Source: Chloroflexia bacterium SDU3-3 (lineage in GTDB: Bacteria > Chloroflexota > Chloroflexia > Chloroflexales > Roseiflexaceae). Taken from it: 64,000 nt of DNA. Shown here piece after piece: positions 1 through 64,000 of this stretch. Where the stretch lies: positions 124,001-188,000 of the forward strand of contig WBOU01000007.1 in assembly GCA_009268125.1 (NCBI GenBank), read 5' to 3'. The position numbers and the translations under genes were made by a program. The notes beneath the pieces are model-generated. The model was not told where the DNA came from and made no database searches. It saw nothing but the letters and a program-made list of their open reading frames with translations. Position 1 is the first letter of the stretch. The number at the start of each line of letters is the position of its first letter.

Positions 1-216
1 ATCCGGGCGGTGGCGCGGGACACCGCTGCGCAGCTGAAGGGTATTGTGGATGCCAACCAGGCGCGCGCCTCGGCCACGGCGGCGCTGGCGACCGCGCTAG
101 AGCAGGCCCGGACTCTGGCCCAGCGCCAGAGCCTCGGCTTCAGCCAGACCCGGCAGGCGGCACTGATCCTGCTGAAGCAGAGCGAGATTCTTGAGACGGA
201 TGGCAGCACAGGCTAG
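1..216 (+). CDS. C-terminal end of a protein, probably a methyl-accepting chemotaxis receptor (partial)
   Basis: The frame is open from the first base to a TAG at 214-216, so only the last 71 residues are seen. They form an Ala/Gln-rich amphipathic helix with no recognisable motif. Helical Ala-rich tails of this kind end many chemotaxis receptors, and a cheR-cheB-cheY-cheC operon follows within 5 bases, so a receptor or another chemotaxis component is the most likely identity. This rests mainly on context; a coiled-coil scaffold would look the same. Confidence 0.5.
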   Translation: MRAVARDTAAQLKGIVDANQARASATAALATALEQARTLAQRQSLGFSQTRQAALILLKQSEILETDGSTG

Positions 217-221
217 GCACT

Positions 222-2633
222 ATGACGCATCTGAATGAGCCCGCCGTATCGGTGAGCGGCATGTTTACCACCGACCCATCGCTGGCTGTGCTGGCGTGGG
301 ATGTCGGGATGGAGCAGATCACTGGCATCCCCGCCGACGCAGCGCAGCGGCAGCCCCTCACCGCGCTGATCCCCGACCTTGCGGCGCGCGGCATCCTGGC
401 GCGGTTTCAGGATGCCGCCACATCTGGTGCGGCCAGCGTGCTGGCTCCAGCCCTGCACCACTACCTGATCGCATGCCCGCCGCGCCTGCCATCCCGCCAC
501 TTCGCCCACATGCAGCAGCGCGTATCCATCGGCCCGCTGCGCGACGGTGATGCGATCATCGGGGTGCTGGCAGTGGTGGAGGATGTGACCGAGCGGTGCG
601 ACTGCGAGCGCGACCTGGGCAGTCCGGACGAGCCGACCCGGCTGCGCGCGGCCCAGTGGCTGGCAGCGCACGAGGCCGCCACATCGCTGCTGGGCGGCGC
701 GATCGACGACGCCAGCTGGCGGGTGCGCCACGCCGCCGTCGATGCCCTGGCCCAGCGCGCAGGTGGGGACGAGGTGCAGCGGCTGGTGCAGGTGCTGGTG
801 CAGCACCACCGCAGCTTCGGCGCGCTCAACAGCGCCATCCAGATCCTGGCGCGCACCGACGAGGATGCCGTGGCCCCGCTGGCCGCGCTGCTGCGCTCGG
901 AAGATGCCGACCTGCGCGGCTATGTGGCCCTGGCGCTCGGCGAGCGTGGCGATGTGCGGGCCGCGCCTGCGCTGGAGGCGGCCCTGGCCGACCCGGATGT
1001 GAATGTGCGCTACCACGCTATCGAGGCGCTCGGCAGGCTGCGCGCGGCCCACGCGGTCCCGGCGCTGCTGGCGGTGGCGATGGAGCGCGACTTCTTCCTC
1101 TCGTTTCCTGCGATCGACGCGCTGGCCCAGATCGGCGACCCGGCAGCTGCGGCACAGATCGTGCTCCTACTTGACGACGACCTGCTTTCTGCACCAGCCG
1201 CCCAGGCGCTGGCCCAGATCGGCGGGGCCGAGGCGATCGGCCCGCTGGCTGGGGCGCTCGGCACCCCCGCCCCACCTGTCCCTGAGATTGCCCGCGCGCT
1301 TGCCGCCATCGGCGAGCGGATCGGCACGGCAGCGCTGGCCGCGCGCCTGCGCTCGGCGCTCCAGCCTGATGGTGAGCAGCGCCTGCTGGATGCATTCGGC
1401 AGGGCGAGCGTAGAGGATCTTCGTGCGCTAGCCATGGTGCTGGGATGTGTTGCGAGCGCCGCAGGCGCGGCAGCGCTGGCCGCGCTGCTCGCGCGTGAGG
1501 ATGTGCGCGAGGCGGCGATCGACGCGCTGGCCCTTGTGGGCGCGCCCGCAGTGGGCGCGGTGGTGGCGCAGCTAGGCGATGCCGACCTCGCCACCTGCGA
1601 GGCGGCGATCGTGACGCTCGGGCGGATCGGCAGCGCCGAGGCGGTGCCCGCGCTGCTGGGCGTGCTGCGCGATCGGCCCGAGCTTACTGTGGCGGTGGCG
1701 GGCGCGCTCGGGCGGATCGGCGACCAGCGGGCCTTCGAGCCGCTGCTGGGCCTGCTGGGCCACCCGGATGCGCCTGTACGCCAGGCGGCGGTCGGGGCGC
1801 TCAGCTCGCTGGGCAGCCCGGGCATGGAAGGCAGCATCGCGCCCCTGCTGGCCGCGCCGGATGCCGCCACACGCGAGTCGGCGGCGAAGATCGCGGGCTA
1901 CTTCAGCTTTCCCTCGTGCGTGGAGCGCCTGCTGGCGCTGTGCGGCGACCCAGATGAGCACGTGCGCCGGGCGGCGGTGGAGAGCCTGCCCTTCCTCGAT
2001 GATCGGCGCGTGCTGCCCACCCTGCTATCTATGGCCCGAAGCGACGACCCCAGCATCCGGGTCGCAGCCATCCGCGCCCTCGGCCATTCGGAGTCGGCTG
2101 CGGCGGAGGTGGCGCTGGAGGCGGCGCTGGCCGACCAAGAAGCCTGGGTTCGCTACTATGCGGCGCGCGCGCTGGCTAGGCGCGGCGCAGGCGCGCAGGC
2201 GGCGCTGGCCCGGCTGGCCGAGAGCGACCCCGCCACCCATGTGCGGATCGCCGCGCTGGATGGCCTGGGCGCGCTTGGCGGCCCGGTAGCCGAGCGCGCG
2301 CTGCTGGGCGCGGCTTCCAGCCCGGAGGATGACGTGGCGGTGGCCGCGCTGGCCGGGCTGGGGCGCCTGGCCAGCGCCGAAGCGGCTCAGGCGCTGCGCC
2401 TGGCCCTGAGCGCCAGCCAGCCCGCCCGCCGCGCCGCTGCGGTGGCCGCCGCTGCCTCGGGCGCGCCCCTGCTGGCCGCGCTGGATGACCCCGACCCGCG
2501 CGTGCGCATCGCCGCCATCGGCGCGGCCCAGCGGCGTGGCGATGCCGATGCCCTGCGTAGGCTGCCCACACTTGCGCAGTCCGATCCCGATCCCGATGTT
2601 CGCTCGGCGGCGCGCGCCGCACGACAGCGCTAG
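222..2633 (+). CDS. PAS domain protein with a long array of HEAT (PBS-lyase type) repeats
   Basis: This 803-residue protein has two parts. Residues about 20-125 form a PAS-like sensor ending in the usual VVEDVTERCDCE-type exit strand and helix. Residues about 130-800 are roughly 20 short two-helix repeats of about 31 residues with recurring patterns such as ALGRIG, VR.AAI.AL and ADPDVNVRYHAIEALG, typical of E-Z/PBS-lyase HEAT repeats. No enzyme motif is visible, so a protein-binding scaffold is likely. It opens the visible part of a chemotaxis operon; the stop is 10 bases before cheR. The PAS segment closely resembles the first PAS of the kinase at 5546, including the shared words HMQQ and IGPL. 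No strong ribosome site precedes the ATG; it follows the upstream stop by 5 bases, suggesting translational coupling. Confidence 0.85.
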   Translation: MTHLNEPAVSVSGMFTTDPSLAVLAWDVGMEQITGIPADAAQRQPLTALIPDLAARGILARFQDAATSGAASVLAPALHHYLIACPPRLPSRHFAHMQQRVSIGPLRDGDAIIGVLAVVEDVTERCDCERDLGSPDEPTRLRAAQWLAAHEAATSLLGGAIDDASWRVRHAAVDALAQRAGGDEVQRLVQVLVQHHRSFGALNSAIQILARTDEDAVAPLAALLRSEDADLRGYVALALGERGDVRAAPALEAALADPDVNVRYHAIEALGRLRAAHAVPALLAVAMERDFFLSFPAIDALAQIGDPAAAAQIVLLLDDDLLSAPAAQALAQIGGAEAIGPLAGALGTPAPPVPEIARALAAIGERIGTAALAARLRSALQPDGEQRLLDAFGRASVEDLRALAMVLGCVASAAGAAALAALLAREDVREAAIDALALVGAPAVGAVVAQLGDADLATCEAAIVTLGRIGSAEAVPALLGVLRDRPELTVAVAGALGRIGDQRAFEPLLGLLGHPDAPVRQAAVGALSSLGSPGMEGSIAPLLAAPDAATRESAAKIAGYFSFPSCVERLLALCGDPDEHVRRAAVESLPFLDDRRVLPTLLSMARSDDPSIRVAAIRALGHSESAAAEVALEAALADQEAWVRYYAARALARRGAGAQAALARLAESDPATHVRIAALDGLGALGGPVAERALLGAASSPEDDVAVAALAGLGRLASAEAAQALRLALSASQPARRAAAVAAAASGAPLLAALDDPDPRVRIAAIGAAQRRGDADALRRLPTLAQSDPDPDVRSAARAARQR

Positions 2634-2643
2634 ATATGGCTCT

Positions 2644-3480
2644 ATGCACTTCTATGCCGAAACCCTAGGTCTCTCCGACAGCGCCTTTAGCATCCTGCGC
2701 GATCTGATCCACGAGCGGACAGGAAACTACTATGATGAAGCCAAGCGCGATCTGCTGGCCAGCAAGCTCTCGGGGCTGGTGCTGGAGCGGGGCTTCACAT
2801 CCTTCCTTGAATACTACTACCTGCTGCGGTATGATCCTGCTGGTGAGCAGGAGTGGCCGCGCCTGCTCGATGCGCTCTCGGTGCCCGAGACCTTCTTCTG
2901 GCGCGAGCCGGCGGCGCTGGAGGCGCTGGCCCAGCACCTGGTGCCGGCCTGGGCGGCGCAGCACAGCGGCCCGCTGCGCATCTGGAGCGCGGGGTGCGCC
3001 ACCGGCGAGGAGCCGATCTCGATCGCCATCGCGCTGCGCGAGGCGGGCTGGCTCGGGCGTATCCCCATCCAGATCCTGGCCACCGACGCGAGCGCTAGGG
3101 CGCTGGATGTGGCGCGGCGCGGGATCTACCGCGAGCGCTCGTTCCGCAGCATGCCGCCGCAGTTTCGCGAGCGCTACTTCACGCCAGCCGAGGATGGCTG
3201 GCAGCCCATGCCCGAGATAGCGCAGCACATCCAGTGGTCGCTTGTGAACCTCGTCGCGGAGGAGCAGGTGGCGCGGTGCGCACCCGCGCCGATTATCTTC
3301 TGTCGCAATGTCTTCCTCTACTTCTCGCCCCAGGCGATCCGCGCTACGGTCGAGCGGTTCAGCGAGCACATGCCGCAGCCAGCATATCTTTTTCTTGGCG
3401 TGGCTGAATCGATACTTCGCCTGACGACGCGCTTTCAACTCCAGGAGATCGGCGGCGCGTTCGTCTACGTGAAACAGTAG
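2644..3480 (+). CDS. cheR: CheR, chemotaxis protein-glutamate O-methyltransferase
   Basis: CheR uses S-adenosylmethionine to methylate glutamates on the cytoplasmic domain of chemoreceptors during adaptation. The 278-residue protein has the CheR N-terminal helical domain (LRDLIHERTGNYYDE) and then the methyltransferase fold with the cofactor motif WSAGCATGEEPISIA near residue 115, followed by CRNVFLYF and FLGVAES, all characteristic of the family. The open frame extends further upstream inside the HEAT gene. The ATG at 2644 is chosen because it gives a normal family N-terminus and lies just after the preceding stop. It pairs with cheB, 17 bases downstream. No TPR or pentapeptide tail is present. 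Confidence 0.95.
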   Translation: MHFYAETLGLSDSAFSILRDLIHERTGNYYDEAKRDLLASKLSGLVLERGFTSFLEYYYLLRYDPAGEQEWPRLLDALSVPETFFWREPAALEALAQHLVPAWAAQHSGPLRIWSAGCATGEEPISIAIALREAGWLGRIPIQILATDASARALDVARRGIYRERSFRSMPPQFRERYFTPAEDGWQPMPEIAQHIQWSLVNLVAEEQVARCAPAPIIFCRNVFLYFSPQAIRATVERFSEHMPQPAYLFLGVAESILRLTTRFQLQEIGGAFVYVKQ

Positions 3481-3497
3481 CGTACAAAAGGATCGCT

Positions 3498-4541
3498 ATG
3501 GATCGCCCAATCCGTGTGCTCGTGGTGGATGACTCGGCCTACATGCGCAAGATGCTTCGGCAGATGCTCTCGCGCAGCGTCGGGATCGAGGTGGTGGGGG
3601 CCGCGCACGATGGGGCCGAGGCGCTGGAGCTGGTCGTGCGGCTCCAGCCCGATGTGGTGACAACCGACCTGATGATGCCGGTGATGGACGGGGTGGCCTT
3701 TGTGCGCGCCCAGATGGCCCGCGCGCCGCTGCCGATCGTGCTGGTGAGCATCGCCGATGAGCAGAGCCAGAGCGCCCTGGCCGCGCTAGATGCGGGCGCG
3801 GTTGATATCGTGCAGAAACCGACGGCGCTGGCCAGCGAGCGCCTGCTTGAGATCGGCGAGGCGCTGGTGGGGAGCGTCCAGCGCGCCGCGCAGATTCGCT
3901 TTGCCAAGCGCGTGGGCGATGCGCCCGCAGCCTACGATCAGGGCTCGCAGCGTGCCGCCCAGCGCCCATTGAACGCGCTTGATATAATTGTGATCGGCAT
4001 CTCTACTGGCGGGCCGCAAGGGCTGAAGCAGGTGATCCCAGATCTCCCCCCCTCCTTCCCGCTGCCGATCGTGATCGTGCTCCACATGCCTGTCGGCTAC
4101 ACGAGCCTCTACGCCCGCTCGCTCGGTGTGATCTCGCACCTGGCCGTGCGCGAGGCCGCCGACGAGATGCCCGTGCTCCCCGGCGCGGTGCTTGTGGCAC
4201 CGGCTGGCCAGCACATCCGCCTGCGGCGCGGCCCCGGCGGGGTGCGCGCCCACCTGAGCGACCAGCCGAGCGACTCGCTGCATCGGCCCTCGGTCGATGT
4301 GCTGTTTCAATCGGCCGCCGAGATCTACGGCGAGCACGCGCTGGGCATTGTGATGACCGGGATGGGCAGCGATGGCCTGAGCGGGGCCGCCTGGATCAAG
4401 GCGCGCGGCGGGGTGGTGTGGACCGAGGCCGAGGAGACCTGTGTGGTGTATGGCATGCCGCGGGCGGTGGTGGAGGCTGGGCTGAGCGACCGCAGCATTC
4501 CGCTGGGCGAGCTGTCCCAGGCGCTGAAGGAGTTGTGCTGA
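3498..4541 (+). CDS. cheB: CheB, receptor methylesterase/glutamine deamidase response regulator
   Basis: CheB removes methyl groups from receptor glutamates when its receiver domain is phosphorylated by CheA, opposing CheR. The 347-residue protein starts with a receiver (VLVVDDSAYMRKML; phospho-acceptor Asp in VTTDLMMPVMDG; late Lys in VQKPTA). A variable linker leads to the CheB catalytic domain with the nucleophile motif GISTGGPQG near residue 170, the His motif VLHMPVGYTS, and the Asp motif GMGSDGLSGA. All three catalytic elements are present. A ribosome site (AAAGGA) precedes the ATG. The stop overlaps the next start by one base (TGATG), so translation of the cheY-like gene is likely coupled. 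Confidence 0.95.
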   Translation: MDRPIRVLVVDDSAYMRKMLRQMLSRSVGIEVVGAAHDGAEALELVVRLQPDVVTTDLMMPVMDGVAFVRAQMARAPLPIVLVSIADEQSQSALAALDAGAVDIVQKPTALASERLLEIGEALVGSVQRAAQIRFAKRVGDAPAAYDQGSQRAAQRPLNALDIIVIGISTGGPQGLKQVIPDLPPSFPLPIVIVLHMPVGYTSLYARSLGVISHLAVREAADEMPVLPGAVLVAPAGQHIRLRRGPGGVRAHLSDQPSDSLHRPSVDVLFQSAAEIYGEHALGIVMTGMGSDGLSGAAWIKARGGVVWTEAEETCVVYGMPRAVVEAGLSDRSIPLGELSQALKELC

Positions 4542-4915
4542 TGGCGAAGATCTTGATTGTGGATGACTCGACGATGTCCCGGCGCATGCTCCGCCGCTTT
4601 CTTGAGGCGGATGGGCACCAGATCATCGAGGCGGATGATGGCCTGGTGGCGATCGAGCGCTATATGCTGGAGCACCCCGACCTGGTGACGCTGGACATGA
4701 CCATGCGCGGCATGCACGGGCTGGATGTGCTAGCCCAGCTGCGCGCGCTCGACCCGGCGGCGCGCGTGCTGGTGGCCACCGCCGATATCCAGCGCTCGAC
4801 CCGCGATATGGTGCATGCCGCAGGCGGCAGCGGCTTCCTCAGCAAGCCCTTCGAGGAGGAGCGGGTCCGCCGCGCAGTGGCGCAGATCCTGACGGGAGGA
4901 CGGGCATGGAACTAA
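4541..4915 (+). CDS. cheY: CheY-like single-domain response regulator
   Basis: A stand-alone 124-residue receiver. It has the acidic pair in ILIVDDSTMSRRML, the phospho-acceptor Asp in VTLDMTMRGM near residue 52, the switch Thr in VATADIQ and the Lys in FLSKPF near residue 105. With no output domain it most likely acts by protein contact, at a flagellar motor, a type IV pilus motor or the neighbouring kinase. It sits between cheB and the cheC-like phosphatase gene, overlapping both, which suggests that CheA phosphorylates it and the CheC-like protein dephosphorylates it. No flagellar or pilus genes are in the window, so the motility target is unknown. Confidence 0.9.
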   Translation: MAKILIVDDSTMSRRMLRRFLEADGHQIIEADDGLVAIERYMLEHPDLVTLDMTMRGMHGLDVLAQLRALDPAARVLVATADIQRSTRDMVHAAGGSGFLSKPFEEERVRRAVAQILTGGRAWN

Positions 4916-5508
4916 CCGAGCAGCAGCACGATGCCCTCACCGAGGTGCTCAATATCGCTACGGCCCGCACCGCCGCCGCCCTGTCCGACCTTACCGGACA
5001 GCGTGTTGTGCTGGATGTCCCACAGATCAGCATCCACCCGCTTGGCGATCTGCCCCAGGTGCTCAGCCGCTTCATCGAGGGCGATATCGCCACCGTCCAC
5101 CAGATCTTCAACGGCTCGGTCGCGGGCGATGCCCTGCTGCTGCTTGGCCACGATGCGGCGGTGCAGCTGGTGGACATGATGACCGAGGACCACGCCCGCT
5201 CCCAGCGCCTCAACGAGTCGGCCCGCGAGGTGCTAACCGAGGTGGGCAATATTCTGCTGAACGCCTGCCTGGGCGTCTTCGGCGATCTGCTGCAGGTTCA
5301 CGTTTCCTTCTCTGTCCCCCGGCTGCACCTGAACGACCTGAACCGCATGATGCGCTCGGTGGTGATCGGCCGCGAGGAGCTGCAGTATGGCATGGTGGTG
5401 CATACCACCTTCCGCCTGCACGCCAGCGCGGTGAGCGGCTACCTGGTGGTGATCCTCAGCGTCTCGTCGCTTGATCGCCTGATCGACGCGATTGAGCAGT
5501 TTGGCTAG
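4906..5508 (+). CDS. cheC: CheC-family CheY-P phosphatase
   Basis: CheC proteins hydrolyse CheY-phosphate. The family signature is [D/S]xxxExxN followed 22 residues later by Pro. The first copy is intact: DALTEVLN near residue 9, with Pro after exactly 22 residues. The second, in the REVLTEVGNIL helix near residue 108, keeps ExxN and the spaced Pro but has Glu in place of the first Asp/Ser. Two copies separated by about 100 residues match the CheC pseudo-two-fold fold; CheX has one. The gene starts inside the last codons of cheY (10-base overlap), after a GGGAGGA ribosome site, so the enzyme and its probable substrate are made together. One active centre may be weakened by the D/S-to-E change. 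Confidence 0.85.
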   Translation: MELTEQQHDALTEVLNIATARTAAALSDLTGQRVVLDVPQISIHPLGDLPQVLSRFIEGDIATVHQIFNGSVAGDALLLLGHDAAVQLVDMMTEDHARSQRLNESAREVLTEVGNILLNACLGVFGDLLQVHVSFSVPRLHLNDLNRMMRSVVIGREELQYGMVVHTTFRLHASAVSGYLVVILSVSSLDRLIDAIEQFG

Positions 5509-5545
5509 AAGTCTTCCTCTGTTGGTCTTGAAGGGCTTGAAGGCG

Positions 5546-8128
5546 ATGACGATGTCGATTGATAGGCATGCCGATACGATCCCGCCCTGGTTTCAGGATC
5601 TGACCGGCCAGGGCATTGTGGTGGCCGATCTCGCCCTGCGCATCCGCAGCTGGAGCCGCTGGATGGAGATGCACAGCGGCCACCGCGCTGCCGATGTGCT
5701 TGGGCAGGATCTGCGCACGCTCTACCCCGATCTGCAGGCCCGCAACCTGGTGCGCTACTTCGAGCTGGCCCTAGGCGGCCAGACCACGGTGCTCTCGCAG
5801 CGCCTGCACCGCTACCTCTTCCCCATGCCCTCGTCCGACCCCGCGTTCCCACACATGCAGCAGAGCGCCCGCATCGGCCCGCTGATCCGCGATGGCGCGG
5901 TGGCGGGCGTGGTGGTGGTGATCGATGATGTCTCTGAGCGCGTCAGCCACGAGCAGGATCTTCAGCGCCTGCTGGAAAATGAGCAGGCCGCCCGCGCCAG
6001 CGCCGAGGCCTCGCAGCGCCAGCTCTCGCTGATCGCCGAGGTGAGCGCGCTGCTGGCCAACACGCTGGATGTCACCGCCGTGCTGCCGCAGGTTGCCCGC
6101 ATGCTGCTGCCGCTGCTGGGCGACCTGTGCGTGATCGAGCTGCTGGGCGAGGATGGGGCCGTGCGCCGCGCGGTGATGGCCCATATCGACCCTGCGAAGG
6201 ATGCGGTTCTCCAGGAGCTGGGGCGGCGCTACCCGGCGGGCCAGTCGGCGCGGCGGCCCGCGCTGGCCGCCCTGCGCACCCGCCGCGCCGAGGTGGTGGC
6301 CGATGTATCTGCCGCACCAGGCTACGCCGAGGGCCTGGATGCGCCGCGCCGCGAGCTGATCGAGGCGCTCGGCACGCGTTCGGTGCTGGCCACGCCGCTG
6401 CTGGCCCGCGAGCGTACCATCGGCGTGCTCACGCTGTGCTCGGCGGCGCTGGACCGCTACCACGAGGCCGATGGGCAGCTGGCCGAGGATGTGGCGCGTC
6501 GCATCGCGCTGGCTATCGACAGCTGGCAGCTCTACAACCAGGCCCAGGAGGCCCTGCGCTCGCGCGATACCGCGCTGGCGATCGCCGAGGCCGAGCGCGC
6601 CAAGCTCCAGCGGCTGTTTGCGCAGGCTCCGGCGGCCATCGCGGTGCTCCAAGGCCCCCGCCACGAGGTCTCGTTCGCCAACCTCTACTACCGCCGGATC
6701 TTCGGCGAGCGCGAGTACATCGGGCGCGCCCTGGCCGATGTGGTGCCCGAGCTGGCGGTGCAGGGCGCGATCGATCTGCTCGATCAGGTCTACCGCTCCG
6801 GCGAGCCGCATATGGGCGATGAGGCCCCACTGCTGATCGACCGCTGCGGCGACGGCGTGCTGGAGCAGCATTTCTTCACCTTCGTGTACCAGCCCACGCT
6901 CGACCCGGCGGGGGCGATCGAGGGCGTGCTGATCCACATGATCGATGTGACCGAGCAGGTGAGCGCCCAGCGCGAGCGCGAGCGGCTGGCCGCCCTGGTG
7001 CGCGAGCAGGGCGAGCACCTGCGCGTGACGCTCTCCAGCATTGCCGACGCGGTGATCGTGACCGACCTTAACGGTATGCTGACCTTCATCAATCAGGTGG
7101 CCGAGCAGCTGACCGGCTGGGGCCACGCGGAGGTGCTCGGGCGCCCGGTCGAGGATGTGCTGGCGCTGATCGAGGAGGGCAGCGGCGCGCTGGCCGAGAA
7201 CCCCATCCGCCGCGTGCTCTCCAGCCACGGGCCGATCGCGCAGGCCGCATCTGCGCTGCTGGTGCCGCGCTCGGGCGCCGCGCTGCCGATCGAGTCTAGC
7301 GCCGCGCCTATCCGGGATGATGCCGACCGCACCATCGGCGTGGTGCTGGTGTTCCGCGATACCAGCGCCCGCCGCCGGGCCGAGCTGGAGCGCGCCGACC
7401 TGCTGGAGCGCACCGAGGCCGCCGTGCGCATGCGCGACGTGTTCTTCTCGGTCGCCGCGCACGAGCTGAAGACGCCGCTGACCTCGCTGATGGGTAACAT
7501 CCAGCTGATCCAGCGCCGCGCCGCGCGCGACATGGCCCTGCCCGAGCGCGAGCTGCACAACCTGGGCGTGGCGGTCAGCCAGGCGCGTCGGCTGCGCCAG
7601 ATGATCGATGCGCTGCTGGATGTCACCCGGATCGAGTCGGGCCAGCTGAGCCTGGCGCAGGCACCGCTGGCGCTCGGCGCGCTGCTGCAGCAGATCGTCG
7701 GCGAGATCCAGCCGACCCTGCGCGCCCACACGCTGCTGCTGGAGCTGCCCGACGCGCCGCTGATGGTGCATGGCGATGCGCTCCGGCTGGAGCAGGTGTT
7801 TCAGAATCTGGTGCAGAACGCCGTGAAGTACAGCCCCGCTGGCGGGCCGATCCGCATCAGCGCCGCCGCGCGCGCGGGCAGGGCGGTGGTGTCGGTCGCC
7901 GATCAGGGCATCGGCATCCCCAGCGCGTCGATGCCCATGCTGTTTCAGCGCTTCCACCGCGCCGCCAACGTCACCGGCAGCTACAATATTAGCGGTATGG
8001 GCATCGGGCTGTTTGTGGTGAAGGAGATTGTCTCGCTGCACGGGGGGGATGTGGCGGTGGAGAGCGAGGAGAACCGGGGCAGCACGTTCACCGTTACGCT
8101 GCCCCTTCTCCCCTTGGGAAACGCCTAG
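5546..8128 (+). CDS. Multi-sensor histidine kinase (PAS-GAF-PAS-PAS-HisKA-HATPase)
   Basis: An 860-residue soluble sensor kinase with no membrane segment. Order of domains: PAS (about 15-125, the same type as in the HEAT protein at 222), a helix, GAF (about 165-320), PAS (about 345-470), PAS (about 485-620), HisKA with the phospho-acceptor His in AAHELKTPLTS, and the ATPase with LVQNAVKYSP (N box), VADQGIGIP (G1), LFQRFHRA (F) and GMGIGLFVV (G2). All kinase boxes are intact. The frame extends back to a TTG overlapping cheC, but the first ATG, preceded by an AAGG stretch, is chosen. No dedicated response regulator follows; the operon's CheY-like protein is a plausible partner. Confidence 0.9.
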   Translation: MTMSIDRHADTIPPWFQDLTGQGIVVADLALRIRSWSRWMEMHSGHRAADVLGQDLRTLYPDLQARNLVRYFELALGGQTTVLSQRLHRYLFPMPSSDPAFPHMQQSARIGPLIRDGAVAGVVVVIDDVSERVSHEQDLQRLLENEQAARASAEASQRQLSLIAEVSALLANTLDVTAVLPQVARMLLPLLGDLCVIELLGEDGAVRRAVMAHIDPAKDAVLQELGRRYPAGQSARRPALAALRTRRAEVVADVSAAPGYAEGLDAPRRELIEALGTRSVLATPLLARERTIGVLTLCSAALDRYHEADGQLAEDVARRIALAIDSWQLYNQAQEALRSRDTALAIAEAERAKLQRLFAQAPAAIAVLQGPRHEVSFANLYYRRIFGEREYIGRALADVVPELAVQGAIDLLDQVYRSGEPHMGDEAPLLIDRCGDGVLEQHFFTFVYQPTLDPAGAIEGVLIHMIDVTEQVSAQRERERLAALVREQGEHLRVTLSSIADAVIVTDLNGMLTFINQVAEQLTGWGHAEVLGRPVEDVLALIEEGSGALAENPIRRVLSSHGPIAQAASALLVPRSGAALPIESSAAPIRDDADRTIGVVLVFRDTSARRRAELERADLLERTEAAVRMRDVFFSVAAHELKTPLTSLMGNIQLIQRRAARDMALPERELHNLGVAVSQARRLRQMIDALLDVTRIESGQLSLAQAPLALGALLQQIVGEIQPTLRAHTLLLELPDAPLMVHGDALRLEQVFQNLVQNAVKYSPAGGPIRISAAARAGRAVVSVADQGIGIPSASMPMLFQRFHRAANVTGSYNISGMGIGLFVVKEIVSLHGGDVAVESEENRGSTFTVTLPLLPLGNA

Positions 8129-8137
8129 CGCTGGCCG

Positions 8138-9496
8138 CTAGACAAAGGCGCTGACGCCCGTGATCGCGCGGCCCACGATCAGCGTGTTCATCTCGTGGGT
8201 GCCCTCGTAGGAGTAGATGGCCTCGGCGTCGGCAAAGTACTTGGCCGCCTCGTACTCCAGCAGGATGCCGTTGCCGCCGAACAGGCCGCGCCCTAGCGCC
8301 ACCACCTCGCGCATGCGCTCGCCGCAGAAGGCCTTGGCCAGCGAGGCCCGCTCGTGGCTGATCTCGCCGTCGCGCTCCTCCAGCCGGGCCAGCTGCAGCA
8401 TCATGGCCTGCATCGCAGTGACGCTGCCCAGCATCTGCACCAGCATGTTCTGCACCAGCTGGAAGCTGCCGATGCTCTTGCCGAACTGCTCGCGGCTCTG
8501 GGCGTAGGCTAGGGCGCGCTCGTAGGCCCCCATGGCCAGGCCGGTGGCCTGCCAGCCCACGATCGAGCGCGCCGAGGCCAGCTGCCGCGCGATGTCGCGG
8601 AACGAGGCGATGCCCGGCAGCCTGCTGGACTCATCCACCTGCACGTTGTCCAGCGTGATCAGCACATTTTCCACCATGCGCTGCGAGATCTTGCCCTGCA
8701 GCTTCTCCACCGTATAGCCCGGCGTGCCGCGCTCGACCAAGAAGCCCTTCACCTGGCCATCCGCCGTGTCGCGGGCCATGATCACGTTCACGTCGGCGAA
8801 GGTGGCGTTGCCGCTCCACTTCTTCGCGCCGTTGATCACCCAGGTGTCGCCCTCGCGGCGGGCCGTGGTCTGCAGCCCCGCCGAGGTGGCCGAGCCGACA
8901 TCCGGCTCGGTGAGCGCCCACGAGCCGATCTTCTCGAAGCGGCGCATGGCGGGCATCCAGCGCTGCTTCTGCTCGGCGGAGCCGAAGGCGTTGATCGAAC
9001 CCATGGAGAGGCCAAAGTGGACACCGAAGAAGGTGGCGATCGACGGCTCGGCGCGGGCCAGCTGCATGGTGAACATGCCCGCGAACAGCGGGTTGGTCTC
9101 TGGGAAGATGAACGGGCGGTCGCCGATCACCTGCCCCACCATCTGGGCGAAGGCCGGGATGATCTGACGCGGGAACTCGCCGCGATCCCAGTACTCGACG
9201 GCGATCGGGCGCACCTCGCGCTCCATGAACGCCGCGACGGCCCGCATGGCCTCGCGGTCCTCGGCGCTCAGCGCCGCGCCGATGTCGTAGAAGTCGGCGT
9301 CGATCGGCGGCGGCTCGCGCCGCGCCGCCCCGTTCGAGCGCTTCAGCAGCTGCTTGAGCGTCTTGGGGTCGACATGATCCAGGGCCTCCATCAGCTCGCC
9401 CAGATCGACCTGCTGTGCCAGCTTGGCGATCTTGCCCAGATCGATCTTCTGCATGAGCCGGAAGAGATCGGTGCTGCTCATGGTCTCGGTCGTCAT
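8138..9496 (-). CDS. Acyl-CoA dehydrogenase with an N-terminal helical extension
   Basis: A 452-residue FAD-dependent acyl-CoA dehydrogenase, which introduces a trans-2 double bond into an acyl-CoA. Family signatures seen: GSWALTEPDVGSATSAG, the ITLDNVQV segment after the mid-domain beta sheet, YAQSREQFGKSIGSFQ, LFGGNGILLEYEAAKYFAD and the C-terminal YSYEGTHEMNTLIVGR segment, whose Glu is where the catalytic base sits in the glutaryl/isobutyryl-like groups. The first 70 residues are an unusual helical extension (LFRLMQKIDLGKIAKL...). The ATG at 9496 is preferred to an upstream one because AAGGAGCA lies just before it. It is convergent with the kinase gene, with 9 bases between stops. The substrate cannot be told from sequence. 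Confidence 0.9.
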   Translation of the reverse strand: MTTETMSSTDLFRLMQKIDLGKIAKLAQQVDLGELMEALDHVDPKTLKQLLKRSNGAARREPPPIDADFYDIGAALSAEDREAMRAVAAFMEREVRPIAVEYWDRGEFPRQIIPAFAQMVGQVIGDRPFIFPETNPLFAGMFTMQLARAEPSIATFFGVHFGLSMGSINAFGSAEQKQRWMPAMRRFEKIGSWALTEPDVGSATSAGLQTTARREGDTWVINGAKKWSGNATFADVNVIMARDTADGQVKGFLVERGTPGYTVEKLQGKISQRMVENVLITLDNVQVDESSRLPGIASFRDIARQLASARSIVGWQATGLAMGAYERALAYAQSREQFGKSIGSFQLVQNMLVQMLGSVTAMQAMMLQLARLEERDGEISHERASLAKAFCGERMREVVALGRGLFGGNGILLEYEAAKYFADAEAIYSYEGTHEMNTLIVGRAITGVSAFV

Positions 9497-9788
9497 CGTG
9501 CTGCTCCTTGTGGTAGGTGTACAGCTGCGCATGCCGCGCTGCATACGTCGGACGGTTGAGTGCTGCGGCCCCTGCGCCGCTATCGGCCTAGATGGATGTG
9601 GGATGCTGATAGTAGGATGAATCGTACCACAGCTTTTTTAGAAGAGTCTTAGAGCGGTGCGATTGGTGGTGGTTTTCCTGCTATAAAAGCCAGATCGGGC
9701 CTTGTATAATACAGGCAACCAACGCTGGCCCATGAGATCAACACCGACGTATGATGCTCTTTGTTGCGCAGAATGGCGGCTGCTCGCT
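9497..9788. other. Divergent intergenic region with a sigma-70-type -10 box
   Basis: This 292-base stretch separates two divergently transcribed genes. On the plus strand a perfect TATAAT lies at 9705-9710 with no good -35 at 16-18 bases. Transcription would begin near 9717 and read into the STAND regulator. No ribosome site stands out. Short frames here show no conserved features. Confidence 0.5.
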
Positions 9789-12635
9789 GTGAATACGCTG
9801 CACCTTTTTGGCCCTATGGAAATAGCGCACGATGGCGTGACGCTCAGAATCGATTCGCGCAAGGCCCAGGCGCTGCTGGCCTACCTGGTGGTCGAGCAGC
9901 GCCCGGTGTCGCGGATGGCGCTGCTGGGTATGTTCTGGCCCGACATGCCCGAGGATCGCGGGCGGGCCAACCTGAGCTGGACGCTGAACCGCCTGAACGC
10001 GCTGCTGCCCGGCCTGATCAGCGCCGAGCGTAGCAGCGTGCGCTTTCTGCCCGCCGAGACCACCGTGATCGACTGCATGGTGTTCCGCCAGCACGCCGCG
10101 CGCGCCGAGCCGCTGGCCTGGGCGCTGGCGGTCGAGCAGTACCGCGGGCCGCTGCTGGATGGGCTGCAGCTCACGGGCTGCGCCGACTTCGAGCACTGGC
10201 TGCTGATCGAGCGCGAGCGCTTTGAGCAGCAGGTGATCGACCTGCTGGCGCGGCTGGCCGAATGGCACGCGGGCAACCGCGCCCCAGAGGCCGCCGCCGA
10301 GGCGCTGGGGCGGCTGCTGGCGCTCGACCCACTGCGCGAGGAGGCCCACCGCCAGCGCATGTGGGCGCTGGCGCAGGCGGGCCAGCGCGCCGCCGCCCTG
10401 GCCCAGTACGAGCGCTGCCGCGAGATCCTGCGGGCCGAGCTGGGGGCCGAGCCTGCGCTGGCCACCGTGGCCATGGCCGAGCAGATCCGCAGCGGGCGCG
10501 ATATCGCGCCGCGCCCTATGGTGGCCGGGCGCCCCCGCCCTGCGCTGCCCCACTCGCCCCCCGCCGCCCTCATAGGCCGCCGCGCCGAGCTGCAGTCGCT
10601 GGCCCGCCTGCTGGATACGCCGGGCGTGCGCCTGGTGACGATCGCGGGCCTGGGCGGCATCGGCAAGACCAGCCTGGCCCTGGCCTACGCCGAGCACGTC
10701 GCGCCGCGCTTCCACGATGGCACGCGCGTGGTGGCCCTGGCCGCGCTCGACGCCGCCGCGCTGCTGCCTGCAGCCATCGCCGAGTCGCTGGGCTACGACC
10801 TGCACAACCACCCCAGCCCCCAGCGCGTGCTGCTCGACCTGCTGCGCGACGCCGAGCTGCTGCTGGTGCTCGACAACATGGAGCACCTGCCCGCCGCCGC
10901 CGATCTGCTGGCCGACATCCTGGCCGAGGCACCGGGCGTGAAGCTGCTGCTCACCTCGCAGGAGCGGCTGGGCCTGCGCGAGGAGCGCGTGTTCGATCTG
11001 GGCGGCCTGGGCCTGCCCGCCGAGCCGTCGGCGGAGGCGGTGCTGGCCTCGGAGAGCGGGCAGCTGTTTGTGCATCACGCCAGCCGCGTGCTGGCCTCGT
11101 TCACGATCGATGGCGAGAACGAGGCCTCGGTGGCGCAGATCTGCACCATGCTGGGCGGCCACCCGCTGGCGATCGAGCTGGCCGCCAGCTGGGTTCGCTC
11201 GCTCTCGTGCGATGAGATTGCCCAGGAGATCGCCGCTGGCATGGACTTTCTCAGCACCACCATGCGCGATCTGCCCGCGCGCCACCGCAGCGTGCGCTCG
11301 GTCTTCGCCTATAGCTGGGACAGGCTAAGCGAGGATGAGCGACGGGCCTTCGCGCTGCTCTCGGTCTTCCCTTCCGACTTCTCGTCGCATGCGGCCCGCG
11401 CGCTGCTGGGGGTGCTGACCTTCGGCCTCGATCTGCCCGCATCCGAGCGCAGGCTGCGCAACCTGATCGCCGCCCTGGTCGATCGCTCGCTGGTGGTGCG
11501 GCTGCGCGGCGGGCGCTACAGGCTGCACAGCCTGCTGCGCTCCTTCGCCGCCGAGAAGCTGGGCGCGGGCGACATGGCGCTGGCCCGCAGCCGCCACTGG
11601 GCCTACTTTGGCGAGCTGCTGTGCGCCCGCGAGGCTGCCCTGCGCGGGGCCGATGTGCAGGGCGGTCTGGCCACGCTCACCGCCGAGTTTGCCAACATCC
11701 GCGCGGGCTGGCTGTGGGCCATCCATCACCCCGACTCGCTGATGCTACGCGCCGCCGAGAGCCTGCTGCTGTTCTACGATACGGCGGGCCGCTTTCGCGA
11801 TGGGGCCGAGCTGTTCGCCGAGACTGCCGCCCAGCTTGAGCGCATGGAGCGCCCAGCCGACCGCGTGCCCCTGCTGGGGCGGGCGCGCACGCGCCAGGGC
11901 CTGCTGCTGATCTGGCTGGGCGGCTACGCCGACGCCCAGCGCTGCTTCGAGCAGGGGCTGCGGCTTGCCAACAGCTTCGGCGATCGGCGCGAGCAGGCCC
12001 TGGCGCTGGCCGGGCTGGCCTTCACCCAGCGCTGGCTGGGCCACCTAGCCGACGCCGAGCGGCTGGGCCGCGATGCGCTGGTGCTCGCCCGCGACCTAGG
12101 CGACCGCTGGCTGATCGCCACTGCGCTGCAGTACCTAGCCCTGATCTGCCGCGACCTGGAGGTGTTTGCCGAGGCGCGCGCGTATGCGCAGGAGTGCCGG
12201 GCGCTGTTTCACTCGTTTGGCTACCGGCGCGGGGTGGGATTTGCGCTCACGGTGCTGGGGCTGGTGGAGTACGACACGGGCAGCTATGGCGAGGCCGAGC
12301 GCATGTTTCACGAGGGCTACGGCCTGTGCGCCGCTGTGGGCGACCCGATGGGCACAGTGATCGCCGAGCACTACTTGGGCGTGCTGGCCCTGGCCCAGGG
12401 GCGGTTTGCCGAGGCCCGCCAGCGGCTCGGCAGGGCACTGGCCGAGTCGCGGCGGCTGGGCTATCAGTGGGGCGGTATCCGCGCCCAGATCCAGCTGGGC
12501 GTGCTGGCCCGCGCCGAGTCGCGCCCCGATGAGGCCGCCCAGCGGCTGTCCGCCGCCATGGCCGATGCCCAGAGCATTGGCGCGCTGCCCCTGCTGCGCG
12601 AGGCCAGCGCCATCCAGCGCGAGTGGGCGGGCTAG
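9789..12635 (+). CDS. SARP-like STAND transcriptional activator (winged helix-BTAD-NB-ARC-TPR)
   Basis: A large regulator of about 948 residues. The N-terminal OmpR-like winged helix (LHLFGPMEIAHDG, SRKAQALLAYLVV) is followed by a bacterial transcriptional activator domain (about 100-245), a P-loop NTPase with Walker A GLGGIGKTSLA, a hydrophobic Walker B (LLLVLDNMEHLP) and a GGHPLAIELAASW motif as in NB-ARC/STAND proteins, then TPR-like helices to the end. STAND proteins bind nucleotide as a switch that responds to a ligand or partner. The start is uncertain: a TTG at 9702 would overlap the -10 box, so ATG 9732 or GTG 9789 is more likely. GTG 9789 is used because the conserved first beta strand follows at once. 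No target genes can be named. Confidence 0.8.
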   Translation: MNTLHLFGPMEIAHDGVTLRIDSRKAQALLAYLVVEQRPVSRMALLGMFWPDMPEDRGRANLSWTLNRLNALLPGLISAERSSVRFLPAETTVIDCMVFRQHAARAEPLAWALAVEQYRGPLLDGLQLTGCADFEHWLLIERERFEQQVIDLLARLAEWHAGNRAPEAAAEALGRLLALDPLREEAHRQRMWALAQAGQRAAALAQYERCREILRAELGAEPALATVAMAEQIRSGRDIAPRPMVAGRPRPALPHSPPAALIGRRAELQSLARLLDTPGVRLVTIAGLGGIGKTSLALAYAEHVAPRFHDGTRVVALAALDAAALLPAAIAESLGYDLHNHPSPQRVLLDLLRDAELLLVLDNMEHLPAAADLLADILAEAPGVKLLLTSQERLGLREERVFDLGGLGLPAEPSAEAVLASESGQLFVHHASRVLASFTIDGENEASVAQICTMLGGHPLAIELAASWVRSLSCDEIAQEIAAGMDFLSTTMRDLPARHRSVRSVFAYSWDRLSEDERRAFALLSVFPSDFSSHAARALLGVLTFGLDLPASERRLRNLIAALVDRSLVVRLRGGRYRLHSLLRSFAAEKLGAGDMALARSRHWAYFGELLCAREAALRGADVQGGLATLTAEFANIRAGWLWAIHHPDSLMLRAAESLLLFYDTAGRFRDGAELFAETAAQLERMERPADRVPLLGRARTRQGLLLIWLGGYADAQRCFEQGLRLANSFGDRREQALALAGLAFTQRWLGHLADAERLGRDALVLARDLGDRWLIATALQYLALICRDLEVFAEARAYAQECRALFHSFGYRRGVGFALTVLGLVEYDTGSYGEAERMFHEGYGLCAAVGDPMGTVIAEHYLGVLALAQGRFAEARQRLGRALAESRRLGYQWGGIRAQIQLGVLARAESRPDEAAQRLSAAMADAQSIGALPLLREASAIQREWAG

Positions 12636-12640
12636 GCGGC

Positions 12641-14194
12641 CTAGCGCCGCGCGAGCGCGGTGGCGATGCCGCTCTGGAGTGTGCTGCTGGTGATCACGCC
12701 GTTCATGGTGATGCCTAGCCCCACCACGGTCTGCGCCACCTCGGGGCGGATGCCGGTGAGGATGACCCGCGCGCCCACCAGGCTGGCGGCCTGCGCGGCG
12801 CGCAGCAGCGTCTGGGCCACCTGGGTGTCCACCACGGGCACGCCGGTGATATCGATGATGGCGATCTCGGCGTGGGCCTCGACGATGCCTTCGAGCAGCC
12901 GCTCGACGATCTGGTCCGCCCGCACGCTGTCGATGCTGCCGATCAGCGGCATCACTGTGACGCGGTCGCTGATCGGGATCATGGGGGTGGAAAGCTCGGC
13001 CAGCGCGGCCTGCTGGGCGGCGATCACCTGCTCCTGCAGCTGCAGCCGCTCCTCCTCGGCGCGTAGCTGCTCAGTCATGTCGCGGGCGATCCCTGCGCCT
13101 GCGAAGGGCCTGCCGTTCAGATCGTGCATCACCGCGATGGCGCTCTGGGTCAGCACGGTGCTGCCATCCCTGCGCCGGTAGGTGATCTGGCCGTGCCAGC
13201 GCCCGTTTTGGGCGAGCTCGTGGTTGATACCGTCGGAGTCGATTGGCATCTCGGGGGTGTAGAACCGAGTTACGTCCTCGCCGATGAGCGAGTCTTCTGC
13301 GTGCAGCAGGCGGTGGAAGGCGGGGTTGGCATAGCGGATGGTTTGGCCGAAATCGACGATGGCAATGCTGTCGGGCGCGTTTTCTACCAGCAGCTGGAAG
13401 TTGCGCAGATCTTGCTCGATAGCCAGTTGGTCGCTGATATCGCGGATGATCGCGACGCTGGAGACATCGCCGCTGTCACCCTGGATCATATAGCTGGAGA
13501 CATCGCCGATAAATTCGCTGCCATCGTTGCGCCGGTAGGTCAGCCGCCCTTTCCACAGCCCGTCTTCGGCAATGGATGTGCGCAGATCCTGCAGCACCTC
13601 GGCGTCCTGCTCGCCAAACAGATCGGCCTCGCGCATGCCAAGCAGCGACTCGTAGCCCATCTGCTGCTGGAGCGCGGGGTTGGCGTAGCTGATCACCCCG
13701 TTGATCGCCACGCCGATGCCGTCGGGGGCGTACTCGGCCAGCTTTTTGAAGAGCCGCAGCTGGTTCTGGTAGCGTCTGCTGATCAGGTTGACCGCCCCAT
13801 CGAAGAGCTTCATCAGCTCTTTGATGCCGATGCCCGCCCCTTCGATGCCTTGCTCCATAGCCTCAAGCGCGAGGCTGAGGAAGGCGGCACGGTAGATCGA
13901 GTTGTGCTGGAGCACCACGTCGAGCGGGATGTTATCGAGCACCTGTGGGGTGAGCTGCTGGGCAAAGCCCTGCAGGATCGGCTCGTGCTGGTAGTCGCGC
14001 ATGAAGCGGAAGTAGCTGCCGAGGGTATGGGCGATCTGCTCTCGCACTTGTTCGGGGCTCTGGCGGAAGACATTGCCAGACTCTGACAGCTGTGGCGTGA
14101 TGATGTCGTAGAACTGGGGCTGGCGGTCGAGAAAATAGCTGAGGAGAGCGGGCGCAGCTGTGCCGTCGTCTGGGTTGGCTGGTACGTGCGTCAT
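12641..14194 (-). CDS. RsbR-like stressosome protein (helical N-domain, two PAS, STAS)
   Basis: A 517-residue protein. Residues 1-140 are helical, like the non-haem globin-type sensor of RsbR. Two PAS domains follow (starting near VAINGVISYANPALQQQMG and FGQTIRYANPAFHRLL), each with an SVAIIRDI- or GAGIARDM-type exit. The C-terminal 110 residues form a STAS domain with IIDITGVPVVDTQVAQ, matching the phospho-acceptor Thr region of RsbR/RsbS. Such proteins build stressosomes that release the RsbT kinase under stress. No rsbS, rsbT or sigma-factor gene adjoins it, so its partners lie elsewhere or it works differently. ATG 14194 is chosen over 14206 because GAGGG sits 7 bases before it. Its stop is 6 bases from that of the convergent STAND gene. 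Confidence 0.85.
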   Translation of the reverse strand: MTHVPANPDDGTAAPALLSYFLDRQPQFYDIITPQLSESGNVFRQSPEQVREQIAHTLGSYFRFMRDYQHEPILQGFAQQLTPQVLDNIPLDVVLQHNSIYRAAFLSLALEAMEQGIEGAGIGIKELMKLFDGAVNLISRRYQNQLRLFKKLAEYAPDGIGVAINGVISYANPALQQQMGYESLLGMREADLFGEQDAEVLQDLRTSIAEDGLWKGRLTYRRNDGSEFIGDVSSYMIQGDSGDVSSVAIIRDISDQLAIEQDLRNFQLLVENAPDSIAIVDFGQTIRYANPAFHRLLHAEDSLIGEDVTRFYTPEMPIDSDGINHELAQNGRWHGQITYRRRDGSTVLTQSAIAVMHDLNGRPFAGAGIARDMTEQLRAEEERLQLQEQVIAAQQAALAELSTPMIPISDRVTVMPLIGSIDSVRADQIVERLLEGIVEAHAEIAIIDITGVPVVDTQVAQTLLRAAQAASLVGARVILTGIRPEVAQTVVGLGITMNGVITSSTLQSGIATALARR

Positions 14195-14309
14195 ACATGC
14201 CCTCATGGGTAAAAATGTTCTTGTTGCTTAGGTAGTAGTGTATGAAATTCAATGCGAGTTGTATAGATGCAGATTCTCACCGATTCGATGACGAATATGC
14301 TTCAACGAC

Positions 14310-14356
14310 AAAAAAACGGCGGGGCGCTCTTTGAGCTATGCTCTGAGCGCCCCGCC
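14310..14356 (-). terminator. Intrinsic terminator of the GlsB-type gene
   Basis: A 12-bp perfect inverted repeat (14318-14329 with 14345-14356, GGCGGGGCGCTC) is followed on the minus strand by a run of seven T. It lies 27 bases after the stop of the membrane-protein gene at 14383. Confidence 0.9.
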
Positions 14357-14382
14357 GGTATTCCGATGCTAGCCCAACTTGC

Positions 14383-14727
14383 CTAGCGGTAGTAGGCCCG
14401 TCGGCGGTAGGCCACGCGCTGGCGCGGCCTGCGCACCAGGCTGATGATAAACAGCAGCACGATCGCACCGAGGATCGACCAGACGATGTCGAAGCGGAAG
14501 TCGATGGCGATCAGGTTCGCGCCGCCGGTCTCGGGCACGATCGAGTCGGTGCTGAGCACCGGCGGCAGGCCCAGCTGCCCGGCCAGCCAGCTGCCCAGGT
14601 ACGCGCCCACCAGGCCGATGGCGATCGATGCGACAAAGCCGCCCGGGCTAAAGCCCACCACCATCTCGGCGATCAGACCACACACGCCAGCCACCAGCAG
14701 GAAGAGAATAAGCTCGATGAGTGACAT
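14383..14727 (-). CDS. GlsB/YeaQ/YmgE-family small membrane protein
   Basis: A 114-residue protein with three hydrophobic segments. The first two (LIELILFLLVAGVCGLIAEM; FVASIAIGLVGAYLGSWLAG) carry the GLIAE...GF.PGG and G..GA.LG patterns of the transglycosylase-associated (GlsB/YeaQ/YmgE) family, linked to envelope stress but without a proven activity. A longer loop with VPETGG separates the third segment, and the tail is very basic (RRPRQRVAYRRRAYYR). The second ATG is chosen because AGGAG lies 8 bases before it, while only 2 bases separate AGGAG from the first ATG. A separate gene with its own terminator. Confidence 0.8.
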   Translation of the reverse strand: MSLIELILFLLVAGVCGLIAEMVVGFSPGGFVASIAIGLVGAYLGSWLAGQLGLPPVLSTDSIVPETGGANLIAIDFRFDIVWSILGAIVLLFIISLVRRPRQRVAYRRRAYYR

Positions 14728-14801
14728 AATCATTGCTCCTTTGGTTGATCAAATAATGATCGCTGCCATAGGCTAAAGCAAAGAGTATGCCACTGCCGCC
14801 G

Positions 14802-15824
14802 CTAGCGCGGGATGGCCAGGATGTCGGAGAGCAGCGCGAAGCCGGTGGCGGTGCCGCCCGCGCCCGGCCCGATCAGGGTGACATCGCCCAGCAGGTCGGT
14901 GGTGTAGGTGAGCGCGTTGGTCGCGCCGCTCACGTGGGCCAGCGGGTGGCTCATGGGCACGCGCATCGGCTCGACGCTGGCGCTCAGGCTGCCGTCGGCG
15001 GCGCGCGCCACCCGCGCGATCAGCTTCCAGCGCTCGCCCGCCTGGGCGGCGGCGGCGATGTCCGCCGGGGTGATGCCGGTGATGCCGGTGCGCCACACTT
15101 GGTCGGGCAGCACGCTGCCGCCCATCAGCATGGTGGCCAGGATGGCGGCCTTGCCTGCGGCGTCGTAGCCTTCCACATCGCCGGTGGGGTCGGTCTCGGC
15201 GTAGCCCAGGCGCTGGGCCTCGGCCAGCGCCTCGGCGTAGGGCAGCCCGCCCTCCATCTGGGTGAGGATGTAGTTGGTGGTGCCGTTGACGATCCCGCGC
15301 ACCTCGCGCAGCTCGCAGCCGGCCAGCGCGCTCCAGCCCAGCCGCAGCGAGGGCGTGCCCGCCATCACCGTGCCCTCATAGCCGAAGCTCAGGCCGCGCG
15401 CGGCGGCCTCTTGGCGCAGGGCGGGGCCGTGCAGCGCCACCGGGCCTTTGTTGGCTGTTACCACATGCATGCCGCGCCCCAGCGCCGCGCGCATGTAGCC
15501 GGTGGCTGGCTCGGCGGTGGCGAAGTCGGTGGGGCTGGCCTCGGCCAGCACATCGGCCTCGGCGTTGGCGATCAGTTCGGCGGGCGACCAGGGCTGGCGG
15601 TCGGGCAGGCCGCTGTAGTCGCGCCGCTCGCTGGCCTGGAGCACGGCGGCCACATCCAGCCCGCCGGGGTTGTAGCAGCACCACGAGCGGGTGGCCGCGC
15701 CCACCAGCAAGATGCGCACGCCTTGGTGCTGCTCGATCCAGGCCTGCCGCCGGGCCACAATCTCGGCGAAGCCGCGCCCGACGCTGCCCACCCCGGTCAG
15801 AATTACACGATAGTGTATGCTCAT
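14802..15824 (-). CDS. hom: Homoserine dehydrogenase
   Basis: Reduces aspartate semialdehyde to homoserine with NAD(P)H, the branch point to threonine and methionine. The 340-residue protein has an N-terminal dinucleotide fold (ILTGVGSVGRGFAEIV), then ATGYMRAALGRGMHVVTANKGPVAL and the homoserine dehydrogenase signature region ending in YAEADPTGDVEGYDAAGKAAILA-like sequence, where the catalytic Lys lies in the GYDAAGKAA segment. It is the short form, without a C-terminal ACT domain, so feedback by threonine through ACT is not expected. It stands alone; no thrB or thrC is near. A TACAAT box about 36 bases upstream is a candidate promoter. Confidence 0.9.
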   Translation of the reverse strand: MSIHYRVILTGVGSVGRGFAEIVARRQAWIEQHQGVRILLVGAATRSWCCYNPGGLDVAAVLQASERRDYSGLPDRQPWSPAELIANAEADVLAEASPTDFATAEPATGYMRAALGRGMHVVTANKGPVALHGPALRQEAAARGLSFGYEGTVMAGTPSLRLGWSALAGCELREVRGIVNGTTNYILTQMEGGLPYAEALAEAQRLGYAETDPTGDVEGYDAAGKAAILATMLMGGSVLPDQVWRTGITGITPADIAAAAQAGERWKLIARVARAADGSLSASVEPMRVPMSHPLAHVSGATNALTYTTDLLGDVTLIGPGAGGTATGFALLSDILAIPR

Positions 15825-15859
15825 GGCCTCTTCCTTCTGTGCATGTGGGTTTGGCCGCT

Positions 15860-15865
15860 ATTGTA
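15860..15865 (-). promoter_or_regulatory. Candidate -10 box for homoserine dehydrogenase
   Basis: TACAAT on the minus strand, about 36 bases before the start codon and preceded by GGG. No clear -35 is visible. The same GGGTACAAT word appears on the plus strand at 15949-15957. Confidence 0.4.
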
Positions 15866-15929
15866 CCCGATATATGGCGTTGCGATGCTGCGGGCCAGCC
15901 GCGATGATGGTTCGTATGACGAACGATGG

Positions 15930-15957
15930 TTGTTTTTTGGCCGCGATAGGGTACAAT
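15930..15957 (+). promoter_or_regulatory. Candidate promoter upstream of the small helical protein
   Basis: TTGTTT and TACAAT separated by 16 bases, on the plus strand, about 147 bases before the ATG at 16104. With the minus-strand box at 15860 it forms a divergent promoter region for the two flanking genes. Confidence 0.45.
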
Positions 15958-16103
15958 ACAGGCCGAAATACGCCGTTGTGTGTAGAACCCACCCAGGGTA
16001 TGGTAGCCGCGCGCTGTCGAAGCTGCAGAGCCGCGCGGGTGCGGCTAGCGCACGCCCGCGTGGTGCCGCCTATGATGGAGCTTCAGAAGCACTGGAGGCC
16101 TCT

Positions 16104-16430
16104 ATGACAGAGCGACAGGGGATGTTTACCATCCCGACCCGGCTCTTCCTCACCCCCGAGCAGCGTGCGAAGCTAGAGCAGATGGTGCGCGCCGAGAAGA
16201 GCGACCTGGCCTCAGCCGTGTCGCAGATCGTGGCCGAGTTCCTCGATACCCTGCCCGAGCCTGAGCCCGAGCCGGTGGTCGCCCCCGTCGAGTCGCGCGG
16301 GGCCATCCGCCAGCGCCGCGCCGAGCTGGCCCGCCTGCGCGCCCGGCGCGATGCGGCGGGCGGCGGCGCGCCTGCCTGGCTGCACGCCTACATCGCCGAT
16401 CTGGAGGCCGAGATTAGCCGGAACGGCTAG
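16104..16430 (+). CDS. Small uncharacterised protein with helical N- and C-terminal parts
   Basis: A 108-residue protein that I do not recognise. Residues 1-50 (IPTRLFLTPEQRAKLEQMV...) look like the ribbon-helix or short helical bundle seen in small DNA-binding or antitoxin-like proteins. A Pro/Glu run (PEPEPEPVV) links this to a basic helix (RQRRAELARLRARRDAA) and a last acidic helix. No toxin partner is adjacent. The open frame extends 439 codons upstream, antisense to the homoserine dehydrogenase gene; only the part from this ATG is credible because GGAGG lies 5 bases before it. It ends at a long inverted repeat shared with the convergent gene. Confidence 0.65.
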   Translation: MTERQGMFTIPTRLFLTPEQRAKLEQMVRAEKSDLASAVSQIVAEFLDTLPEPEPEPVVAPVESRGAIRQRRAELARLRARRDAAGGGAPAWLHAYIADLEAEISRNG

Positions 16431-16451
16431 GCCGCCGCCCGATGCCAGAAC

Positions 16452-16492
16452 GCCAACGCGCCCGTGCGTCATCGACGCACGGGCGCGTTGGC
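16452..16492. terminator. 19-bp perfect inverted repeat between convergent genes
   Basis: 16452-16470 pairs perfectly with 16474-16492 across a 3-base loop. It stands between the plus-strand gene ending at 16430 and the minus-strand gene ending at 16509 and could stop transcription from both sides, though neither side has a T run. Confidence 0.7.
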
Positions 16493-16508
16493 ATACTGCG
16501 GGCTGCCG

Positions 16509-18407
16509 CTAGTGTATGAAGAACATAATCAGCAGGGTGAGGAACATCACCCCGACCATCACATACAGCGTGATCCGCTCCAGGTCGTAGAGCGCCAGAT
16601 CGCCGCGCACTTCGTCTTTGAAGCCGATCAGGGCTAGGCTGTGCGACTTTTCCTTCAGCTTGTAGTCTACCTCGGTCAGCGGCACGCCACGGATGATCAG
16701 CTCGGTGGCGATCAGGCGCGCATCTTGCCCGCCGCCGTTGATCGCGGCCTCCAGCATCTCTTTCAGCGGGGCGATCTGGTACCAGCGCGCCTCGAAGGCG
16801 TCGATCTCGCGCCGGAAGACCTCCTGCAGCTGGGTCTGCACCGCCAGCTTTTGGTAGGGGGCCACATCATCCTCGTTGAAGAACACCCGCCCGTGGCGCG
16901 ACCACGTGAAGACCTTCTCCTGCAGCATCTGGCCGGTGCCCTCGCAGCGCGGGCAGGGGATCTTGCCATAGCCACGGCAGGTCGGGCAGTTCTCCGAGTA
17001 GGTCTCGGTCTTATTGGTGCCGTCGGCATCTTTGACCCGGCGGGTCTTCTCGATCACGCCCTTGGTGCCGCAGCTCTTGCAGGGGATGAAGGTCGAGCCG
17101 TTGCACTCGGTGCAGCCTACCACCTTCTGCGAGCCGGGGATCACGATCGGCTCGGCGGGGGCCTCGCTGAACGTGTCGGTCTCGGGCACGGCGATGGTCC
17201 ACAGCTCTGGCTCGGCTGCAGAAGGGTTGAGCGTGCCGCCCTTGTGCACGTGCTCGCGGGTCTGCGGCGTGGTGCGGGTCTCGTAGTAGACCTTCAGCTC
17301 GTAGGCGTAGAGGTTGTAGCTGACGATCTGCTCGGGCTGGATGAGCTGGCCGAAGGCGGTCTTGCGCAGCTTCAGCGGCGCCTGCCTGCTCCAGCGGTCG
17401 AGCACGCGGCGGATGGCCCCCGAGCGGTGCAGCGCGTCGGCCCTGGCCCGCGACTTGGACTGAAACTCGTGGTCGAGCATCTCGCCGATCACCGACTCCA
17501 CAGGGTTTTCGAGCCACTCGGCGATCGCCTCCCAGCGCGACTCCTCCATGTCGTCGGTCGAGCTGTCGATCTGGCGGCGCAGCGCCTGGCGCAGCACCGT
17601 GGTCACCTGCTCGGCGCTGGTGAAGCGCTGGTTTGGCTCGACGGCCATCAGCTTGCGCAGGATGCGGTCGACCCCGCCCAGTGCGGCGTCGCGCTCGGCC
17701 AGCGAGCGCAGGGCCTGCCCAGGGGCAGGTGGCACCTGGCCGCTGAGCGCGTGGTAGAGCACTGCGCCCAGGCTGTACAGGTCGGACTCGCGGCGCACCT
17801 TGCCGGTCAAGGTCTGCTCGGGGGCCGAGTAGGGCGTCAGGAAGTCGGCCTCGTCGAGCTTCGAGAGGTCGGGCGTGTCGGGCGAGTGGGCCAGGCTGAA
17901 GTTGGTCAGGTAGGCCACGCCCTGCGGCGTCACCAGGATGTTCTCGGGCCGCACATCGCGGTGGTAGATGCCTTGGTCGTGCAGGTAGTCGAGCGCCGCG
18001 CCGACCTGCGAGGTGATGCGCAGCGCCAGCAGCGGGTCGATCGGCCCGGCGGCGAGCACCCCGCTCAGCGGCTGGCTCTCGATCTGGGGCGTGACGATAT
18101 AGTCGCCATAGTGCTCGTCGTGCCCGGCGTCGATCACCTGCAGGATGCTGGGGTGGCTGAGCCGTGCGGCGAGCCGCGCCGCCAGCTGGAATCGGCTGGA
18201 TGAGATCCAGTCGGTGCGACGCAGCAGGTGGACTTCGACTGGCCGATCAAGGGTGAGATGGACGCCACGGTAGACGGTGGCAAGCTCCTCCTGGCCGATC
18301 CGCTCGGAGAGGCGGTAGTTGGTCAGCTCCCGCATCTCGGCGGTGGAGCGTGTAGCACCAGGGCTAGGTGGTTTTGTGGTGGAACGAACATTTGCCGACA
18401 TGTGCAT
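16509..18407 (-). CDS. Membrane-anchored protein kinase homologue lacking catalytic residues, with a DnaJ-type zinc domain
   Basis: A 632-residue protein. Residues about 30-290 follow the serine/threonine kinase fold, but key residues are missing: the VAIK lysine is His60 (VEVHLL), the expected alpha-C Glu is Ala (RFQLAA), the Gly loop keeps one Gly (IGQEELATV), and DFG reads NFS (residues 169-171). HRD (149-151) and Asn156 remain, as do SAPEQ and SDLYSLG. This is a pseudokinase pattern. After a helical linker, about residues 440-500 hold four CxxC motifs in DnaJ-like form (CTECNG, CKSCGTKG, CPTCRGYG, CPRCEGTG). The C-terminus is one transmembrane segment followed by FFIH, so the protein is tail-anchored with the domains in the cytoplasm. 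The start is the ATG after GAGG. Two promoters lie upstream. Confidence 0.85.
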   Translation of the reverse strand: MHMSANVRSTTKPPSPGATRSTAEMRELTNYRLSERIGQEELATVYRGVHLTLDRPVEVHLLRRTDWISSSRFQLAARLAARLSHPSILQVIDAGHDEHYGDYIVTPQIESQPLSGVLAAGPIDPLLALRITSQVGAALDYLHDQGIYHRDVRPENILVTPQGVAYLTNFSLAHSPDTPDLSKLDEADFLTPYSAPEQTLTGKVRRESDLYSLGAVLYHALSGQVPPAPGQALRSLAERDAALGGVDRILRKLMAVEPNQRFTSAEQVTTVLRQALRRQIDSSTDDMEESRWEAIAEWLENPVESVIGEMLDHEFQSKSRARADALHRSGAIRRVLDRWSRQAPLKLRKTAFGQLIQPEQIVSYNLYAYELKVYYETRTTPQTREHVHKGGTLNPSAAEPELWTIAVPETDTFSEAPAEPIVIPGSQKVVGCTECNGSTFIPCKSCGTKGVIEKTRRVKDADGTNKTETYSENCPTCRGYGKIPCPRCEGTGQMLQEKVFTWSRHGRVFFNEDDVAPYQKLAVQTQLQEVFRREIDAFEARWYQIAPLKEMLEAAINGGGQDARLIATELIIRGVPLTEVDYKLKEKSHSLALIGFKDEVRGDLALYDLERITLYVMVGVMFLTLLIMFFIH

Positions 18408-18435
18408 CTGTCCTCGTGGTTCTTGAACGCATTCA

Positions 18436-18464
18436 AGTATAGCGGCGGACGCCAGAGAGTGCAA
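18436..18464 (-). promoter_or_regulatory. Proximal promoter P1 of the pseudokinase gene
   Basis: On the minus strand TTGCAC (18459-18464) and TATACT (18436-18441) are 17 bases apart, close to the sigma-70 consensus. The -10 box ends 29 bases before the chosen start codon. Confidence 0.7.
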
Positions 18465-18484
18465 GAAGCCGAGGCGTGAGCTAT

Positions 18485-18513
18485 AGTATAGAACATATGT
18501 TCTAATTTTGCAA
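18485..18513 (-). promoter_or_regulatory. Distal promoter P2 with a LexA-box-like palindrome in its spacer
   Basis: On the minus strand TTGCAA (18508-18513) and TATACT (18485-18490) are 17 bases apart. The spacer holds GAACATATGTTC (18491-18502), the core of a 16-bp perfect palindrome at 18489-18504. GAACN4GTTC is the LexA (SOS) box form of Bacillus and actinobacteria, so a repressor bound here would occlude this promoter. Whether this organism's LexA uses that form is not known from the window. Confidence 0.6.
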
Positions 18514-18739
18514 CCCTCAGGCCGCAGCCATCCCCGCCTGCCGCCCGCTTGTTTCTGCCGTCACAATGCGCCAAGGCCCTCGTAGAGGCTGGGCCACCTG
18601 CCTCTTACTACCGATCGGGGTTGGGCGACGAGATAACTATCGTGTGTCGTAAGCATACCATATTGTTGGGCCTGCATCTGCAGCGCGCTCGCACCCGCCT
18701 TGGTTGCGCCGCCCTCTACTATCGGTGGTGAAACACATC

Positions 18740-18768
18740 TTGACTGTACCTAGCGCGCGTGCTATGAT
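18740..18768 (+). promoter_or_regulatory. Strong sigma-70-like promoter
   Basis: TTGACT (18740-18745) and TATGAT (18763-18768) with a 17-base spacer. Transcription would start near 18775 and run into the structured stretch that ends at 18906. Confidence 0.7.
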
Positions 18769-18774
18769 CACCGC

Positions 18775-18906
18775 GCTGTATCTACTGTCCTGTGGCAGTG
18801 CACCTCGCGGATTCTGGTGCAAGAACCTAATGGCGCTGCGCTGCGCCCGGATCTGACATCCGCCCTGTGACAGCCGACCATATCGCCGACTGCTCGGCGT
18901 TTTTTT
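18775..18906 (+). ncRNA. Candidate structured RNA or attenuated leader of about 130 nt
   Basis: Between a good promoter and a strong intrinsic terminator, successive short hairpins can be drawn: TGCACC with GGTGCA, GGCGC with GCGCC, CGGAT with ATCCG, then the terminator stem. No frame with a ribosome site is present. It matches none of the classes I checked by eye (6S, SRP, tmRNA, RNase P, the common riboswitches). It is either a small RNA gene or the first part of an attenuated kimA leader. Confidence 0.45.
18884..18906 (+). terminator. Intrinsic terminator upstream of kimA-like gene
   Basis: CGCCGA (18884-18889) pairs with TCGGCG (18894-18899) around a 4-base loop, followed by seven T. It ends transcripts from the 18740 promoter about 400 bases before the transporter gene. 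Confidence 0.85.
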
Positions 18907-19030
18907 GTGCCTTTTTTGCTTCGGCAGCACGTGCCTGCGCGCTCCCCGCTGTGGTGGGTCGGGTCGAACGCGGGGCTTTGAGATAAAAGATAGAGGAATT
19001 ACCCTTCTGCGCTCTTCTACCCGGCGCAGA

Positions 19031-19059
19031 TTGAGCGAGGTGGGGTAGAATCGTATGAT
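19031..19059 (+). promoter_or_regulatory. Candidate promoter of the KimA-like gene
   Basis: TTGAGC (19031-19036) and TATGAT (19054-19059) with a 17-base spacer. It would give a leader of about 240 nt before the start codon. Confidence 0.6.
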
Positions 19060-19226
19060 CAAGCTGTCGATACGCCTGCTGGATGCCCACGCGCCCATAT
19101 CAGCAGCACTGCGGCCCACGGGCTGCCCATGTGCGCCTGCTGGCCTGCCCAGCCGGGGTGGGCGCGGCGTATCAATTGGCTTGGATCAACAGTGGCATGG
19201 CGCACAAGCGAAGATTGAGCCTGTGC

Positions 19227-19260
19227 GGAACCGTTGCGGCGATGTGGCGGTTCCCTTTTT
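19227..19260 (+). terminator. Terminator-like hairpin in the leader of the KimA-like gene
   Basis: GGAACCG (19227-19233) pairs with CGGTTCC (19248-19254), followed by C and five T. It ends 48 bases before the start codon, the position expected of a leader attenuator. Just before it CGCACA and TGTGCG can pair around 19201-19226. Confidence 0.7.
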
Positions 19261-19308
19261 GTTGCACGTTGAATTTCCCCCTTATGCTTCTTGGAGAAGT
19301 GAAGTGCT

Positions 19309-21150
19309 ATGCTTGGACTAAAGCGGCTTGTCATTGGCCAGCCCCTCTCGAATGAGCAGCTCGCCCACGAGCGTCTCTCGAAGCGGATCGCGCTGGCGGT
19401 CTTTTCATCCGACGCCCTCTCGTCGGTGGCCTACGCCACCGAGGCCATCCTGGTGGCGCTCTCGGTGGCCGGCGTGATGGGCTACTCCTACGTCATCCCG
19501 ATCGCCATCGGCATCGCCATCTTGCTGATCACGGTCTCGTTCTCGTACCGGCAGACCATCCACGCCTACCCCAAGGGTGGCGGCACCTACATCGTCTCGC
19601 GCGAGAACCTGGGCCAGATCCCCTCGCTGGTGGCGGCCTCGGCGTTGCTGATCGACTATGTGCTCACCGTGGCGGTGAGCATGTCGGCCTCGGTGGCGGC
19701 CATCACATCCGCGATCACCGTGCTGGAGCCGTACCGCGTGGAGCTGGCCCTGGGCCTGATCGGCGTGGTGACACTGATGAACCTGCGCGGCGTGAAGGAG
19801 TCGGGCAAGGTCTTTGCGGTGCCCACCTACCTCTTTATTGGCAGCATGTTCCTGCTGATCTTCGTGGGCCTGTTCAAGATGCTGACGGGCACCGTGGATC
19901 CTGCGCCCGCGCCCGCCGTCACCCACATCCCCGAGCACCTGCAGAACATCTCGTTCTTCCTGCTGCTGAACGCCTTCTCGCGCGGCTGCACCGCGCTCAC
20001 CGGCATCGAGGCGATCGCCGATGGCGTGCCCGCCTTCAAGAAGCCCGAGCCGAAGAACGCCGCGATCACCCTGGTGGTGATGGCCACTATCCTCTGCACC
20101 ATGTTCCTGGGGATCACCGTGCTGGCCCACGCCTACCAGATCATCCCCGACGCCGGCCCCGAGCCCGAGACGGCCAACTCGCAGCTGGCCCGCGCGATCT
20201 TCGGCGGCGGCTCGCCGCTGTACTACCTGGTGCAGTTCTCCACCATGCTCATCCTGGTGCTGGCCTCGAACACGGCCTACGCCGACTTCCCGCGCCTCTC
20301 GTACTTCTTGGCCAGCGACCGCTTTCTGCCGCGCCAGTTTGCCCAGCGCGGCGACCGGCTAGTGTTCTCGAACGGTGTGATCGTGCTAGGCCTGTTCGCG
20401 GCGGCGCTGGTGGTGGGCTTCAGCGCCCGCGAGCAGGATCTGCTGCCGCTGTACGCCCTGGGCGTGTTCCTGTCGTTTACGCTCTCGCAGTTCGGCATGG
20501 TGCGGCGCTGGCACAAGCTGAAGCAGCCGGGCTGGAAGCACAATATGGTGATCAACGGTCTGGGCGCGCTGGTGACGGGGGTGGTGCTGCTGATGATCGC
20601 GATCACGCGCTTCACCGAGGGCGCGTGGGCGGTGATCATGCTCATCCCGCTGATGGTGCTGGCGCTCAAGGCCATCCGCTCGCACTACGACGAGGTGGCC
20701 CGCCAGCTCTCGCTGGCCGATGCGCCGCCGCCCACAGCGGTACGCCGCCACACGGCGGTGGTGCTGATCTCGGGCGTGCATCGCGGTGTCATCCCCGCGC
20801 TGCAGTACGCCCTCTCGCTCACGCCCGACAATGTGACGGCGGTGTATGTGGATATGGACCCCGAGGCCACCGCCAAGCTCAAGCAGAAGTGGGAGCAGTG
20901 GGGCTGCGGCATCTCGCTGGTGGTGCTGACCTCGCCCTACCGATCGCTGCTGCGCCCGCTGCTGCAGTATATCGACGAGCTGGACCAGATGTATGAGGAT
21001 GATGTGCTGACGGTGATCATGCCCGAGTTCATCCCGCTGCGCTGGTGGCAGCACCTGCTGCACAACCAGACGGCGCTGCTCATCCGCACGGCGCTGCTGT
21101 TCCGGCGTGGCCGCGTGGTCACCAGCGTGCCCTACCGGCTCGACCACTAG
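19309..21150 (+). CDS. kimA: KimA/YdaO-like APC-superfamily potassium transporter
   Basis: A 613-residue membrane protein of the APC superfamily that aligns along its whole length with what I recall of Bacillus KimA (YdaO), a high-affinity potassium/proton symporter. Shared features: the start (LKRLVIGQPL), LSSDALSSVAYATE in segment 1, SYRQTIHAYPKGGGTYIVS, LLIDYVLTVAVSMSA, FSRGCTALTGIEAIADGVPAFK, about 12 membrane helices, and a cytoplasmic C-terminal domain of about 150 residues (VVLISGVHRGVIPAL; LHNQTALLIRTALLF). In Bacillus this gene has a cyclic di-AMP riboswitch and the protein is inhibited by that nucleotide. Here the leader has terminators, but I cannot match the known riboswitch. GGAGAAG precedes the ATG by 9 bases. 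An amino-acid permease is the alternative. Confidence 0.85.
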   Translation: MLGLKRLVIGQPLSNEQLAHERLSKRIALAVFSSDALSSVAYATEAILVALSVAGVMGYSYVIPIAIGIAILLITVSFSYRQTIHAYPKGGGTYIVSRENLGQIPSLVAASALLIDYVLTVAVSMSASVAAITSAITVLEPYRVELALGLIGVVTLMNLRGVKESGKVFAVPTYLFIGSMFLLIFVGLFKMLTGTVDPAPAPAVTHIPEHLQNISFFLLLNAFSRGCTALTGIEAIADGVPAFKKPEPKNAAITLVVMATILCTMFLGITVLAHAYQIIPDAGPEPETANSQLARAIFGGGSPLYYLVQFSTMLILVLASNTAYADFPRLSYFLASDRFLPRQFAQRGDRLVFSNGVIVLGLFAAALVVGFSAREQDLLPLYALGVFLSFTLSQFGMVRRWHKLKQPGWKHNMVINGLGALVTGVVLLMIAITRFTEGAWAVIMLIPLMVLALKAIRSHYDEVARQLSLADAPPPTAVRRHTAVVLISGVHRGVIPALQYALSLTPDNVTAVYVDMDPEATAKLKQKWEQWGCGISLVVLTSPYRSLLRPLLQYIDELDQMYEDDVLTVIMPEFIPLRWWQHLLHNQTALLIRTALLFRRGRVVTSVPYRLDH

Positions 21151-21171
21151 CCCCAGCGTAGGCCAAAGCGT

Positions 21172-21199
21172 GAGGCCGGGCGGTAACCCGCCCGGCCTC
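21172..21199. terminator. Bidirectional terminator hairpin
   Basis: A 12-bp perfect GC-rich inverted repeat (21172-21183 with 21188-21199, loop TAAC) between the stops of two convergent genes. Confidence 0.8.
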
Positions 21200-21205
21200 G
21201 CTGCT

Positions 21206-21469
21206 CTATGGCTCGACATCCTCCGGGCGCTCGCGGATCGCCCAGCAGAACACCAAGCACCCGATGACCGCGCCCACCACCCCGCTGACCGTGATCGGCC
21301 CAGCGACGCTGTGGTGGATGCCGTCGGCGATCATCCCGCCGATGAATGCCCCGAATGCTCCCGCGAGCAGGGCACCATTCGCATTAGGACGGTAGGCGCG
21401 TCGTCGCGGCCCTACCCCTACGAACATCGCAATGATCAGGCCGATCACCGGCCAGACGATGTACGCCAT
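21206..21469 (-). CDS. Small three-helix membrane protein, GlsB-like
   Basis: An 87-residue protein with three hydrophobic segments: residues about 2-18, about 32-52 (GALLAGAFGAFIGGMIADG) and about 58-78. A basic stretch (RRRAYR) sits between the first two. The glycine-rich second helix recalls the transglycosylase-associated/GlsB group also present at 14383, but the match is weak and no function can be given. The ATG at 21469 is chosen because GGAGG lies 5-6 bases before it; a longer frame upstream crosses the repeat region and is not credible. Confidence 0.65.
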   Translation of the reverse strand: MAYIVWPVIGLIIAMFVGVGPRRRAYRPNANGALLAGAFGAFIGGMIADGIHHSVAGPITVSGVVGAVIGCLVFCWAIRERPEDVEP

Positions 21470-21600
21470 AGGGGCCTCCTTTCTTTTCGACTTCGTTGTC
21501 AAAAGTTGTATGGCGCGGGAATTGGCAATTGTTATGCCGCGATTAGCATAGCATGATTCGCGGCGAGGCGGAAGCATGCATCCGCTTTGTAGCGGTATGG

Positions 21601-22047
21601 TTACCACCAACGCTCCAAGGCCTCAAGGAAGCACAGGAACAAATACCGCGAAGATCTGAAGACGCGAAGGGCAGAAAGGCGAGGCGAGCACGGTTGGCTG
21701 AATTTTGGGTGCTTTTCGTTTGGTGGGTGGATGCCCTGCGCGGGCGGCGCACCGGGGCCAGCCCCTCGGAACCCTGCCAGGGGGCGTCGCCCCCTTGGAA
21801 CCCCAATTCTGAGCGTTCCCATGCCGAATGTTGGCCGCTGATGTCCATGCATATGGCCAGCAAAACATCAGCGGCACCTTCGCCGCATGGGCCGGGTGAG
21901 TAAGGCTGGCTCATCGCTCTTTCCGAGACCTTTTGTCCGCTTCGTGCCTTCGCGTCTTCGAGGTGAAGCGGTCTTTTTGTCCCCTTGCTGCCGTGGTGTC
22001 TTGGTGGTAAACGGTCTTCTTCGTGCCTTCGTGTCTTCGTGGTAAAT
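21601..22047. repeat. Composite repeat element with inverted ends built of CCAAG/CGAAG words
   Basis: The left end (21601-21671) reads TTACCACCAACG... then a CGAAG block; the right end (21930-22047) holds the reverse-complement blocks and finishes CTTCGTGGTAA. The ends are therefore imperfect inverted repeats beginning TTACCAC. Between them, about 21745-21914 on the minus strand, is a core related to 30636-30800. The interval 21470-22213 has no convincing gene; its frames on both strands run across these repeats. Confidence 0.7.
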
Positions 22048-22086
22048 GCTTCTCTTCAGGGTGAAGCGGCCCCCTTCGCCCCTGGT

Positions 22087-22115
22087 TTGCGCCGCCCCTG
22101 CCGCCATGCTATACT
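22087..22115 (+). promoter_or_regulatory. Candidate recJ promoter
   Basis: TTGCGC (22087-22092) and TATACT (22110-22115), 17 bases apart, about 99 bases before the recJ start. Confidence 0.6.
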
Positions 22116-22213
22116 CCATCCTCGGCGGTGCGCCGCCCCTCGACCTGCCTGCCGCGCCCCCTTCTGTTCGAGTCGCGGGCCTGCGCCGCCCGCGCGTGCT
22201 GTGAGGTTTGACC

Positions 22214-23920
22214 ATGTCCGCTCGTAAAAAGCGCTGGGTGCTCAAGGAAGCCGCCCCGGCCCCGTTTCTGCGCACGAGCCGCGAGTTCTCGCCGGTGGTG
22301 GCCACGCTGCTCTACCAGCGCGGCATGCGCGACCCCCAGCAGATCGCGGCCTTCCTCTCCTCCGACTACCGCAGCGGCATCCACGACCCCTTCGCTATGA
22401 AGGGTGTAGATGTGGCGGCCAGCCGGATCGCCAAGGCGATCGCCCAGGCCGAGCCGGTGGTGGTGTACGGCGACTTCGACGCCGACGGCGTGACGGCGGT
22501 GGCCCTGCTGGTGCAGGCCCTGGGCGCGATGGGCGCGGCGATCACGCCCTACATCCCCCACCGCCAGCACGAGGGCTATGGCCTGAACCACGTGGCCATG
22601 GAGAAGCTGGCCGAGTCGGGGGTGAAGCTGCTGATCACGGTGGACTGCGGCATCAGCAATGTGGCCGAGGTGGCCCACGCCCAGGCGCTGGGCATCGATG
22701 TGATCGTGACCGACCACCACACCCCGCCCGATGTGCTGCCCGCCGCCTTCGCGGTGGTCAACCCCAAGCAGCCCGGCGACGGCTACCCCTTCAGCCAGCT
22801 GACCGGCGTGGGCATCGCCTACAAGCTGGTGCAGGCCCTGGCCCGCCTGGGCGTGCGCATGCCGCTGCGCGGGCGCGACCTGCTGGATGTGGTGGCGCTG
22901 GGCACCGTGGCCGACCTAGGGCCGCTGCTGGATGAGAACCGCGTGCTGGTGAAGGCCGGGCTGGAGTCGCTGAACACCACCCAGCGCCCCGGCCTGCGCG
23001 CCCTGATCGAGGTGGCCGGGCTGGCCATGGGCCGCGTCACCGCCACCGACATCAGCTTTATGCTGGGGCCGCGCCTCAACGCCGCGGGCCGGCTGGATGA
23101 CGCGGTGCTGGCCTACCGCCTGCTGCTGGCCGCCGATCTGGCCGAGGCCCGCACCCTGGCCGAGGAGCTGAACATGGCCAACCGCCGCCGCCAGGAGATG
23201 ACCCGCGAGGTGCAGGAGGCGGCCAGCGAGCAGATCCGCACCCGTGGGATGGCGCAGGACCGCGTGATCGTGCTGGATGGCGCGTACCCGGCGGGGATCG
23301 TGGGGCTGGTGGCCGCGCGCCTAGTGGAGGAGTTCGGCAGGCCGGTGCTGCTGGTCGAGCGCGGCGACGACCACTCGCGCGGCTCGGCCCGCTCGGTGCC
23401 GGGCTTCAGCATCATCGATGCGCTGCGCAGCTGCGACGATGTGTTTGTGCGCTACGGCGGCCACAGCGCCGCCGCCGGGTTCACGCTGCCCACCGCGCGC
23501 CTGGGCGAGCTGTCGCAGCGCCTCAACGACTACGCCGACGAGCACCTGCCCGACGACATGCTGCAGCCCGCGCTGGAGATCGACGCCGAGGTGCCGCTGG
23601 CCGCGCTCAGCTGGGATCTGCTGAGCCAGCTGGGCAAGCTGGAGCCGTTCGGCGTGGGCAACCCCCAGCCGGTGCTGATGAGCAGCCGCGTGCGCGCGGT
23701 GAGCACCGCCCGCCCTGGCCGCGCCAGCGCCCACCTGAAGCTGCGCCTGGATGACGGCGCGGGCGGCCCGTCCTTCGACGCGATCGCGTTCCGGCTGGGC
23801 CACCTGGCCGAGTATTTCTCCTCGCCGCGCTACATCGATGTGGCCTACACCTTCGAGGCCAACGAGTGGCAGGGCCAGCGCACGCTTCAGCTCAACGTGA
23901 AGGATTTCCGGCGGGCGTAG
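22214..23920 (+). CDS. recJ: RecJ, single-stranded-DNA-specific 5'-3' exonuclease
   Basis: RecJ degrades 5' single strands in recombination and mismatch/base-excision repair. The 568-residue protein has the DHH phosphoesterase core: VVVYGDFDADGVTAVALL (metal Asp pair), LLITVDCGISN, VIVTDHHTPPDVLP (the DHH motif), DVVALGTVADLGPL and SFMLGPRLNAAGRLDD. The DHHA1 part has the RYGGHSAAAGFTL motif, and the C-terminal OB-like domain is complete. All metal-binding motifs are intact and the length is normal for the family. ATG 22214 is chosen over a TTG two codons earlier; GAGG lies 8 bases before it. It is monocistronic and ends at a strong terminator after a dispersed repeat. Confidence 0.95.
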   Translation: MSARKKRWVLKEAAPAPFLRTSREFSPVVATLLYQRGMRDPQQIAAFLSSDYRSGIHDPFAMKGVDVAASRIAKAIAQAEPVVVYGDFDADGVTAVALLVQALGAMGAAITPYIPHRQHEGYGLNHVAMEKLAESGVKLLITVDCGISNVAEVAHAQALGIDVIVTDHHTPPDVLPAAFAVVNPKQPGDGYPFSQLTGVGIAYKLVQALARLGVRMPLRGRDLLDVVALGTVADLGPLLDENRVLVKAGLESLNTTQRPGLRALIEVAGLAMGRVTATDISFMLGPRLNAAGRLDDAVLAYRLLLAADLAEARTLAEELNMANRRRQEMTREVQEAASEQIRTRGMAQDRVIVLDGAYPAGIVGLVAARLVEEFGRPVLLVERGDDHSRGSARSVPGFSIIDALRSCDDVFVRYGGHSAAAGFTLPTARLGELSQRLNDYADEHLPDDMLQPALEIDAEVPLAALSWDLLSQLGKLEPFGVGNPQPVLMSSRVRAVSTARPGRASAHLKLRLDDGAGGPSFDAIAFRLGHLAEYFSSPRYIDVAYTFEANEWQGQRTLQLNVKDFRRA

Positions 23921-23924
23921 GTTT

Positions 23925-24000
23925 CTTACCACGAAGGCGCGAAGACGCGAAGGGGATGAGAAGGACCGTTTTACCACCAAGACGCCAAGACACCAAGGGA
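23925..24000 (+). repeat. Dispersed repeat copy (CGAAG block then CCAAG block)
   Basis: Starts TTACCACGAAGGCGCGAAG, five bases after the recJ stop, and continues with TTTTACCACCAAGACGCCAAG. It has the same two blocks in the same order as at 30562. Confidence 0.75.
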
Positions 24001-24027
24001 ATAGAAGATCGCGACTCTTATGTGAAA

Positions 24028-24070
24028 AGCGAGAGGTTGTATCGTAAATGATACGCCTCTCGCTTTTTTT
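24028..24070 (+). terminator. recJ terminator
   Basis: AGCGAGAGG (24028-24036) pairs with CCTCTCGCT (24056-24064), with an inner GTATC/GATAC stem, followed by seven T counting the stem base. It lies after the repeat copy, so the repeat is transcribed with recJ. Confidence 0.9.
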
Positions 24071-24109
24071 GTAGTACGCCCTGTTTGACTAATGCATGCA
24101 CTAGCCTAC

Positions 24110-24256
24110 GACTTTGATATGTCGGTCTGTGACTTTGATATGTCGGTCTATGACTTTGATATGTCGGTCTGTGACTTTGATATGTCGGTCTGTGACTTTG
24201 AGGTGTCGGTCTGTGACTTTGAGGTGTCGTTCTATGACTTTGAGGTGTCGGTCTGT
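24110..24256. repeat. Tandem array of seven 21-bp units
   Basis: Seven directly abutting 21-bp units of the form GACTTTGATATGTCGGTCTGT; the first four have GATATG and the last three GAGGTG. With no spacers it is a minisatellite, not a CRISPR. Frames are open on both strands through the array (heptapeptides CDFDMSV on plus, TDRHIKV on minus), as expected for any 21-bp unit without a stop, and no ribosome site supports a gene. Apart from this array, the terminator and the repeat copy, 23921-24330 shows nothing else. Confidence 0.9.
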
Positions 24257-24330
24257 GATGTAAGGCTGAGAAAAATGGTGCTGGCGCGGCGTTCGTGTAT
24301 CTTCGCAGGCTCGCCGCGCCAGGGATCGGG

Positions 24331-25059
24331 CTAGCGCACCAGCAGCCACAGCGCGCCCGCCGTGATGAATGGCACGGTCAGGTTGTCCAGCCCGGCGGGG
24401 GTGACGCCCTCGGCCACAGTGGCCAGCAGCGCGCCCACGGTGGCCGCGATCAGCAGCTGGGGCGTGGTGAGAACCGGCGCGAAGGGGGCCATCACCACAT
24501 TGCCCGAGATCAGGCCCAGCGTCAGGTAGATCGCCGCGAAGCTGACCACCGCCATCACCACCGAGCCTTCGACGCTGCGCGTGCTGCCCCAGATGGTGTA
24601 GGGGTGCCGCCCGAACAGCCGCCCCGCGATCGCCGCCAGCGAGTCGCCCCAGGTGAGCACCATGATCGCGGCGGCGGCCACCGGCCCGTAGTCGGCGATG
24701 GGCGTGCCGTCGTCGGTCTGGCCGATGGGCCGCCAGAGCAGCGCGAATACCACGGTGACAGCTAGCGCGAAGTAGGCCGCGCCGGGCGTGCTATCCTCTT
24801 GGTCGATAGATTTGACTAGGCGGAAGTAGTAGAGCAGATAGTTGGCCACGGTGAAGATCGCGAAGGGGATGATGCCGACCCACCAGCGGTAGAACAGCAT
24901 CATGATCGCGATTATCCACATGCCCGCCCAGACATGGACAAACTTGCGGGTGTAGAACTGGGGGACATCCAGCTTGCGGTAGAGCAGCTCGCTCATGCCG
25001 ATCAGGCACAGGGCGTAGATCAGCGAGATCGCGAGGCCGATGATTTCACGTTGATACAT
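24331..25059 (-). CDS. Phytol/dolichol kinase-like membrane CTP-dependent kinase or cytidylyltransferase
   Basis: A 242-residue integral membrane protein with about 7-8 helices. Motifs near TRKFVHVWAGMW, LTWGDSLAAIAGRLFGR followed by STRSVEGSVVM, and TVAEGVTPAGLDNLTVPF match the VTE5/SEC59 (phytol and dolichol kinase) branch of the CTP-utilising membrane family that includes CdsA. These enzymes phosphorylate isoprenoid alcohols or related lipids at the membrane, so a role in phytol or isoprenol salvage is likely. The exact substrate is unknown. The ATG at 25059 gives a natural N-terminal helix; an upstream ATG adds a charged tail not seen in the family. No clear ribosome site precedes either. 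Confidence 0.8.
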   Translation of the reverse strand: MYQREIIGLAISLIYALCLIGMSELLYRKLDVPQFYTRKFVHVWAGMWIIAIMMLFYRWWVGIIPFAIFTVANYLLYYFRLVKSIDQEDSTPGAAYFALAVTVVFALLWRPIGQTDDGTPIADYGPVAAAAIMVLTWGDSLAAIAGRLFGRHPYTIWGSTRSVEGSVVMAVVSFAAIYLTLGLISGNVVMAPFAPVLTTPQLLIAATVGALLATVAEGVTPAGLDNLTVPFITAGALWLLVR

Positions 25060-25204
25060 AGGGTGATCGTGTCGGTGGCGTTCTGGCGCGGCAAGGCGCG
25101 GCAATGGCGGATGATGGAGCAGCGATTGTACCGCAGGTGGGGGTTCTGCGCAATGGCGGCGGCTAGGGCTTCTGGGCCTATGCGTTCTTAATTCACGGCA
25201 GATT

Positions 25205-25312
25205 CTTTACCACGAAGGCGCGAAGGTCGGTATCGCTTTTTTCGCATCTTCGCGTCTTCGTGGGTAGTGCTTTCCATATGTTGATTGGTGTTTTGGTGGT
25301 AAAACGTTCTGC
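25205..25312. repeat. Dispersed repeat copy with inverted ends
   Basis: Begins TTTACCACGAAGGCGCGAAGG, has a reverse-complement CTTCGCGTCTTCGTGG block at about 25247-25264 that can pair with it, and ends with TTTTGGTGGTAAAACGTTCTG. The last 23 bases, TTGGTGGTAAAACGTTCT and on to CCGA, recur at 41759-41782. It fills most of the gap between the two flanking minus-strand genes. Confidence 0.75.
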
Positions 25313-25336
25313 CGACCGAGACCGCATAGGCTCTTG

Positions 25337-26179
25337 CTAGGGCTGCGGCTCGGCCAGCTGGCTGCGGTAGGCCTCTAGCTCGGCCAGGCGCGCCTTGCTC
25401 ATGCGCTGGAGCGACTTCTTCCAGTCGGCGCGGTAGCCCTTGAGCGTGCGCACCAGGATCTCGGCGATCGCCAGGTTGCGGTACCACTTGTCGTCGGCGG
25501 GGATGATGTACCAGGGGGCCTGCTTGGTCGAGCAGTGCTCGAGCGCGTCCTGGTAGGCCTCGGTGTAGTCATCCCAGTACTCGCGCTCTTTCCAGTCGCC
25601 CGCCGAGAGCTTCCAGGCCTTCTCCACATCCTGCTCGCGGGCCAGCAGCCGCTGCTCCTGCTCTTCCTTGCTGATGTGCAGGAAGCACTTGATCACGATC
25701 GTGTCGTTGGCGGCCAGCATGTGCTCGAAGGCGTTGATCTGCTCGTAGCGCTGCTGCCAGGCCTTTTTGCCCACCAGCTTGTGCACGCGCACCACCAGCA
25801 CATCCTCGTAGTGCGAGCGGTTGAACACCGCGATCATGCCCTTGCGCGGGGCGACCTTGTGGGCGCGCCAGAGGAAGTCGTGGCTCTGCTCCTCCTCGCT
25901 GGGCACCTTGAACGACTCGACGCGGCAGCCCTGCGGGTTGACGGCATCGAAGACCTTGCGGATGGCCCCATCCTTGCCGGATGTGTCCATGCCCTGCAGC
26001 ACGATCAGCACGCTGTGCTGCGCGGCGGCGTACAGCTCCTCCTGGAGCTTGCCCAGCTCCTCGGAGAGCTGGGCGAACAGGGCCTCGCCCTGCTCGCGGG
26101 TGAGATCCTGGGGGGGCTTGGTGGGAATCTTGGCCAGCTTCACGCGCTGGCCCGGCTCGACATCGTGGGCGTATTTCAT
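25337..26179 (-). CDS. ppk2: Polyphosphate kinase 2 family protein (PPK2)
   Basis: PPK2 enzymes move phosphate between polyphosphate and nucleoside mono- or diphosphates. The 280-residue protein has the P-loop-like fold with Walker A GMDTSGKDGAI near residue 70, the FNRSHYEDVLVVRVH Walker B/lid region, and the C-terminal WYIIPADDKWYRNLA motif. It is the single-domain form with the DGAIRKVFDAVNPQG sequence usual in enzymes annotated as polyphosphate:AMP/ADP phosphotransferases. Substrate class cannot be fixed by eye. AAGGAGA precedes the ATG. The aminotransferase gene upstream ends 73 bases before this start, so the two may be co-transcribed. Confidence 0.9.
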   Translation of the reverse strand: MKYAHDVEPGQRVKLAKIPTKPPQDLTREQGEALFAQLSEELGKLQEELYAAAQHSVLIVLQGMDTSGKDGAIRKVFDAVNPQGCRVESFKVPSEEEQSHDFLWRAHKVAPRKGMIAVFNRSHYEDVLVVRVHKLVGKKAWQQRYEQINAFEHMLAANDTIVIKCFLHISKEEQEQRLLAREQDVEKAWKLSAGDWKEREYWDDYTEAYQDALEHCSTKQAPWYIIPADDKWYRNLAIAEILVRTLKGYRADWKKSLQRMSKARLAELEAYRSQLAEPQP

Positions 26180-26252
26180 TGCCGCTTCTCCTTGGCTTGC
26201 TGGGCGGGGCCAGCGGCGGGCGGTATAGCTGCCGCCCACCGCTGGAGCGGGG

Positions 26253-27401
26253 CTACCGGCGCGGGTCTGCGATGGACACCAGCGCATCTACCAGGCTGCG
26301 GATCTCGTCCTCGGTGTTGTAGAAGTGCGGGGCGATGCGGATACCCCTGCCGCGCGGGATGCACACGAAGTTGCGGGCGTAGAGCTGGCGCTCGACCTCG
26401 GCGGGCTTGTCCACCTCGGCGATCACGATGCCGGAGCGGTGGAAGGCGCGGGCATTGGGCGAGCTGGCAAACCCACGGTCGCGCAGCAGCTCGATCAGCA
26501 GGTCGGCCAGGGCCAGCACGCGCTCGCTCACGTGGTCGATGCCGATCTCCTGCAGCAGCGAGAGGCTGGCGTGCAGGCCGTAGATGCCCGCGAAGTTCTG
26601 CGAGCCGAGGTTGAAGCGCTCGGCGGTGGGCAGCGGGGTCAGGTTGTAGTCGAGGTAGTTGGGCCAGTCGACCACGCTGCCCGCGCCCACGTAGGCCCCC
26701 GGCTGCAGCTGGTCGAGCAGGCCCTGGCGCACATACAGGAAGCCGCTGCCGATCGGGCCCATCAGCCACTTCTGTGAGCCACAGGCCAGCATGTCGATGT
26801 TGGCCTCGCGCACATCCAGCGGCAGCGCGCCCAGCGACTGGATGCCATCCACCACAAAGAAGATGCCGCGCTCTTTGCAGAGCTTGCCCACCGCCACCAG
26901 ATCGTTGCGGAAGCCGCTGGCGAACTGCACGGTGGAGAGCGCGATGGCGCGCGTGCGGCTGTCGATGCGGGCCTTGAGCAGCTCCAGATCTACGCCGCCG
27001 TCGCGGGCGGGCACCATCTTGGTGAGCACGCCACGGTAGGCTAGGTTCTGCCAGGGGTAGACGTTGGCGGGGTAGTCGCCATCCAGCACCAGCACGTTGT
27101 CGCCGGGGCGCAGCGGCAGGCTGACGGCGGCGGTGTTCAGGCCCATGGCGGTGTTGGGCATCAGCACGATCTCGTCGGCGCTGCTGGCGTTGATCAGGTC
27201 GGCCAGGCGCGAGCGCAGATCGCTCATCACATCGATCGCCTCGGCCACCACCTCGTTGAAGGGCTGCTGCGAGAGCTTCTGGTTGAAGCTGCGGGTGGCC
27301 TCCTCCACGCGGGTGCTGAGGATGGAGACTCCGGCGTGGTTGAAGAAGGCCCAGCGCTCGGTGTGTGGGAAGAGTGCGCGATAGGGCTGTGGGTCAAGCA
27401 T
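26253..27401 (-). CDS. Class-V aminotransferase / cysteine desulfurase-like PLP enzyme
   Basis: A 382-residue fold-type I PLP enzyme of the aminotransferase class-V family, which includes cysteine desulfurases, isopenicillin-N epimerases and kynureninase-like enzymes. Visible features: FFNHAGVSILS at the N-terminus, the cofactor-contacting Asp in FFVVDGIQSLGALP, and the PLP lysine in ACGSQKWLMGPIGSGFLYV. The C-terminal region ends with PRGRGIRIAPHFYNTEDEI. The loop that carries the catalytic Cys in true desulfurases is not evident, so an epimerase/lyase-like activity is as likely. The frame extends upstream in low-complexity sequence; the ATG at 27401 follows GAGGA and fits the family. Confidence 0.85.
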   Translation of the reverse strand: MLDPQPYRALFPHTERWAFFNHAGVSILSTRVEEATRSFNQKLSQQPFNEVVAEAIDVMSDLRSRLADLINASSADEIVLMPNTAMGLNTAAVSLPLRPGDNVLVLDGDYPANVYPWQNLAYRGVLTKMVPARDGGVDLELLKARIDSRTRAIALSTVQFASGFRNDLVAVGKLCKERGIFFVVDGIQSLGALPLDVREANIDMLACGSQKWLMGPIGSGFLYVRQGLLDQLQPGAYVGAGSVVDWPNYLDYNLTPLPTAERFNLGSQNFAGIYGLHASLSLLQEIGIDHVSERVLALADLLIELLRDRGFASSPNARAFHRSGIVIAEVDKPAEVERQLYARNFVCIPRGRGIRIAPHFYNTEDEIRSLVDALVSIADPRR

Positions 27402-27486
27402 AGCGTCCTCGCTTATCGATGGGTTGGGCTGAAACAAGCGAGCGACCCGCGCGCCGGTGGGGGCGCTGCGGGCCGCTCGGGTGGTA

Positions 27487-28860
27487 TCATTTCTTTTTGC
27501 GGCGGCGCTGGTGGGGGCGCTGCGGGCCGCCCTGGCCCTTGGGGGGCTGGGGTGCGGCCAAGTCCTTCGGCTCGATCTCGGGCGGCGGCGGCAGCTCGGG
27601 CGCGGGCGGCGGCAGCGGTGCGGGCTGGCGCGGCGGGTGGTGGCGCTGGCCGCCCTGGCCACCCTGGCCGCTCTGCTGCATGCGCTGGCGGCGCTGGGCG
27701 TCGTGGGGCTGGCCGCTGTCGAGGATGCTCAGGTGCTCGGCATTGCTGCCCTGGCGGGGCCGTTCGCTGCGGCGCTCGCCCTGGTGGCGCTCGCCCTGGT
27801 GGGGCCGCTCGCCCTGGTGGCGGCGCTCGCCCTGGTGGCGCTCGCCCTGGTGGCGGCGCTCGCCCTGCTCGCGCGGCTCCTCCCAGTCGCCCTCCTCCAG
27901 CAGGGCCAGGGCCTCCAGCACCTCGGGGTTCTCGATCTCGTCGCGCAGCAGGCGGCGCTCGCTGGGCTGGCGCGGCTCGCGCGGCGGGCTGGCCATGCGC
28001 GCCGCCGGGGTGATGCCCTCGGCGTTGCGGCTGCGGGCCACCTGAGCCACCTGGGCGGTGGCCTCCTTCAGCACCTCGGGCTTGTACTCCTCCTGCACGG
28101 CGCTCTCGGCCAGCAGCACTGTCACTGTCTCGCGCACCACGTTCACCGCGATCACCTCGCCGGGGCCGTCGGGGGTCTGCACCCACGAGCCTTTGCGGGG
28201 CAGCTCGGCCTTGATCTGGGTGTACTGCTCGTGCTCGTACGAGAGGCAGCAGAGCAGCCGCCCGCACACCCCGCTGATCTTGCTGGGGTTGAGCGGCAGG
28301 TCCTGGTCCTTGGCCATCTTGATCGAGACGCGGGCGTAGTCGGGCAGGAAGGTGGCGCAGCAGAGCAGCCGCCCGCAGGGGCCGATGCCGCCCAGCAGCT
28401 TGGCCTCGTCGCGCGGGCCGATCTGGCGCAGCTCGATGCGGGTCTTGAAGGTGCGGGCCAGGTCGCGCACCAGCATGCGGAAGTCGACGCGCTTCTCGGC
28501 GGTGAAGTAGAAGGTCAGGCGCGATCCGTCGAAGCTATACTCGGCCTTGATCAGCCGCATGGGCAGGGCGTGCTCGACGATCTTCTCGCTACAGCGCGAG
28601 AGCAGATCCTCGTGGCGGGCGTTGAGCTGGGTCAGGCGGTCGAAGTCGGCCTGCTCGGCGCGGCGGATCACCGGCTTCAGCTCGCCGATGATCTCGGCGT
28701 CGGCCACCTCTTTGATATCCGACGCCACCTTGGCCAGCTCGGGGCCGCGCACGGTCTCGACGATCACGGCGTCGCCCTGCACCAGGTTTTCGAACTCCTG
28801 GGGGTCGAAATAGTATATCTTGCCGGAGTCCTTAAAGCGGATTCCAACAACAGTTGGCAT
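27487..28860 (-). CDS. ricT: PSP1-domain protein, RicT (YaaT)-like, with a repetitive C-terminal tail
   Basis: In Bacillus, RicT with RicA and RicF forms an Fe-S protein complex that affects RNase Y-dependent mRNA processing. Residues 1-270 here are the PSP1 core: VVGIRFKDSGKIYYFDP at the start, FTAEKRVDFRMLVRDLA, then two cysteine clusters, GPCGRLLCCATF and GVCGRLLCCLSYE, which suit metal or Fe-S binding. From about residue 290 a tail absent from Bacillus RicT is rich in Arg, Gln, Glu and Pro, with about six HQGER units (near 27770-27870) and a Pro-rich end. Such a basic disordered tail may bind RNA. GGAG precedes the ATG by 8 bases. ricA and ricF homologues are not in the window. Confidence 0.85.
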   Translation of the reverse strand: MPTVVGIRFKDSGKIYYFDPQEFENLVQGDAVIVETVRGPELAKVASDIKEVADAEIIGELKPVIRRAEQADFDRLTQLNARHEDLLSRCSEKIVEHALPMRLIKAEYSFDGSRLTFYFTAEKRVDFRMLVRDLARTFKTRIELRQIGPRDEAKLLGGIGPCGRLLCCATFLPDYARVSIKMAKDQDLPLNPSKISGVCGRLLCCLSYEHEQYTQIKAELPRKGSWVQTPDGPGEVIAVNVVRETVTVLLAESAVQEEYKPEVLKEATAQVAQVARSRNAEGITPAARMASPPREPRQPSERRLLRDEIENPEVLEALALLEEGDWEEPREQGERRHQGERHQGERRHQGERPHQGERHQGERRSERPRQGSNAEHLSILDSGQPHDAQRRQRMQQSGQGGQGGQRHHPPRQPAPLPPPAPELPPPPEIEPKDLAAPQPPKGQGGPQRPHQRRRKKK

Positions 28861-28958
28861 GGGGAAGCTCCATCTATCCATCAGGCGCGAATCAGAAGGC
28901 CGCGGCGCGGGCACCAAGCCTGTCGCCAGCGGCCTTGCGGTTCGCGGGTTCAGAGCAC

Positions 28959-30473
28959 CTAGGTGCGGCTAAGGACTTTGTAGGCGAGCACCTTGCGGGC
29001 CTTGCCCTTCAGCTGCAGCTCGCCCATCTTCTGCATGGCGAAGGCGCTGCCGACAGCGTGGCAGGTGGCCTCGCCCACGAGGATGCTGTTTGGCTCGGCT
29101 GCAGATTCAAGGCGTGATGCGGTGTTGACGGTGTCGCCCAGTACAGTATACTCTAAACGCTGCCGCGTGCCAAAAAATCCGGCGTAGGCTAGGCCGGTGT
29201 TGATCCCGATCCGGAACGAGAAGCGCTTGTTCGGCTCGTGGCGCTCGTTGAGCCGCCGGTGGGCCTCCAGCATGTCCAGCGCGGCGTTGACGGCGGCCAC
29301 GGCGTAGCGCCCGGCCTGGCCGTCGTCGTTCAGGCGCGGCGCGCCGAACACCGCCATGATACCGTCGCCGATGTACTTGTCGAGCGTGCCGTTGTGGGCG
29401 AAGATCACCTCGGTCATCTCGTGCAGATACTCGTTCAGCAGCTCCTGCACCTCGCGGGGCGAGAGCGCCTCGGAGAGCGGCGTGAAGCCCTTCACGTCGG
29501 CGAACAGCACGCTCACCTCTAGCTCCTGCGGCTCCCACAGCTGGCCGTGGCGGGCGTAGTAGCTGGCCACCAGCCGCGCCACGTTGGGCGACATAAAGCG
29601 CTCAAGGTTCTGGCGCAGCTCGGCCTGGTGGCGCAGCTCGTCGCTCAGGCGGGCGCGCTCGATGTGGGTGGATGCCTGGCTGACCAGGGCCGAGAGCATG
29701 TCGCGCTGGGCCTCGCTGAACTGGTCGCGCCCCGGCGAATCGAGGTAGATCAGGCCAGTGGCCTTGCCCTCGCTGATCAGCGGCACGCAGATCGCCGAGC
29801 GGATGTTGGCGCTGATGATGCTCTCCGACCCGCCGAAATCCAGCCGCGCGTCGCGGGTGAGCACGGCCTCGTTGGCGTCCAGCGCCCGCCGCGCGATGGT
29901 GGAGCTGAGCGCCACATCGCCCTGCGAGGGCGGGTAGACCACCATGGGCACCAGCTCGCTGCCCTTGTAGAGCATCAGCACGCCGCGCTGGGCTGGCACC
30001 AGCTGCAGCGCCTCCTCCATCACGGTGTCCAGCAGCTCGCCCATGCTGATGATGCTGTTCAGCCGCTTGCTGATGCGGATGAACTCGCGCAGATCCAGCC
30101 CCAGCTCGGGCAGCTCGCCGCTCTTGATCTCGCGGCTCTCGGCGGCCAGCGGCAGGTAGCGGCTGTCATCCAGCACCACCTGCTGCACGGCGCGCTCCTC
30201 GAAGCGCAGGTCGAACGGCCCAATGCGCACGATGTCGCCGTCGGCCAGCTGGGCCTCGCGCACGCGCAGGCGGTTGAGCAGCACGCCGTTGCGGCTCTCG
30301 TGGTCGACGAGCCAGGCCTCGTGGCCGCGCAGCTCGAAGCTGGCGTGGCGGCGCGAGACGAAGACGTGGTTCAGCACGATCGCGTTCTCGGGCGAGCGCC
30401 CCACCCGCAGCCCGTGCTCGCTCAGGGGGAAGGTCCGCTCCTCGCCCTCTATCGTGACCGTGATTCGTGCCAT
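28959..30473 (-). CDS. FHA-GAF class III adenylate cyclase
   Basis: A 504-residue soluble protein. An FHA domain (about 5-90: GLRVGRSPENAIVLNH, VSRRHASFE, ESRNGVLLN) binds phosphothreonine peptides. A GAF domain (about 125-285) senses a small ligand. The C-terminal catalytic domain has both metal Asp residues (VLFADVKGFT and KYIGDGIMAVFG), the purine-specifying Lys in LDKYIGD and Asp in VLGDTVNTASRLES, which favour ATP over GTP, so cyclic AMP is the probable product. All catalytic residues are present. The FHA domain links it in principle to Ser/Thr kinase signalling, but the nearest kinase homologue, at 16509, looks inactive. Its stop lies 98 bases before the ricT start. Confidence 0.9.
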   Translation of the reverse strand: MARITVTIEGEERTFPLSEHGLRVGRSPENAIVLNHVFVSRRHASFELRGHEAWLVDHESRNGVLLNRLRVREAQLADGDIVRIGPFDLRFEERAVQQVVLDDSRYLPLAAESREIKSGELPELGLDLREFIRISKRLNSIISMGELLDTVMEEALQLVPAQRGVLMLYKGSELVPMVVYPPSQGDVALSSTIARRALDANEAVLTRDARLDFGGSESIISANIRSAICVPLISEGKATGLIYLDSPGRDQFSEAQRDMLSALVSQASTHIERARLSDELRHQAELRQNLERFMSPNVARLVASYYARHGQLWEPQELEVSVLFADVKGFTPLSEALSPREVQELLNEYLHEMTEVIFAHNGTLDKYIGDGIMAVFGAPRLNDDGQAGRYAVAAVNAALDMLEAHRRLNERHEPNKRFSFRIGINTGLAYAGFFGTRQRLEYTVLGDTVNTASRLESAAEPNSILVGEATCHAVGSAFAMQKMGELQLKGKARKVLAYKVLSRT

Positions 30474-30561
30474 GCCCTGCGCCCTTCCGTGATAGTGTTG
30501 CTGCCGCTTGTGTCAGAAGTATAACAAAGCCTTGTAGGCCCAACAAGAGAGCATAAGAACA

Positions 30562-30617
30562 TTCACCACGAAGGCGCGAAGAACCATCTACCACCAAGAC
30601 CCAAGACACCAAGGGAA
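30562..30617 (+). repeat. Dispersed repeat copy (CGAAG block then CCAAG block)
   Basis: TTCACCACGAAGGCGCGAAG, then TACCACCAAGACCCAAGACACCAAGGG. It precedes the core repeat at 30636 in the same order and orientation as on the minus strand of 21745-22047. Confidence 0.75.
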
Positions 30618-30635
30618 CACAAGGCCATCTATCTG

Positions 30636-30800
30636 GGTGAGAAGCCAACCCCACCCACCTGGCCCATCCGGCGAAGGTGCTGCTGGCGCACACTGGCCCT
30701 ATGCACGAACACCAGCCGCCAGCGGCCAGCAGAGGAACGCCCAAACTTGGCGGCCAGGGGCCACACCCCTGGCCGGGGGCAGTGGACGATGGTCTAGGGC
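30636..30800 (+). repeat. Core repeat related to 21745-21914 (minus strand)
   Basis: The two copies share blocks such as GGCCCAT(C/G)CGGCGAAGGTGC(T/C)GCTG and have similar layout, ending in a GGCCAGGGG- or GGGGGCG-type hairpin (GGCCAGGGG and CCCCTGGCC here). A frame reads through both with a similar peptide (SQP..PGP.GEGAA), but no ribosome site or further support makes it a gene. The rest of 30474-30970 shows only this and the CGAAG block. Confidence 0.6.
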
Positions 30801-30970
30801 TGAGTGGACGAGGGCTGGGGATGGAAAGACACCTAACCTAGAGCGTGTAGATCAAGCATGTATCGCGCCCGCCCCTGCGGCATAGGCGGTGCGCACAAAC
30901 GCGGGGGCCAACTGGCAACGCCTCAAGCAATGCCCTGGTCGACCCCCGCGCATCCAGCTGCCTGCTGTGG

Positions 30971-33355
30971 CTAGCCTCGGCCCTTCGGCGGGCGCAGCGC
31001 CTGGAAGGGGCGCGCGAGCATATGCCCGATCAGGGCGGGGCGCAGCGCCTGCCATGCCCGCTCCACCGGCGAGCTGGCCGTGCTGCCCTTGTAGCGCTCG
31101 CGCACATAGCTGCCTACAATCTGGTTGACCGCCTCGCGCTGCTCGGGCAAGGCCTCGCCGATGCGCTGGCCGTACTCGGCGGGGGTCAGGTGCGGCTCGT
31201 GGCGGATGCCAGCCCACCCAGCCAGCCGCGCCAGGCGGGTGTAGATCGCCGCCGTGGGCGAGAGGCCGCGCAGGCCAATATTGAGCAGGATGAAGAACAG
31301 CGCCACCAGCGCGCCGAGCGCGGCCAGGATGGCCAGCGCGGTGGCCAGCGCCCGCTGCTGGGCTGCGTCGGCCTGCGGGATGGGGCCGCCAGGGGCGGGG
31401 ATGCGCTGCTGCAGCTCCAGATCCTCGCGCTCGCGGTCGCCCAGGGTGCTGGTGGATGTGAGCGGTGTGGTGCTGGCCAGCGGCGTGGCGGTGAGGCTCA
31501 CCGCTGGGCGCACCGGCAGATCGGCGTAGGATGCGGGGGTCGGCTCGAAGCGCTGCCAGCCGAAGCCGGGGAAGTAGACCTCGGGCCAGCTGTGGGCCAC
31601 GCTCTCGCGCACCACATAGGCCCCCAGATCCTGGTCGAAGCTGCCGCCCGCGTAGCCCTGGGCCAGCCGCGCGGGCACGCCCTCGGCCCGCAGCATCACG
31701 ATCATGGCCGTGGCGAAGTCGTCGCAGTAGCCGCGCTTGCTCTCGAAGATGAAGTAGTCGGCCCAGTCGGTGTCGGTCGGCGGGGCCTGGCGCTTCTCGT
31801 CGTAGACGTAGGTGCGCAGGAAGGCCTGGATGGCCACGGCCTTATCGTAGGGGCTAGTGGCGCTGGCTTGCCGCACGATCTGGTGGGCCTGCTCGGCCAC
31901 GCGCTGGCTCATCGTCTCGGGCAGCTGCAGGTAGCGCGTGCGCACCCAGTCGGGGTAGGCCTCGCCAGCGGCGCGCAGGCTAGCCTGATCGACGGTGGAG
32001 AGGTACGAGGCCACCGTGTAGACCTGGGTGGCCTGCAGCGGCGTCTGCGAGAACACGCCCGAGGTCTCCTCGAAGTTGGGCAGCGGCGGCGTGCTAGTGG
32101 CGTCGAAGGTGTGCTCGACCAGCGTGGGGATACCCGCCGAGCGGAACTGCCCGCCCATCACCAGCATGCTGTCGGCGCGGTCGCTGCTCAGCGTCACCGT
32201 CTGCGTGATCAGGGTGCGCCCCAGCAGCTCCTGCGGCAGGCTGGCCAGCGCGCCGGGGTCGAGCGGGGTGCGCGCGCCCTCGGCGGTGGTCGCGCCCACC
32301 TGGGCGCGGGCGGCCTCGCCCACGGTGTTCTCCCAGGTGCGCCCGGTGTAGCGGTCGCGGGTGATCGCCCGCCAGTAGTCGAACTCGTCGGACTGCACCT
32401 GCATCACCACCTCGTCGCCCAGCGATCGCGCGCCGCCCACCCGCATCGAGCGTGTGAAGAAGCCGCTGCCGGTGGTGCCCGGCGGCGCGTTGATAGTGCT
32501 GAACGCGGTCTCCCAGCTCTCGCGCAGCGTGGTGAAGGGGGCGCTCATCACCTGCCAGGTGCGCGCCGCCTGGGCGATGCTGACCTCGCCCGGCAGGATA
32601 CTAGTGATCAGCGCGGTGCCGCCCACCACCAGCGAGGCGGCCATCACAAAGCGCAGCGGCATCCACTCGGGGAAGTCGATCAGGGCCGCGCTCCACAGGC
32701 GCTGCTGGGCCACGATCTGCTGGTGCACGATCAGCAGCAGCGCGGCGCTGAGAAAGATGAAGAACAGCGTGGTGGGCTTGGGTGCGGTGTAGGTGTAGTT
32801 GACCAAGATGACCACGGCGTTGATCAGCACGGCGGGCCATGTCCAGCGGGCGCGGAACAGCATCCAGCTGGTGGCGTAGCCCAGCGCCCACGACAGCAGC
32901 GAGAGCGCCACGATGAACAGCACGATGTCCTCGCCGCGCCCGCCCGCCTGCACGATCCGCACCAGGCTCATAGTGCGCAGCACGATCTCGCTGCCGCGGT
33001 CGCTCCAGCTGCCCAGGCGCTCGCCCATGGTCTGGCCGTAGGCGGTGGCGACCTCGGCCTGCAGCAGCGGCCCCACGCACTGCACCGCCCAGGCCACGCC
33101 TAGGGTGGCGCTCAGCCAGTGGGCCAGCCAGCCGGGCAGCCAGGCCAGCCGCGCGAATACCAGCCCCACCAGCAGGGCGGGCAGCGCCACCAGCACCAGC
33201 ACGCCTAGGCCGTCGGCCCAGTTGGCCTGGGCGATGCTCTGGATCACGCTCCACAGCATGAGCGCAGCCATTAGCGCGCTGGGCAGCAGCTCGGGCAGCG
33301 CTACCCGCTGGTACCATGGGACATAGGGCTGGGCCGGCGGTCGGGTGGCGATCAT
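30971..33355 (-). CDS. TgpA-like transglutaminase-domain membrane protein
   Basis: A 794-residue protein. The N-terminal 250 residues hold about six to seven membrane helices. A large extracytoplasmic part follows with a transglutaminase-like core: the catalytic Cys in SKRGYCDDFATAM, His in VAHSWPEVYFPG and the GFGWQRFEPTP strand, where the TgpA group has Glu-Pro rather than Asp-Pro. One more membrane helix (ALAILAALGALVALFFILL) leads to a cytoplasmic tail with the DUF4129-like YARLARLAG...TPAEYGQR region. Family members are thought to act on cell-envelope peptides; the substrate is unknown. The usual MoxR ATPase and DUF58 partners are not adjacent. Confidence 0.88.
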   Translation of the reverse strand: MIATRPPAQPYVPWYQRVALPELLPSALMAALMLWSVIQSIAQANWADGLGVLVLVALPALLVGLVFARLAWLPGWLAHWLSATLGVAWAVQCVGPLLQAEVATAYGQTMGERLGSWSDRGSEIVLRTMSLVRIVQAGGRGEDIVLFIVALSLLSWALGYATSWMLFRARWTWPAVLINAVVILVNYTYTAPKPTTLFFIFLSAALLLIVHQQIVAQQRLWSAALIDFPEWMPLRFVMAASLVVGGTALITSILPGEVSIAQAARTWQVMSAPFTTLRESWETAFSTINAPPGTTGSGFFTRSMRVGGARSLGDEVVMQVQSDEFDYWRAITRDRYTGRTWENTVGEAARAQVGATTAEGARTPLDPGALASLPQELLGRTLITQTVTLSSDRADSMLVMGGQFRSAGIPTLVEHTFDATSTPPLPNFEETSGVFSQTPLQATQVYTVASYLSTVDQASLRAAGEAYPDWVRTRYLQLPETMSQRVAEQAHQIVRQASATSPYDKAVAIQAFLRTYVYDEKRQAPPTDTDWADYFIFESKRGYCDDFATAMIVMLRAEGVPARLAQGYAGGSFDQDLGAYVVRESVAHSWPEVYFPGFGWQRFEPTPASYADLPVRPAVSLTATPLASTTPLTSTSTLGDREREDLELQQRIPAPGGPIPQADAAQQRALATALAILAALGALVALFFILLNIGLRGLSPTAAIYTRLARLAGWAGIRHEPHLTPAEYGQRIGEALPEQREAVNQIVGSYVRERYKGSTASSPVERAWQALRPALIGHMLARPFQALRPPKGRG

Positions 33356-33418
33356 GGTGCGTGCTCCGTGTCTGTGGCGGCCCCGCCTGCGCTGCCAGAC
33401 CGCCGATGTGCGAGAGGG

Positions 33419-34198
33419 TTAGTCGCGGAAGCGAAAGAGCGCCTCGGCGTTGCGCCACACCGCCTCGGCCAGCGCCTCCAGCGGCAGCTCGCGCAGGGCG
33501 GCGATGCGCTCGGCCACCAGCCGCACGTTGGCAGGCTCGTTGCGCTTGCCTCGGCGTGGGTGGGGCGAGAGGTAGGGGCTGTCGGTCTCGGTCAGGATGC
33601 GGTCGAGCGGCGCGCGGCGGGCCACCTCGTGTAGCTCAGTGGCCTTGGGGAAAGTCACCGGGCCGCTGAGCGAGAGGTAGAAGCCCACATCCAGGCAGGC
33701 GGCGGCGTAGTCCCAGTCGCCCGAGAACGAGTGCATCACGCCGGGCTGGCCGCGCGCGGCGTCGCCCAGGATGCGGATGGTATCTTCCTTGGCGTCGCGG
33801 CTGTGGATGACCACCGGCAGCCCCAGCTCGCGGGCCAGCGCCAGCTGCTCGCGGAACAGCCGCTCCTGGTCGGCGTGGGGCGCGCGGTCCCAGTGGTAGT
33901 CCAGCCCGATCTCGCCGATGGCCACCACCTTGGGGTGCGCGGCCAGGCGGCGCACCTCGGCCAGCCAGGCGGCGTCGGCCTCAATCGCATAGTGGGGCTG
34001 GATGCCAACCACGGCGTACATGTGCGGGTGCTGCTCGGCCAGCGCCACCGCCGCCCGCGACGAGTCGAGGTCGTAGCCGATCTCGATCAGGCGCTGCACC
34101 CCGGCCTCGGCGGCGCGGGCGAATACCATGTCGCGGTCGGGGCCGAATTGCTCGGTGTGTAGGTGGGCGTGGGTATCAATAAGCTGAAGTTGTGCCAT
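33419..34198 (-). CDS. tatD: TatD-family metal-dependent deoxyribonuclease
   Basis: A 259-residue TIM-barrel metallohydrolase. Family motifs: LIDTHAHLHTEQF (metal HxH), AIGEIGLDYHW (metal Glu), LPVVIHSRDAKEDT (metal His), MHSFSGDW (metal His) and LTETDSPYLSPHPRRGKRNEP (metal Asp with TDSPYL signature). All metal ligands are present. TatD/YcfH proteins are 3'-5' DNA exonucleases used in repair, and some act on D-aminoacyl-tRNA. A TACAAT box on the minus strand ends 6 bases before the ATG and no ribosome site is present, so the message may have no leader. Confidence 0.9.
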   Translation of the reverse strand: MAQLQLIDTHAHLHTEQFGPDRDMVFARAAEAGVQRLIEIGYDLDSSRAAVALAEQHPHMYAVVGIQPHYAIEADAAWLAEVRRLAAHPKVVAIGEIGLDYHWDRAPHADQERLFREQLALARELGLPVVIHSRDAKEDTIRILGDAARGQPGVMHSFSGDWDYAAACLDVGFYLSLSGPVTFPKATELHEVARRAPLDRILTETDSPYLSPHPRRGKRNEPANVRLVAERIAALRELPLEALAEAVWRNAEALFRFRD

Positions 34199-34204
34199 GG
34201 CGCT

Positions 34205-34210
34205 ATTGTA
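34205..34210 (-). promoter_or_regulatory. Candidate -10 box of tatD, compatible with a leaderless message
   Basis: TACAAT on the minus strand, 6 bases before the start codon. The usual distance from -10 box to transcription start puts the first base at or next to the A of the ATG. The -35 is weak. Confidence 0.45.
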
Positions 34211-34291
34211 GCATGGGCGAGCGGAAAGTGACGACTGCTAGGATGAGCGTAGCATAAACATAACAGCTATTATTTTCCAGATCGACTGTGG

Positions 34292-34297
34292 TACAAT
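34292..34297 (+). promoter_or_regulatory. Candidate -10 box of the hybrid kinase gene
   Basis: TACAAT preceded by TGTGG, about 132 bases before the ATG at 34430. No good -35 is seen. Confidence 0.4.
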
Positions 34298-34429
34298 AGA
34301 TGCTGTAGCGTGCCAATATGGGGCTGCCTGCTGCTTTGCCCACCTCGCGTTCGATCATACCCTAGCTGCACATCATGCGAGAGATGCGCCGATAGAGCCG
34401 CCTACCATTTTCGCAGATCTGGAGCAACT

Positions 34430-36040
34430 ATGACTCCGAATAGCATGGTCCTTGTGGTTGAGGACGATCTGCACATCTCCGAACTTATTGTCTTCTTGCT
34501 CCAAGATGGGGGATACCAGACCGCGACCGCTGGCTCTGCCGCCCAGGCGCGCCACGTGCTGGAGTCGCAGGCGGTCGATCTAGTGATCCTCGACTGGATG
34601 CTTCCCGATACCCCCGGCGATCAGCTCTGCCACGAGATAAAATCCCGCCGCGAGGAGAGCTTTCTGCCCATCCTGATGCTGACCGCGCGCAACGCCCTGG
34701 CCGATCGTGTTGCTGGCCTGGATGCCGGTGCCGACGATTTCCTCACCAAGCCCTTTCACTCCGACGAGCTGATGGCGCGCGTGCGGGCGCTGCTGCGCAT
34801 CCGCCGCGCCGAGCTGGCCCGCCTGCAGGTAATCACCGAGCTGCGCACCGCCTATGATCGGCTTGCAACCACCCAGGCCCAGCTGGTGCAGGCCTCGCGC
34901 CTGGCATCGCTGGGCGAGCTGGTGGCCGGCGTGGCCCACGAGCTGAACAACCCGCTGGGCATCATCCTCGGCAACGCCGAGCTGCTTCCTACCCTCGACC
35001 ACTCCGACGACCGCCGCGCGGTCACCCAGATCATCGAGGGCGCCCAGCGCGCCCGGCGGATCGTGCAGAGCCTGATCTCGTTTGCGCGCCAGGGCAAGAT
35101 CGAGGAGGACTGGTACAAGCCGCGCGATCTGGTCGAGCGGGTGCTCGACCTCAAGCGCGCCGATCTGCAGAATCATGGCATCCAGGTTGAGGTGAGCTAC
35201 GGGCTAAATCTGCCCATGCTGTGGGTGGATGGCTCGCAGATCCAGCACGTGCTGCTCAACCTGATCCAGAACGCCGAGCACGCGGTGCAGGGCCGCCCGA
35301 TGCCGCGCATCGCGCTGCGGGTCTTCCGCCAAGATCCGCCGGTGCTCGCGCCGCCCCTGCTAGGTGAGAGCCTAGGCGCATGGCAGTCGGACACTGGCAG
35401 CCTGGTGATGATCGATGTGATGGATACCGGCGTGGGCATCCCCTCCGAGCTGCAGGTGCGGCTGTTCCAGCCCTTCTTCACCACCAGGCCGGTGGGCCAG
35501 GGCGCGGGGCTGAGCCTGGCGATCTCCTACGGCATCGTGTCGCAGCACGGCGGCAGCCTGGTCTACAGCAGCCACCCGGGCGAGGGCAGCACCTTCCGGA
35601 TCGCGCTGCCGGTGGTGCGCGAGGGCATCCCCGTCCCCGCCAGCAACGATGGCGGTGCCAGCGGCAGCGTGCTGGTGATGGACAGCGAGCCGTTTGTGCT
35701 CGATTTTGTGAGCAGGCTGCTGGCCCGCAAAGGCTGGGATGTGGCGGTGGCCCAGCGGGCAGGGCAGGCCTTCGATATGCTGCGCGAGCAGCCCTACCAC
35801 GCGGTGCTGTGCGATCTGAAGCTGCAGGATATCGACGAGTGGGACTTCTACCAGCAGATCCAGCAGATCTGCCCCAAGCACCCGCCGATCGTGGTGCTGA
35901 TGACTGGCGAGATCCGCAACGATCGGATCGATGCGCTGGTGCAGAGCTACGATCTGCCTGTGCTGCGCAAGCCCTTCACCGCCCAGGAGCTATTCGACTG
36001 CCTCCTGATCGTCGAGCCGCACGATCAGGAGAATAGCTAG
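34430..36040 (+). CDS. Hybrid sensor kinase: receiver-HisKA-HATPase-receiver
   Basis: A 536-residue soluble protein. The N-terminal receiver (LVVEDDLHISELI; Asp in LVILDWMLPDTPGD; Lys in FLTKPF) is followed by HisKA with the phospho-His in GVAHELNNPLGII, then the ATPase with LLNLIQNAEHAV (N box), VMDTGVGIP (G1) and GQGAGLSLAISYG (G2). A second receiver ends the protein (VLVMDSEPFVLDFV; Asp in AVLCDLKLQDIDEW; Lys in VLRKPF). The NtrB-like HELNNPL sequence is common in such phosphorelay kinases. It has no sensor of its own, so the first receiver probably serves as input from another kinase. GGAG precedes the ATG by 5 bases; a strong terminator follows. Confidence 0.9.
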   Translation: MTPNSMVLVVEDDLHISELIVFLLQDGGYQTATAGSAAQARHVLESQAVDLVILDWMLPDTPGDQLCHEIKSRREESFLPILMLTARNALADRVAGLDAGADDFLTKPFHSDELMARVRALLRIRRAELARLQVITELRTAYDRLATTQAQLVQASRLASLGELVAGVAHELNNPLGIILGNAELLPTLDHSDDRRAVTQIIEGAQRARRIVQSLISFARQGKIEEDWYKPRDLVERVLDLKRADLQNHGIQVEVSYGLNLPMLWVDGSQIQHVLLNLIQNAEHAVQGRPMPRIALRVFRQDPPVLAPPLLGESLGAWQSDTGSLVMIDVMDTGVGIPSELQVRLFQPFFTTRPVGQGAGLSLAISYGIVSQHGGSLVYSSHPGEGSTFRIALPVVREGIPVPASNDGGASGSVLVMDSEPFVLDFVSRLLARKGWDVAVAQRAGQAFDMLREQPYHAVLCDLKLQDIDEWDFYQQIQQICPKHPPIVVLMTGEIRNDRIDALVQSYDLPVLRKPFTAQELFDCLLIVEPHDQENS

Positions 36041-36055
36041 CCCCATCGCGATAGT

Positions 36056-36089
36056 AAAAGCGAGGTGGGATTTCCCACCTCGCTTTTTT
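36056..36089 (+). terminator. Intrinsic terminator of the hybrid kinase gene
   Basis: A 15-bp perfect inverted repeat (36056-36070 with 36073-36087) with a 2-base loop and a T run on the plus strand; the A run also gives T on the minus strand, so it can serve the convergent gene at 36110. Confidence 0.92.
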
Positions 36090-36109
36090 ATGTCTCAGCC
36101 GCCGCTCAT

Positions 36110-36490
36110 TTAACTATGGCGCAGCCATAGATCCGATGCGATATAGCTGGCTGTGGCGATGCCGAGCGGCAGCCCCAGCAGGCTCACCGGCATGGTCGTG
36201 ATCTCGGCAAGGGCGGCGTAGATCATGCCACCTGCCAGGGCCAGGCTGCTTGCCAGCAGCGCATTTCTTGCTGCCACGAGCATGATCTGCCGCCCCCGCT
36301 CGTCGCACCGAAGCGGTGCCGCGCCTTTTGCGGGCTGCACGGTGTACCTGCCGCTGTGCGGTGCCCACAAAAACAGCCCGCCTACAGCGACGGCGATCGC
36401 CAGCCCCGCCCACCAGGGCGAGCCTGCCATCCAGGCGATAGCCCCCATCCCAACCGCAATAGACACCCGGCTGATGTAATAGCTAGTCAT
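36110..36490 (-). CDS. Small four-helix membrane protein paired with an HTH regulator
   Basis: A 126-residue protein with about four hydrophobic segments in two pairs (residues about 8-22, 25-42, 72-92 and 98-114) separated by a polar loop. I do not recognise the family. Small membrane proteins of this size with an overlapping Cro/CI-type regulator gene upstream are common, often as pairs in which the regulator controls both. The ATG at 36490 overlaps the end of the regulator gene by 8 bases and follows AGGAGA, so translation is coupled. Confidence 0.7.
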
Positions 36491-36704
36491 GATCTTCTCC
36501 TGTATGGTTGGCGAGCCAGAAGAGCTCGCCGATTGGCGTGTGCAGTGCTGCCGCCAGCTCAAGCGCCAGCTTCACCGAGGGCACGAATTTACCCTGCTCA
36601 ACGGCGATGATGGTCTGGCGTGTGACGCGGGTGGCTTCTGCCAGCGCCTGCTGCGTCATCCCCCGATGCGTGCGCATCTCGCGGACGCGATTTTGTACGG
36701 CCAT
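36483..36704 (-). CDS. Small XRE/Cro-CI-type transcriptional regulator (YozG-like)
   Basis: A 73-residue protein that is almost only a helix-turn-helix domain: [50 protein letters not shown]. The recognition helix is in [12 protein letters not shown]. It matches the short YozG/YgzD group, usually found next to a small membrane-protein gene, as here. Two copies of a 10-bp direct repeat flank its own promoter, suggesting autoregulation. Confidence 0.88.
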
Positions 36705-36723
36705 AAGATCCTTGTGTAAAGTT

Positions 36724-36777
36724 TAGATTACATATACTCTACCGTGTCCCGGCTTGAATGTCAAGTATAGATTACAT
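36724..36777 (-). promoter_or_regulatory. Promoter of the HTH/membrane pair with a repeated operator
   Basis: On the minus strand TTGACA (36759-36764) and TAGAGT (36736-36741) are 17 bases apart. TAGATTACAT occurs on the plus strand at 36724-36733, just inside the transcribed side, and again at 36768-36777, just upstream of the -35. The identical words 44 bases apart flanking the promoter suggest binding sites for the HTH protein. Confidence 0.6.
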
Positions 36778-37150
36778 CGCAGAGAGCACAACTCTGGCTA
36801 TCGATCTCAGCAGCGGATCGTACCCACAGCACAATGGGTGTATAGCGGTTAGGGTGATATTTTGGGAAGATCCTTCGCTTTTTTGGTATCGGGAACATCC
36901 ACAAGACGAAAGAAAACGTATCAAGGGCACAGGAATGGGAGATCATCTGCACGACAAGGCGTATTTTTCTTGGGAAATATTTGAAGCGATGTGTCTATAT
37001 CGCTAATCACTGCTATGAAAGGATCAATACTGCCGAGATATTCTGACCATCTCATAGCGCTATGAAATCTAGCAAGAATCGCAGTTTGATAGCAGCTTAC
37101 GATACTTAGGCTTTATGCCCAGCACACGTTTCTCTATCGGAAATGGCCCC
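36778..37150. other. AT-richer intergenic stretch without a supported gene
   Basis: Base composition is clearly lower in GC than in the flanking genes. A plus-strand frame at 36758-37006 (82 codons) starts inside the HTH promoter, lacks a ribosome site and resembles nothing I know. No promoter with good spacing is seen for the anti-sigma gene that follows. It may be a remnant of transferred DNA. Confidence 0.4.
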
Positions 37151-37894
37151 ATGAACACACATCCAACCGAGTTTATTCCAGGATATGTGCTCGGCGTGCT
37201 TGATGATCGTGAGCGGCAGGTGGTTGCGCGGCATCTGGCCCTATGCCCCCAGTGCCGCCACGAGGCCGAGTCATTTCTGCGCAGCGTGGCAGGCCACGCA
37301 GGCGCGCCCCTGGCTGGGCCGCCGCACGCGCTTAAGCGCAGGCTGATGCGCCGTGTGCGCGCCAGCCTGCTGCGCCGCCGTGGGGGCCTAGCCCTGCTGG
37401 CGGTGGCGCTGGTGGTGGCGCTGGGCGTACCCGCCGGGCAGCGCTACCTGGCCCACGCCCACGCCCAGCAGCAGGCTGCCACATTTATGGGTGATCTGCG
37501 CACGCTGCGCCATACGCTGCCCGCCCAGGGCGGCATGCAGGCCACGCTCTACACCCAGCCGGGCCAGCGCCAGGCGCTGCTGCAGGTGGCGGGCATGCCG
37601 CCGCTGGCCGCGGGCCAGGTCTACCAGATCTGGTTTGCCCAGGGCGATACCCCTGTGGCGTCGGCCAGCTTCACCGTGGATGCCAGCGGCGCGGCCATGG
37701 TGCTGTGCGCCGCCCCCGCGCCGATCGCCGAGACCTACACCCAGCTGATGGTGACGCTGGAGCCTGCGGGGGCCAGCGCCGCGCCCAGCGGCCAGCCCAT
37801 CCTCGCGGCCCCGCTGGCCGCTGGGCCGCGCCTGCCTAGCCCGATCGGGCTGCGCGCCGCACCCCACGGGCTGGCAAAACAAACCAGAGGTTGA
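37151..37894 (+). CDS. Zinc-type anti-sigma factor of the RskA group
   Basis: A 247-residue single-pass membrane protein. The N-terminal cytoplasmic domain holds the zinc anti-sigma motif HLALCPQCRHE (H-x3-C-x2-C) near residue 30, which binds and inhibits an ECF sigma factor. A membrane helix lies at about 82-100 (GLALLAVALVVALGVPAG). The outer domain resembles the RskA C-terminal fold (LPLAAGQVYQIWFAQGDTP-like, then VTLEPAGASAAPSGQPILA). ECF sigma genes usually precede such genes, but none is here: upstream is an AT-rich region. The first ATG of the frame is 12 codons upstream; ATG 37151 gives the standard N-terminus. Confidence 0.8.
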   Translation: MNTHPTEFIPGYVLGVLDDRERQVVARHLALCPQCRHEAESFLRSVAGHAGAPLAGPPHALKRRLMRRVRASLLRRRGGLALLAVALVVALGVPAGQRYLAHAHAQQQAATFMGDLRTLRHTLPAQGGMQATLYTQPGQRQALLQVAGMPPLAAGQVYQIWFAQGDTPVASASFTVDASGAAMVLCAAPAPIAETYTQLMVTLEPAGASAAPSGQPILAAPLAAGPRLPSPIGLRAAPHGLAKQTRG

Positions 37895-37920
37895 CGCTAC
37901 TGATACCCGTGCGGTATGAT
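37891..37920 (+). promoter_or_regulatory. Promoter of the small membrane protein gene
   Basis: TTGACG (37891-37896) and TATGAT (37915-37920), 18 bases apart. The -35 overlaps the stop codon of the anti-sigma gene. Confidence 0.6.
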
Positions 37921-37966
37921 ACCTGTCGCAAAGCCGTTTATCGTATGGCTTATAGAGGAGAACATC

Positions 37967-38137
37967 ATGCGTACAGCGCTTAATGCTTTGTTGTTCATCA
38001 TCGGCGTGGGCCTTGGCGTGGTCGGCGGGGCCGCCCTGCTGGCCTATGCGTACCAGGCCGCCGGTCTCTACCCGCCGGATGACGCGACCATTAAGTTCAT
38101 CGCGCGCGAGCGCGGCTGGCTGCGCGAAGACGTCTAG
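37967..38137 (+). CDS. Small single-pass membrane protein
   Basis: A 56-residue protein with one long hydrophobic helix (residues about 5-27, ALLFIIGVGLGVVGGAALLA) and a short polar tail (IKFIARERGWLREDV). Function unknown. An excellent ribosome site (AGAGGAG) 6 bases before the ATG and a dedicated promoter make it a real gene. It may be co-transcribed with the acyl-CoA ligase, whose start is 75 bases downstream. Confidence 0.75.
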   Translation: MRTALNALLFIIGVGLGVVGGAALLAYAYQAAGLYPPDDATIKFIARERGWLREDV

Positions 38138-38211
38138 GCTTCGGCCCCGTCCTACTGGCGCAGGGCAGCGCCTCGGCGCTGCCCGCTATCTCAATGAAGA
38201 GGAGCAGCACA

Positions 38212-39957
38212 GTGGAGAAGATCTGGCTTTCACACTACGAGCCGTCGATTACGGACACCTTCAGCTACCCCGAGTCCACCCTCAGCGACCTGCTTGCCGA
38301 GAGCGCCCGCAAGTACCCCTACCACGTGGCCACCGACTTTGTGCTCAGCTATATCCTTGGGCAGCGCGTCGCCGTGGGCGGGTCGCTCACCTATGGCCGC
38401 CTGCACCAGCTGGTCGAGCGCTTCGCCGCCGCGCTCTACGCCCTGGGCGTGCGCAAGGGCGACCGCGTGGCGCTGATGCTGCCCAACTCGCCGCAGTTCG
38501 TGATCGCCTTCTTCGCCACCATGCGGCTGGGCGCGATAGTGGTGAACCACAACCCCACCTACACCCCGCGCGAGCTTCAGCACCAGCTGTGTGACTCCGG
38601 CGCGGAGACGATCATCCTGCTGAATATCTTCTACCCGCGCCTGCAGGAGATCCAGCAGCACACGCCGCTGAAGCGCGTGGTGGTCTCCAACATCTACGAT
38701 ACGCTCGCGCCGCCCACGCGGCTGCTGGTGTGGGCCAAGCTGCACCGTGGCGACGACTGGGTAGATGTGCGGCCCGGCCCCGATCTGCACCTCTTCCAGG
38801 CGCTGCTGGATGCGCCCCACCCCGCCGCGCCCGCGCCCGAGATCACGCCCGACGATACCGCGCTGTTCCAGTACACCGGCGGCACCACCGGCATCCCCAA
38901 GGCAGCCATGCTCAGCCACCGCAACCTGGTGGCCAACACCTACCAGATCCACGCATGGCTGCCATCCGCCCGCCCCGGCGAGGAGAAGATGATGTCGGCC
39001 ATCCCGTTCTTCCACGTGTACGGTATGACGGTGGCCATGCTGTTCGGCCTCTCGATCGGCGCGGCGCTGGTGATCGTGCCCAACCCACGGCCGATCGATA
39101 ATGTGATGACGGTCATCCAGAAGACCCGCGCCACGATCTTCCCCGGCGTACCCGCCATGTATATCAATATTGTCAACCACAGCGAGATCGGCAGCTACGA
39201 TCTCAGCTCGGTGCGGGCCTGTATCAGCGGCTCGGCCCCGCTGCCCATGGAGGTGCAGGAGCGCTTCGGGGCGCTCACTGGCGGGCGGCTGGTCGAGGGC
39301 TATGGCCTCACCGAGGCCTCGCCGGTGACGCACTGCAATCCGGTGTTTGGCCAGCGCAAGCGCGGCTCGATCGGCGTGCCGCTGCCCGGCGTAGAGGCCA
39401 AGCTGGTGAGCCTGGAGGACGGCAGCGAGCTTGCGCCCGGCCAGGGCCAGGGCGAGCTGGCGGTGCGCGGCCCCCAGGTGATGCAGGGCTACTGGGGCCA
39501 GCCCGACGAGACCAAGGTGATGATTGATGAGGATGGCTGGCTGCACACCGGCGATGTCTGCACGGTGGATGAAGACGGCTACTTCTTCATCGTCGACCGC
39601 AAGAAAGATATGATTATTGCCTCGGGCTTCAAGATTCTGCCGCGCGAGGTCGAGGAGGTGCTGTACATGCACCCCAAGGTCGAAGAGGCGGTGGTGCTGG
39701 GCGTGCCCAACCCCGTGCGCGGCGACGACACCGTGAAGGCCTACATCGTGCCCCGCCAGGGCGAGCAGCCCACCGAAGACGAGATCCGCAGCTTCTGCCG
39801 CCAGCACCTCGCCCCTTACAAGGTGCCGCGCGCCGTCGAGTTCCGCGCCACGCTGCCCAAGACCATGGTGGGCAAGGTGCTCAAGCGCGTGCTGCTAGAT
39901 GAGGAGCGCGCCAAGCAGGCCAGCCCCGACCCAGCCGGGCTGGTGGCCGTGAGTTGA
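38212..39957 (+). CDS. fadD: Long-chain acyl-CoA synthetase (AMP-forming)
   Basis: Activates fatty acids to acyl-CoA through an acyl-AMP intermediate. The 581-residue protein has the adenylate-forming motifs: P-loop FQYTGGTTGIPKAAMLSH near residue 215, GYGLTEASPVTH, GDVCTVDEDGYFFIVDRKKD with the Asp-Arg pair, and the C-terminal lysine in LPKTMVGKVLKR. The N-terminal SLTYGRLHQLVERFA and PNSPQFVIAFFATMRLGA segments are typical of long-chain ligases. The GTG at 38212 is preferred to the ATG at 38194, because AAGAGGAG lies between them 7 bases before the GTG. It may supply acyl-CoA to the dehydrogenase at 8138, though the two are far apart. Confidence 0.92.
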   Translation: MEKIWLSHYEPSITDTFSYPESTLSDLLAESARKYPYHVATDFVLSYILGQRVAVGGSLTYGRLHQLVERFAAALYALGVRKGDRVALMLPNSPQFVIAFFATMRLGAIVVNHNPTYTPRELQHQLCDSGAETIILLNIFYPRLQEIQQHTPLKRVVVSNIYDTLAPPTRLLVWAKLHRGDDWVDVRPGPDLHLFQALLDAPHPAAPAPEITPDDTALFQYTGGTTGIPKAAMLSHRNLVANTYQIHAWLPSARPGEEKMMSAIPFFHVYGMTVAMLFGLSIGAALVIVPNPRPIDNVMTVIQKTRATIFPGVPAMYINIVNHSEIGSYDLSSVRACISGSAPLPMEVQERFGALTGGRLVEGYGLTEASPVTHCNPVFGQRKRGSIGVPLPGVEAKLVSLEDGSELAPGQGQGELAVRGPQVMQGYWGQPDETKVMIDEDGWLHTGDVCTVDEDGYFFIVDRKKDMIIASGFKILPREVEEVLYMHPKVEEAVVLGVPNPVRGDDTVKAYIVPRQGEQPTEDEIRSFCRQHLAPYKVPRAVEFRATLPKTMVGKVLKRVLLDEERAKQASPDPAGLVAVS

Positions 39958-39982
39958 CAGCCTCCGCACTTCGCGGTACAGT
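39954..39982 (+). promoter_or_regulatory. Promoter of guaB
   Basis: A consensus TTGACA (39954-39959) overlaps the stop of the preceding gene; TACAGT (39977-39982) follows after 17 bases. It gives a guaB leader of about 190 nt. Confidence 0.7.
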
Positions 39983-40000
39983 GTCAGGAATAGCAAAACC

Positions 40001-41655
<1,655 letters not shown>

Positions 41656-41662
41656 GCGCTTT

Positions 41663-41784
41663 TCTACCACGAAGACACGAAGACACGAAGGCGGGAAAAC
41701 TTCGCGCCTTCGTGTCTTCGTGGTTATTTGTTCCCTTTGTTCCTTGGTGTCTTGGAGCCTTGGTGGTAAAACGTTCTGCCGAAT
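41663..41784. repeat. Dispersed repeat copy with an 18-bp perfect hairpin
   Basis: TACCACGAAGACACGAAG (twice-repeated words) at about 41665-41690 is inverted at about 41706-41724 (CCTTCGTGTCTTCGTGG). A CCAAG block follows in reverse (TTGGTGTCTTGGAGCCTTGGTGGTAAAA), and TTGGTGGTAAAACGTTCTG matches the end of the copy at 25205. It begins 8 bases after guaB and may act as its terminator. Confidence 0.8.
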
Positions 41785-41803
41785 GAGAACGCAGAGACCC
41801 GAT

Positions 41804-41832
41804 TTGACAGATCGATGAGACCCTGCTATAAT
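41804..41832 (+). promoter_or_regulatory. Consensus promoter of the tRNA operon
   Basis: TTGACA (41804-41809) and TATAAT (41827-41832) with a 17-base spacer: a perfect sigma-70 consensus, 50 bases before the first tRNA. Confidence 0.92.
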
Positions 41833-41882
41833 CCTCCACGTCGTTAAGCGACACACGAAATAACAAACAGATGAGATTTCGT

Positions 41883-41959
41883 GGCCCCATCGTCTAGCGG
41901 CCTAGGACGTCACCCTCTCAAGGTGAAGACCGCGGGTTCGAATCCCGCTGGGGTCACCA
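41883..41959 (+). tRNA. tRNA-Glu (anticodon CTC)
   Basis: Full cloverleaf: acceptor GGCCCCA with TGGGGTC (one G-T pair), anticodon stem TCACC/GGTGA with loop CTCTCAA, so anticodon CTC at 41917-41919 reading GAG. The T arm is GCGGG-TTCGAAT-CCCGC. CCA is encoded. Only the CTC isoacceptor is here; the TTC form must be elsewhere. Confidence 0.96.
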
Positions 41960-41963
41960 CAGT

Positions 41964-42039
41964 GGAGCCGTGGTGTAGTGGTTTGCATGGAACCCTGTCA
42001 AGGTTCAGGTGGCGGGTTCAAGTCCCGTCGGCTCCGCCA
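41964..42039 (+). tRNA. tRNA-Asp (anticodon GTC)
   Basis: Acceptor GGAGCCG with CGGCTCC, anticodon stem GAACC/GGTTC with loop CTGTCAA, so anticodon GTC at 41997-41999. T arm GCGGG-TTCAAGT-CCCGT, discriminator G and encoded CCA, as usual for tRNA-Asp. Four bases after tRNA-Glu, so co-transcribed. Confidence 0.96.
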
Positions 42040-42042
42040 GCT

Positions 42043-42076
42043 ACAGCCAGCGCGAAAGCGCTGGCTGTTTGTTTTT
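42043..42076 (+). terminator. tRNA operon terminator
   Basis: ACAGCCAGCGC (42043-42053) pairs with GCGCTGGCTGT (42058-42068), GAAA loop, followed by TTTGTTTTT. Confidence 0.93.
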
Positions 42077-42102
42077 GCCGCGCTTTCTGCAAGCAGGCAT
42101 AT

Positions 42103-42143
42103 AAAAAGTCCCAGCGCCTTGGAAAAAGGCGCTGGGACTTTTT
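42103..42143 (-). terminator. clpC terminator
   Basis: A 16-bp perfect inverted repeat (42103-42118 with 42128-42143) with A/T runs at both ends, so it can end transcription from clpC and back up the tRNA terminator. Confidence 0.92.
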
Positions 42144-42149
42144 GTATCG

Positions 42150-44618
<2,469 letters not shown>

Positions 44619-44673
44619 GCGTTCAACACCCTCCCTCAGGGTAGCTCTGCCGCCAGTAGCGCGACGCAGGGAT

Positions 44674-44702
44674 AGTATACCATGTGGCTTCTTTACTGTG
44701 AC
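44674..44702 (-). promoter_or_regulatory. Candidate clpC promoter
   Basis: On the minus strand GTCACA (44697-44702) and TATACT (44674-44679), 17 bases apart, 56 bases before the start codon. No CIRCE or CtsR-type heptanucleotide repeat is visible. Confidence 0.5.
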
Positions 44703-44846
44703 GCGCCATTTGGGTAGGTTCAGATGAGCCAACAGATTCCCTTGGCGGCTTGGGTATATGCTATCACGTCTGCGGGGGAAATGTACTAGAGCAACATTAA
44801 CATTCGTGCTGGGCAGGCTGCCTGACGGTTGTCTGGCTGCAGGACG

Positions 44847-44887
44847 CGCATATGCCAGCCTTGCGTGTGGCAGGGCTGGCATATGCG
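44847..44887. terminator. 14-bp perfect inverted repeat after the PadR gene
   Basis: CGCATATGCCAGCC (44847-44860) pairs with GGCTGGCATATGCG (44874-44887), 20 bases after the PadR stop. There is no T run, so termination is uncertain. Confidence 0.55.
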
Positions 44888-44906
44888 TGTGGGGCGTGGG
44901 CTGGGT

Positions 44907-45617
44907 CTAGAGGTCGCTGATCGGGCCGACATCCTCGCCAAGCACGGCAGCTAGGTCGGCCTTGGCCTTGGTGATCACCTCGCGCAGCTTGCGGATCTTC
45001 TCCTGATCGTGCTTGGCGTCGCGTAGGGCCGCGCCGAACAGGTGGCGCAGGCTGCGCAGCTCGTGCCAGAGCGCGCGGTGCTCGGCGTGGGCGGCGGCGT
45101 AGGCCTCGCGCAGGTGCTCCACCGGGGGCCGCCCGCCGAAGGGGCCGAAGCCGCCGGGGAACTCGGGCTTGTTCTCCTCTAAAAAGCTGAGGCCCTGCTC
45201 GGTGATCTGGTAGACCTTTTTGGCGTCGCTCTCGGTGATGGTGACGAAGCCGCGGTCCTCCAGCATCTGCAGCGTGGGGTAGACCGACCCGGCGCTGGGC
45301 GAGTAGAGGCCGCCGGTGCGCTCCTCCAGCGCCTTCATCATCTCGTAGCCGTGCATGGGCCGCTCTTTCAGCAGCTCCAGCAGGGCGAACTTGAGATCGC
45401 CGCGCCCGAAGAAGCGCCGCCCTGGGCCTTCGCCCTCGCCGCCGAACGGGCCGCCGCCAAAGGGGCCGCCGCCGCCGAACGGGCCGCGCGGCGGGCGGTT
45501 GCCGCGCATGTGGTGGTGCATATGGTGCATGTGGTGGTGGGCCTCGCGCAGGTGCTCGCGCAGGCGCGGCCAGTCCTCTTCATGGCCAGCGAAGCCATAG
45601 GCGAATCGTCGAAACAT
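44907..45617 (-). CDS. PadR-family transcriptional regulator with a His/Gly-rich N-terminal extension
   Basis: A 236-residue regulator. The winged helix is at about residues 75-150: DLKFALLELLKERPMHGYEMMKALEERTGG, SAGSVYPTLQMLEDRGFVTI, YQITEQGL, the PadR signature. A C-terminal helical dimerisation region follows. The first 70 residues are unusual: HHHMHHMHHHMRGNR, then FGGGGPFGGGPFGGEGEG repeats. The His cluster could bind metal ions. The ATG after AGGCAG is used. Its promoter carries two copies of a 10-bp palindrome, so it probably represses itself. No drug-efflux gene is adjacent. Confidence 0.88.
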   Translation of the reverse strand: MFRRFAYGFAGHEEDWPRLREHLREAHHHMHHMHHHMRGNRPPRGPFGGGGPFGGGPFGGEGEGPGRRFFGRGDLKFALLELLKERPMHGYEMMKALEERTGGLYSPSAGSVYPTLQMLEDRGFVTITESDAKKVYQITEQGLSFLEENKPEFPGGFGPFGGRPPVEHLREAYAAAHAEHRALWHELRSLRHLFGAALRDAKHDQEKIRKLREVITKAKADLAAVLGEDVGPISDL

Positions 45618-45640
45618 AGTGTGCTGCCTTTCGTCTATTT

Positions 45641-45694
45641 CGATATATCGGTAAGTGATGTCGCTAGTATAACGATATATCGAAAACATGTCAA
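45641..45694 (-). promoter_or_regulatory. PadR gene promoter with two CGATATATCG operators
   Basis: On the minus strand TTGACA (45689-45694) and TATACT (45666-45671) are 17 bases apart. CGATATATCG occurs at 45673-45682, wholly in the spacer, and at 45641-45650 in the leader. The copies are 32 bases apart, about three helical turns, so a dimer pair could bind one face. Confidence 0.75.
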
Positions 45695-45734
45695 GAGGCA
45701 ATTTCGATAGAGCTGTTTGTGATTCTGCGGACGC

Positions 45735-45764
45735 AAAAAAGCCTGCGGGGCAACCCCGCAGGCT
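45735..45764 (-). terminator. Terminator of the peroxiredoxin-like operon
   Basis: AGCCTGCGGGG (45740-45750) pairs with CCCCGCAGGCT (45754-45764), CAA loop, followed on the minus strand by six T. Confidence 0.92.
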
Positions 45765-45777
45765 GTGGATATGCCGC

Positions 45778-46320
45778 CTAGCCCAGGGCGGCCAGGTACT
45801 GCTCGGTGGTGGGGTAGCGGTCGATCGGGTGGGCCAGGTGGTGCATGCGGATCAGGCCCGCGCGGTCGATCACCACGCTGCCGCCCAGCTGGCGGATGTT
45901 GGCCCGCAGGCCGATGGATGGGATGAAGCCCTTGGGGATGAGCTGCAGCTGCTTGGCCAGCACGTTCAGATTGAGGACATCGCCAAACGTGCCCTCGTAC
46001 ATACCAAACGCCTGGTAGACCGCGCGCGGCATGTCGTAGTACATCGGGAAGGGCACCAGCTGGGTCTGGCGCACAAAGCTGGTGCTCACCGGGTCGGCGA
46101 AGGTGATGGCGGCCACCTGCAGGCCGCGCTGCTGGAACTGCGGGTAGGCATCCACCAGCTCGCGCAGGTGGGCGCGGCAGAGCGCGCATCCCAGGTGGCG
46201 CATGAAGTAGAGCAGCAGCGGCCCCTCGCGCCAGAGGCTGCCCAGCGCCACCTGGCTGTCATCCAGGCGGGTGAGCAGCACATCCGGCGCGGGGGTGGGG
46301 TCGGCGGGTGTTGTTTCCAT
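45778..46320 (-). CDS. Peroxiredoxin-like (AhpC/TSA, PRXL2-type) thioredoxin-fold protein
   Basis: A 180-residue soluble thioredoxin-fold protein. The active-site region reads YFMRHLGCALCRAHLREL, a CxxC motif at the start of a helix as in the AhpC/TSA_2 (PRXL2/SelL-like) group rather than in classical peroxiredoxins. VAAITFADP and the C-terminal GGSVVIDRAGLIRMHH strands fit the fold. Likely a disulfide reductase or peroxidase; the substrate is unknown. It is last in a minus-strand operon with an acetyltransferase (4-base gap) and a small membrane protein. Confidence 0.82.
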   Translation of the reverse strand: METTPADPTPAPDVLLTRLDDSQVALGSLWREGPLLLYFMRHLGCALCRAHLRELVDAYPQFQQRGLQVAAITFADPVSTSFVRQTQLVPFPMYYDMPRAVYQAFGMYEGTFGDVLNLNVLAKQLQLIPKGFIPSIGLRANIRQLGGSVVIDRAGLIRMHHLAHPIDRYPTTEQYLAALG

Positions 46321-46324
46321 GATG

Positions 46325-46798
46325 TTAGGCGTTCTCGACGAAATAGAGGAAGTTGGCCGCGCTCTCGCGCTCGACCCAGCCGTGCTTGGCGTAGAAGCCG
46401 CGCTGGTACGACTCGCGATCGCGCATGTTCAGCAGCCCCATGCGGGTGCAGCCGCGCGCCGCCGCCTCGGCCTTGGCCGCATCCAGCAGCTGCGCGCCTA
46501 GCCCCTGGCCGCGCTCGCTGGCGTGGATAAACAGCTCGGACACAAAGCCCTCGCCGCCCTTGAGGAACAGGCAGGGCATCCATGTAATAGCGACATACCC
46601 GACGATCTGGCTGCCGTGCTGGGCCACCAGCATGGTGTGGCGGTCGCTGCCCACCGCGTGCTGCAGCTGCTCGGCCACCTGGGTCAGTACGCTTTCCTCG
46701 GGGGCCTCGGCCAGGCGGGTGAAGCCCTCGATGCTACGCAGCAGCGCGGCCAGCCCGCCTGCGTCGTCGATCTGGGCGGGGCGGATGGTGAGTGACAT
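46325..46798 (-). CDS. GNAT-family N-acetyltransferase
   Basis: A 157-residue single-domain acetyltransferase. It starts LTIRPAQIDDAGGLAALL and has the acetyl-CoA loop ERGQGLGAQLLDAAKAEAAARG (Q/RxxGxG/A) near residue 95, then a helix and the GFYAKHGWVERESAANF end, typical of the fold. The acceptor substrate cannot be deduced. Gene order with the PRXL2-like protein and the small membrane protein suggests an operon, but no shared role is evident. Confidence 0.85.
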   Translation of the reverse strand: MSLTIRPAQIDDAGGLAALLRSIEGFTRLAEAPEESVLTQVAEQLQHAVGSDRHTMLVAQHGSQIVGYVAITWMPCLFLKGGEGFVSELFIHASERGQGLGAQLLDAAKAEAAARGCTRMGLLNMRDRESYQRGFYAKHGWVERESAANFLYFVENA

Positions 46799-46813
46799 AC
46801 ATCTACAATCTTG

Positions 46814-46990
46814 CTAGAGCTGTGGGTGGTCGTGGGTGCCTATGCCTGCGGCGCAGAAAAACAGGCCGAGGATGAGGGAGAAGATCGCCAGCGGCAACCA
46901 ACCGCGCACGCTTAAGAGTACTCCTAGGAAGAGTAGCACAATTCCAAAGAGCAGCAAGCCAATAGTCCCGCTGTGGATCTTGATCCGCAT
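46814..46990 (-). CDS. Small two-helix membrane protein
   Basis: A 58-residue protein with two hydrophobic segments (residues about 9-27, IGLLLFGIVLLFLGVLLSV, and about 31-49). Function unknown. GGGGAGGT lies 6 bases before the ATG at 46990, strongly supporting this start over the longer frame. First gene of a likely three-gene operon; 15 bases separate its stop from the acetyltransferase start. Confidence 0.72.
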   Translation of the reverse strand: MRIKIHSGTIGLLLFGIVLLFLGVLLSVRGWLPLAIFSLILGLFFCAAGIGTHDHPQL

Positions 46991-47100
46991 GATCGTACCT
47001 CCCCGCTGTACAATCTCTAGCTGCGCTATGGGCAACATCTATGCCGCAAATCCAGAGGTGGATATGGGCAGCCCAACCAGGATGCCGGATTGCCGCGTGC

Positions 47101-47106
47101 TATAAT
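47101..47106 (+). promoter_or_regulatory. Candidate -10 box of the P5C dehydrogenase gene
   Basis: Perfect TATAAT, 44 bases before the ATG. The -35 at the right distance is poor. Confidence 0.5.
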
Positions 47107-47150
47107 GGCTAGCGCCTACAACGGGCAAAACGATGCAAGGAGCGGGCGTG

Positions 47151-48698
47151 ATGACAACTCCATTTACCAACGAGCCGTTTACCAATTTTAGCGAGCCAGC
47201 CAACGCCGAGGCCATGCGCCAGGCGCTGGGCCGCGTGGCCGCCCAGCTAGGGAAGACCTACCCGCTGGTGATCGGCGGCGCGCATGTCGCCACCGAGTCG
47301 CACCTGCCGTCATACAACCCCGCCCGCAAGGTGCAGGTGGTGGGCTACGCCGCCAGCGGCCAGCGCCAGCATGCCGAGGCCGCGCTGGATGCCGCCGGGG
47401 CCGCCTTCGCCACCTGGCGCAAGGTGCCCGCCGCCGAGCGCGCCAGCTACCTGCTGCGCGCCGCCGAGCTGATGCGCGAGCGCAAGTTCGACTTCTGCGC
47501 CTGGCTGGTGTACGAATCCAGCAAGACCTGGGTGGAGGCCGACGCCGATGTGGCCGAGGCGATCGACTTCCTGATCTACTACGCCCAGGAGATCGCGCGC
47601 TTCTCCGGCCCGCAGCCGGTGCACTCGCTGCCCGGCGAGCAGGACGAGTTCGTCTACATCCCGCTGGGCGTGGGCGTGGTCATCCCGCCGTGGAACTTCC
47701 CGCTGGCGATCGCGGTGGGTACCACGGTGGCCCCGGTGGTGGCGGGCAACACCGTGGTGCTCAAGCCCTCGCCGCGCACGCCGGTGATCGCCTACAAGTT
47801 CGTAGAGCTGCTGGAGGAGGTGGGCCTGCCCGCCGGGGTGGTGAACCTGCTGACCGGCGCGGACGCCGAGCTGGGCGACTACCTGGTGGATAGCGCCAAG
47901 ACCCGCTTTATCTCGTTCACTGGCTCAAAGGAGACCGGCCTGCGCATCTTCGAGCGCGCCTCCAAGCGGCAGCCCGGCCAGAACTGGCTGAAGCGCACCG
48001 TGCTGGAGATGGGCGGCAAAGATACGCTGATCGTGGATGAGACCGCCGACCTAGATGCGGCGGCTCAGGCGGTGGTGGCCTCGGCCTTCGGCTTCCAGGG
48101 CCAGAAGTGCTCGGCCTGCTCGCGCGTGGTGGCGGTGGATGCGATCTACGACGCGCTGCTGGAGAAAAGCGTGGCCAAGGCCAGCGCCCTGACCATCGGC
48201 GACCCCGCCGAGCAGGCCACCAACATCAGCGCGGTGATCGACGAGCGCTCGGTCGAGAAGATCCAGCACTACCTGGCCATCGGCAGGGGCGAGGGGCGGC
48301 TGGTGCTGGGCGGCGAGGTGGATGACGCCCAGGGCTTCTTCGTGCAGCCCACGATCTTCGCCGATATCGCGCCCGATGCCCGCCTGTCGCAGGAGGAGAT
48401 CTTCGGCCCGGTGACGGCCTTCATCCGCGCCAAGGATTTCGCCGAGGCGCTGGAGATCGCCAACAACACCGAGTTTGCGCTCACCGGCGGCCTGTTCAGC
48501 GCCGACCCAGCCCGCATCCAGCAGGCCCGCGAGGATTTCAACGTGGGGAACCTGTACTTCAACCGCAAGATCACCGGCGCGATGGTGGGCGCGCACCCCT
48601 TCGGCGGCTTCAACATGTCGGGCACCGACTCGAAGGCGGGCGGCCCCGACTATCTGCTGCAGTTCCTCCAGGGCAAGAGCATCGCTACCAAGCTCTAG
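47151..48698 (+). CDS. rocA: L-glutamate gamma-semialdehyde (1-pyrroline-5-carboxylate) dehydrogenase
   Basis: Oxidises glutamate semialdehyde to glutamate with NAD in proline and arginine catabolism. The 515-residue protein equals Bacillus RocA in length. Signatures: [41 protein letters not shown], the general-base Glu in [13 protein letters not shown], the catalytic Cys in [13 protein letters not shown], and [13 protein letters not shown]. The FQGQKCSA sequence and the C-terminal [23 protein letters not shown] region are characteristic of P5C dehydrogenases among aldehyde dehydrogenases. AAGGAG lies 8 bases before the ATG. No proline dehydrogenase gene is adjacent. Confidence 0.93.
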
Positions 48699-48728
48699 CT
48701 CGTCCCTCTTCCCATAGTTCTATTTTTG

Positions 48729-48759
48729 CACCGAGCGCTGGCACGACCAGCGCTCGGTG
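48729..48759 (+). terminator. Hairpin between rocA and the carboxypeptidase gene
   Basis: A 13-bp perfect inverted repeat (48729-48741 with 48747-48759) just before the ribosome site of the next gene. The T run lies before rather than after the stem, so on the plus strand it may be a partial terminator or mRNA-stability element. Confidence 0.55.
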
Positions 48760-48775
48760 TGCCAAAGGAGTGTGT

Positions 48776-50281
48776 ATGGAGCCGAAACTTCAGGAGCTTC
48801 GACGGCGTCTTGGCGAGGTGGCCGATCTGCAGAACGCCGCCGCCGTGCTGAACTGGGACCAGGCCACCTATATGCCGCCCGGCGGTGCCGAGGCCCGTGG
48901 CCGCCAGATCTCGCTGCTGGCCCAGCTGGCCCACGAGCGCCTGACCGACGAGCAGCTGGGCACCCTGCTGGAAGAGCTGGCCCCCTACGCGGCCAGCCTG
49001 CCCGGCGATGCCGACGACCGCCGCCTGATCGAGGTGGCCAAGCGCAACTTTGACCGTGCGGTGCAGGTGCCCTCGTCGTTCGTGGCCGAGTTCTCTAGCC
49101 ACTCGGCGGCGCTGTACGACACCTGGACCCGCGCCCGCCCGGCCAACGACTTCTCGATGGTGCGGGCCGGGCTAGAGAAGACGCTGGAGCTGAGCCGCCG
49201 CTACGCCAGCTTCTTCCCCGGCTACGAGCATATCGCCGACCCGCTGATCGACCTGTCCGACTATGGTATGAAGGCCTCCAGCGTGCGCGCTACCTTCGCC
49301 GACCTGCGCGCCCAGCTGGTGCCGATCGTGCAGGCCATCACGGCCCAGCCGCCCGCCGACGAGTCGTGCACGCTGCAGTTCTTCCCCGAGGCCCAGCAGC
49401 TGGCCTTCGGCGAGCAGGTCATCCGCGCCTACGGCTACGACTTCGAGCGCGGGCGGCAGGACAAGACCCACCACCCGTTTATGACCAGCTTCTCGATCGG
49501 CGATATCCGCATCACCACCCGCGTGCAGGAGCGCGACCTGCGCGACGCGCTGTTCTCGACCCTGCACGAGGCTGGCCACGCCATGTACGAGCAGGGCATC
49601 AACCCGGCCTACGAGGCCAGCCCGCTGGCGGGCGGCGCGTCCTCGGGCGTGCACGAGAGCCAGTCGCGGCTGTGGGAGAACCTGGTGGGCCGCAGCCGCG
49701 CCTTCTGGGTCTACTGGTACCCGCGCCTGCAGGCGGTGTTCCCCGAGCAGCTGGGCGGCGTGTCGCTGGAGACCTTCTACCGCGCGGTGAACAAGGTCGA
49801 GCGCTCGCTCATCCGCACCGACGCCGACGAGGTGACCTACAACCTGCACGTGATGATGCGCTTCGACTTCGAGCTGCAGCTGCTGGAGGGCAAGCTGTCG
49901 GTGAGGGATCTGCCCGAAGCCTGGCGCGAGCGCTTCAAGGCCGACATCGGCATCCCTGTGCCGGATGACCGCATGGGCGTGCTGCAGGATGTCCACTGGT
50001 ATGGCGGCTACATCGGCGGCGTGTTCCAGGGCTACACGCTGGGCAACATCCTCAGCGCGCAGTTCTACGAGGCCGCGCGCGCCGCCCACCCCGAGATCGA
50101 CACGCAGATGGAGGCCGGATCGTATCAGGCGCTGCACGGCTGGCTGAAGGACAACATCTACCAGCACGGCGCGAAGTATACCGCCGCCGAGCTGGTGCAG
50201 CGCGTCACCGGCGGACCGCTGAGCATCGACCCATACATCCGCTACCTGCGCGGCAAGTATGGCGAGATCTACGAGCTGTAG
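48776..50281 (+). CDS. M32-family carboxypeptidase (carboxypeptidase Taq)
   Basis: A zinc carboxypeptidase that trims residues from peptide C-termini in the cytoplasm. The 501-residue all-helical protein has the HExxH metal motif in TLHEAGHAMYEQG near residue 265, the third ligand Glu in GVHESQSRLWENLVGRS, and family sequences LNWDQATYMPPGGAEARGRQ at the start, DVHWYGGYIGGVFQGYTLGNI and the ending IDPYIRYLRGKYGEIY. Length and motifs match Thermus carboxypeptidase Taq. AAAGGAG precedes the ATG by 5 bases. The RimJ-like gene begins 3 bases after its stop. Confidence 0.95.
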   Translation: MEPKLQELRRRLGEVADLQNAAAVLNWDQATYMPPGGAEARGRQISLLAQLAHERLTDEQLGTLLEELAPYAASLPGDADDRRLIEVAKRNFDRAVQVPSSFVAEFSSHSAALYDTWTRARPANDFSMVRAGLEKTLELSRRYASFFPGYEHIADPLIDLSDYGMKASSVRATFADLRAQLVPIVQAITAQPPADESCTLQFFPEAQQLAFGEQVIRAYGYDFERGRQDKTHHPFMTSFSIGDIRITTRVQERDLRDALFSTLHEAGHAMYEQGINPAYEASPLAGGASSGVHESQSRLWENLVGRSRAFWVYWYPRLQAVFPEQLGGVSLETFYRAVNKVERSLIRTDADEVTYNLHVMMRFDFELQLLEGKLSVRDLPEAWRERFKADIGIPVPDDRMGVLQDVHWYGGYIGGVFQGYTLGNILSAQFYEAARAAHPEIDTQMEAGSYQALHGWLKDNIYQHGAKYTAAELVQRVTGGPLSIDPYIRYLRGKYGEIYEL

Positions 50282-50283
50282 CC

Positions 50284-50847
50284 ATGTCCATCCTTCCTAC
50301 CATCCAGACCGAGCGACTGACCCTGGCCGCGCTCGACCCTAGCTACGCCGAGCCAGTGGCCGATTTCCTGGCCCGCAACCGCAGCTTTCTGGCACCGTGG
50401 AGCCCGGTACTGGAAGATGCCTACTTCACGGCAGCGTGGCAGGCCAAGCGCCTTGAGTCCGATCTAGCCGAGCTGCAGGCGGGCCGCTCGGTGCGCTTCT
50501 GGATGTTCCTGCGCGAGGATGCCGCGCTGGCCCGCGTGGTCGGCAGCATCGCGCTCTCGAACATCATCCGGGGCGCGTTCCACGGCTGCCACCTGGGCTA
50601 CATGATCGACGAGCACGTGGGCGGCGGCGGCCTGATGACCGAGGGCGTGCGGGCAGTGTGCAAGTATGGCCTAGAGGAGATGGGCCTGCACCGCATCGAG
50701 GCCAACATCATGCCGCACAACATCCGCTCGATCCGCGTGGCCGAGAAGTCGGGCTTCACCCAGGAGGGCCTCGCGCCGCGCTACCTGCGCATCAATGGCC
50801 AGTGGTCCGACCACTATCGCTACGCCCTGATCGGCAGCGACGACTAG
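50284..50847 (+). CDS. RimJ-like ribosomal-protein-alanine N-acetyltransferase
   Basis: A 187-residue GNAT enzyme of the RimJ/RimL group, which acetylates protein N-termini such as ribosomal protein S5. It shows TERLTLAALDP at the N-terminus, VVGSIALSNIIRGAFHGCHLGYMID, the acetyl-CoA region HVGGGGLMTEGVRAVCKYGLEE, LHRIEANIMPHNIRSIRVAEKSGF, and the closing LRINGQWSDHYRYALI; the second and last are characteristic of RimJ. It is translationally coupled to the carboxypeptidase gene and is followed by a terminator. Confidence 0.88.
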   Translation: MSILPTIQTERLTLAALDPSYAEPVADFLARNRSFLAPWSPVLEDAYFTAAWQAKRLESDLAELQAGRSVRFWMFLREDAALARVVGSIALSNIIRGAFHGCHLGYMIDEHVGGGGLMTEGVRAVCKYGLEEMGLHRIEANIMPHNIRSIRVAEKSGFTQEGLAPRYLRINGQWSDHYRYALIGSDD

Positions 50848-50857
50848 CTTTTTTTGG

Positions 50858-50901
50858 AAAAGCCGCCTCTCTGGCATCTAGGTGCCGAGGGGCGGCTTTT
50901 T
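50858..50901 (+). terminator. Terminator of the carboxypeptidase-rimJ operon
   Basis: AAAAGCCGCCTCT (50858-50870) pairs with AGGGGCGGCTTTT (50888-50900) with an inner GGCAT/GTGCC stem, ending in five T. Confidence 0.92.
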
Positions 50902-50915
50902 ATGTGGTGAAATGC

Positions 50916-51083
50916 CAGACGACGGGTGTAGCGGGGCAGACGACGGGTGTAGCGAGCCAGACGACGGGTGTAGCGAGCCAGACGACGGGTGTAGCGAGCC
51001 AGACGACAGGTGTAGCGAGCCAGACGACGGGTGTAGCGAGCCAGACGACGGGTGTAGCGAGCCAGACGACGGGTGTAGCGAGC
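50916..51083. repeat. Tandem array of eight 21-bp units
   Basis: Eight directly abutting units of the form CAGACGACGGGTGTAGCGAGC; the first ends GGGG and the fifth has ACAGG. A shortened ninth follows (CAGACAACCAGACA). The sequence is unrelated to the array at 24110 but has the same period and the same place, right after an intrinsic terminator. Several frames are open through it on both strands, with no ribosome site. Apart from this array and the CCAAG fragment, 50902-51323 shows nothing but the leader of the lipoprotein gene. Confidence 0.92.
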
Positions 51084-51167
51084 CAGACAACCAGACATAA
51101 AAGCCAATGCATGGCGCGCTCGCGTGCCAGCGGATCGCCACGTCGCCCCTTTTGTGCCCCTTTAAAC

Positions 51168-51197
51168 CCCTTGGAGCCTTGAAGCCTTGGTGGTAAG
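51168..51197 (-). repeat. Fragment of the dispersed repeat (CCAAG block)
   Basis: Plus-strand CCCCTTGGAGCCTTGAAGC, then CTTGGTGGTAA: the reverse complement of a CCAAG block with the TTACCAC end. No CGAAG block accompanies it. Confidence 0.6.
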
Positions 51198-51323
51198 CAA
51201 GCGACCGCGAAAGAGACCTTTGCATCTCGTGCCAACATATGCTATGTTTAGGCACTGTGCAAAAAAGCACAATCTTTCGCAGCATAAAACAAATGATCTT
51301 GCACAGCACGAGGAGCAGTTCTG

Positions 51324-51560
51324 ATGCGTTGGAAAAACCTGGCGTATGCAGGTCTGGTGGCGCTGGCGGCGGCGGGCCTAGCCGCCTGTGATGGGACCGA
51401 GAACGACCGCACCCAGCCCACCGCCCCGGCGGGGTATGTCAGCCCATCGCTGCGGGGGCCAGAGTCGCACGGCGAGGCCGCCGAGGGCGGCGAGAAGCAC
51501 AGCGAGGGCGAGCCGACGACCTCGGAGGGCGAGCCTACCGCCACCGCCGAGGCACACTAG
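51324..51560 (+). CDS. Small lipoprotein
   Basis: A 78-residue protein with a signal peptide (KNLAYAGLVALAAAGLAAC) ending in the lipobox LAAC, so it is probably lipidated on Cys22 and anchored outside the membrane. The rest is polar and disordered, rich in Glu, Thr and Pro (SEGEPTTSEGEPT). Function unknown. GAGGAG lies 6-7 bases before the ATG. A strong hairpin follows the stop. Confidence 0.75.
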   Translation: MRWKNLAYAGLVALAAAGLAACDGTENDRTQPTAPAGYVSPSLRGPESHGEAAEGGEKHSEGEPTTSEGEPTATAEAH

Positions 51561-51565
51561 CAAGC

Positions 51566-51614
51566 GGCATAGCAAAGCGGCCAGGGCACCACGCCCTGGC
51601 CGCTTTGCTATGCC
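51566..51614. terminator. 22-bp perfect inverted repeat between convergent genes
   Basis: 51566-51587 pairs without mismatch with 51593-51614 around a 5-base loop. It separates the lipoprotein gene from the convergent permease gene and probably ends both transcripts. Confidence 0.85.
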
Positions 51615-51629
51615 CTAGTGGCGTGTGGC

Positions 51630-52757
51630 CTAGCCCTTGACCGAGCCAGCCATCAGGCCGCGCACAAAGTAGCGCTGCAGGCTGAAGAACAGGATCAGCG
51701 GCAGCAGCATGGACACGAACGCGCCCGCCGTCAGCAGGTGCCAGTCCTGCCCGCGCGAGCCGATCAGGCCCGCCAGCAGCATGGTGAGCACCTGCACATC
51801 CGGCTGCGCGCCGATGAAGATCAGCGACACCAGGTAGTCGTTCCAGACCCAGAGGAACTGGAAGATCGCGAACGACGCCAGGGCAGGCACCGAGAGCGGC
51901 AGCACCAGCCGCATAAAGGTGGTGAAGGGCGATGCGCCGTCGATGAACGCCGACTCCAGCACCTCGCGCGGCAGCTCGCTGATATAGTTGTAGAGCAGGT
52001 AGGTGGCCAGCGGCAGTCCGAAGCCGCTGTGGGCCAGCCAGACCGCCAGGTAGGTGCCGGTGATGTTCAGGCTCACGTAGTCGCGCAGGATGGGCACTAG
52101 CGCGATCTGCAGCGGCACCACCAGCAGCGCCACCACGATGGCGAACAAAATCTTGCGGCCAGGGAAGCGCATCCAGGCGAAGCCATAGGCTGCGAAGGCC
52201 GCGATCAGGATGGGGATGACCGTGGAGGGCACCGTCACCGCCACCGAGTTCAGCAGGGCGTTGCCGAAGTTGGTGCCCGCCTCGGGCCGCAGATTGCCGC
52301 TGCTGTCCGCCGTCTGGCCGGTGAGCACGCTCTGGTAATTCTCCAGCGTGAAGCGGGCGTTGGCGGTGATCTGGCTGCTCTGCACCGCCACCGTGCGCTG
52401 GCGGCGGCTCTCCCACTTCACAAACTGGCCGCTGGGCAGGGTGGTGCCGGCCTGCAGCTGCGCGTCGCTCACGGTCGCGCCGCCCAGCTCGGTCAGCACA
52501 ATCGGCTGGTCGAGCGGGGTATTCTCGCGATCCAGCTTGATCGTCTGGCTCGTCACCATCTCGGGGTGGGGCAGCACCGTCCACCAGCCGCTGCTATTGA
52601 TATCATCGCGTGCGCGGAACGACGAGACCAGCAGGCCGATGGTCGGGATAGTCCACAGCAGGCAGATCAGGGCGAGGGCGACATTGACAAACAGGCTGCC
52701 CAGCAGCTTGCTGCGGCGTGCGCTGCGGGCGCGGGGTCGAGAAACCATGGAACTCAT
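51630..52757 (-). CDS. aglG: Sugar ABC transporter permease, AglG/MalG-like
   Basis: A 375-residue inner-membrane permease with six helices. The ATPase-contacting EAA loop reads ESAFIDGASPFTTFMRLVLPL near residue 270. Between the first helix and the core, about residues 55-150, lies a large extracytoplasmic insertion (PHPEMVTSQTIKLDRENTPL... VKWESRRQRTVAV), characteristic of alpha-glucoside AglG permeases and absent from most MalG proteins. The start overlaps the stop of the other permease (ATGA), after GGAGG, so they are coupled. The substrate, probably alpha-glucosides such as trehalose, maltose or sucrose, is inferred from this insertion only. Confidence 0.85.
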   Translation of the reverse strand: MSSMVSRPRARSARRSKLLGSLFVNVALALICLLWTIPTIGLLVSSFRARDDINSSGWWTVLPHPEMVTSQTIKLDRENTPLDQPIVLTELGGATVSDAQLQAGTTLPSGQFVKWESRRQRTVAVQSSQITANARFTLENYQSVLTGQTADSSGNLRPEAGTNFGNALLNSVAVTVPSTVIPILIAAFAAYGFAWMRFPGRKILFAIVVALLVVPLQIALVPILRDYVSLNITGTYLAVWLAHSGFGLPLATYLLYNYISELPREVLESAFIDGASPFTTFMRLVLPLSVPALASFAIFQFLWVWNDYLVSLIFIGAQPDVQVLTMLLAGLIGSRGQDWHLLTAGAFVSMLLPLILFFSLQRYFVRGLMAGSVKG

Positions 52758-53875
52758 TTGAAGCCCTCCTGCTTGCCGAGCTGCCGCAGGTTGTAGTAGA
52801 TCACCGGCGACACAGCGATGAGCAGCACGATCGCGATCGCCGCGCCCTGCCCAAAGTTACGATTCACGCCAAACTCGCGGTAGAACTTGGTGGCCACCAC
52901 CTCGGTGCCGTACTGGCCGCCGGTCATCACGATCACGATATCGAAGATTTTGAGCGAGAAGATCAGGATGGTGGTGGTGACGGTGATGATCGTGCTCTGG
53001 ATCGCGGGGATCATGATCTGGAAAAACACCTGCCACTCGTTCGCGCCATCCACGCGCGAGGCCTCTAGGATGTCGGTGGAGATACCCTTGATGGCCGAGG
53101 AGAACACCACCATGGCGAAGCCGGTCTGCAGCCAGATCATGATCAGGATGAGGAACAGGTTGTTCCAAGGCTGAAGCTGGCTCGTCCAGGCTTGCGGCTG
53201 GCCGCCCAGGCTGGTGGCCACGGCGTTGAACAGGCCGATCTGGGTAGCGTTGGCCGGCGCGTAGTAGTACATAAAGCGCCAGATCACGCCTGCGCCCACG
53301 AACGAGATCGCCATGGGCATGAAGATCAGCGATTTAGCCAGGGTCTCAAAGTTACTGCGGTCGGCCAGCACCGCCACGATCAGGCCGAAGAACACGCAGC
53401 CCGCCGTGCCGAAGAACATCCACAGCAGGTTGTTGCGGAAGGCTTCGAGCATGGTGCGCTCGGTGAAGGCGTAGACATAGTTGGTGAGGCCCACAAACTG
53501 CGTCGAGTCGCTGTTGAAGAGGCTCATCCAGAGGGTTCGCAACACAGGTAGGAAGAGAAACCACCCAAGTAAGAAGACCGCAGGCCCAATGAAGATAAAC
53601 GGGCGCACGGCGTTTTTGATTTGGTCGTTAAACTGCTCGACTAAAAAGTTGGCGGAAGCGAAGAGCGCCGCCACGCTGCCGACGCCCCAGATGATCGCGA
53701 TGATGGTGGTGACGATCTTGGGCAGGGTTTTCTGGTAGTCGCGCAGAAAGCCAAACCCTAGCCAGAGCACCGCAAACGTGGCGACGAGCGCGAGGATGGC
53801 TAGGAGGATCTGGCCGGTTTTGCCCTGTTCGGTGGCCGCGCGCTGCTGCGGCTTTGTCTCTGTTCGTGGTTGCAT
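52754..53875 (-). CDS. aglF: Sugar ABC transporter permease, AglF/MalF-like
   Basis: A 373-residue permease with about eight membrane helices: two N-terminal ones (LLAILALVATFAVLWLGFGF; IVTTIIAIIWGVGSVAALFA) plus the six of the core. The EAA loop reads EASRVDGANEWQVFFQIMIPAI. MFFGTAGCVFFGLIVAVLADRS and FMPMAISFVGAGVIWRFMY are typical of AglF-type permeases. The ATG at 53875 follows AGGGAAA; an upstream extension lacks support. It pairs with aglG to form the channel. No ATP-binding subunit is present, so a shared MsmK/UgpC-like ATPase from elsewhere must energise it. Confidence 0.87.
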   Translation of the reverse strand: MQPRTETKPQQRAATEQGKTGQILLAILALVATFAVLWLGFGFLRDYQKTLPKIVTTIIAIIWGVGSVAALFASANFLVEQFNDQIKNAVRPFIFIGPAVFLLGWFLFLPVLRTLWMSLFNSDSTQFVGLTNYVYAFTERTMLEAFRNNLLWMFFGTAGCVFFGLIVAVLADRSNFETLAKSLIFMPMAISFVGAGVIWRFMYYYAPANATQIGLFNAVATSLGGQPQAWTSQLQPWNNLFLILIMIWLQTGFAMVVFSSAIKGISTDILEASRVDGANEWQVFFQIMIPAIQSTIITVTTTILIFSLKIFDIVIVMTGGQYGTEVVATKFYREFGVNRNFGQGAAIAIVLLIAVSPVIYYNLRQLGKQEGFK

Positions 53876-53942
53876 TAGCTTTCCCTTGGCACCTTGCGCT
53901 GGGTGACGTTGGTTTCTGCACACTCGGCTCAAGCGTGGTACC

Positions 53943-54005
53943 CCGCCGCCGCTTCAAGGGCGGCGGCAGCGTGCCACAGGGGCGTGGCGCGAGCGCCACA
54001 CCCCT
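53943..54005 (-). repeat. Two hairpins between the binding-protein and permease genes
   Basis: CCGCCGCC/GGCGGCGG (53943-53966) and a 13-bp stem with one mismatch (53978-53990 with 53993-54005). They lie within the operon after the binding-protein gene. Such structures often protect the upstream message and reduce read-through, so the binding protein is made in excess. Confidence 0.6.
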
Positions 54006-54016
54006 ACGAAGGTTGC

Positions 54017-55555
54017 CTACTTCGGCCAGCCAGCCTGGATCTCCTCGGCGGCCTTGTCGAGATCGACCGTGCCCGCCACGTAGTCGGTCAGGCCCTTCCA
54101 GAAGGTGCCCGCGCCCACCACGCCCGGCATCAGGTCCGAGCCGTCGAAGCGCAGGGTCTCGGCGTTCTGAAGGATGTTGGCCACGTCGCGATCGATGTCG
54201 TTGGTGTACCACGACAGATCCGAGTCCTTGTGGGGCGAGGTCGCGCCGCCGGACTTGACCCAGGCCTCGACCGACGCGCCCGAGCTGAGGAAGGACTCAA
54301 CCGCGCGGACCTCGGGGCGGTCGACCAGCATGGCCATGATGTCGCCCGAGAACAGCACCGGCTTGCCGTACTGGGGGTCGACCGGCGGCAGGTAGAACAC
54401 GCCGTAGTCTACGCCCGGCTTGGCATCCTTGGGGAAGAAGCTGGTGATGAAGCTGCCCTGCTTGTGCAGCCAGCACTTGGGATCGGGCTTCTCGAACATG
54501 GGCTTGGGCGAGTCACCGAAGTTGGTGCTCACAATCGAGGCGCGCCCGCCGTACACGTACTTGTCGTTGAACCAGATGTCCGACCACTTGGTGATGGCGC
54601 TCTTCACGACCGGGTCGGTGAAGGGCAGCTCGCCTTTGGTCCACTTGTCGTAGTTCTCCAGCGAGGTGGTGCGCAGCATCATCTCCTCGGTCCAGTCGGT
54701 GGCCGGCCAGCCCGTGGCTGCGCCCGACTCGATGCCGATGCACCAGGGGGTATCACCGTCGGTGGCGATCTGGTCCATCAGCTTGGTCAGGTCTTCCCAG
54801 GTCTCGGGGACTTTGTAGCCAGCCTCGTCGAAGGCGGCCTTGGGGTACCACACGAGGCTCTTGGGGAAGGCGCGGTGCCACACGCCCGCCACGACCTTGC
54901 CGCTGGGGCCGTCCATCGTGCCGATGTCGATGTAGCTCTGGTTGTAGTTCTGCTTCAGCCAGTCGCTCTTGATGAAGGTCGAGACATCGATCACCTTGCC
55001 GCTCTTCACGAAGCCGGCCAGCAGGCCCGGCTGGGGGAAGTCGGCGATGTCCGGCGGGTTGCCGCCGTCGATGCGGGTGCCGATGGTGGCCTCGAACTCT
55101 TTGGTGCCCTCGTACTCGACATCGATGCCGGTCAGGGCCTCGAACTCGGTGAACGAGGCGACAAACTTGTTGGCATCTTCACCTGTCTGGGGGCCGGAGA
55201 TCGAGACCTTGGTGCCCTTGTACTTGCCGGCGAAGGCGTCGGCCAGCTCTTGGCTGATCGAGGGGGCCTTGGCGACCAGCGCCTCGATCGACGAGCCGCC
55301 AGCGGTGGCCGTGGCGCTCGCCTCGGCGGTGGCAGCCGGTGCCTCGGTGGTGGCAGCCGGTGCCTCGGTGGCAGCCGGTGCCTCGGTGGCGGCGGGCGCC
55401 TCGGTGGCGGCGGGCGCCTCGGTGGCAGCAGGCGCTGCGGTGGCGGCCGCGGGCACGGTGGTGGGTGCTGCGGTGCTACCGCCGCCGCTACAGGCGGCCA
55501 GCACCGTGCTGGCAACCACGGTCAGTAGGGTGATCGAAAACCCTTTTCGTCGCAT
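54017..55555 (-). CDS. aglE: Sugar-binding lipoprotein of the AglE-like ABC transporter
   Basis: A 512-residue extracytoplasmic solute-binding protein. A signal peptide with lipobox LAAC (Cys near residue 21) anchors it to the membrane. Residues about 30-75 are a flexible linker of repeated APAATE hexapeptides (18-bp units in the DNA). The mature part has the family-1 sugar-binding fold: VEYEGTKEFEATIGTRIDGGNPPDIADFPQPG, WYPKAAFDEAGYKVPETWEDL, and a C-terminal region with DSDLSWYTNDIDRD. The last two recur in alpha-glucoside binding proteins. AAGGAG precedes the ATG. It is the first gene of aglE-F-G, next to a LacI regulator that probably controls it. Confidence 0.88.
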   Translation of the reverse strand: MRRKGFSITLLTVVASTVLAACSGGGSTAAPTTVPAAATAAPAATEAPAATEAPAATEAPAATEAPAATTEAPAATAEASATATAGGSSIEALVAKAPSISQELADAFAGKYKGTKVSISGPQTGEDANKFVASFTEFEALTGIDVEYEGTKEFEATIGTRIDGGNPPDIADFPQPGLLAGFVKSGKVIDVSTFIKSDWLKQNYNQSYIDIGTMDGPSGKVVAGVWHRAFPKSLVWYPKAAFDEAGYKVPETWEDLTKLMDQIATDGDTPWCIGIESGAATGWPATDWTEEMMLRTTSLENYDKWTKGELPFTDPVVKSAITKWSDIWFNDKYVYGGRASIVSTNFGDSPKPMFEKPDPKCWLHKQGSFITSFFPKDAKPGVDYGVFYLPPVDPQYGKPVLFSGDIMAMLVDRPEVRAVESFLSSGASVEAWVKSGGATSPHKDSDLSWYTNDIDRDVANILQNAETLRFDGSDLMPGVVGAGTFWKGLTDYVAGTVDLDKAAEEIQAGWPK

Positions 55556-55579
55556 AATCTGTTTACTCCTTGCTGGCTC

Positions 55580-55591
55580 ATCAACGTTGAT
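55580..55591. promoter_or_regulatory. Candidate LacI-type operator of aglEFG
   Basis: ATCAACGTTGAT, a 12-bp perfect palindrome with the central CG common in LacI-family operators, 24 bases before the aglE start. No promoter with good spacing could be placed around it. Confidence 0.55.
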
Positions 55592-55770
55592 CGGAACCTT
55601 CCCGCGCAAACTGTAAACGGTAGACTTTCGCAGTGGCTATGCTCCTTTCCCTCAAGGCGCAGCCTGGATGGCCGTGTGCTGGCCGGGAGCGCCGTGGCTT
55701 CCTATATTCAGCCGCCCTAGGGGCCGCGAAAGTAAACAAGGTTGGTGGGATGTGTGCTGGTATGTGTTGG

Positions 55771-56775
55771 CTAGGCGGTTGCTCGATGGATGATCTGCAG
55801 CGGCAATTGCACGCGCTGCACTGGGCGTTCGCGGTCGTTCATCCGCGCCAGCAGCAGGTCGGCGGCTACCCGCCCCGACTCGTTGAGCGGCTGGCGTACG
55901 GTGGTCAGGCCGATGTAGTCGGCCACTTCGATATCGTCGAACCCGATGATCGCCAGATCGTCGGGCACGCGCAGGCCCAGGTCGCGCGCGGCGCGCAGCA
56001 CCCCGATGGCCTGGGTATCGCTGGAGACAAAGAAGGCGGTGGGCCGGTCGGGCCGCTGCAGGATCTCGGTCGCGGTCTGGCGCGCGGTCTCCAGCCCGTA
56101 GGGGGCCAAGCCCACCAGATCGTCGGGCAGCTGCAGCCCGCGCTGCTCCAGCCCGGCGCGGTAGCCATCCAGCCGCTTCGAGCTGGTGAATATGGCGTAG
56201 GCTGGCACGTGGCTGTCGCCGATAAAGCCGCAGCGCCGATGGCCGCGCTCGACAAAGTAGTCGGCCACCATGCGCCCGCCCGAGAAATCGTCGATCTCGA
56301 CGCTTGAGAACTTGGGGTGGCTCACCTCCACCAGCACCGCCTCAAGGTTGTGGGCCTGGATCTGCTCGACATACTGCTCGTCGAAGGGCAGCGCCATGAT
56401 CACAAGGCCATCCAGCCGCCGGGTCATGGGTAGGTGTGAGAGGTAGAGATCGCGCCGGGCGGCGGTGTCGATGTTGTAGATAGTGAGATCATACTGCGAG
56501 CCGGAGAGCGCCTCGGCCACGCCCTGGAGCCGCTGGACAAACGAGGAGTAGGAGAAGAAGGGGGCAAGCACGCCGATGCGGCAGGTGCTCTTGCGCGCCC
56601 TGGCCGATGCGTCGGCCCGTGGCACAAACCCCAGCGAGGCGATGGCGGCCTGCACGCGCTCGCGGGTCTGCACGTTCACGCGCTCGGGGGCGTTGAGCAC
56701 GCGCGAGACGGTGGCGATGCTCACCTGCGCCTGCTCGGCCACATCGTAAATTGTGCTGCTCCGCACAACTTTCAT
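55771..56775 (-). CDS. LacI-family transcriptional regulator
   Basis: A 334-residue repressor. The DNA-binding domain is complete: TIYDVAEQAQVSIATVSRVLNAPERVNVQTRERVQAAIASLGF, with the hinge helix region up to residue 60. The rest is a periplasmic-binding-protein-like sensor (IGVLAPFFSYSSF, VADYFVERGHRRCGFIG, AIIGFDDIEVADYIGLTTV) that binds an inducer, probably a sugar. Divergence is absent: it lies upstream of aglE in the same direction, so it may regulate aglEFG and itself. AGGA is 7 bases before the ATG. GAAAGC-ATTTC motifs around 56825-56845 in its own upstream region could be binding sites. Confidence 0.9.
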   Translation of the reverse strand: MKVVRSSTIYDVAEQAQVSIATVSRVLNAPERVNVQTRERVQAAIASLGFVPRADASARARKSTCRIGVLAPFFSYSSFVQRLQGVAEALSGSQYDLTIYNIDTAARRDLYLSHLPMTRRLDGLVIMALPFDEQYVEQIQAHNLEAVLVEVSHPKFSSVEIDDFSGGRMVADYFVERGHRRCGFIGDSHVPAYAIFTSSKRLDGYRAGLEQRGLQLPDDLVGLAPYGLETARQTATEILQRPDRPTAFFVSSDTQAIGVLRAARDLGLRVPDDLAIIGFDDIEVADYIGLTTVRQPLNESGRVAADLLLARMNDRERPVQRVQLPLQIIHRATA

Positions 56776-56877
56776 CCTTGAATCCTACCAGACGATGTTG
56801 GAAAACACGCCACGAACTTTCATGGAAATGCTTTCATAAAGAGTAATACGATTTTCTGTTTTGTCAAGAGTGATTTC

Positions 56878-58569
56878 TTAGGGTACAGCTGCGAGCCTCA
56901 GCTTGGTCCAATCGGCCACCACCAGCCCATTGGGGGTCAGAGTCACGCCCTGCACCCGGGGATTCAGCAGGATATGTGCCTGCGTGTGGATGATGGGCAG
57001 CCAGCCGACCCGATCGATGGCGATCTGCTCGGCCTGGTTGTAGAGCAGCAGCCTGCGGTTGATCTGGCCGCGCGACGCCAGCGCGTCGGCCTCGGCCACC
57101 AGCCGGTCGAAGCTGGGGTCGCTGAAGTGGCCGTTGTTGTTGGGCGAGGTGGATGCCAGCTGGAGCGAGAGGAAGTTCTGCGGGTCGGGGTAGTCGGCCA
57201 TCCAGATGCTGTAGTACATCTGCATGCCCTTCTCCGGTGTCTTCCATGTCTCATCCATGCGCTTGCCCAGCGCCGAGCTATCCAGCGCCTCCAGCCGCAC
57301 CTCCACCCCCAGGTGCTGCCGCCACTGCTGCTGCATCCACTGCACCACCACGGTGTTCTCGCCGCCCTCGGGCGCGTAGGTGAGCGTCAGCGGGGGCAGC
57401 CCCTTGCCCTCGGCGAACCCGGCCTCGGCCAGCTCGGCGCGGGCGGCGGCGGGGTCGAACTGCAGCGGGCTGACCGCGATGTTGGTGCCCAGCATCTTGG
57501 GCGGCAGGATGCGGCTGGCCACGGCGGCCTCGCCGTGCAGCACGTCGCGTACCAGCGCTGGCTTGTCGAGCGCTAGGGCGAAGGCGCGACGCAAATGGTC
57601 GCTGTCGAACGGCGGCTGGCGGTTGTTGAAGCCCACATAGTGCGTGCTGAGCGCATTGGATGTGCGGAAGTCGGGGGCGCTGCTGGTGGCAATGATCATG
57701 GCGGTGGGCAGCGGGTTCTGGATGCTGCCCATAACGTCTAGCTGGCCGCCGAGGTAGCGCTGGTAGGCTGCCATGCTGTCGGCGCTGAACCGGATGACGA
57801 TGTGGCTGATGCCCGGCCTGCCCTGCCAGTAGCGCTCGTTGGCGTCGAGCGTGATCGACTCGCCGCGCTTCCACTCGCTGACGCGGTAGGGGCCGGTGCC
57901 ATAGGCGTGCTGCCAGGCTTTCTCGGTGGCGGCTAGCCGCTGGGGCACCATCACCGCGGCGGGGAAGGCCATCTGCTGCAGGAACACCGCCGACGGCGTG
58001 GTGAGCGCGATCTGCAGCGTCTGCGCATCCAGGGCCTGGATGCCCGACGCGACCGTGGCGTGGCCCGCCGCCACCTCGGCCACCCCCACAATGCGGCCCA
58101 GCTGCTCGGCGGCGTTGTAGCCCCCGCTGCCCGGCTGGATCACGCGGTTGAGCGAGCGCACATAGTCGCTGGCCGTCACCCGCGCGCCGCTGGCGTCGGT
58201 CAGGCCATCGCGCAGGTGGAAGGTGTAGGTTTTGCCATCCGCGCTGGCATCCCAGGTGTCGGCATCGTTTGGCGCTACCTCAAGGTTGGCGTCCAGCCGC
58301 ACCAGGCCGCCGAAGATGAAGTTCACCACGGTCACGCTGGCGTTGTCGCCCGCATCCTTGGGGTCGAGCGAGGCGATGTCGGTGGTGCCCTCGATCGACC
58401 AGCGCAGCGTGTCGGCGGGCGGGCTGCCCCGCTGGATGGCGGCGGTGGGCACGGGCTGGGTGGGCACCTGCGTGGCGGGTGCCCCGACCTGGGCTGGGTC
58501 GCTGCAGCCGACGGCCAAGCATGCGACCACGGCGATAGATGTCCCGACCCATAGCTGGTGCGCGCGCAT
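56878..58569 (-). CDS. Oligopeptide-type (family 5) ABC substrate-binding lipoprotein
   Basis: A 563-residue extracytoplasmic binding protein of the OppA/DppA family. The signal peptide ends in lipobox LAVGC. Family features: DTLRWSIEGTTDIASLDPKDA at the start of the mature protein, TYTFHLRDGLTDASGARVTASDYV, YGTGPYRVSEWKRGESITLDANERYW and PFDSDHLRRAFALALDKPALV. Such proteins bind peptides, nickel or sugars. No permease or ATPase gene is adjacent, so it must join another system. GGAGGA precedes the ATG at 58569; a longer frame upstream lacks a signal sequence. Confidence 0.9.
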   Translation of the reverse strand: MRAHQLWVGTSIAVVACLAVGCSDPAQVGAPATQVPTQPVPTAAIQRGSPPADTLRWSIEGTTDIASLDPKDAGDNASVTVVNFIFGGLVRLDANLEVAPNDADTWDASADGKTYTFHLRDGLTDASGARVTASDYVRSLNRVIQPGSGGYNAAEQLGRIVGVAEVAAGHATVASGIQALDAQTLQIALTTPSAVFLQQMAFPAAVMVPQRLAATEKAWQHAYGTGPYRVSEWKRGESITLDANERYWQGRPGISHIVIRFSADSMAAYQRYLGGQLDVMGSIQNPLPTAMIIATSSAPDFRTSNALSTHYVGFNNRQPPFDSDHLRRAFALALDKPALVRDVLHGEAAVASRILPPKMLGTNIAVSPLQFDPAAARAELAEAGFAEGKGLPPLTLTYAPEGGENTVVVQWMQQQWRQHLGVEVRLEALDSSALGKRMDETWKTPEKGMQMYYSIWMADYPDPQNFLSLQLASTSPNNNGHFSDPSFDRLVAEADALASRGQINRRLLLYNQAEQIAIDRVGWLPIIHTQAHILLNPRVQGVTLTPNGLVVADWTKLRLAAVP

Positions 58570-58708
58570 AGGGGTTCCTCCCATCCGGTGTGTGGCTGGC
58601 AGAAGTCTATGGGGAAAGTGCGCCGGTGTCAAGAAAACAACGGGCCGCAAAGCGGATCGCGCGCTGCCGATCGGCATTTCGCCCGAATGCCACGCCGCGC
58701 CAGCGTGG

Positions 58709-58714
58709 TACAAT
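58709..58714 (+). promoter_or_regulatory. Candidate -10 box of the F420 operon
   Basis: TACAAT preceded by GTGG, giving a leader of about 110 nt. The -35 is not clear. Confidence 0.4.
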
Positions 58715-58748
58715 GGCTGCGAACGCACAAATCGACATATTCGGCCAG

Positions 58749-58802
58749 AGACGGAAGCTTCTCGGCGCAGCATGCGCTCGCTTGGCGACTTCCGTCTTTC
58801 CT
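58749..58802 (+). promoter_or_regulatory. Terminator-like hairpin in the cofE leader
   Basis: AGACGGAAG (58749-58757) pairs with CTTCCGTCT (58789-58797), with an inner GCGC-AGCAT-GCGC hairpin, followed by TTCCTTTTC. It ends about 30 bases before the cofE start and may attenuate the operon. It does not match known riboswitches I can recall. Confidence 0.5.
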
Positions 58803-58832
58803 TTTCTTCTGAGATACATCGGTAGGTGCCGT

Positions 58833-59588
58833 ATGCAGTCCGAGATTCGTATTATTCCGCTTCGCGGCATTGGCGAGATCCAGCCTGGCGATCAGGTGGA
58901 TGCGGTGATCCTGGCGGCGCTGCAGGCCCAGGGCCTGGCGCTTGAGGCTGGCGATGTGGTGGTGGTGACGCAGAAGATCGTCTCGAAGGCCGAGGGCCGT
59001 GTGGTCTCGCCTGAGGGCGTGGAGCCTTCGCATATGGCCCGCATGGCGGCGGCGCAGGGCCACAAGGACGCCAGCTACTACGAGGTGGTGCTGCGCGAGG
59101 CCCGCCGGATCGTGAAGATGGACCGCGGCGTGCTGGTGACGGAGACCCACCACGGCTTTATCTGCGCCAACTCGGGCGTGGATGAGTCGAATGTGGATGG
59201 CGGCACCCACGTGACCCTGCTGCCGGTGGACCCCGACGCCTCGGCGCGCGGCATCCGCGATAGCCTGCGCGCCGCCCTCGATCTGGATGTGGCTGTGATC
59301 ATCTCGGACTCGTTCGGGCGGCCCTGGCGCGAGGGCCAGACCAACATCGCGATCGGCGCGGCGGGGATCGAGCCGCTCTCCAACTACGCCGGGCAGCACG
59401 ACCGCAGCGGCTACCTGCTGCGCGCCAGCAACCTGGCCGTGGCCGATGAGCTGGCCTCCGCCGCCGAGCTGGTGATGGGCAAGATCGACGCGGTGCCCGT
59501 CGCGGTCATCCGTGGCTACGCCTACGCCGTATCCGATGTGGGCGCGCAGCCGCTGGTGCGCGCGCCCGAGCGCGACCTGTTTCGCTAG
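58833..59588 (+). CDS. cofE: CofE, coenzyme F420-0:L-glutamate ligase
   Basis: Adds glutamates to F420-0 with GTP, building the polyglutamate tail of coenzyme F420. The 251-residue protein has the CofE signatures: EIRIIPLRGIGEIQPGD, DVVVVTQKIVSKAEGRVV, GFICANSGVDESNVDGG, AVIISDSFGRPWREGQTNIAIGAAG and a C-terminal domain closing the active site. In mycobacterial FbiB this domain is fused to a nitroreductase; here the second domain is a separate gene, next in the operon. The frame extends upstream through the leader hairpin, so the ATG at 58833, which gives the normal N-terminus, is used. Confidence 0.95.
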   Translation: MQSEIRIIPLRGIGEIQPGDQVDAVILAALQAQGLALEAGDVVVVTQKIVSKAEGRVVSPEGVEPSHMARMAAAQGHKDASYYEVVLREARRIVKMDRGVLVTETHHGFICANSGVDESNVDGGTHVTLLPVDPDASARGIRDSLRAALDLDVAVIISDSFGRPWREGQTNIAIGAAGIEPLSNYAGQHDRSGYLLRASNLAVADELASAAELVMGKIDAVPVAVIRGYAYAVSDVGAQPLVRAPERDLFR

Positions 59589-59606
59589 AACCGAGGAGGT
59601 GCGCGC

Positions 59607-60212
59607 ATGAGCGATCTCGCGCAGACCATCCGCGCCCGCCGCACCGTGCGGCGCTTTCAAGATCGCGCGGTGGAGCCGGGCCTGATCTGGCAGGTGCTGG
59701 AGGCGGCGCGCTGGGCGCCCTCGCCCCATGGGCGTATGCCCTGGCGCTTTGTGGTGCTCACCCGCCCCGAGCCGAAGCTGGCCCTGGCCGAGGCCATGGG
59801 GGCCGAGTGGCGCCGCCAGCTGGCCTACGACGGCCAGGACGCCGCGATGATCGAGCGGCGGGCGCAGAACTCGCACCAGCGCGTGGCCAGCGCGCCCGCC
59901 CTGGTGATGCCCTGCCTCTACCTGGCCGACCTGGATAAATACCCCGATGTGACGCGCAGCGCCGCCGAGGCGCTGATGGCCACCCAGAGCCTGGGCTGCG
60001 CCGTGCAGAACATGCTGCTGATGGCCCAGAGCCTGGGCCTGGACAGCGGCTGGATGTGCGCGCCGCTGTTCTGCCCAGCGGTGGCCGTGGCCGCGCTGGG
60101 CCTGGACCCCGACCTGATCCCGCACGCCCTGATCACGCTGGGCTACGCCGCCGCCGAGCCGGTGCGCCGCGAGCGCCTGCCGCTCGATCAGCTGGTGGTG
60201 CGATTCGACTAG
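59607..60212 (+). CDS. Nitroreductase-family protein, probable dehydro-F420-0 reductase
   Basis: A 201-residue FMN-binding protein (TIRARRTVRRFQDRAVEPGLI; ARWAPSPHGRMPWRFVVL; SLGCAVQNMLLMAQSLGLDSGWM). It matches the C-terminal half of FbiB, which reduces dehydro-F420-0 to F420-0 with FMNH2. Its position directly after cofE and before cofD makes that role much more likely than a general nitroreductase. The phosphoenolpyruvate route to dehydro-F420-0 would then operate here. An AGGAGG ribosome site is 6 bases before the ATG. Confidence 0.85.
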   Translation: MSDLAQTIRARRTVRRFQDRAVEPGLIWQVLEAARWAPSPHGRMPWRFVVLTRPEPKLALAEAMGAEWRRQLAYDGQDAAMIERRAQNSHQRVASAPALVMPCLYLADLDKYPDVTRSAAEALMATQSLGCAVQNMLLMAQSLGLDSGWMCAPLFCPAVAVAALGLDPDLIPHALITLGYAAAEPVRRERLPLDQLVVRFD

Positions 60213-60260
60213 CCCGACCGCCGCTGGCCTTCTTCCGACAAGCAAAGGAGCGACGAGACT

Positions 60261-61433
60261 ATGGCAGACACAGCCAACCTTTCCTTCACGCGACCGAGCC
60301 AGGATGAGCTTGCGCCGATCTATGCCATGCTGGAGCAGGCGCTGGCCTTCGCGCCCGGCGGCATTGCGGCGTGGGCCGAGGCGCTGGGCACCGATCATAT
60401 GCGCGTGGTGCGGCGCGGCGGCCAGATCGCCGCCGCGATGGGCGCTATCCCCTTCGGCCACTGGGTGGGCGGGCGGGTGGTGCCCACGGCGGGCATCACG
60501 GCGGTGGGCGTGGCCCCCGGCGAGCGCGGCGGCGGCGTGGGCCTGTGGATGCTGCGCCAGATGCTGGCCGAGCAGCGCGCCCTGGGCGTGCCGATCGCCA
60601 CGCTCTACCCGGCCACCACCGCCTTCTACCGCCGCACCGGCTTCGAGCGGGCCGCCGTGCGCACGATCTACGAGATCGACCTGGCCGCGATCGGCGTGCG
60701 CGACCACGCCCTCGATACGGTGCCGGTGGGCGCAGATCAGATCGATACGCTCAAGCAGATCTACGCCCAGGTGGCCAGCCGCAGCACCGGCTGGATCGAC
60801 CGGCCCGACTTCTACTGGCAGCGCATGCTGCGCGGCGCGGGCAAGCCATCCTACGCCCTGCTGGTGCAGCGCGACGGCGTGCCCGAGGGCTACGTGATCT
60901 TCGCCCACGCCCAGCGCGGCGAGCCGGTGGTGGTGCAGGACGCCGTGGCGCTCACGCCCGCCGCTGGCCGCCGCATCCTCAGCGTGCTGGCCGACCACCG
61001 CTCGGTGCTGGAGAAGGCGCGCTTCCCCGCAGCGCCAAACGACCCGCTGCTGCTGCTGCTGCCCGAGCAGAACCAGAGCGTGTTCTTCCGCATCGACCTG
61101 ATGCTGCGCATCCTGGATGTGCCCGCCGCGCTGGCGGCGCGCGGCTACGCCCAGGGTGTGAGCGCCGAGCTGCACCTGCATGTGGATGACGACCTGTTCC
61201 CCGAGAACAGCGGCCCGCTGGTGCTGCGCGTGGCCGATGGGCGCGGCGTGGCCGAGCGCGGCGGCAGCGGGCGCGTGCGCATGGGCATCCGCGATCTGGC
61301 CGCGCTCTACACCGGCTTCATCAGCCCCTTCGACCAGGCCCGCGCTGGCGCGCTGCAAGGCCCGCCCGAGGATCTGGCCGCGCTGGCCCTGGCCTTCAGC
61401 GGCCCGCAGCCCTGGCTTCCCGATATGTTCTAG
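60261..61433 (+). CDS. Eis-like acetyltransferase (GNAT plus sterol-carrier-type domain)
   Basis: A 390-residue protein with the three-part Eis architecture. The N-terminal GNAT domain has the acetyl-CoA loop APGERGGGVGLWMLRQML near residue 90 and the YRRTGFERAAV strand. A second GNAT-like domain follows (residues about 150-280), then a C-terminal SCP2-like domain (about 285-390). It ends in Asp-Met-Phe, where Eis proteins use the C-terminal carboxylate as catalytic base. Eis acetylates amines such as lysines or aminoglycosides. Why it sits inside the F420 operon is unknown. AAAGGAG precedes the ATG. Confidence 0.87.
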   Translation: MADTANLSFTRPSQDELAPIYAMLEQALAFAPGGIAAWAEALGTDHMRVVRRGGQIAAAMGAIPFGHWVGGRVVPTAGITAVGVAPGERGGGVGLWMLRQMLAEQRALGVPIATLYPATTAFYRRTGFERAAVRTIYEIDLAAIGVRDHALDTVPVGADQIDTLKQIYAQVASRSTGWIDRPDFYWQRMLRGAGKPSYALLVQRDGVPEGYVIFAHAQRGEPVVVQDAVALTPAAGRRILSVLADHRSVLEKARFPAAPNDPLLLLLPEQNQSVFFRIDLMLRILDVPAALAARGYAQGVSAELHLHVDDDLFPENSGPLVLRVADGRGVAERGGSGRVRMGIRDLAALYTGFISPFDQARAGALQGPPEDLAALALAFSGPQPWLPDMF

Positions 61434-61447
61434 AGCGGAGGTTTTCT

Positions 61448-62374
61448 ATGGTGGTAGTGCTAGCCGGTGGGGTCGGCGGGGCGCGCTTTATCGAGGGCGT
61501 GGTGCAGGTGGTGCCGCCCGAGCAGGTGACGGCGGTGGTGAACACCGGCGATGACTTTACGCTCTATGGCCTGGCGATCTCGCCCGATGTGGATATTGTG
61601 ACATGCACCCTGGCGGGCCTGATCGACCCGGCCATGGGCTGGGGCATCGCGGGCGACACCGACGAGTGCATGGGCATGCTCACGCGGCTGGGCGGCCCCA
61701 GCTGGTTCAAGCTGGGCGACCGCGATCTGGCGCTGCACATCCGCCGCACCGAGCTGCTGCGGGCGGGCCTCACCCCCACGCAGATCGCCGAGCAGTTCCG
61801 CGTGGCGCTGGGCTGCCCGGTGCGCATCCTGCCCATGAGCGATGAGCACGTGGAGACCCACATTCTCACCGAGGCGGGCCAGATGCACTTCGAGCAGTAT
61901 CTGGTCGAGCGCCGCGCCCAGGATGCGGTGCTGGGCGTGGTGTTCGAGGGCGTGGATGAGGCCAAGCCCGCCCCTGGCCTGCTCGACGCCATCGCCCAGG
62001 CCGAGGCGGTGCTGATCGCGCCCAGCAACCCGCTGGTGAGCGTGGGCACCATCCTGGCCGTGCCCGGCGTGCGCGCCGCTATCGAGCAGGCCCGCGACCG
62101 CGTGGTGGCTGTCAGCCCGATCGTGGGCGGGGCGGCGATCAAGGGGCCTGCCGCGCCGCTCATGCGCGCGCAGGGCTACGAGGTCTCGGCGCTGGGCGTG
62201 GCCCAGTGCTACCGTGGCCTGGTGGGCACCATGGTGATCGACCAGGTGGATGCCGCGCTGGCTGATCCCATCCGCGCCCTGGGCATGGATGTGGTGGTGG
62301 CCGACACGATCATGCGCGACGCTGCGGCCAAGCGCCAGCTGGCCCTGGCCGCGCTTGGCGCGGTGGCGGCCTAG
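61448..62374 (+). CDS. cofD: CofD, 2-phospho-L-lactate (or PEP) transferase of F420 synthesis
   Basis: Transfers the phospholactyl or phosphoenolpyruvyl group from its GDP carrier to FO, making F420-0 or dehydro-F420-0. The 308-residue protein has the CofD signatures: VVLAGGVGGARFIEGV at the N-terminus, VVNTGDDFTLYGLAISPD, GWGIAGDTDECMG, WFKLGDRDLALHIRRTELL and VSPIVGGAAIKGPAAPLM. All are intact and the length is typical. GAGCGGAGG lies before the ATG, 14 bases after the Eis-like gene. CofC follows 7 bases after the stop. Confidence 0.95.
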   Translation: MVVVLAGGVGGARFIEGVVQVVPPEQVTAVVNTGDDFTLYGLAISPDVDIVTCTLAGLIDPAMGWGIAGDTDECMGMLTRLGGPSWFKLGDRDLALHIRRTELLRAGLTPTQIAEQFRVALGCPVRILPMSDEHVETHILTEAGQMHFEQYLVERRAQDAVLGVVFEGVDEAKPAPGLLDAIAQAEAVLIAPSNPLVSVGTILAVPGVRAAIEQARDRVVAVSPIVGGAAIKGPAAPLMRAQGYEVSALGVAQCYRGLVGTMVIDQVDAALADPIRALGMDVVVADTIMRDAAAKRQLALAALGAVAA

Positions 62375-62381
62375 GCGGCCC

Positions 62382-63020
62382 ATGCTGCACGCGCTCGTCC
62401 CCGTCAAGTCGCTGGCGCTGGCCAAGGGGCGGCTGGCACCGCTGCTGGCCCCCCACGAGCGCCAGCAGCTGGTGCTGGCCATGCTGGCCGATGTGCTGGC
62501 CGCCCTGCACGCCACCCCCGGCGTCGCCGCCGTGAGCGTGCTCACATCCGACCCGCGCGCCGCCGACGCGGCCCGCAGCTGCGGCGCCGCCGTGCGCCCC
62601 GACTACGGCCACGGCCTCAACGGGTCGCTGGCGGCGGCGGCGGCAGATCTGGCCGCCGAGGGCTTTGGCCGTGTGCTGGTGCTCTTCGCCGACCTGCCGC
62701 TGGCCCAGCCCGCCGAGCTGGCCACACTACTGGACGGTCCAGCGGCGGTGGCCCTGGCCGCCGCCGACGACGGCGGCACCAACGCGCTGGTCGCCCCGCT
62801 GCCCCTGGGCTTCCCGCTGTTCTTCGGGGCGCGCAGCCTGGCCCGCCACCAGCGGGCCGCCCGCACCCATGGCCTGGGCGTGGCTACGCTGCACCTGCCC
62901 GGCCTTGCCTTCGATGTCGACCGCCCGGAGGACGCGCTCCGCCTCGCGGCGCCGCACCACGCTGGTGCCGCCGCCGCGCAGATCCGCTCGATTCTTGTCG
63001 CACGAGAACCATCTAGCTAG
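62382..63020 (+). CDS. cofC: CofC, phospholactate/PEP guanylyltransferase
   Basis: Makes the GDP-activated three-carbon donor used by CofD. The 212-residue nucleotidyltransferase fold has HALVPVKSLALAKGRLAPLL (the GTP-binding N-terminus with Lys and Arg), VLVLFADLPLAQPAEL (metal Asp) and the LAFDVDRPEDALRL ending with the second Asp. In bacteria with a nitroreductase-type reductase, phosphoenolpyruvate is the usual substrate. The start just after the cofD stop is used; there is no clear ribosome site, so translation is likely coupled to cofD. Confidence 0.92.
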   Translation: MLHALVPVKSLALAKGRLAPLLAPHERQQLVLAMLADVLAALHATPGVAAVSVLTSDPRAADAARSCGAAVRPDYGHGLNGSLAAAAADLAAEGFGRVLVLFADLPLAQPAELATLLDGPAAVALAAADDGGTNALVAPLPLGFPLFFGARSLARHQRAARTHGLGVATLHLPGLAFDVDRPEDALRLAAPHHAGAAAAQIRSILVAREPSS

Positions 63021-63032
63021 AGAGGCACACCC

Positions 63033-64000
63033 ATGACGATTATTGGCTACGCGGCTGCGCTTGAGCAGTTTGCCCCCAACGACCTGCTGCGCTACTCCAT
63101 CCTGGCCGAGCAGCACGGCTTCCAGGGCGTGATGGCCGCCGACCACTTCCAGCCCTGGGTGCCCGCCCAGGGCCAGGCCGCCTTCGTGTGGGCCTGGATG
63201 GCGGCGCTGGGCGCGAAGACCAGCAATGTCTCGTTTGGCCCGGGCGTCACATGCCCCTCGTTCCGCTACCACCCGGCGGTGGTGGCCCAGGCCGCCGCCA
63301 CGCTGGGCGCCATGTTCCCTGGCCGCTTCTGGCTGGGCCTGGGCAGCGGCGAGGCACTGAACGAGCACGTGGTCGGCGGGGTCTGGCCCGAGGCCCACAC
63401 CCGCCTGAAGATGATGCAGGAGGCCATCGACATCATCAAGAAGCTGTTCAGCGGCGAGGTGGCTCGCCACGACAAGGGCGAGTTCTTCACCATGGATCGC
63501 GTGAAGCTCTGGACCCTGCCCGAGCAGCCCGTGCCGATCTATGTGGCCACCGCCGGGCCGGTGACGGCCAAGTGGACCGGCCAGCACTGCGATGGCATCA
63601 TCACCCCCGGCGCAAGCCCCGACAAGCTGAAGATGCTGCTGGCCAAGTTCGCCGAGGGCGCGCGCGCCGCTGGCAAAGACCCGGCCACCATGCCCAAGCT
63701 GCTGCAGCTGCACATGTCGTGGGCCAGCACCCAGGAGGAGGCCACCACGTACGCCATGGCCGAGTGGCCGAACGGCGGCATGCCCTTCCCCAAGCAGGAC
63801 ATCCGCAACCCCGAGGATTTCGCCGAGATCGCCAAGCTGGTGCGCCCCGAGCACTTCAAGAACCGCATGCTGATCACCCCCGACTGGGATGAGCACCGCG
63901 AGTACATCCAGCAGTTCGTCGATCTGGGCTTCACCGAGATCCACATCCACAATGTCGGGCGTAATCAGGAAGAGTTTATCACCGAGTTTAGCAAAAACGT
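63033..64000 (+). CDS. F420-dependent oxidoreductase of the FGD (glucose-6-phosphate dehydrogenase) group, partial
   Basis: The frame is open to the end of the window (322 codons). It is a luciferase-like TIM-barrel enzyme close to mycobacterial FGD: IGYAAALEQFAPNDLL, the AADHFQPW motif whose Asp, His and Trp match FGD active-site residues, and GLGSGEALNEHVV with the catalytic Glu. Lysine and arginine residues that bind glucose-6-phosphate phosphate in FGD are not obvious by eye, so the substrate may differ. It follows cofC by 12 bases, so cofactor synthesis and use are coupled. Confidence 0.88.
   Translation, partial: MTIIGYAAALEQFAPNDLLRYSILAEQHGFQGVMAADHFQPWVPAQGQAAFVWAWMAALGAKTSNVSFGPGVTCPSFRYHPAVVAQAAATLGAMFPGRFWLGLGSGEALNEHVVGGVWPEAHTRLKMMQEAIDIIKKLFSGEVARHDKGEFFTMDRVKLWTLPEQPVPIYVATAGPVTAKWTGQHCDGIITPGASPDKLKMLLAKFAEGARAAGKDPATMPKLLQLHMSWASTQEEATTYAMAEWPNGGMPFPKQDIRNPEDFAEIAKLVRPEHFKNRMLITPDWDEHREYIQQFVDLGFTEIHIHNVGRNQEEFITEFSKN

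Follow-up and report, generated by a model that had tools for sequence, protein, structure and literature searches.

A conserved candidate pseudokinase with a DnaJ-type zinc module and a predicted membrane anchor in the Chloroflexales, and its active-looking paralogue

We analysed a window of 64,000 nucleotides from Chloroflexia bacterium SDU3-3 (contig WBOU01000007.1, positions 124,001 to 188,000), which carries on its minus strand the gene of a 632-amino-acid protein, P0001, belonging to a family that we call A. Two ATG codons, at 18407 and 18401, are candidate starts, with GAGGA close to each, and 58 of 60 genomes contain relatives (E ≤ 1e-40). Elsewhere in the window (12641-14206, minus strand) lies the gene of a putative RsbR-like regulator of 521 amino acids; judged by eye, it contains two stretches that look like PAS and, at its C-terminus, one that looks like STAS. 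The parts of P0001 are:

16509..18407, minus strand: reading frame of the family A pseudokinase (P0001), 632 aa, stop codon counted in the coordinates
17568..18332, minus strand: pseudokinase domain, residues 26-280, PknB-like fold without the catalytic residues (Pfam PF00069, structure model)
18279..18296, minus strand: degraded glycine loop GQEELA, residues 38-43, acidic in place of the second Gly (37/37)
18228..18230, minus strand: His60, at the position of the VAIK Lys (Lys in 0/37 sequences)
18180..18182, minus strand: Ala76, at the position of the alphaC Glu (Ala in 37/37)
17955..17963, minus strand: HRD, residues 149-151, retained in 37/37
17895..17903, minus strand: NFS replacing DFG, Asn169-Phe170-Ser171 (Asp in 0/37)
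17814..17882, minus strand: dead activation segment, residues 176-198, the most conserved segment of family A
17358..17537, minus strand: helical linker, residues 291-350, also present in kinase-less orthologues
17136..17354, minus strand: N-terminal part of a beta domain, residues 352-424, without a Pfam match
16932..17120, minus strand: DnaJ-type zinc module with four CxxC, residues 430-492 (CxxC counts, fold matches)
16602..16931, minus strand: C-terminal part of the beta domain, residues 493-602 (structure models)
16515..16583, minus strand: predicted C-terminal transmembrane tail anchor, residues 609-631 (helix in two models, hydropathy)

The AlphaFold2 model of the whole protein had a mean pLDDT of 87.9, and the C-terminal half modelled separately reached a pLDDT of 93.5. 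Pfam Pkinase matches P0001 with an E-value of 1.3e-23 and the model aligns with PknB over 242 residues (Z 28.9, rmsd 1.9, 30% identity), which together make the predicted kinase fold unambiguous. All NCBIfam matches were far below their cut-offs.

We aligned the copy in the window and 36 further family A sequences with 19 copies of a paralogue, B, and eight other kinases. None of the 37 family A sequences has the VAIK Lys or the DFG Asp, the latter position being Asn in 30 of them, and the alphaC Glu position is Ala throughout. Glu or Asp stands at the second Gly position of the P-loop in 37/37. The Ala of VAIK that contacts adenine is substituted in 36/37, mainly by bulky or charged residues. 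HRD and the alphaF Asp are present in all 37 sequences, the structural Arg is retained as well, and the Glu of APE, which in P0001 is part of SAPE (residues 194-197), is found in 36; the catalytic-loop Asn is kept in 25 and lost in 12. With two lobes, HRD, APE and the alphaF Asp, family A has the features of the Hanks-type Ser/Thr kinase fold, while the VAIK Lys, alphaC Glu and DFG Asp of an active Hanks-type kinase are missing from all 37 members. As the absence of at least one of Lys, HRD Asp and DFG Asp defines a pseudokinase, and Lys and DFG Asp are both gone in 37/37, we classify family A by its residues as a fixed pseudokinase; three identical in-frame losses in every sequence speak against both a frameshift and chance. 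A sequencing artefact, or the frameshift that the preliminary description had raised as an objection to its own reading, is next to impossible, since the losses recur identically and in frame in 36 other genomes. Judged from the residues alone, binding of ATP in the usual way is unlikely: Lys, Glu and DFG Asp are lost, the P-loop is acidic and the VAIK Ala is substituted. Of the ATP-sensing membrane scaffold envisaged at the outset, the scaffold is still plausible and the ATP sensing is unsupported.

Purifying selection acts strongly on the pseudokinase domain. Within family A, the mean pairwise identity is 61% in the dead kinase domain and 70% in its N-lobe, compared to 46% in the C-terminal half. 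For the dead kinase, dN/dS among close pairs lies around 0.03-0.20; this estimate is rough because dS is saturated in several pairs, and it is similar to the one for B. The activation segment has a mean conservation of 0.83 in A versus 0.65 in B, followed within A by alphaC and beta4-beta5 (0.80); strong conservation extends over the P+1/activation segment and HRD, although the phosphopeptide recognition that the preliminary description also considered is conjectural. Such constraint on a surface that does no catalysis would be expected of a docking or allosteric module.

Orthologues of family A occur across the order of the window, in Roseiflexaceae, Chloroflexaceae and Herpetosiphon, and named records include Roseiflexus, Kouleothrix, Chloroflexus, Oscillochloris, Chloroploca, Viridilinea and Herpetosiphon. 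Strong matches to the A profile came from 51 of the 56 good-quality genomes of the order, good quality meaning a completeness of at least 90% and a contamination of no more than 5%. Of the other five, G007, G014 and G022 carry a kinase-less form and G017 a fragment; G080 is the fifth. Searching with the C-terminal half at E 1e-10 matched no genome of the class beyond the order. Two public bins labelled Singulisphaera and Candidatus Gracilibacteria also contain a family A gene (L150, L156), and these labels are probably binning or naming errors. No conserved operon or partner gene beside A is common to the families, and synteny is only at the family level: A lies between recG and recJ in part of the Roseiflexaceae and is syntenic with rsmE and another gene in the Chloroflexaceae.

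The genome of the window also encodes the paralogue, which has the same layout as A:

L001:5242-7326 (G000:C29), minus strand: paralogue B, kinase domain, beta/zinc domain and tail anchor

Over the kinase domain and linker, B is 33% identical to A. All 19 copies of B have the VAIK Lys, alphaC Glu, HRD, catalytic-loop Asn and DFG. From these intact motifs we consider catalytic activity of B likely, despite a Ser, Ala or Thr in place of the catalytic-loop Lys (HRDxK) in 19/19. B is strongly matched in 50 of the 56 good-quality genomes, with a further fragment in G023, and its gene is unlinked to that of A. When five other kinases served as the outgroup in a tree of kinase domains, A and B each formed one clade (support 100 and 90, respectively), adjacent relative to the kinases included; given this small outgroup, A or B may have a closer relative. 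The stem of family A measures 1.54 changes per column and is followed by mostly short inner branches, a pattern that we read as fast change and then renewed constraint. The A copy of G020 has a very long branch. Three genomes, G001 and G020 (each more than 90% complete) and G008 (85%), retain A with its kinase domain and lack B, so that A does not wholly depend on B. PADLOC reported matches to the defence systems PD-T4-6 and mad6; a defence role for A was rejected because these matches fall essentially on the generic kinase domain and B scores higher than A. In six loci of genus g16 (L053, L055-L058 and L060), B lies about 5.5 kb from another Ser/Thr kinase and near both an FHA-domain-like protein and a MoxR-type AAA ATPase, and a locus of genus g21 (L054) is similar but lacks the MoxR-type gene. 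These neighbourhoods suggest a signalling cluster.

In the C-terminal half, the DnaJ-type zinc module is inserted within the beta domain. Its four CxxC lie at residues 432, 443, 474 and 485, and four CxxC were counted in all complete sequences of A (36/36), in B (19/19) and in the kinase-less forms (2/2); all four appear as full CxxCxGxG motifs in 12 of the 36 complete A sequences. Pfam PF00684 scores below its cut-off on P0001; Foldseek matched the module to the Cys-rich domains of DnaJ and BSD2. A J domain is absent from the Pfam matches of P0001 up to an E-value of 1, which argues that P0001 is not a DnaJ protein. The beta flanks of the module match no Pfam model, and a second look at the Foldseek list showed no solved structure resembling them above background. 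A hydrophobic helix that ends one residue before the C-terminus of P0001 is present in both models. Over family A, the best 19-residue hydropathy is at least 2.35 and its stretch ends 1-6 residues from the C-terminus (36/36), and from this hydrophobicity we infer that the tail is a membrane anchor.

One group of small-genome relatives of Roseiflexaceae has A orthologues of about 353 aa that begin past the kinase domain:

L071:7754-8815 and L072:3296-4357: kinase-less A orthologues, between recG-like and recJ genes

Full-length A of close relatives occupies the same position between recG-like and recJ genes, which indicates that the kinase-less form arose at the A locus when the kinase domain was lost. 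In the flanks of the kinase-less loci, no remnant of that domain was found. B is absent from all four genomes with this form. We did not use the co-loss of B and the kinase domain of A as statistical evidence, since these genomes form a single clade and may reflect one or few events. In addition, other families of the phylum encode kinase-free relatives (L168-L181) of 460-720 aa that share the beta domain and have more CxxC. By eye, none of the fourteen shows a stretch resembling a kinase or an evident hydrophobic tail at the C-terminus, and Pfam gave neither a kinase match nor a model covering the beta domain for the two that were searched. We also noted a presumed resemblance of the C-terminal half to the eukaryotic protein SSUH2 (ssu-2 homologue), which belongs to a gene family without known molecular function. 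An unverified SSUH2 sequence, which may contain errors, matched the C-terminal profile with an E-value of 2.5e-27 as a whole and of 2.7e-5 and 1.1e-3 in the flanks of the zinc module, compared to no match for 20 shuffles of it. With a sequence of this kind, kinship with SSUH2 is a lead only. The SSUH2 stretch compared here shows no kinase and a longer CxxC array than A.

Overall, the observation in the preliminary description was right and understated. Its pseudokinase lacking the VAIK Lys, alphaC Glu and DFG Asp and keeping HRD holds across 37 sequences, with the APE Glu retained in 36, its DnaJ-type four-CxxC zinc module agrees with the CxxC counts and the DnaJ/BSD2 fold matches, and its predicted C-terminal membrane anchor is consistent with the hydrophobic tail in 36/36 sequences and the helix in both models. 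Structure prediction, alignment with other kinases and a search of Chloroflexota, three of the routes it had suggested, led to the PknB-like fold at Z 28.9, to losses of Lys, Glu and DFG Asp in A at positions that B retains, and to order-wide orthologues sharing these three losses. The layout taken to be novel is indeed undescribed in the literature searched; however, a paralogue in the same genome has it with intact motifs. Overlooked were this paralogue, which looks active, the A orthologues that lack the kinase domain and the kinase-free proteins homologous to the C-terminal half.

Catalytic loss under strong selection, together with the usual coexistence with an intact-looking twin kinase, suggests that A is probably a docking or control partner and not an enzyme. 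As our tentative first choice, we propose that A acts as a non-catalytic, probably nucleotide-free, membrane-anchored partner or scaffold, most likely for B. A and B would descend from a common kinase-fusion ancestor, and A would be cytosolic throughout except for a C-terminal helix in the cytoplasmic membrane. Its kinase fold, which from its residues would probably not bind ATP in the usual way, could serve for docking or allosteric control, mainly through its N-lobe/alphaC face and the frozen activation segment. B, which shares the C-terminal half and the anchor, would be the likeliest partner; a protein client might be held or sensed by the beta/zinc domain common to both, and A could regulate or position B at the membrane. 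The unlinked genes, the lack of a conserved operon around A and the three genomes with A but no B speak against this partnership. It is also conceivable, and we keep it as a serious if doubtful competitor, that A is a stand-alone membrane adaptor whose beta/zinc core binds clients while the pseudokinase docks a partner other than B. The kinase-less orthologues at the recG-recJ locus, which retain the C-terminal half alone, the kinase-free relatives in the phylum and the occurrence of A without B in G001, G008 and G020 all favour such an adaptor, but the pseudokinase is the better conserved half in most genomes, a poor fit to an auxiliary role, and the neighbourhood shows no partner gene.

We regard it as improbable that A binds nucleotide non-canonically or carries out AMPylation or a Mg-independent transfer through its HRD Asp. 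HRD in 37/37 sequences and the catalytic-loop Asn in 25/37 would be in line with this, and metal-independent ATP binding has been proposed for the HRD-keeping DLHK pseudokinases in the available text of a recent review (PMC12599244). However, the P-loop is acidic in 37/37, the VAIK Ala is substituted in 36/37, the beta3 Lys is absent and the catalytic-loop Asn is gone in 12/37, and SelO and SidJ, according to the same text, retain the Lys and the metal-binding Asp (PMC12599244). It is very unlikely that the kinase domain is merely a decaying relic beside a needed C-terminal domain: its loss in one clade and the very long branch of the A copy of G020 would suit a relic, but dN/dS of about 0.03-0.20 and a conservation above that of the rest of the protein would not.

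Few bacterial pseudokinases have a known role. Family A makes the role of a dead kinase in a bacterium directly testable, because nature supplies the controls: a paralogue in the same cell that looks active and has the identical layout, and genomes from which the dead domain has been deleted. No Pfam model exists for the conserved domain that forms its C-terminal half. A simpler bacterial system would become available for the eukaryotic SSUH2 family if the link to it is true. More speculatively, and on balance unlikely, the order-wide pair of membrane-tethered kinase and pseudokinase with SSUH2-type client-sensing domains might be a chaperone-coupled kinase switch; if real, such a switch would give the eukaryotic SSUH2 gene family its counterpart in bacteria.

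Literature searches on Chloroflexota pseudokinases, DnaJ-kinase fusions and SSUH2 with DnaJ returned nothing relevant except a general review from 2025, whose available text covers the bacterial pseudokinase families ActPs1-3, GLW, CP1, DYD and DLHK as well as EssB, MviN, SidJ and SelO (PMC12599244). That text mentions neither Chloroflexota nor DnaJ nor zinc; the atlas or figures behind it may list family A. As described there, MviN (ActPs3) is a membrane protein with full motif loss and a deletion in the activation loop, and EssB/YukC is a membrane protein in which all three catalytic motifs are degraded and HRD is absent. A likewise has degraded motifs and is predicted to be membrane-linked, but differs from MviN by retaining HRD and a conserved activation segment, and from EssB/YukC by HRD in 37/37. 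DLHK pseudokinases keep the HRD Asp, have degraded ATP and DFG motifs and lack a transmembrane region (PMC12599244); A shares the HRD Asp and the degraded ATP and DFG motifs and differs by its C-terminal hydrophobic tail (36/36). Thus, going by the descriptions in this part of the review, none of the pseudokinase families compared fits every feature of A. With DnaJ/Hsp40 and plant BSD2, A has in common the four-CxxC zinc module by fold, whereas, in contrast to DnaJ/Hsp40, it lacks a J domain and its module sits within a different beta domain. The Hanks-type kinases PknB and PknA of Mycobacterium tuberculosis have the same fold as A and are membrane-associated, as is predicted for A; PknB is catalytically active and lacks a beta/zinc domain, whereas A has this domain and lacks the catalytic residues. 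Paralogue B corresponds to A in architecture from the kinase through to the anchor, but the loop between its CxxC pairs is usually longer.
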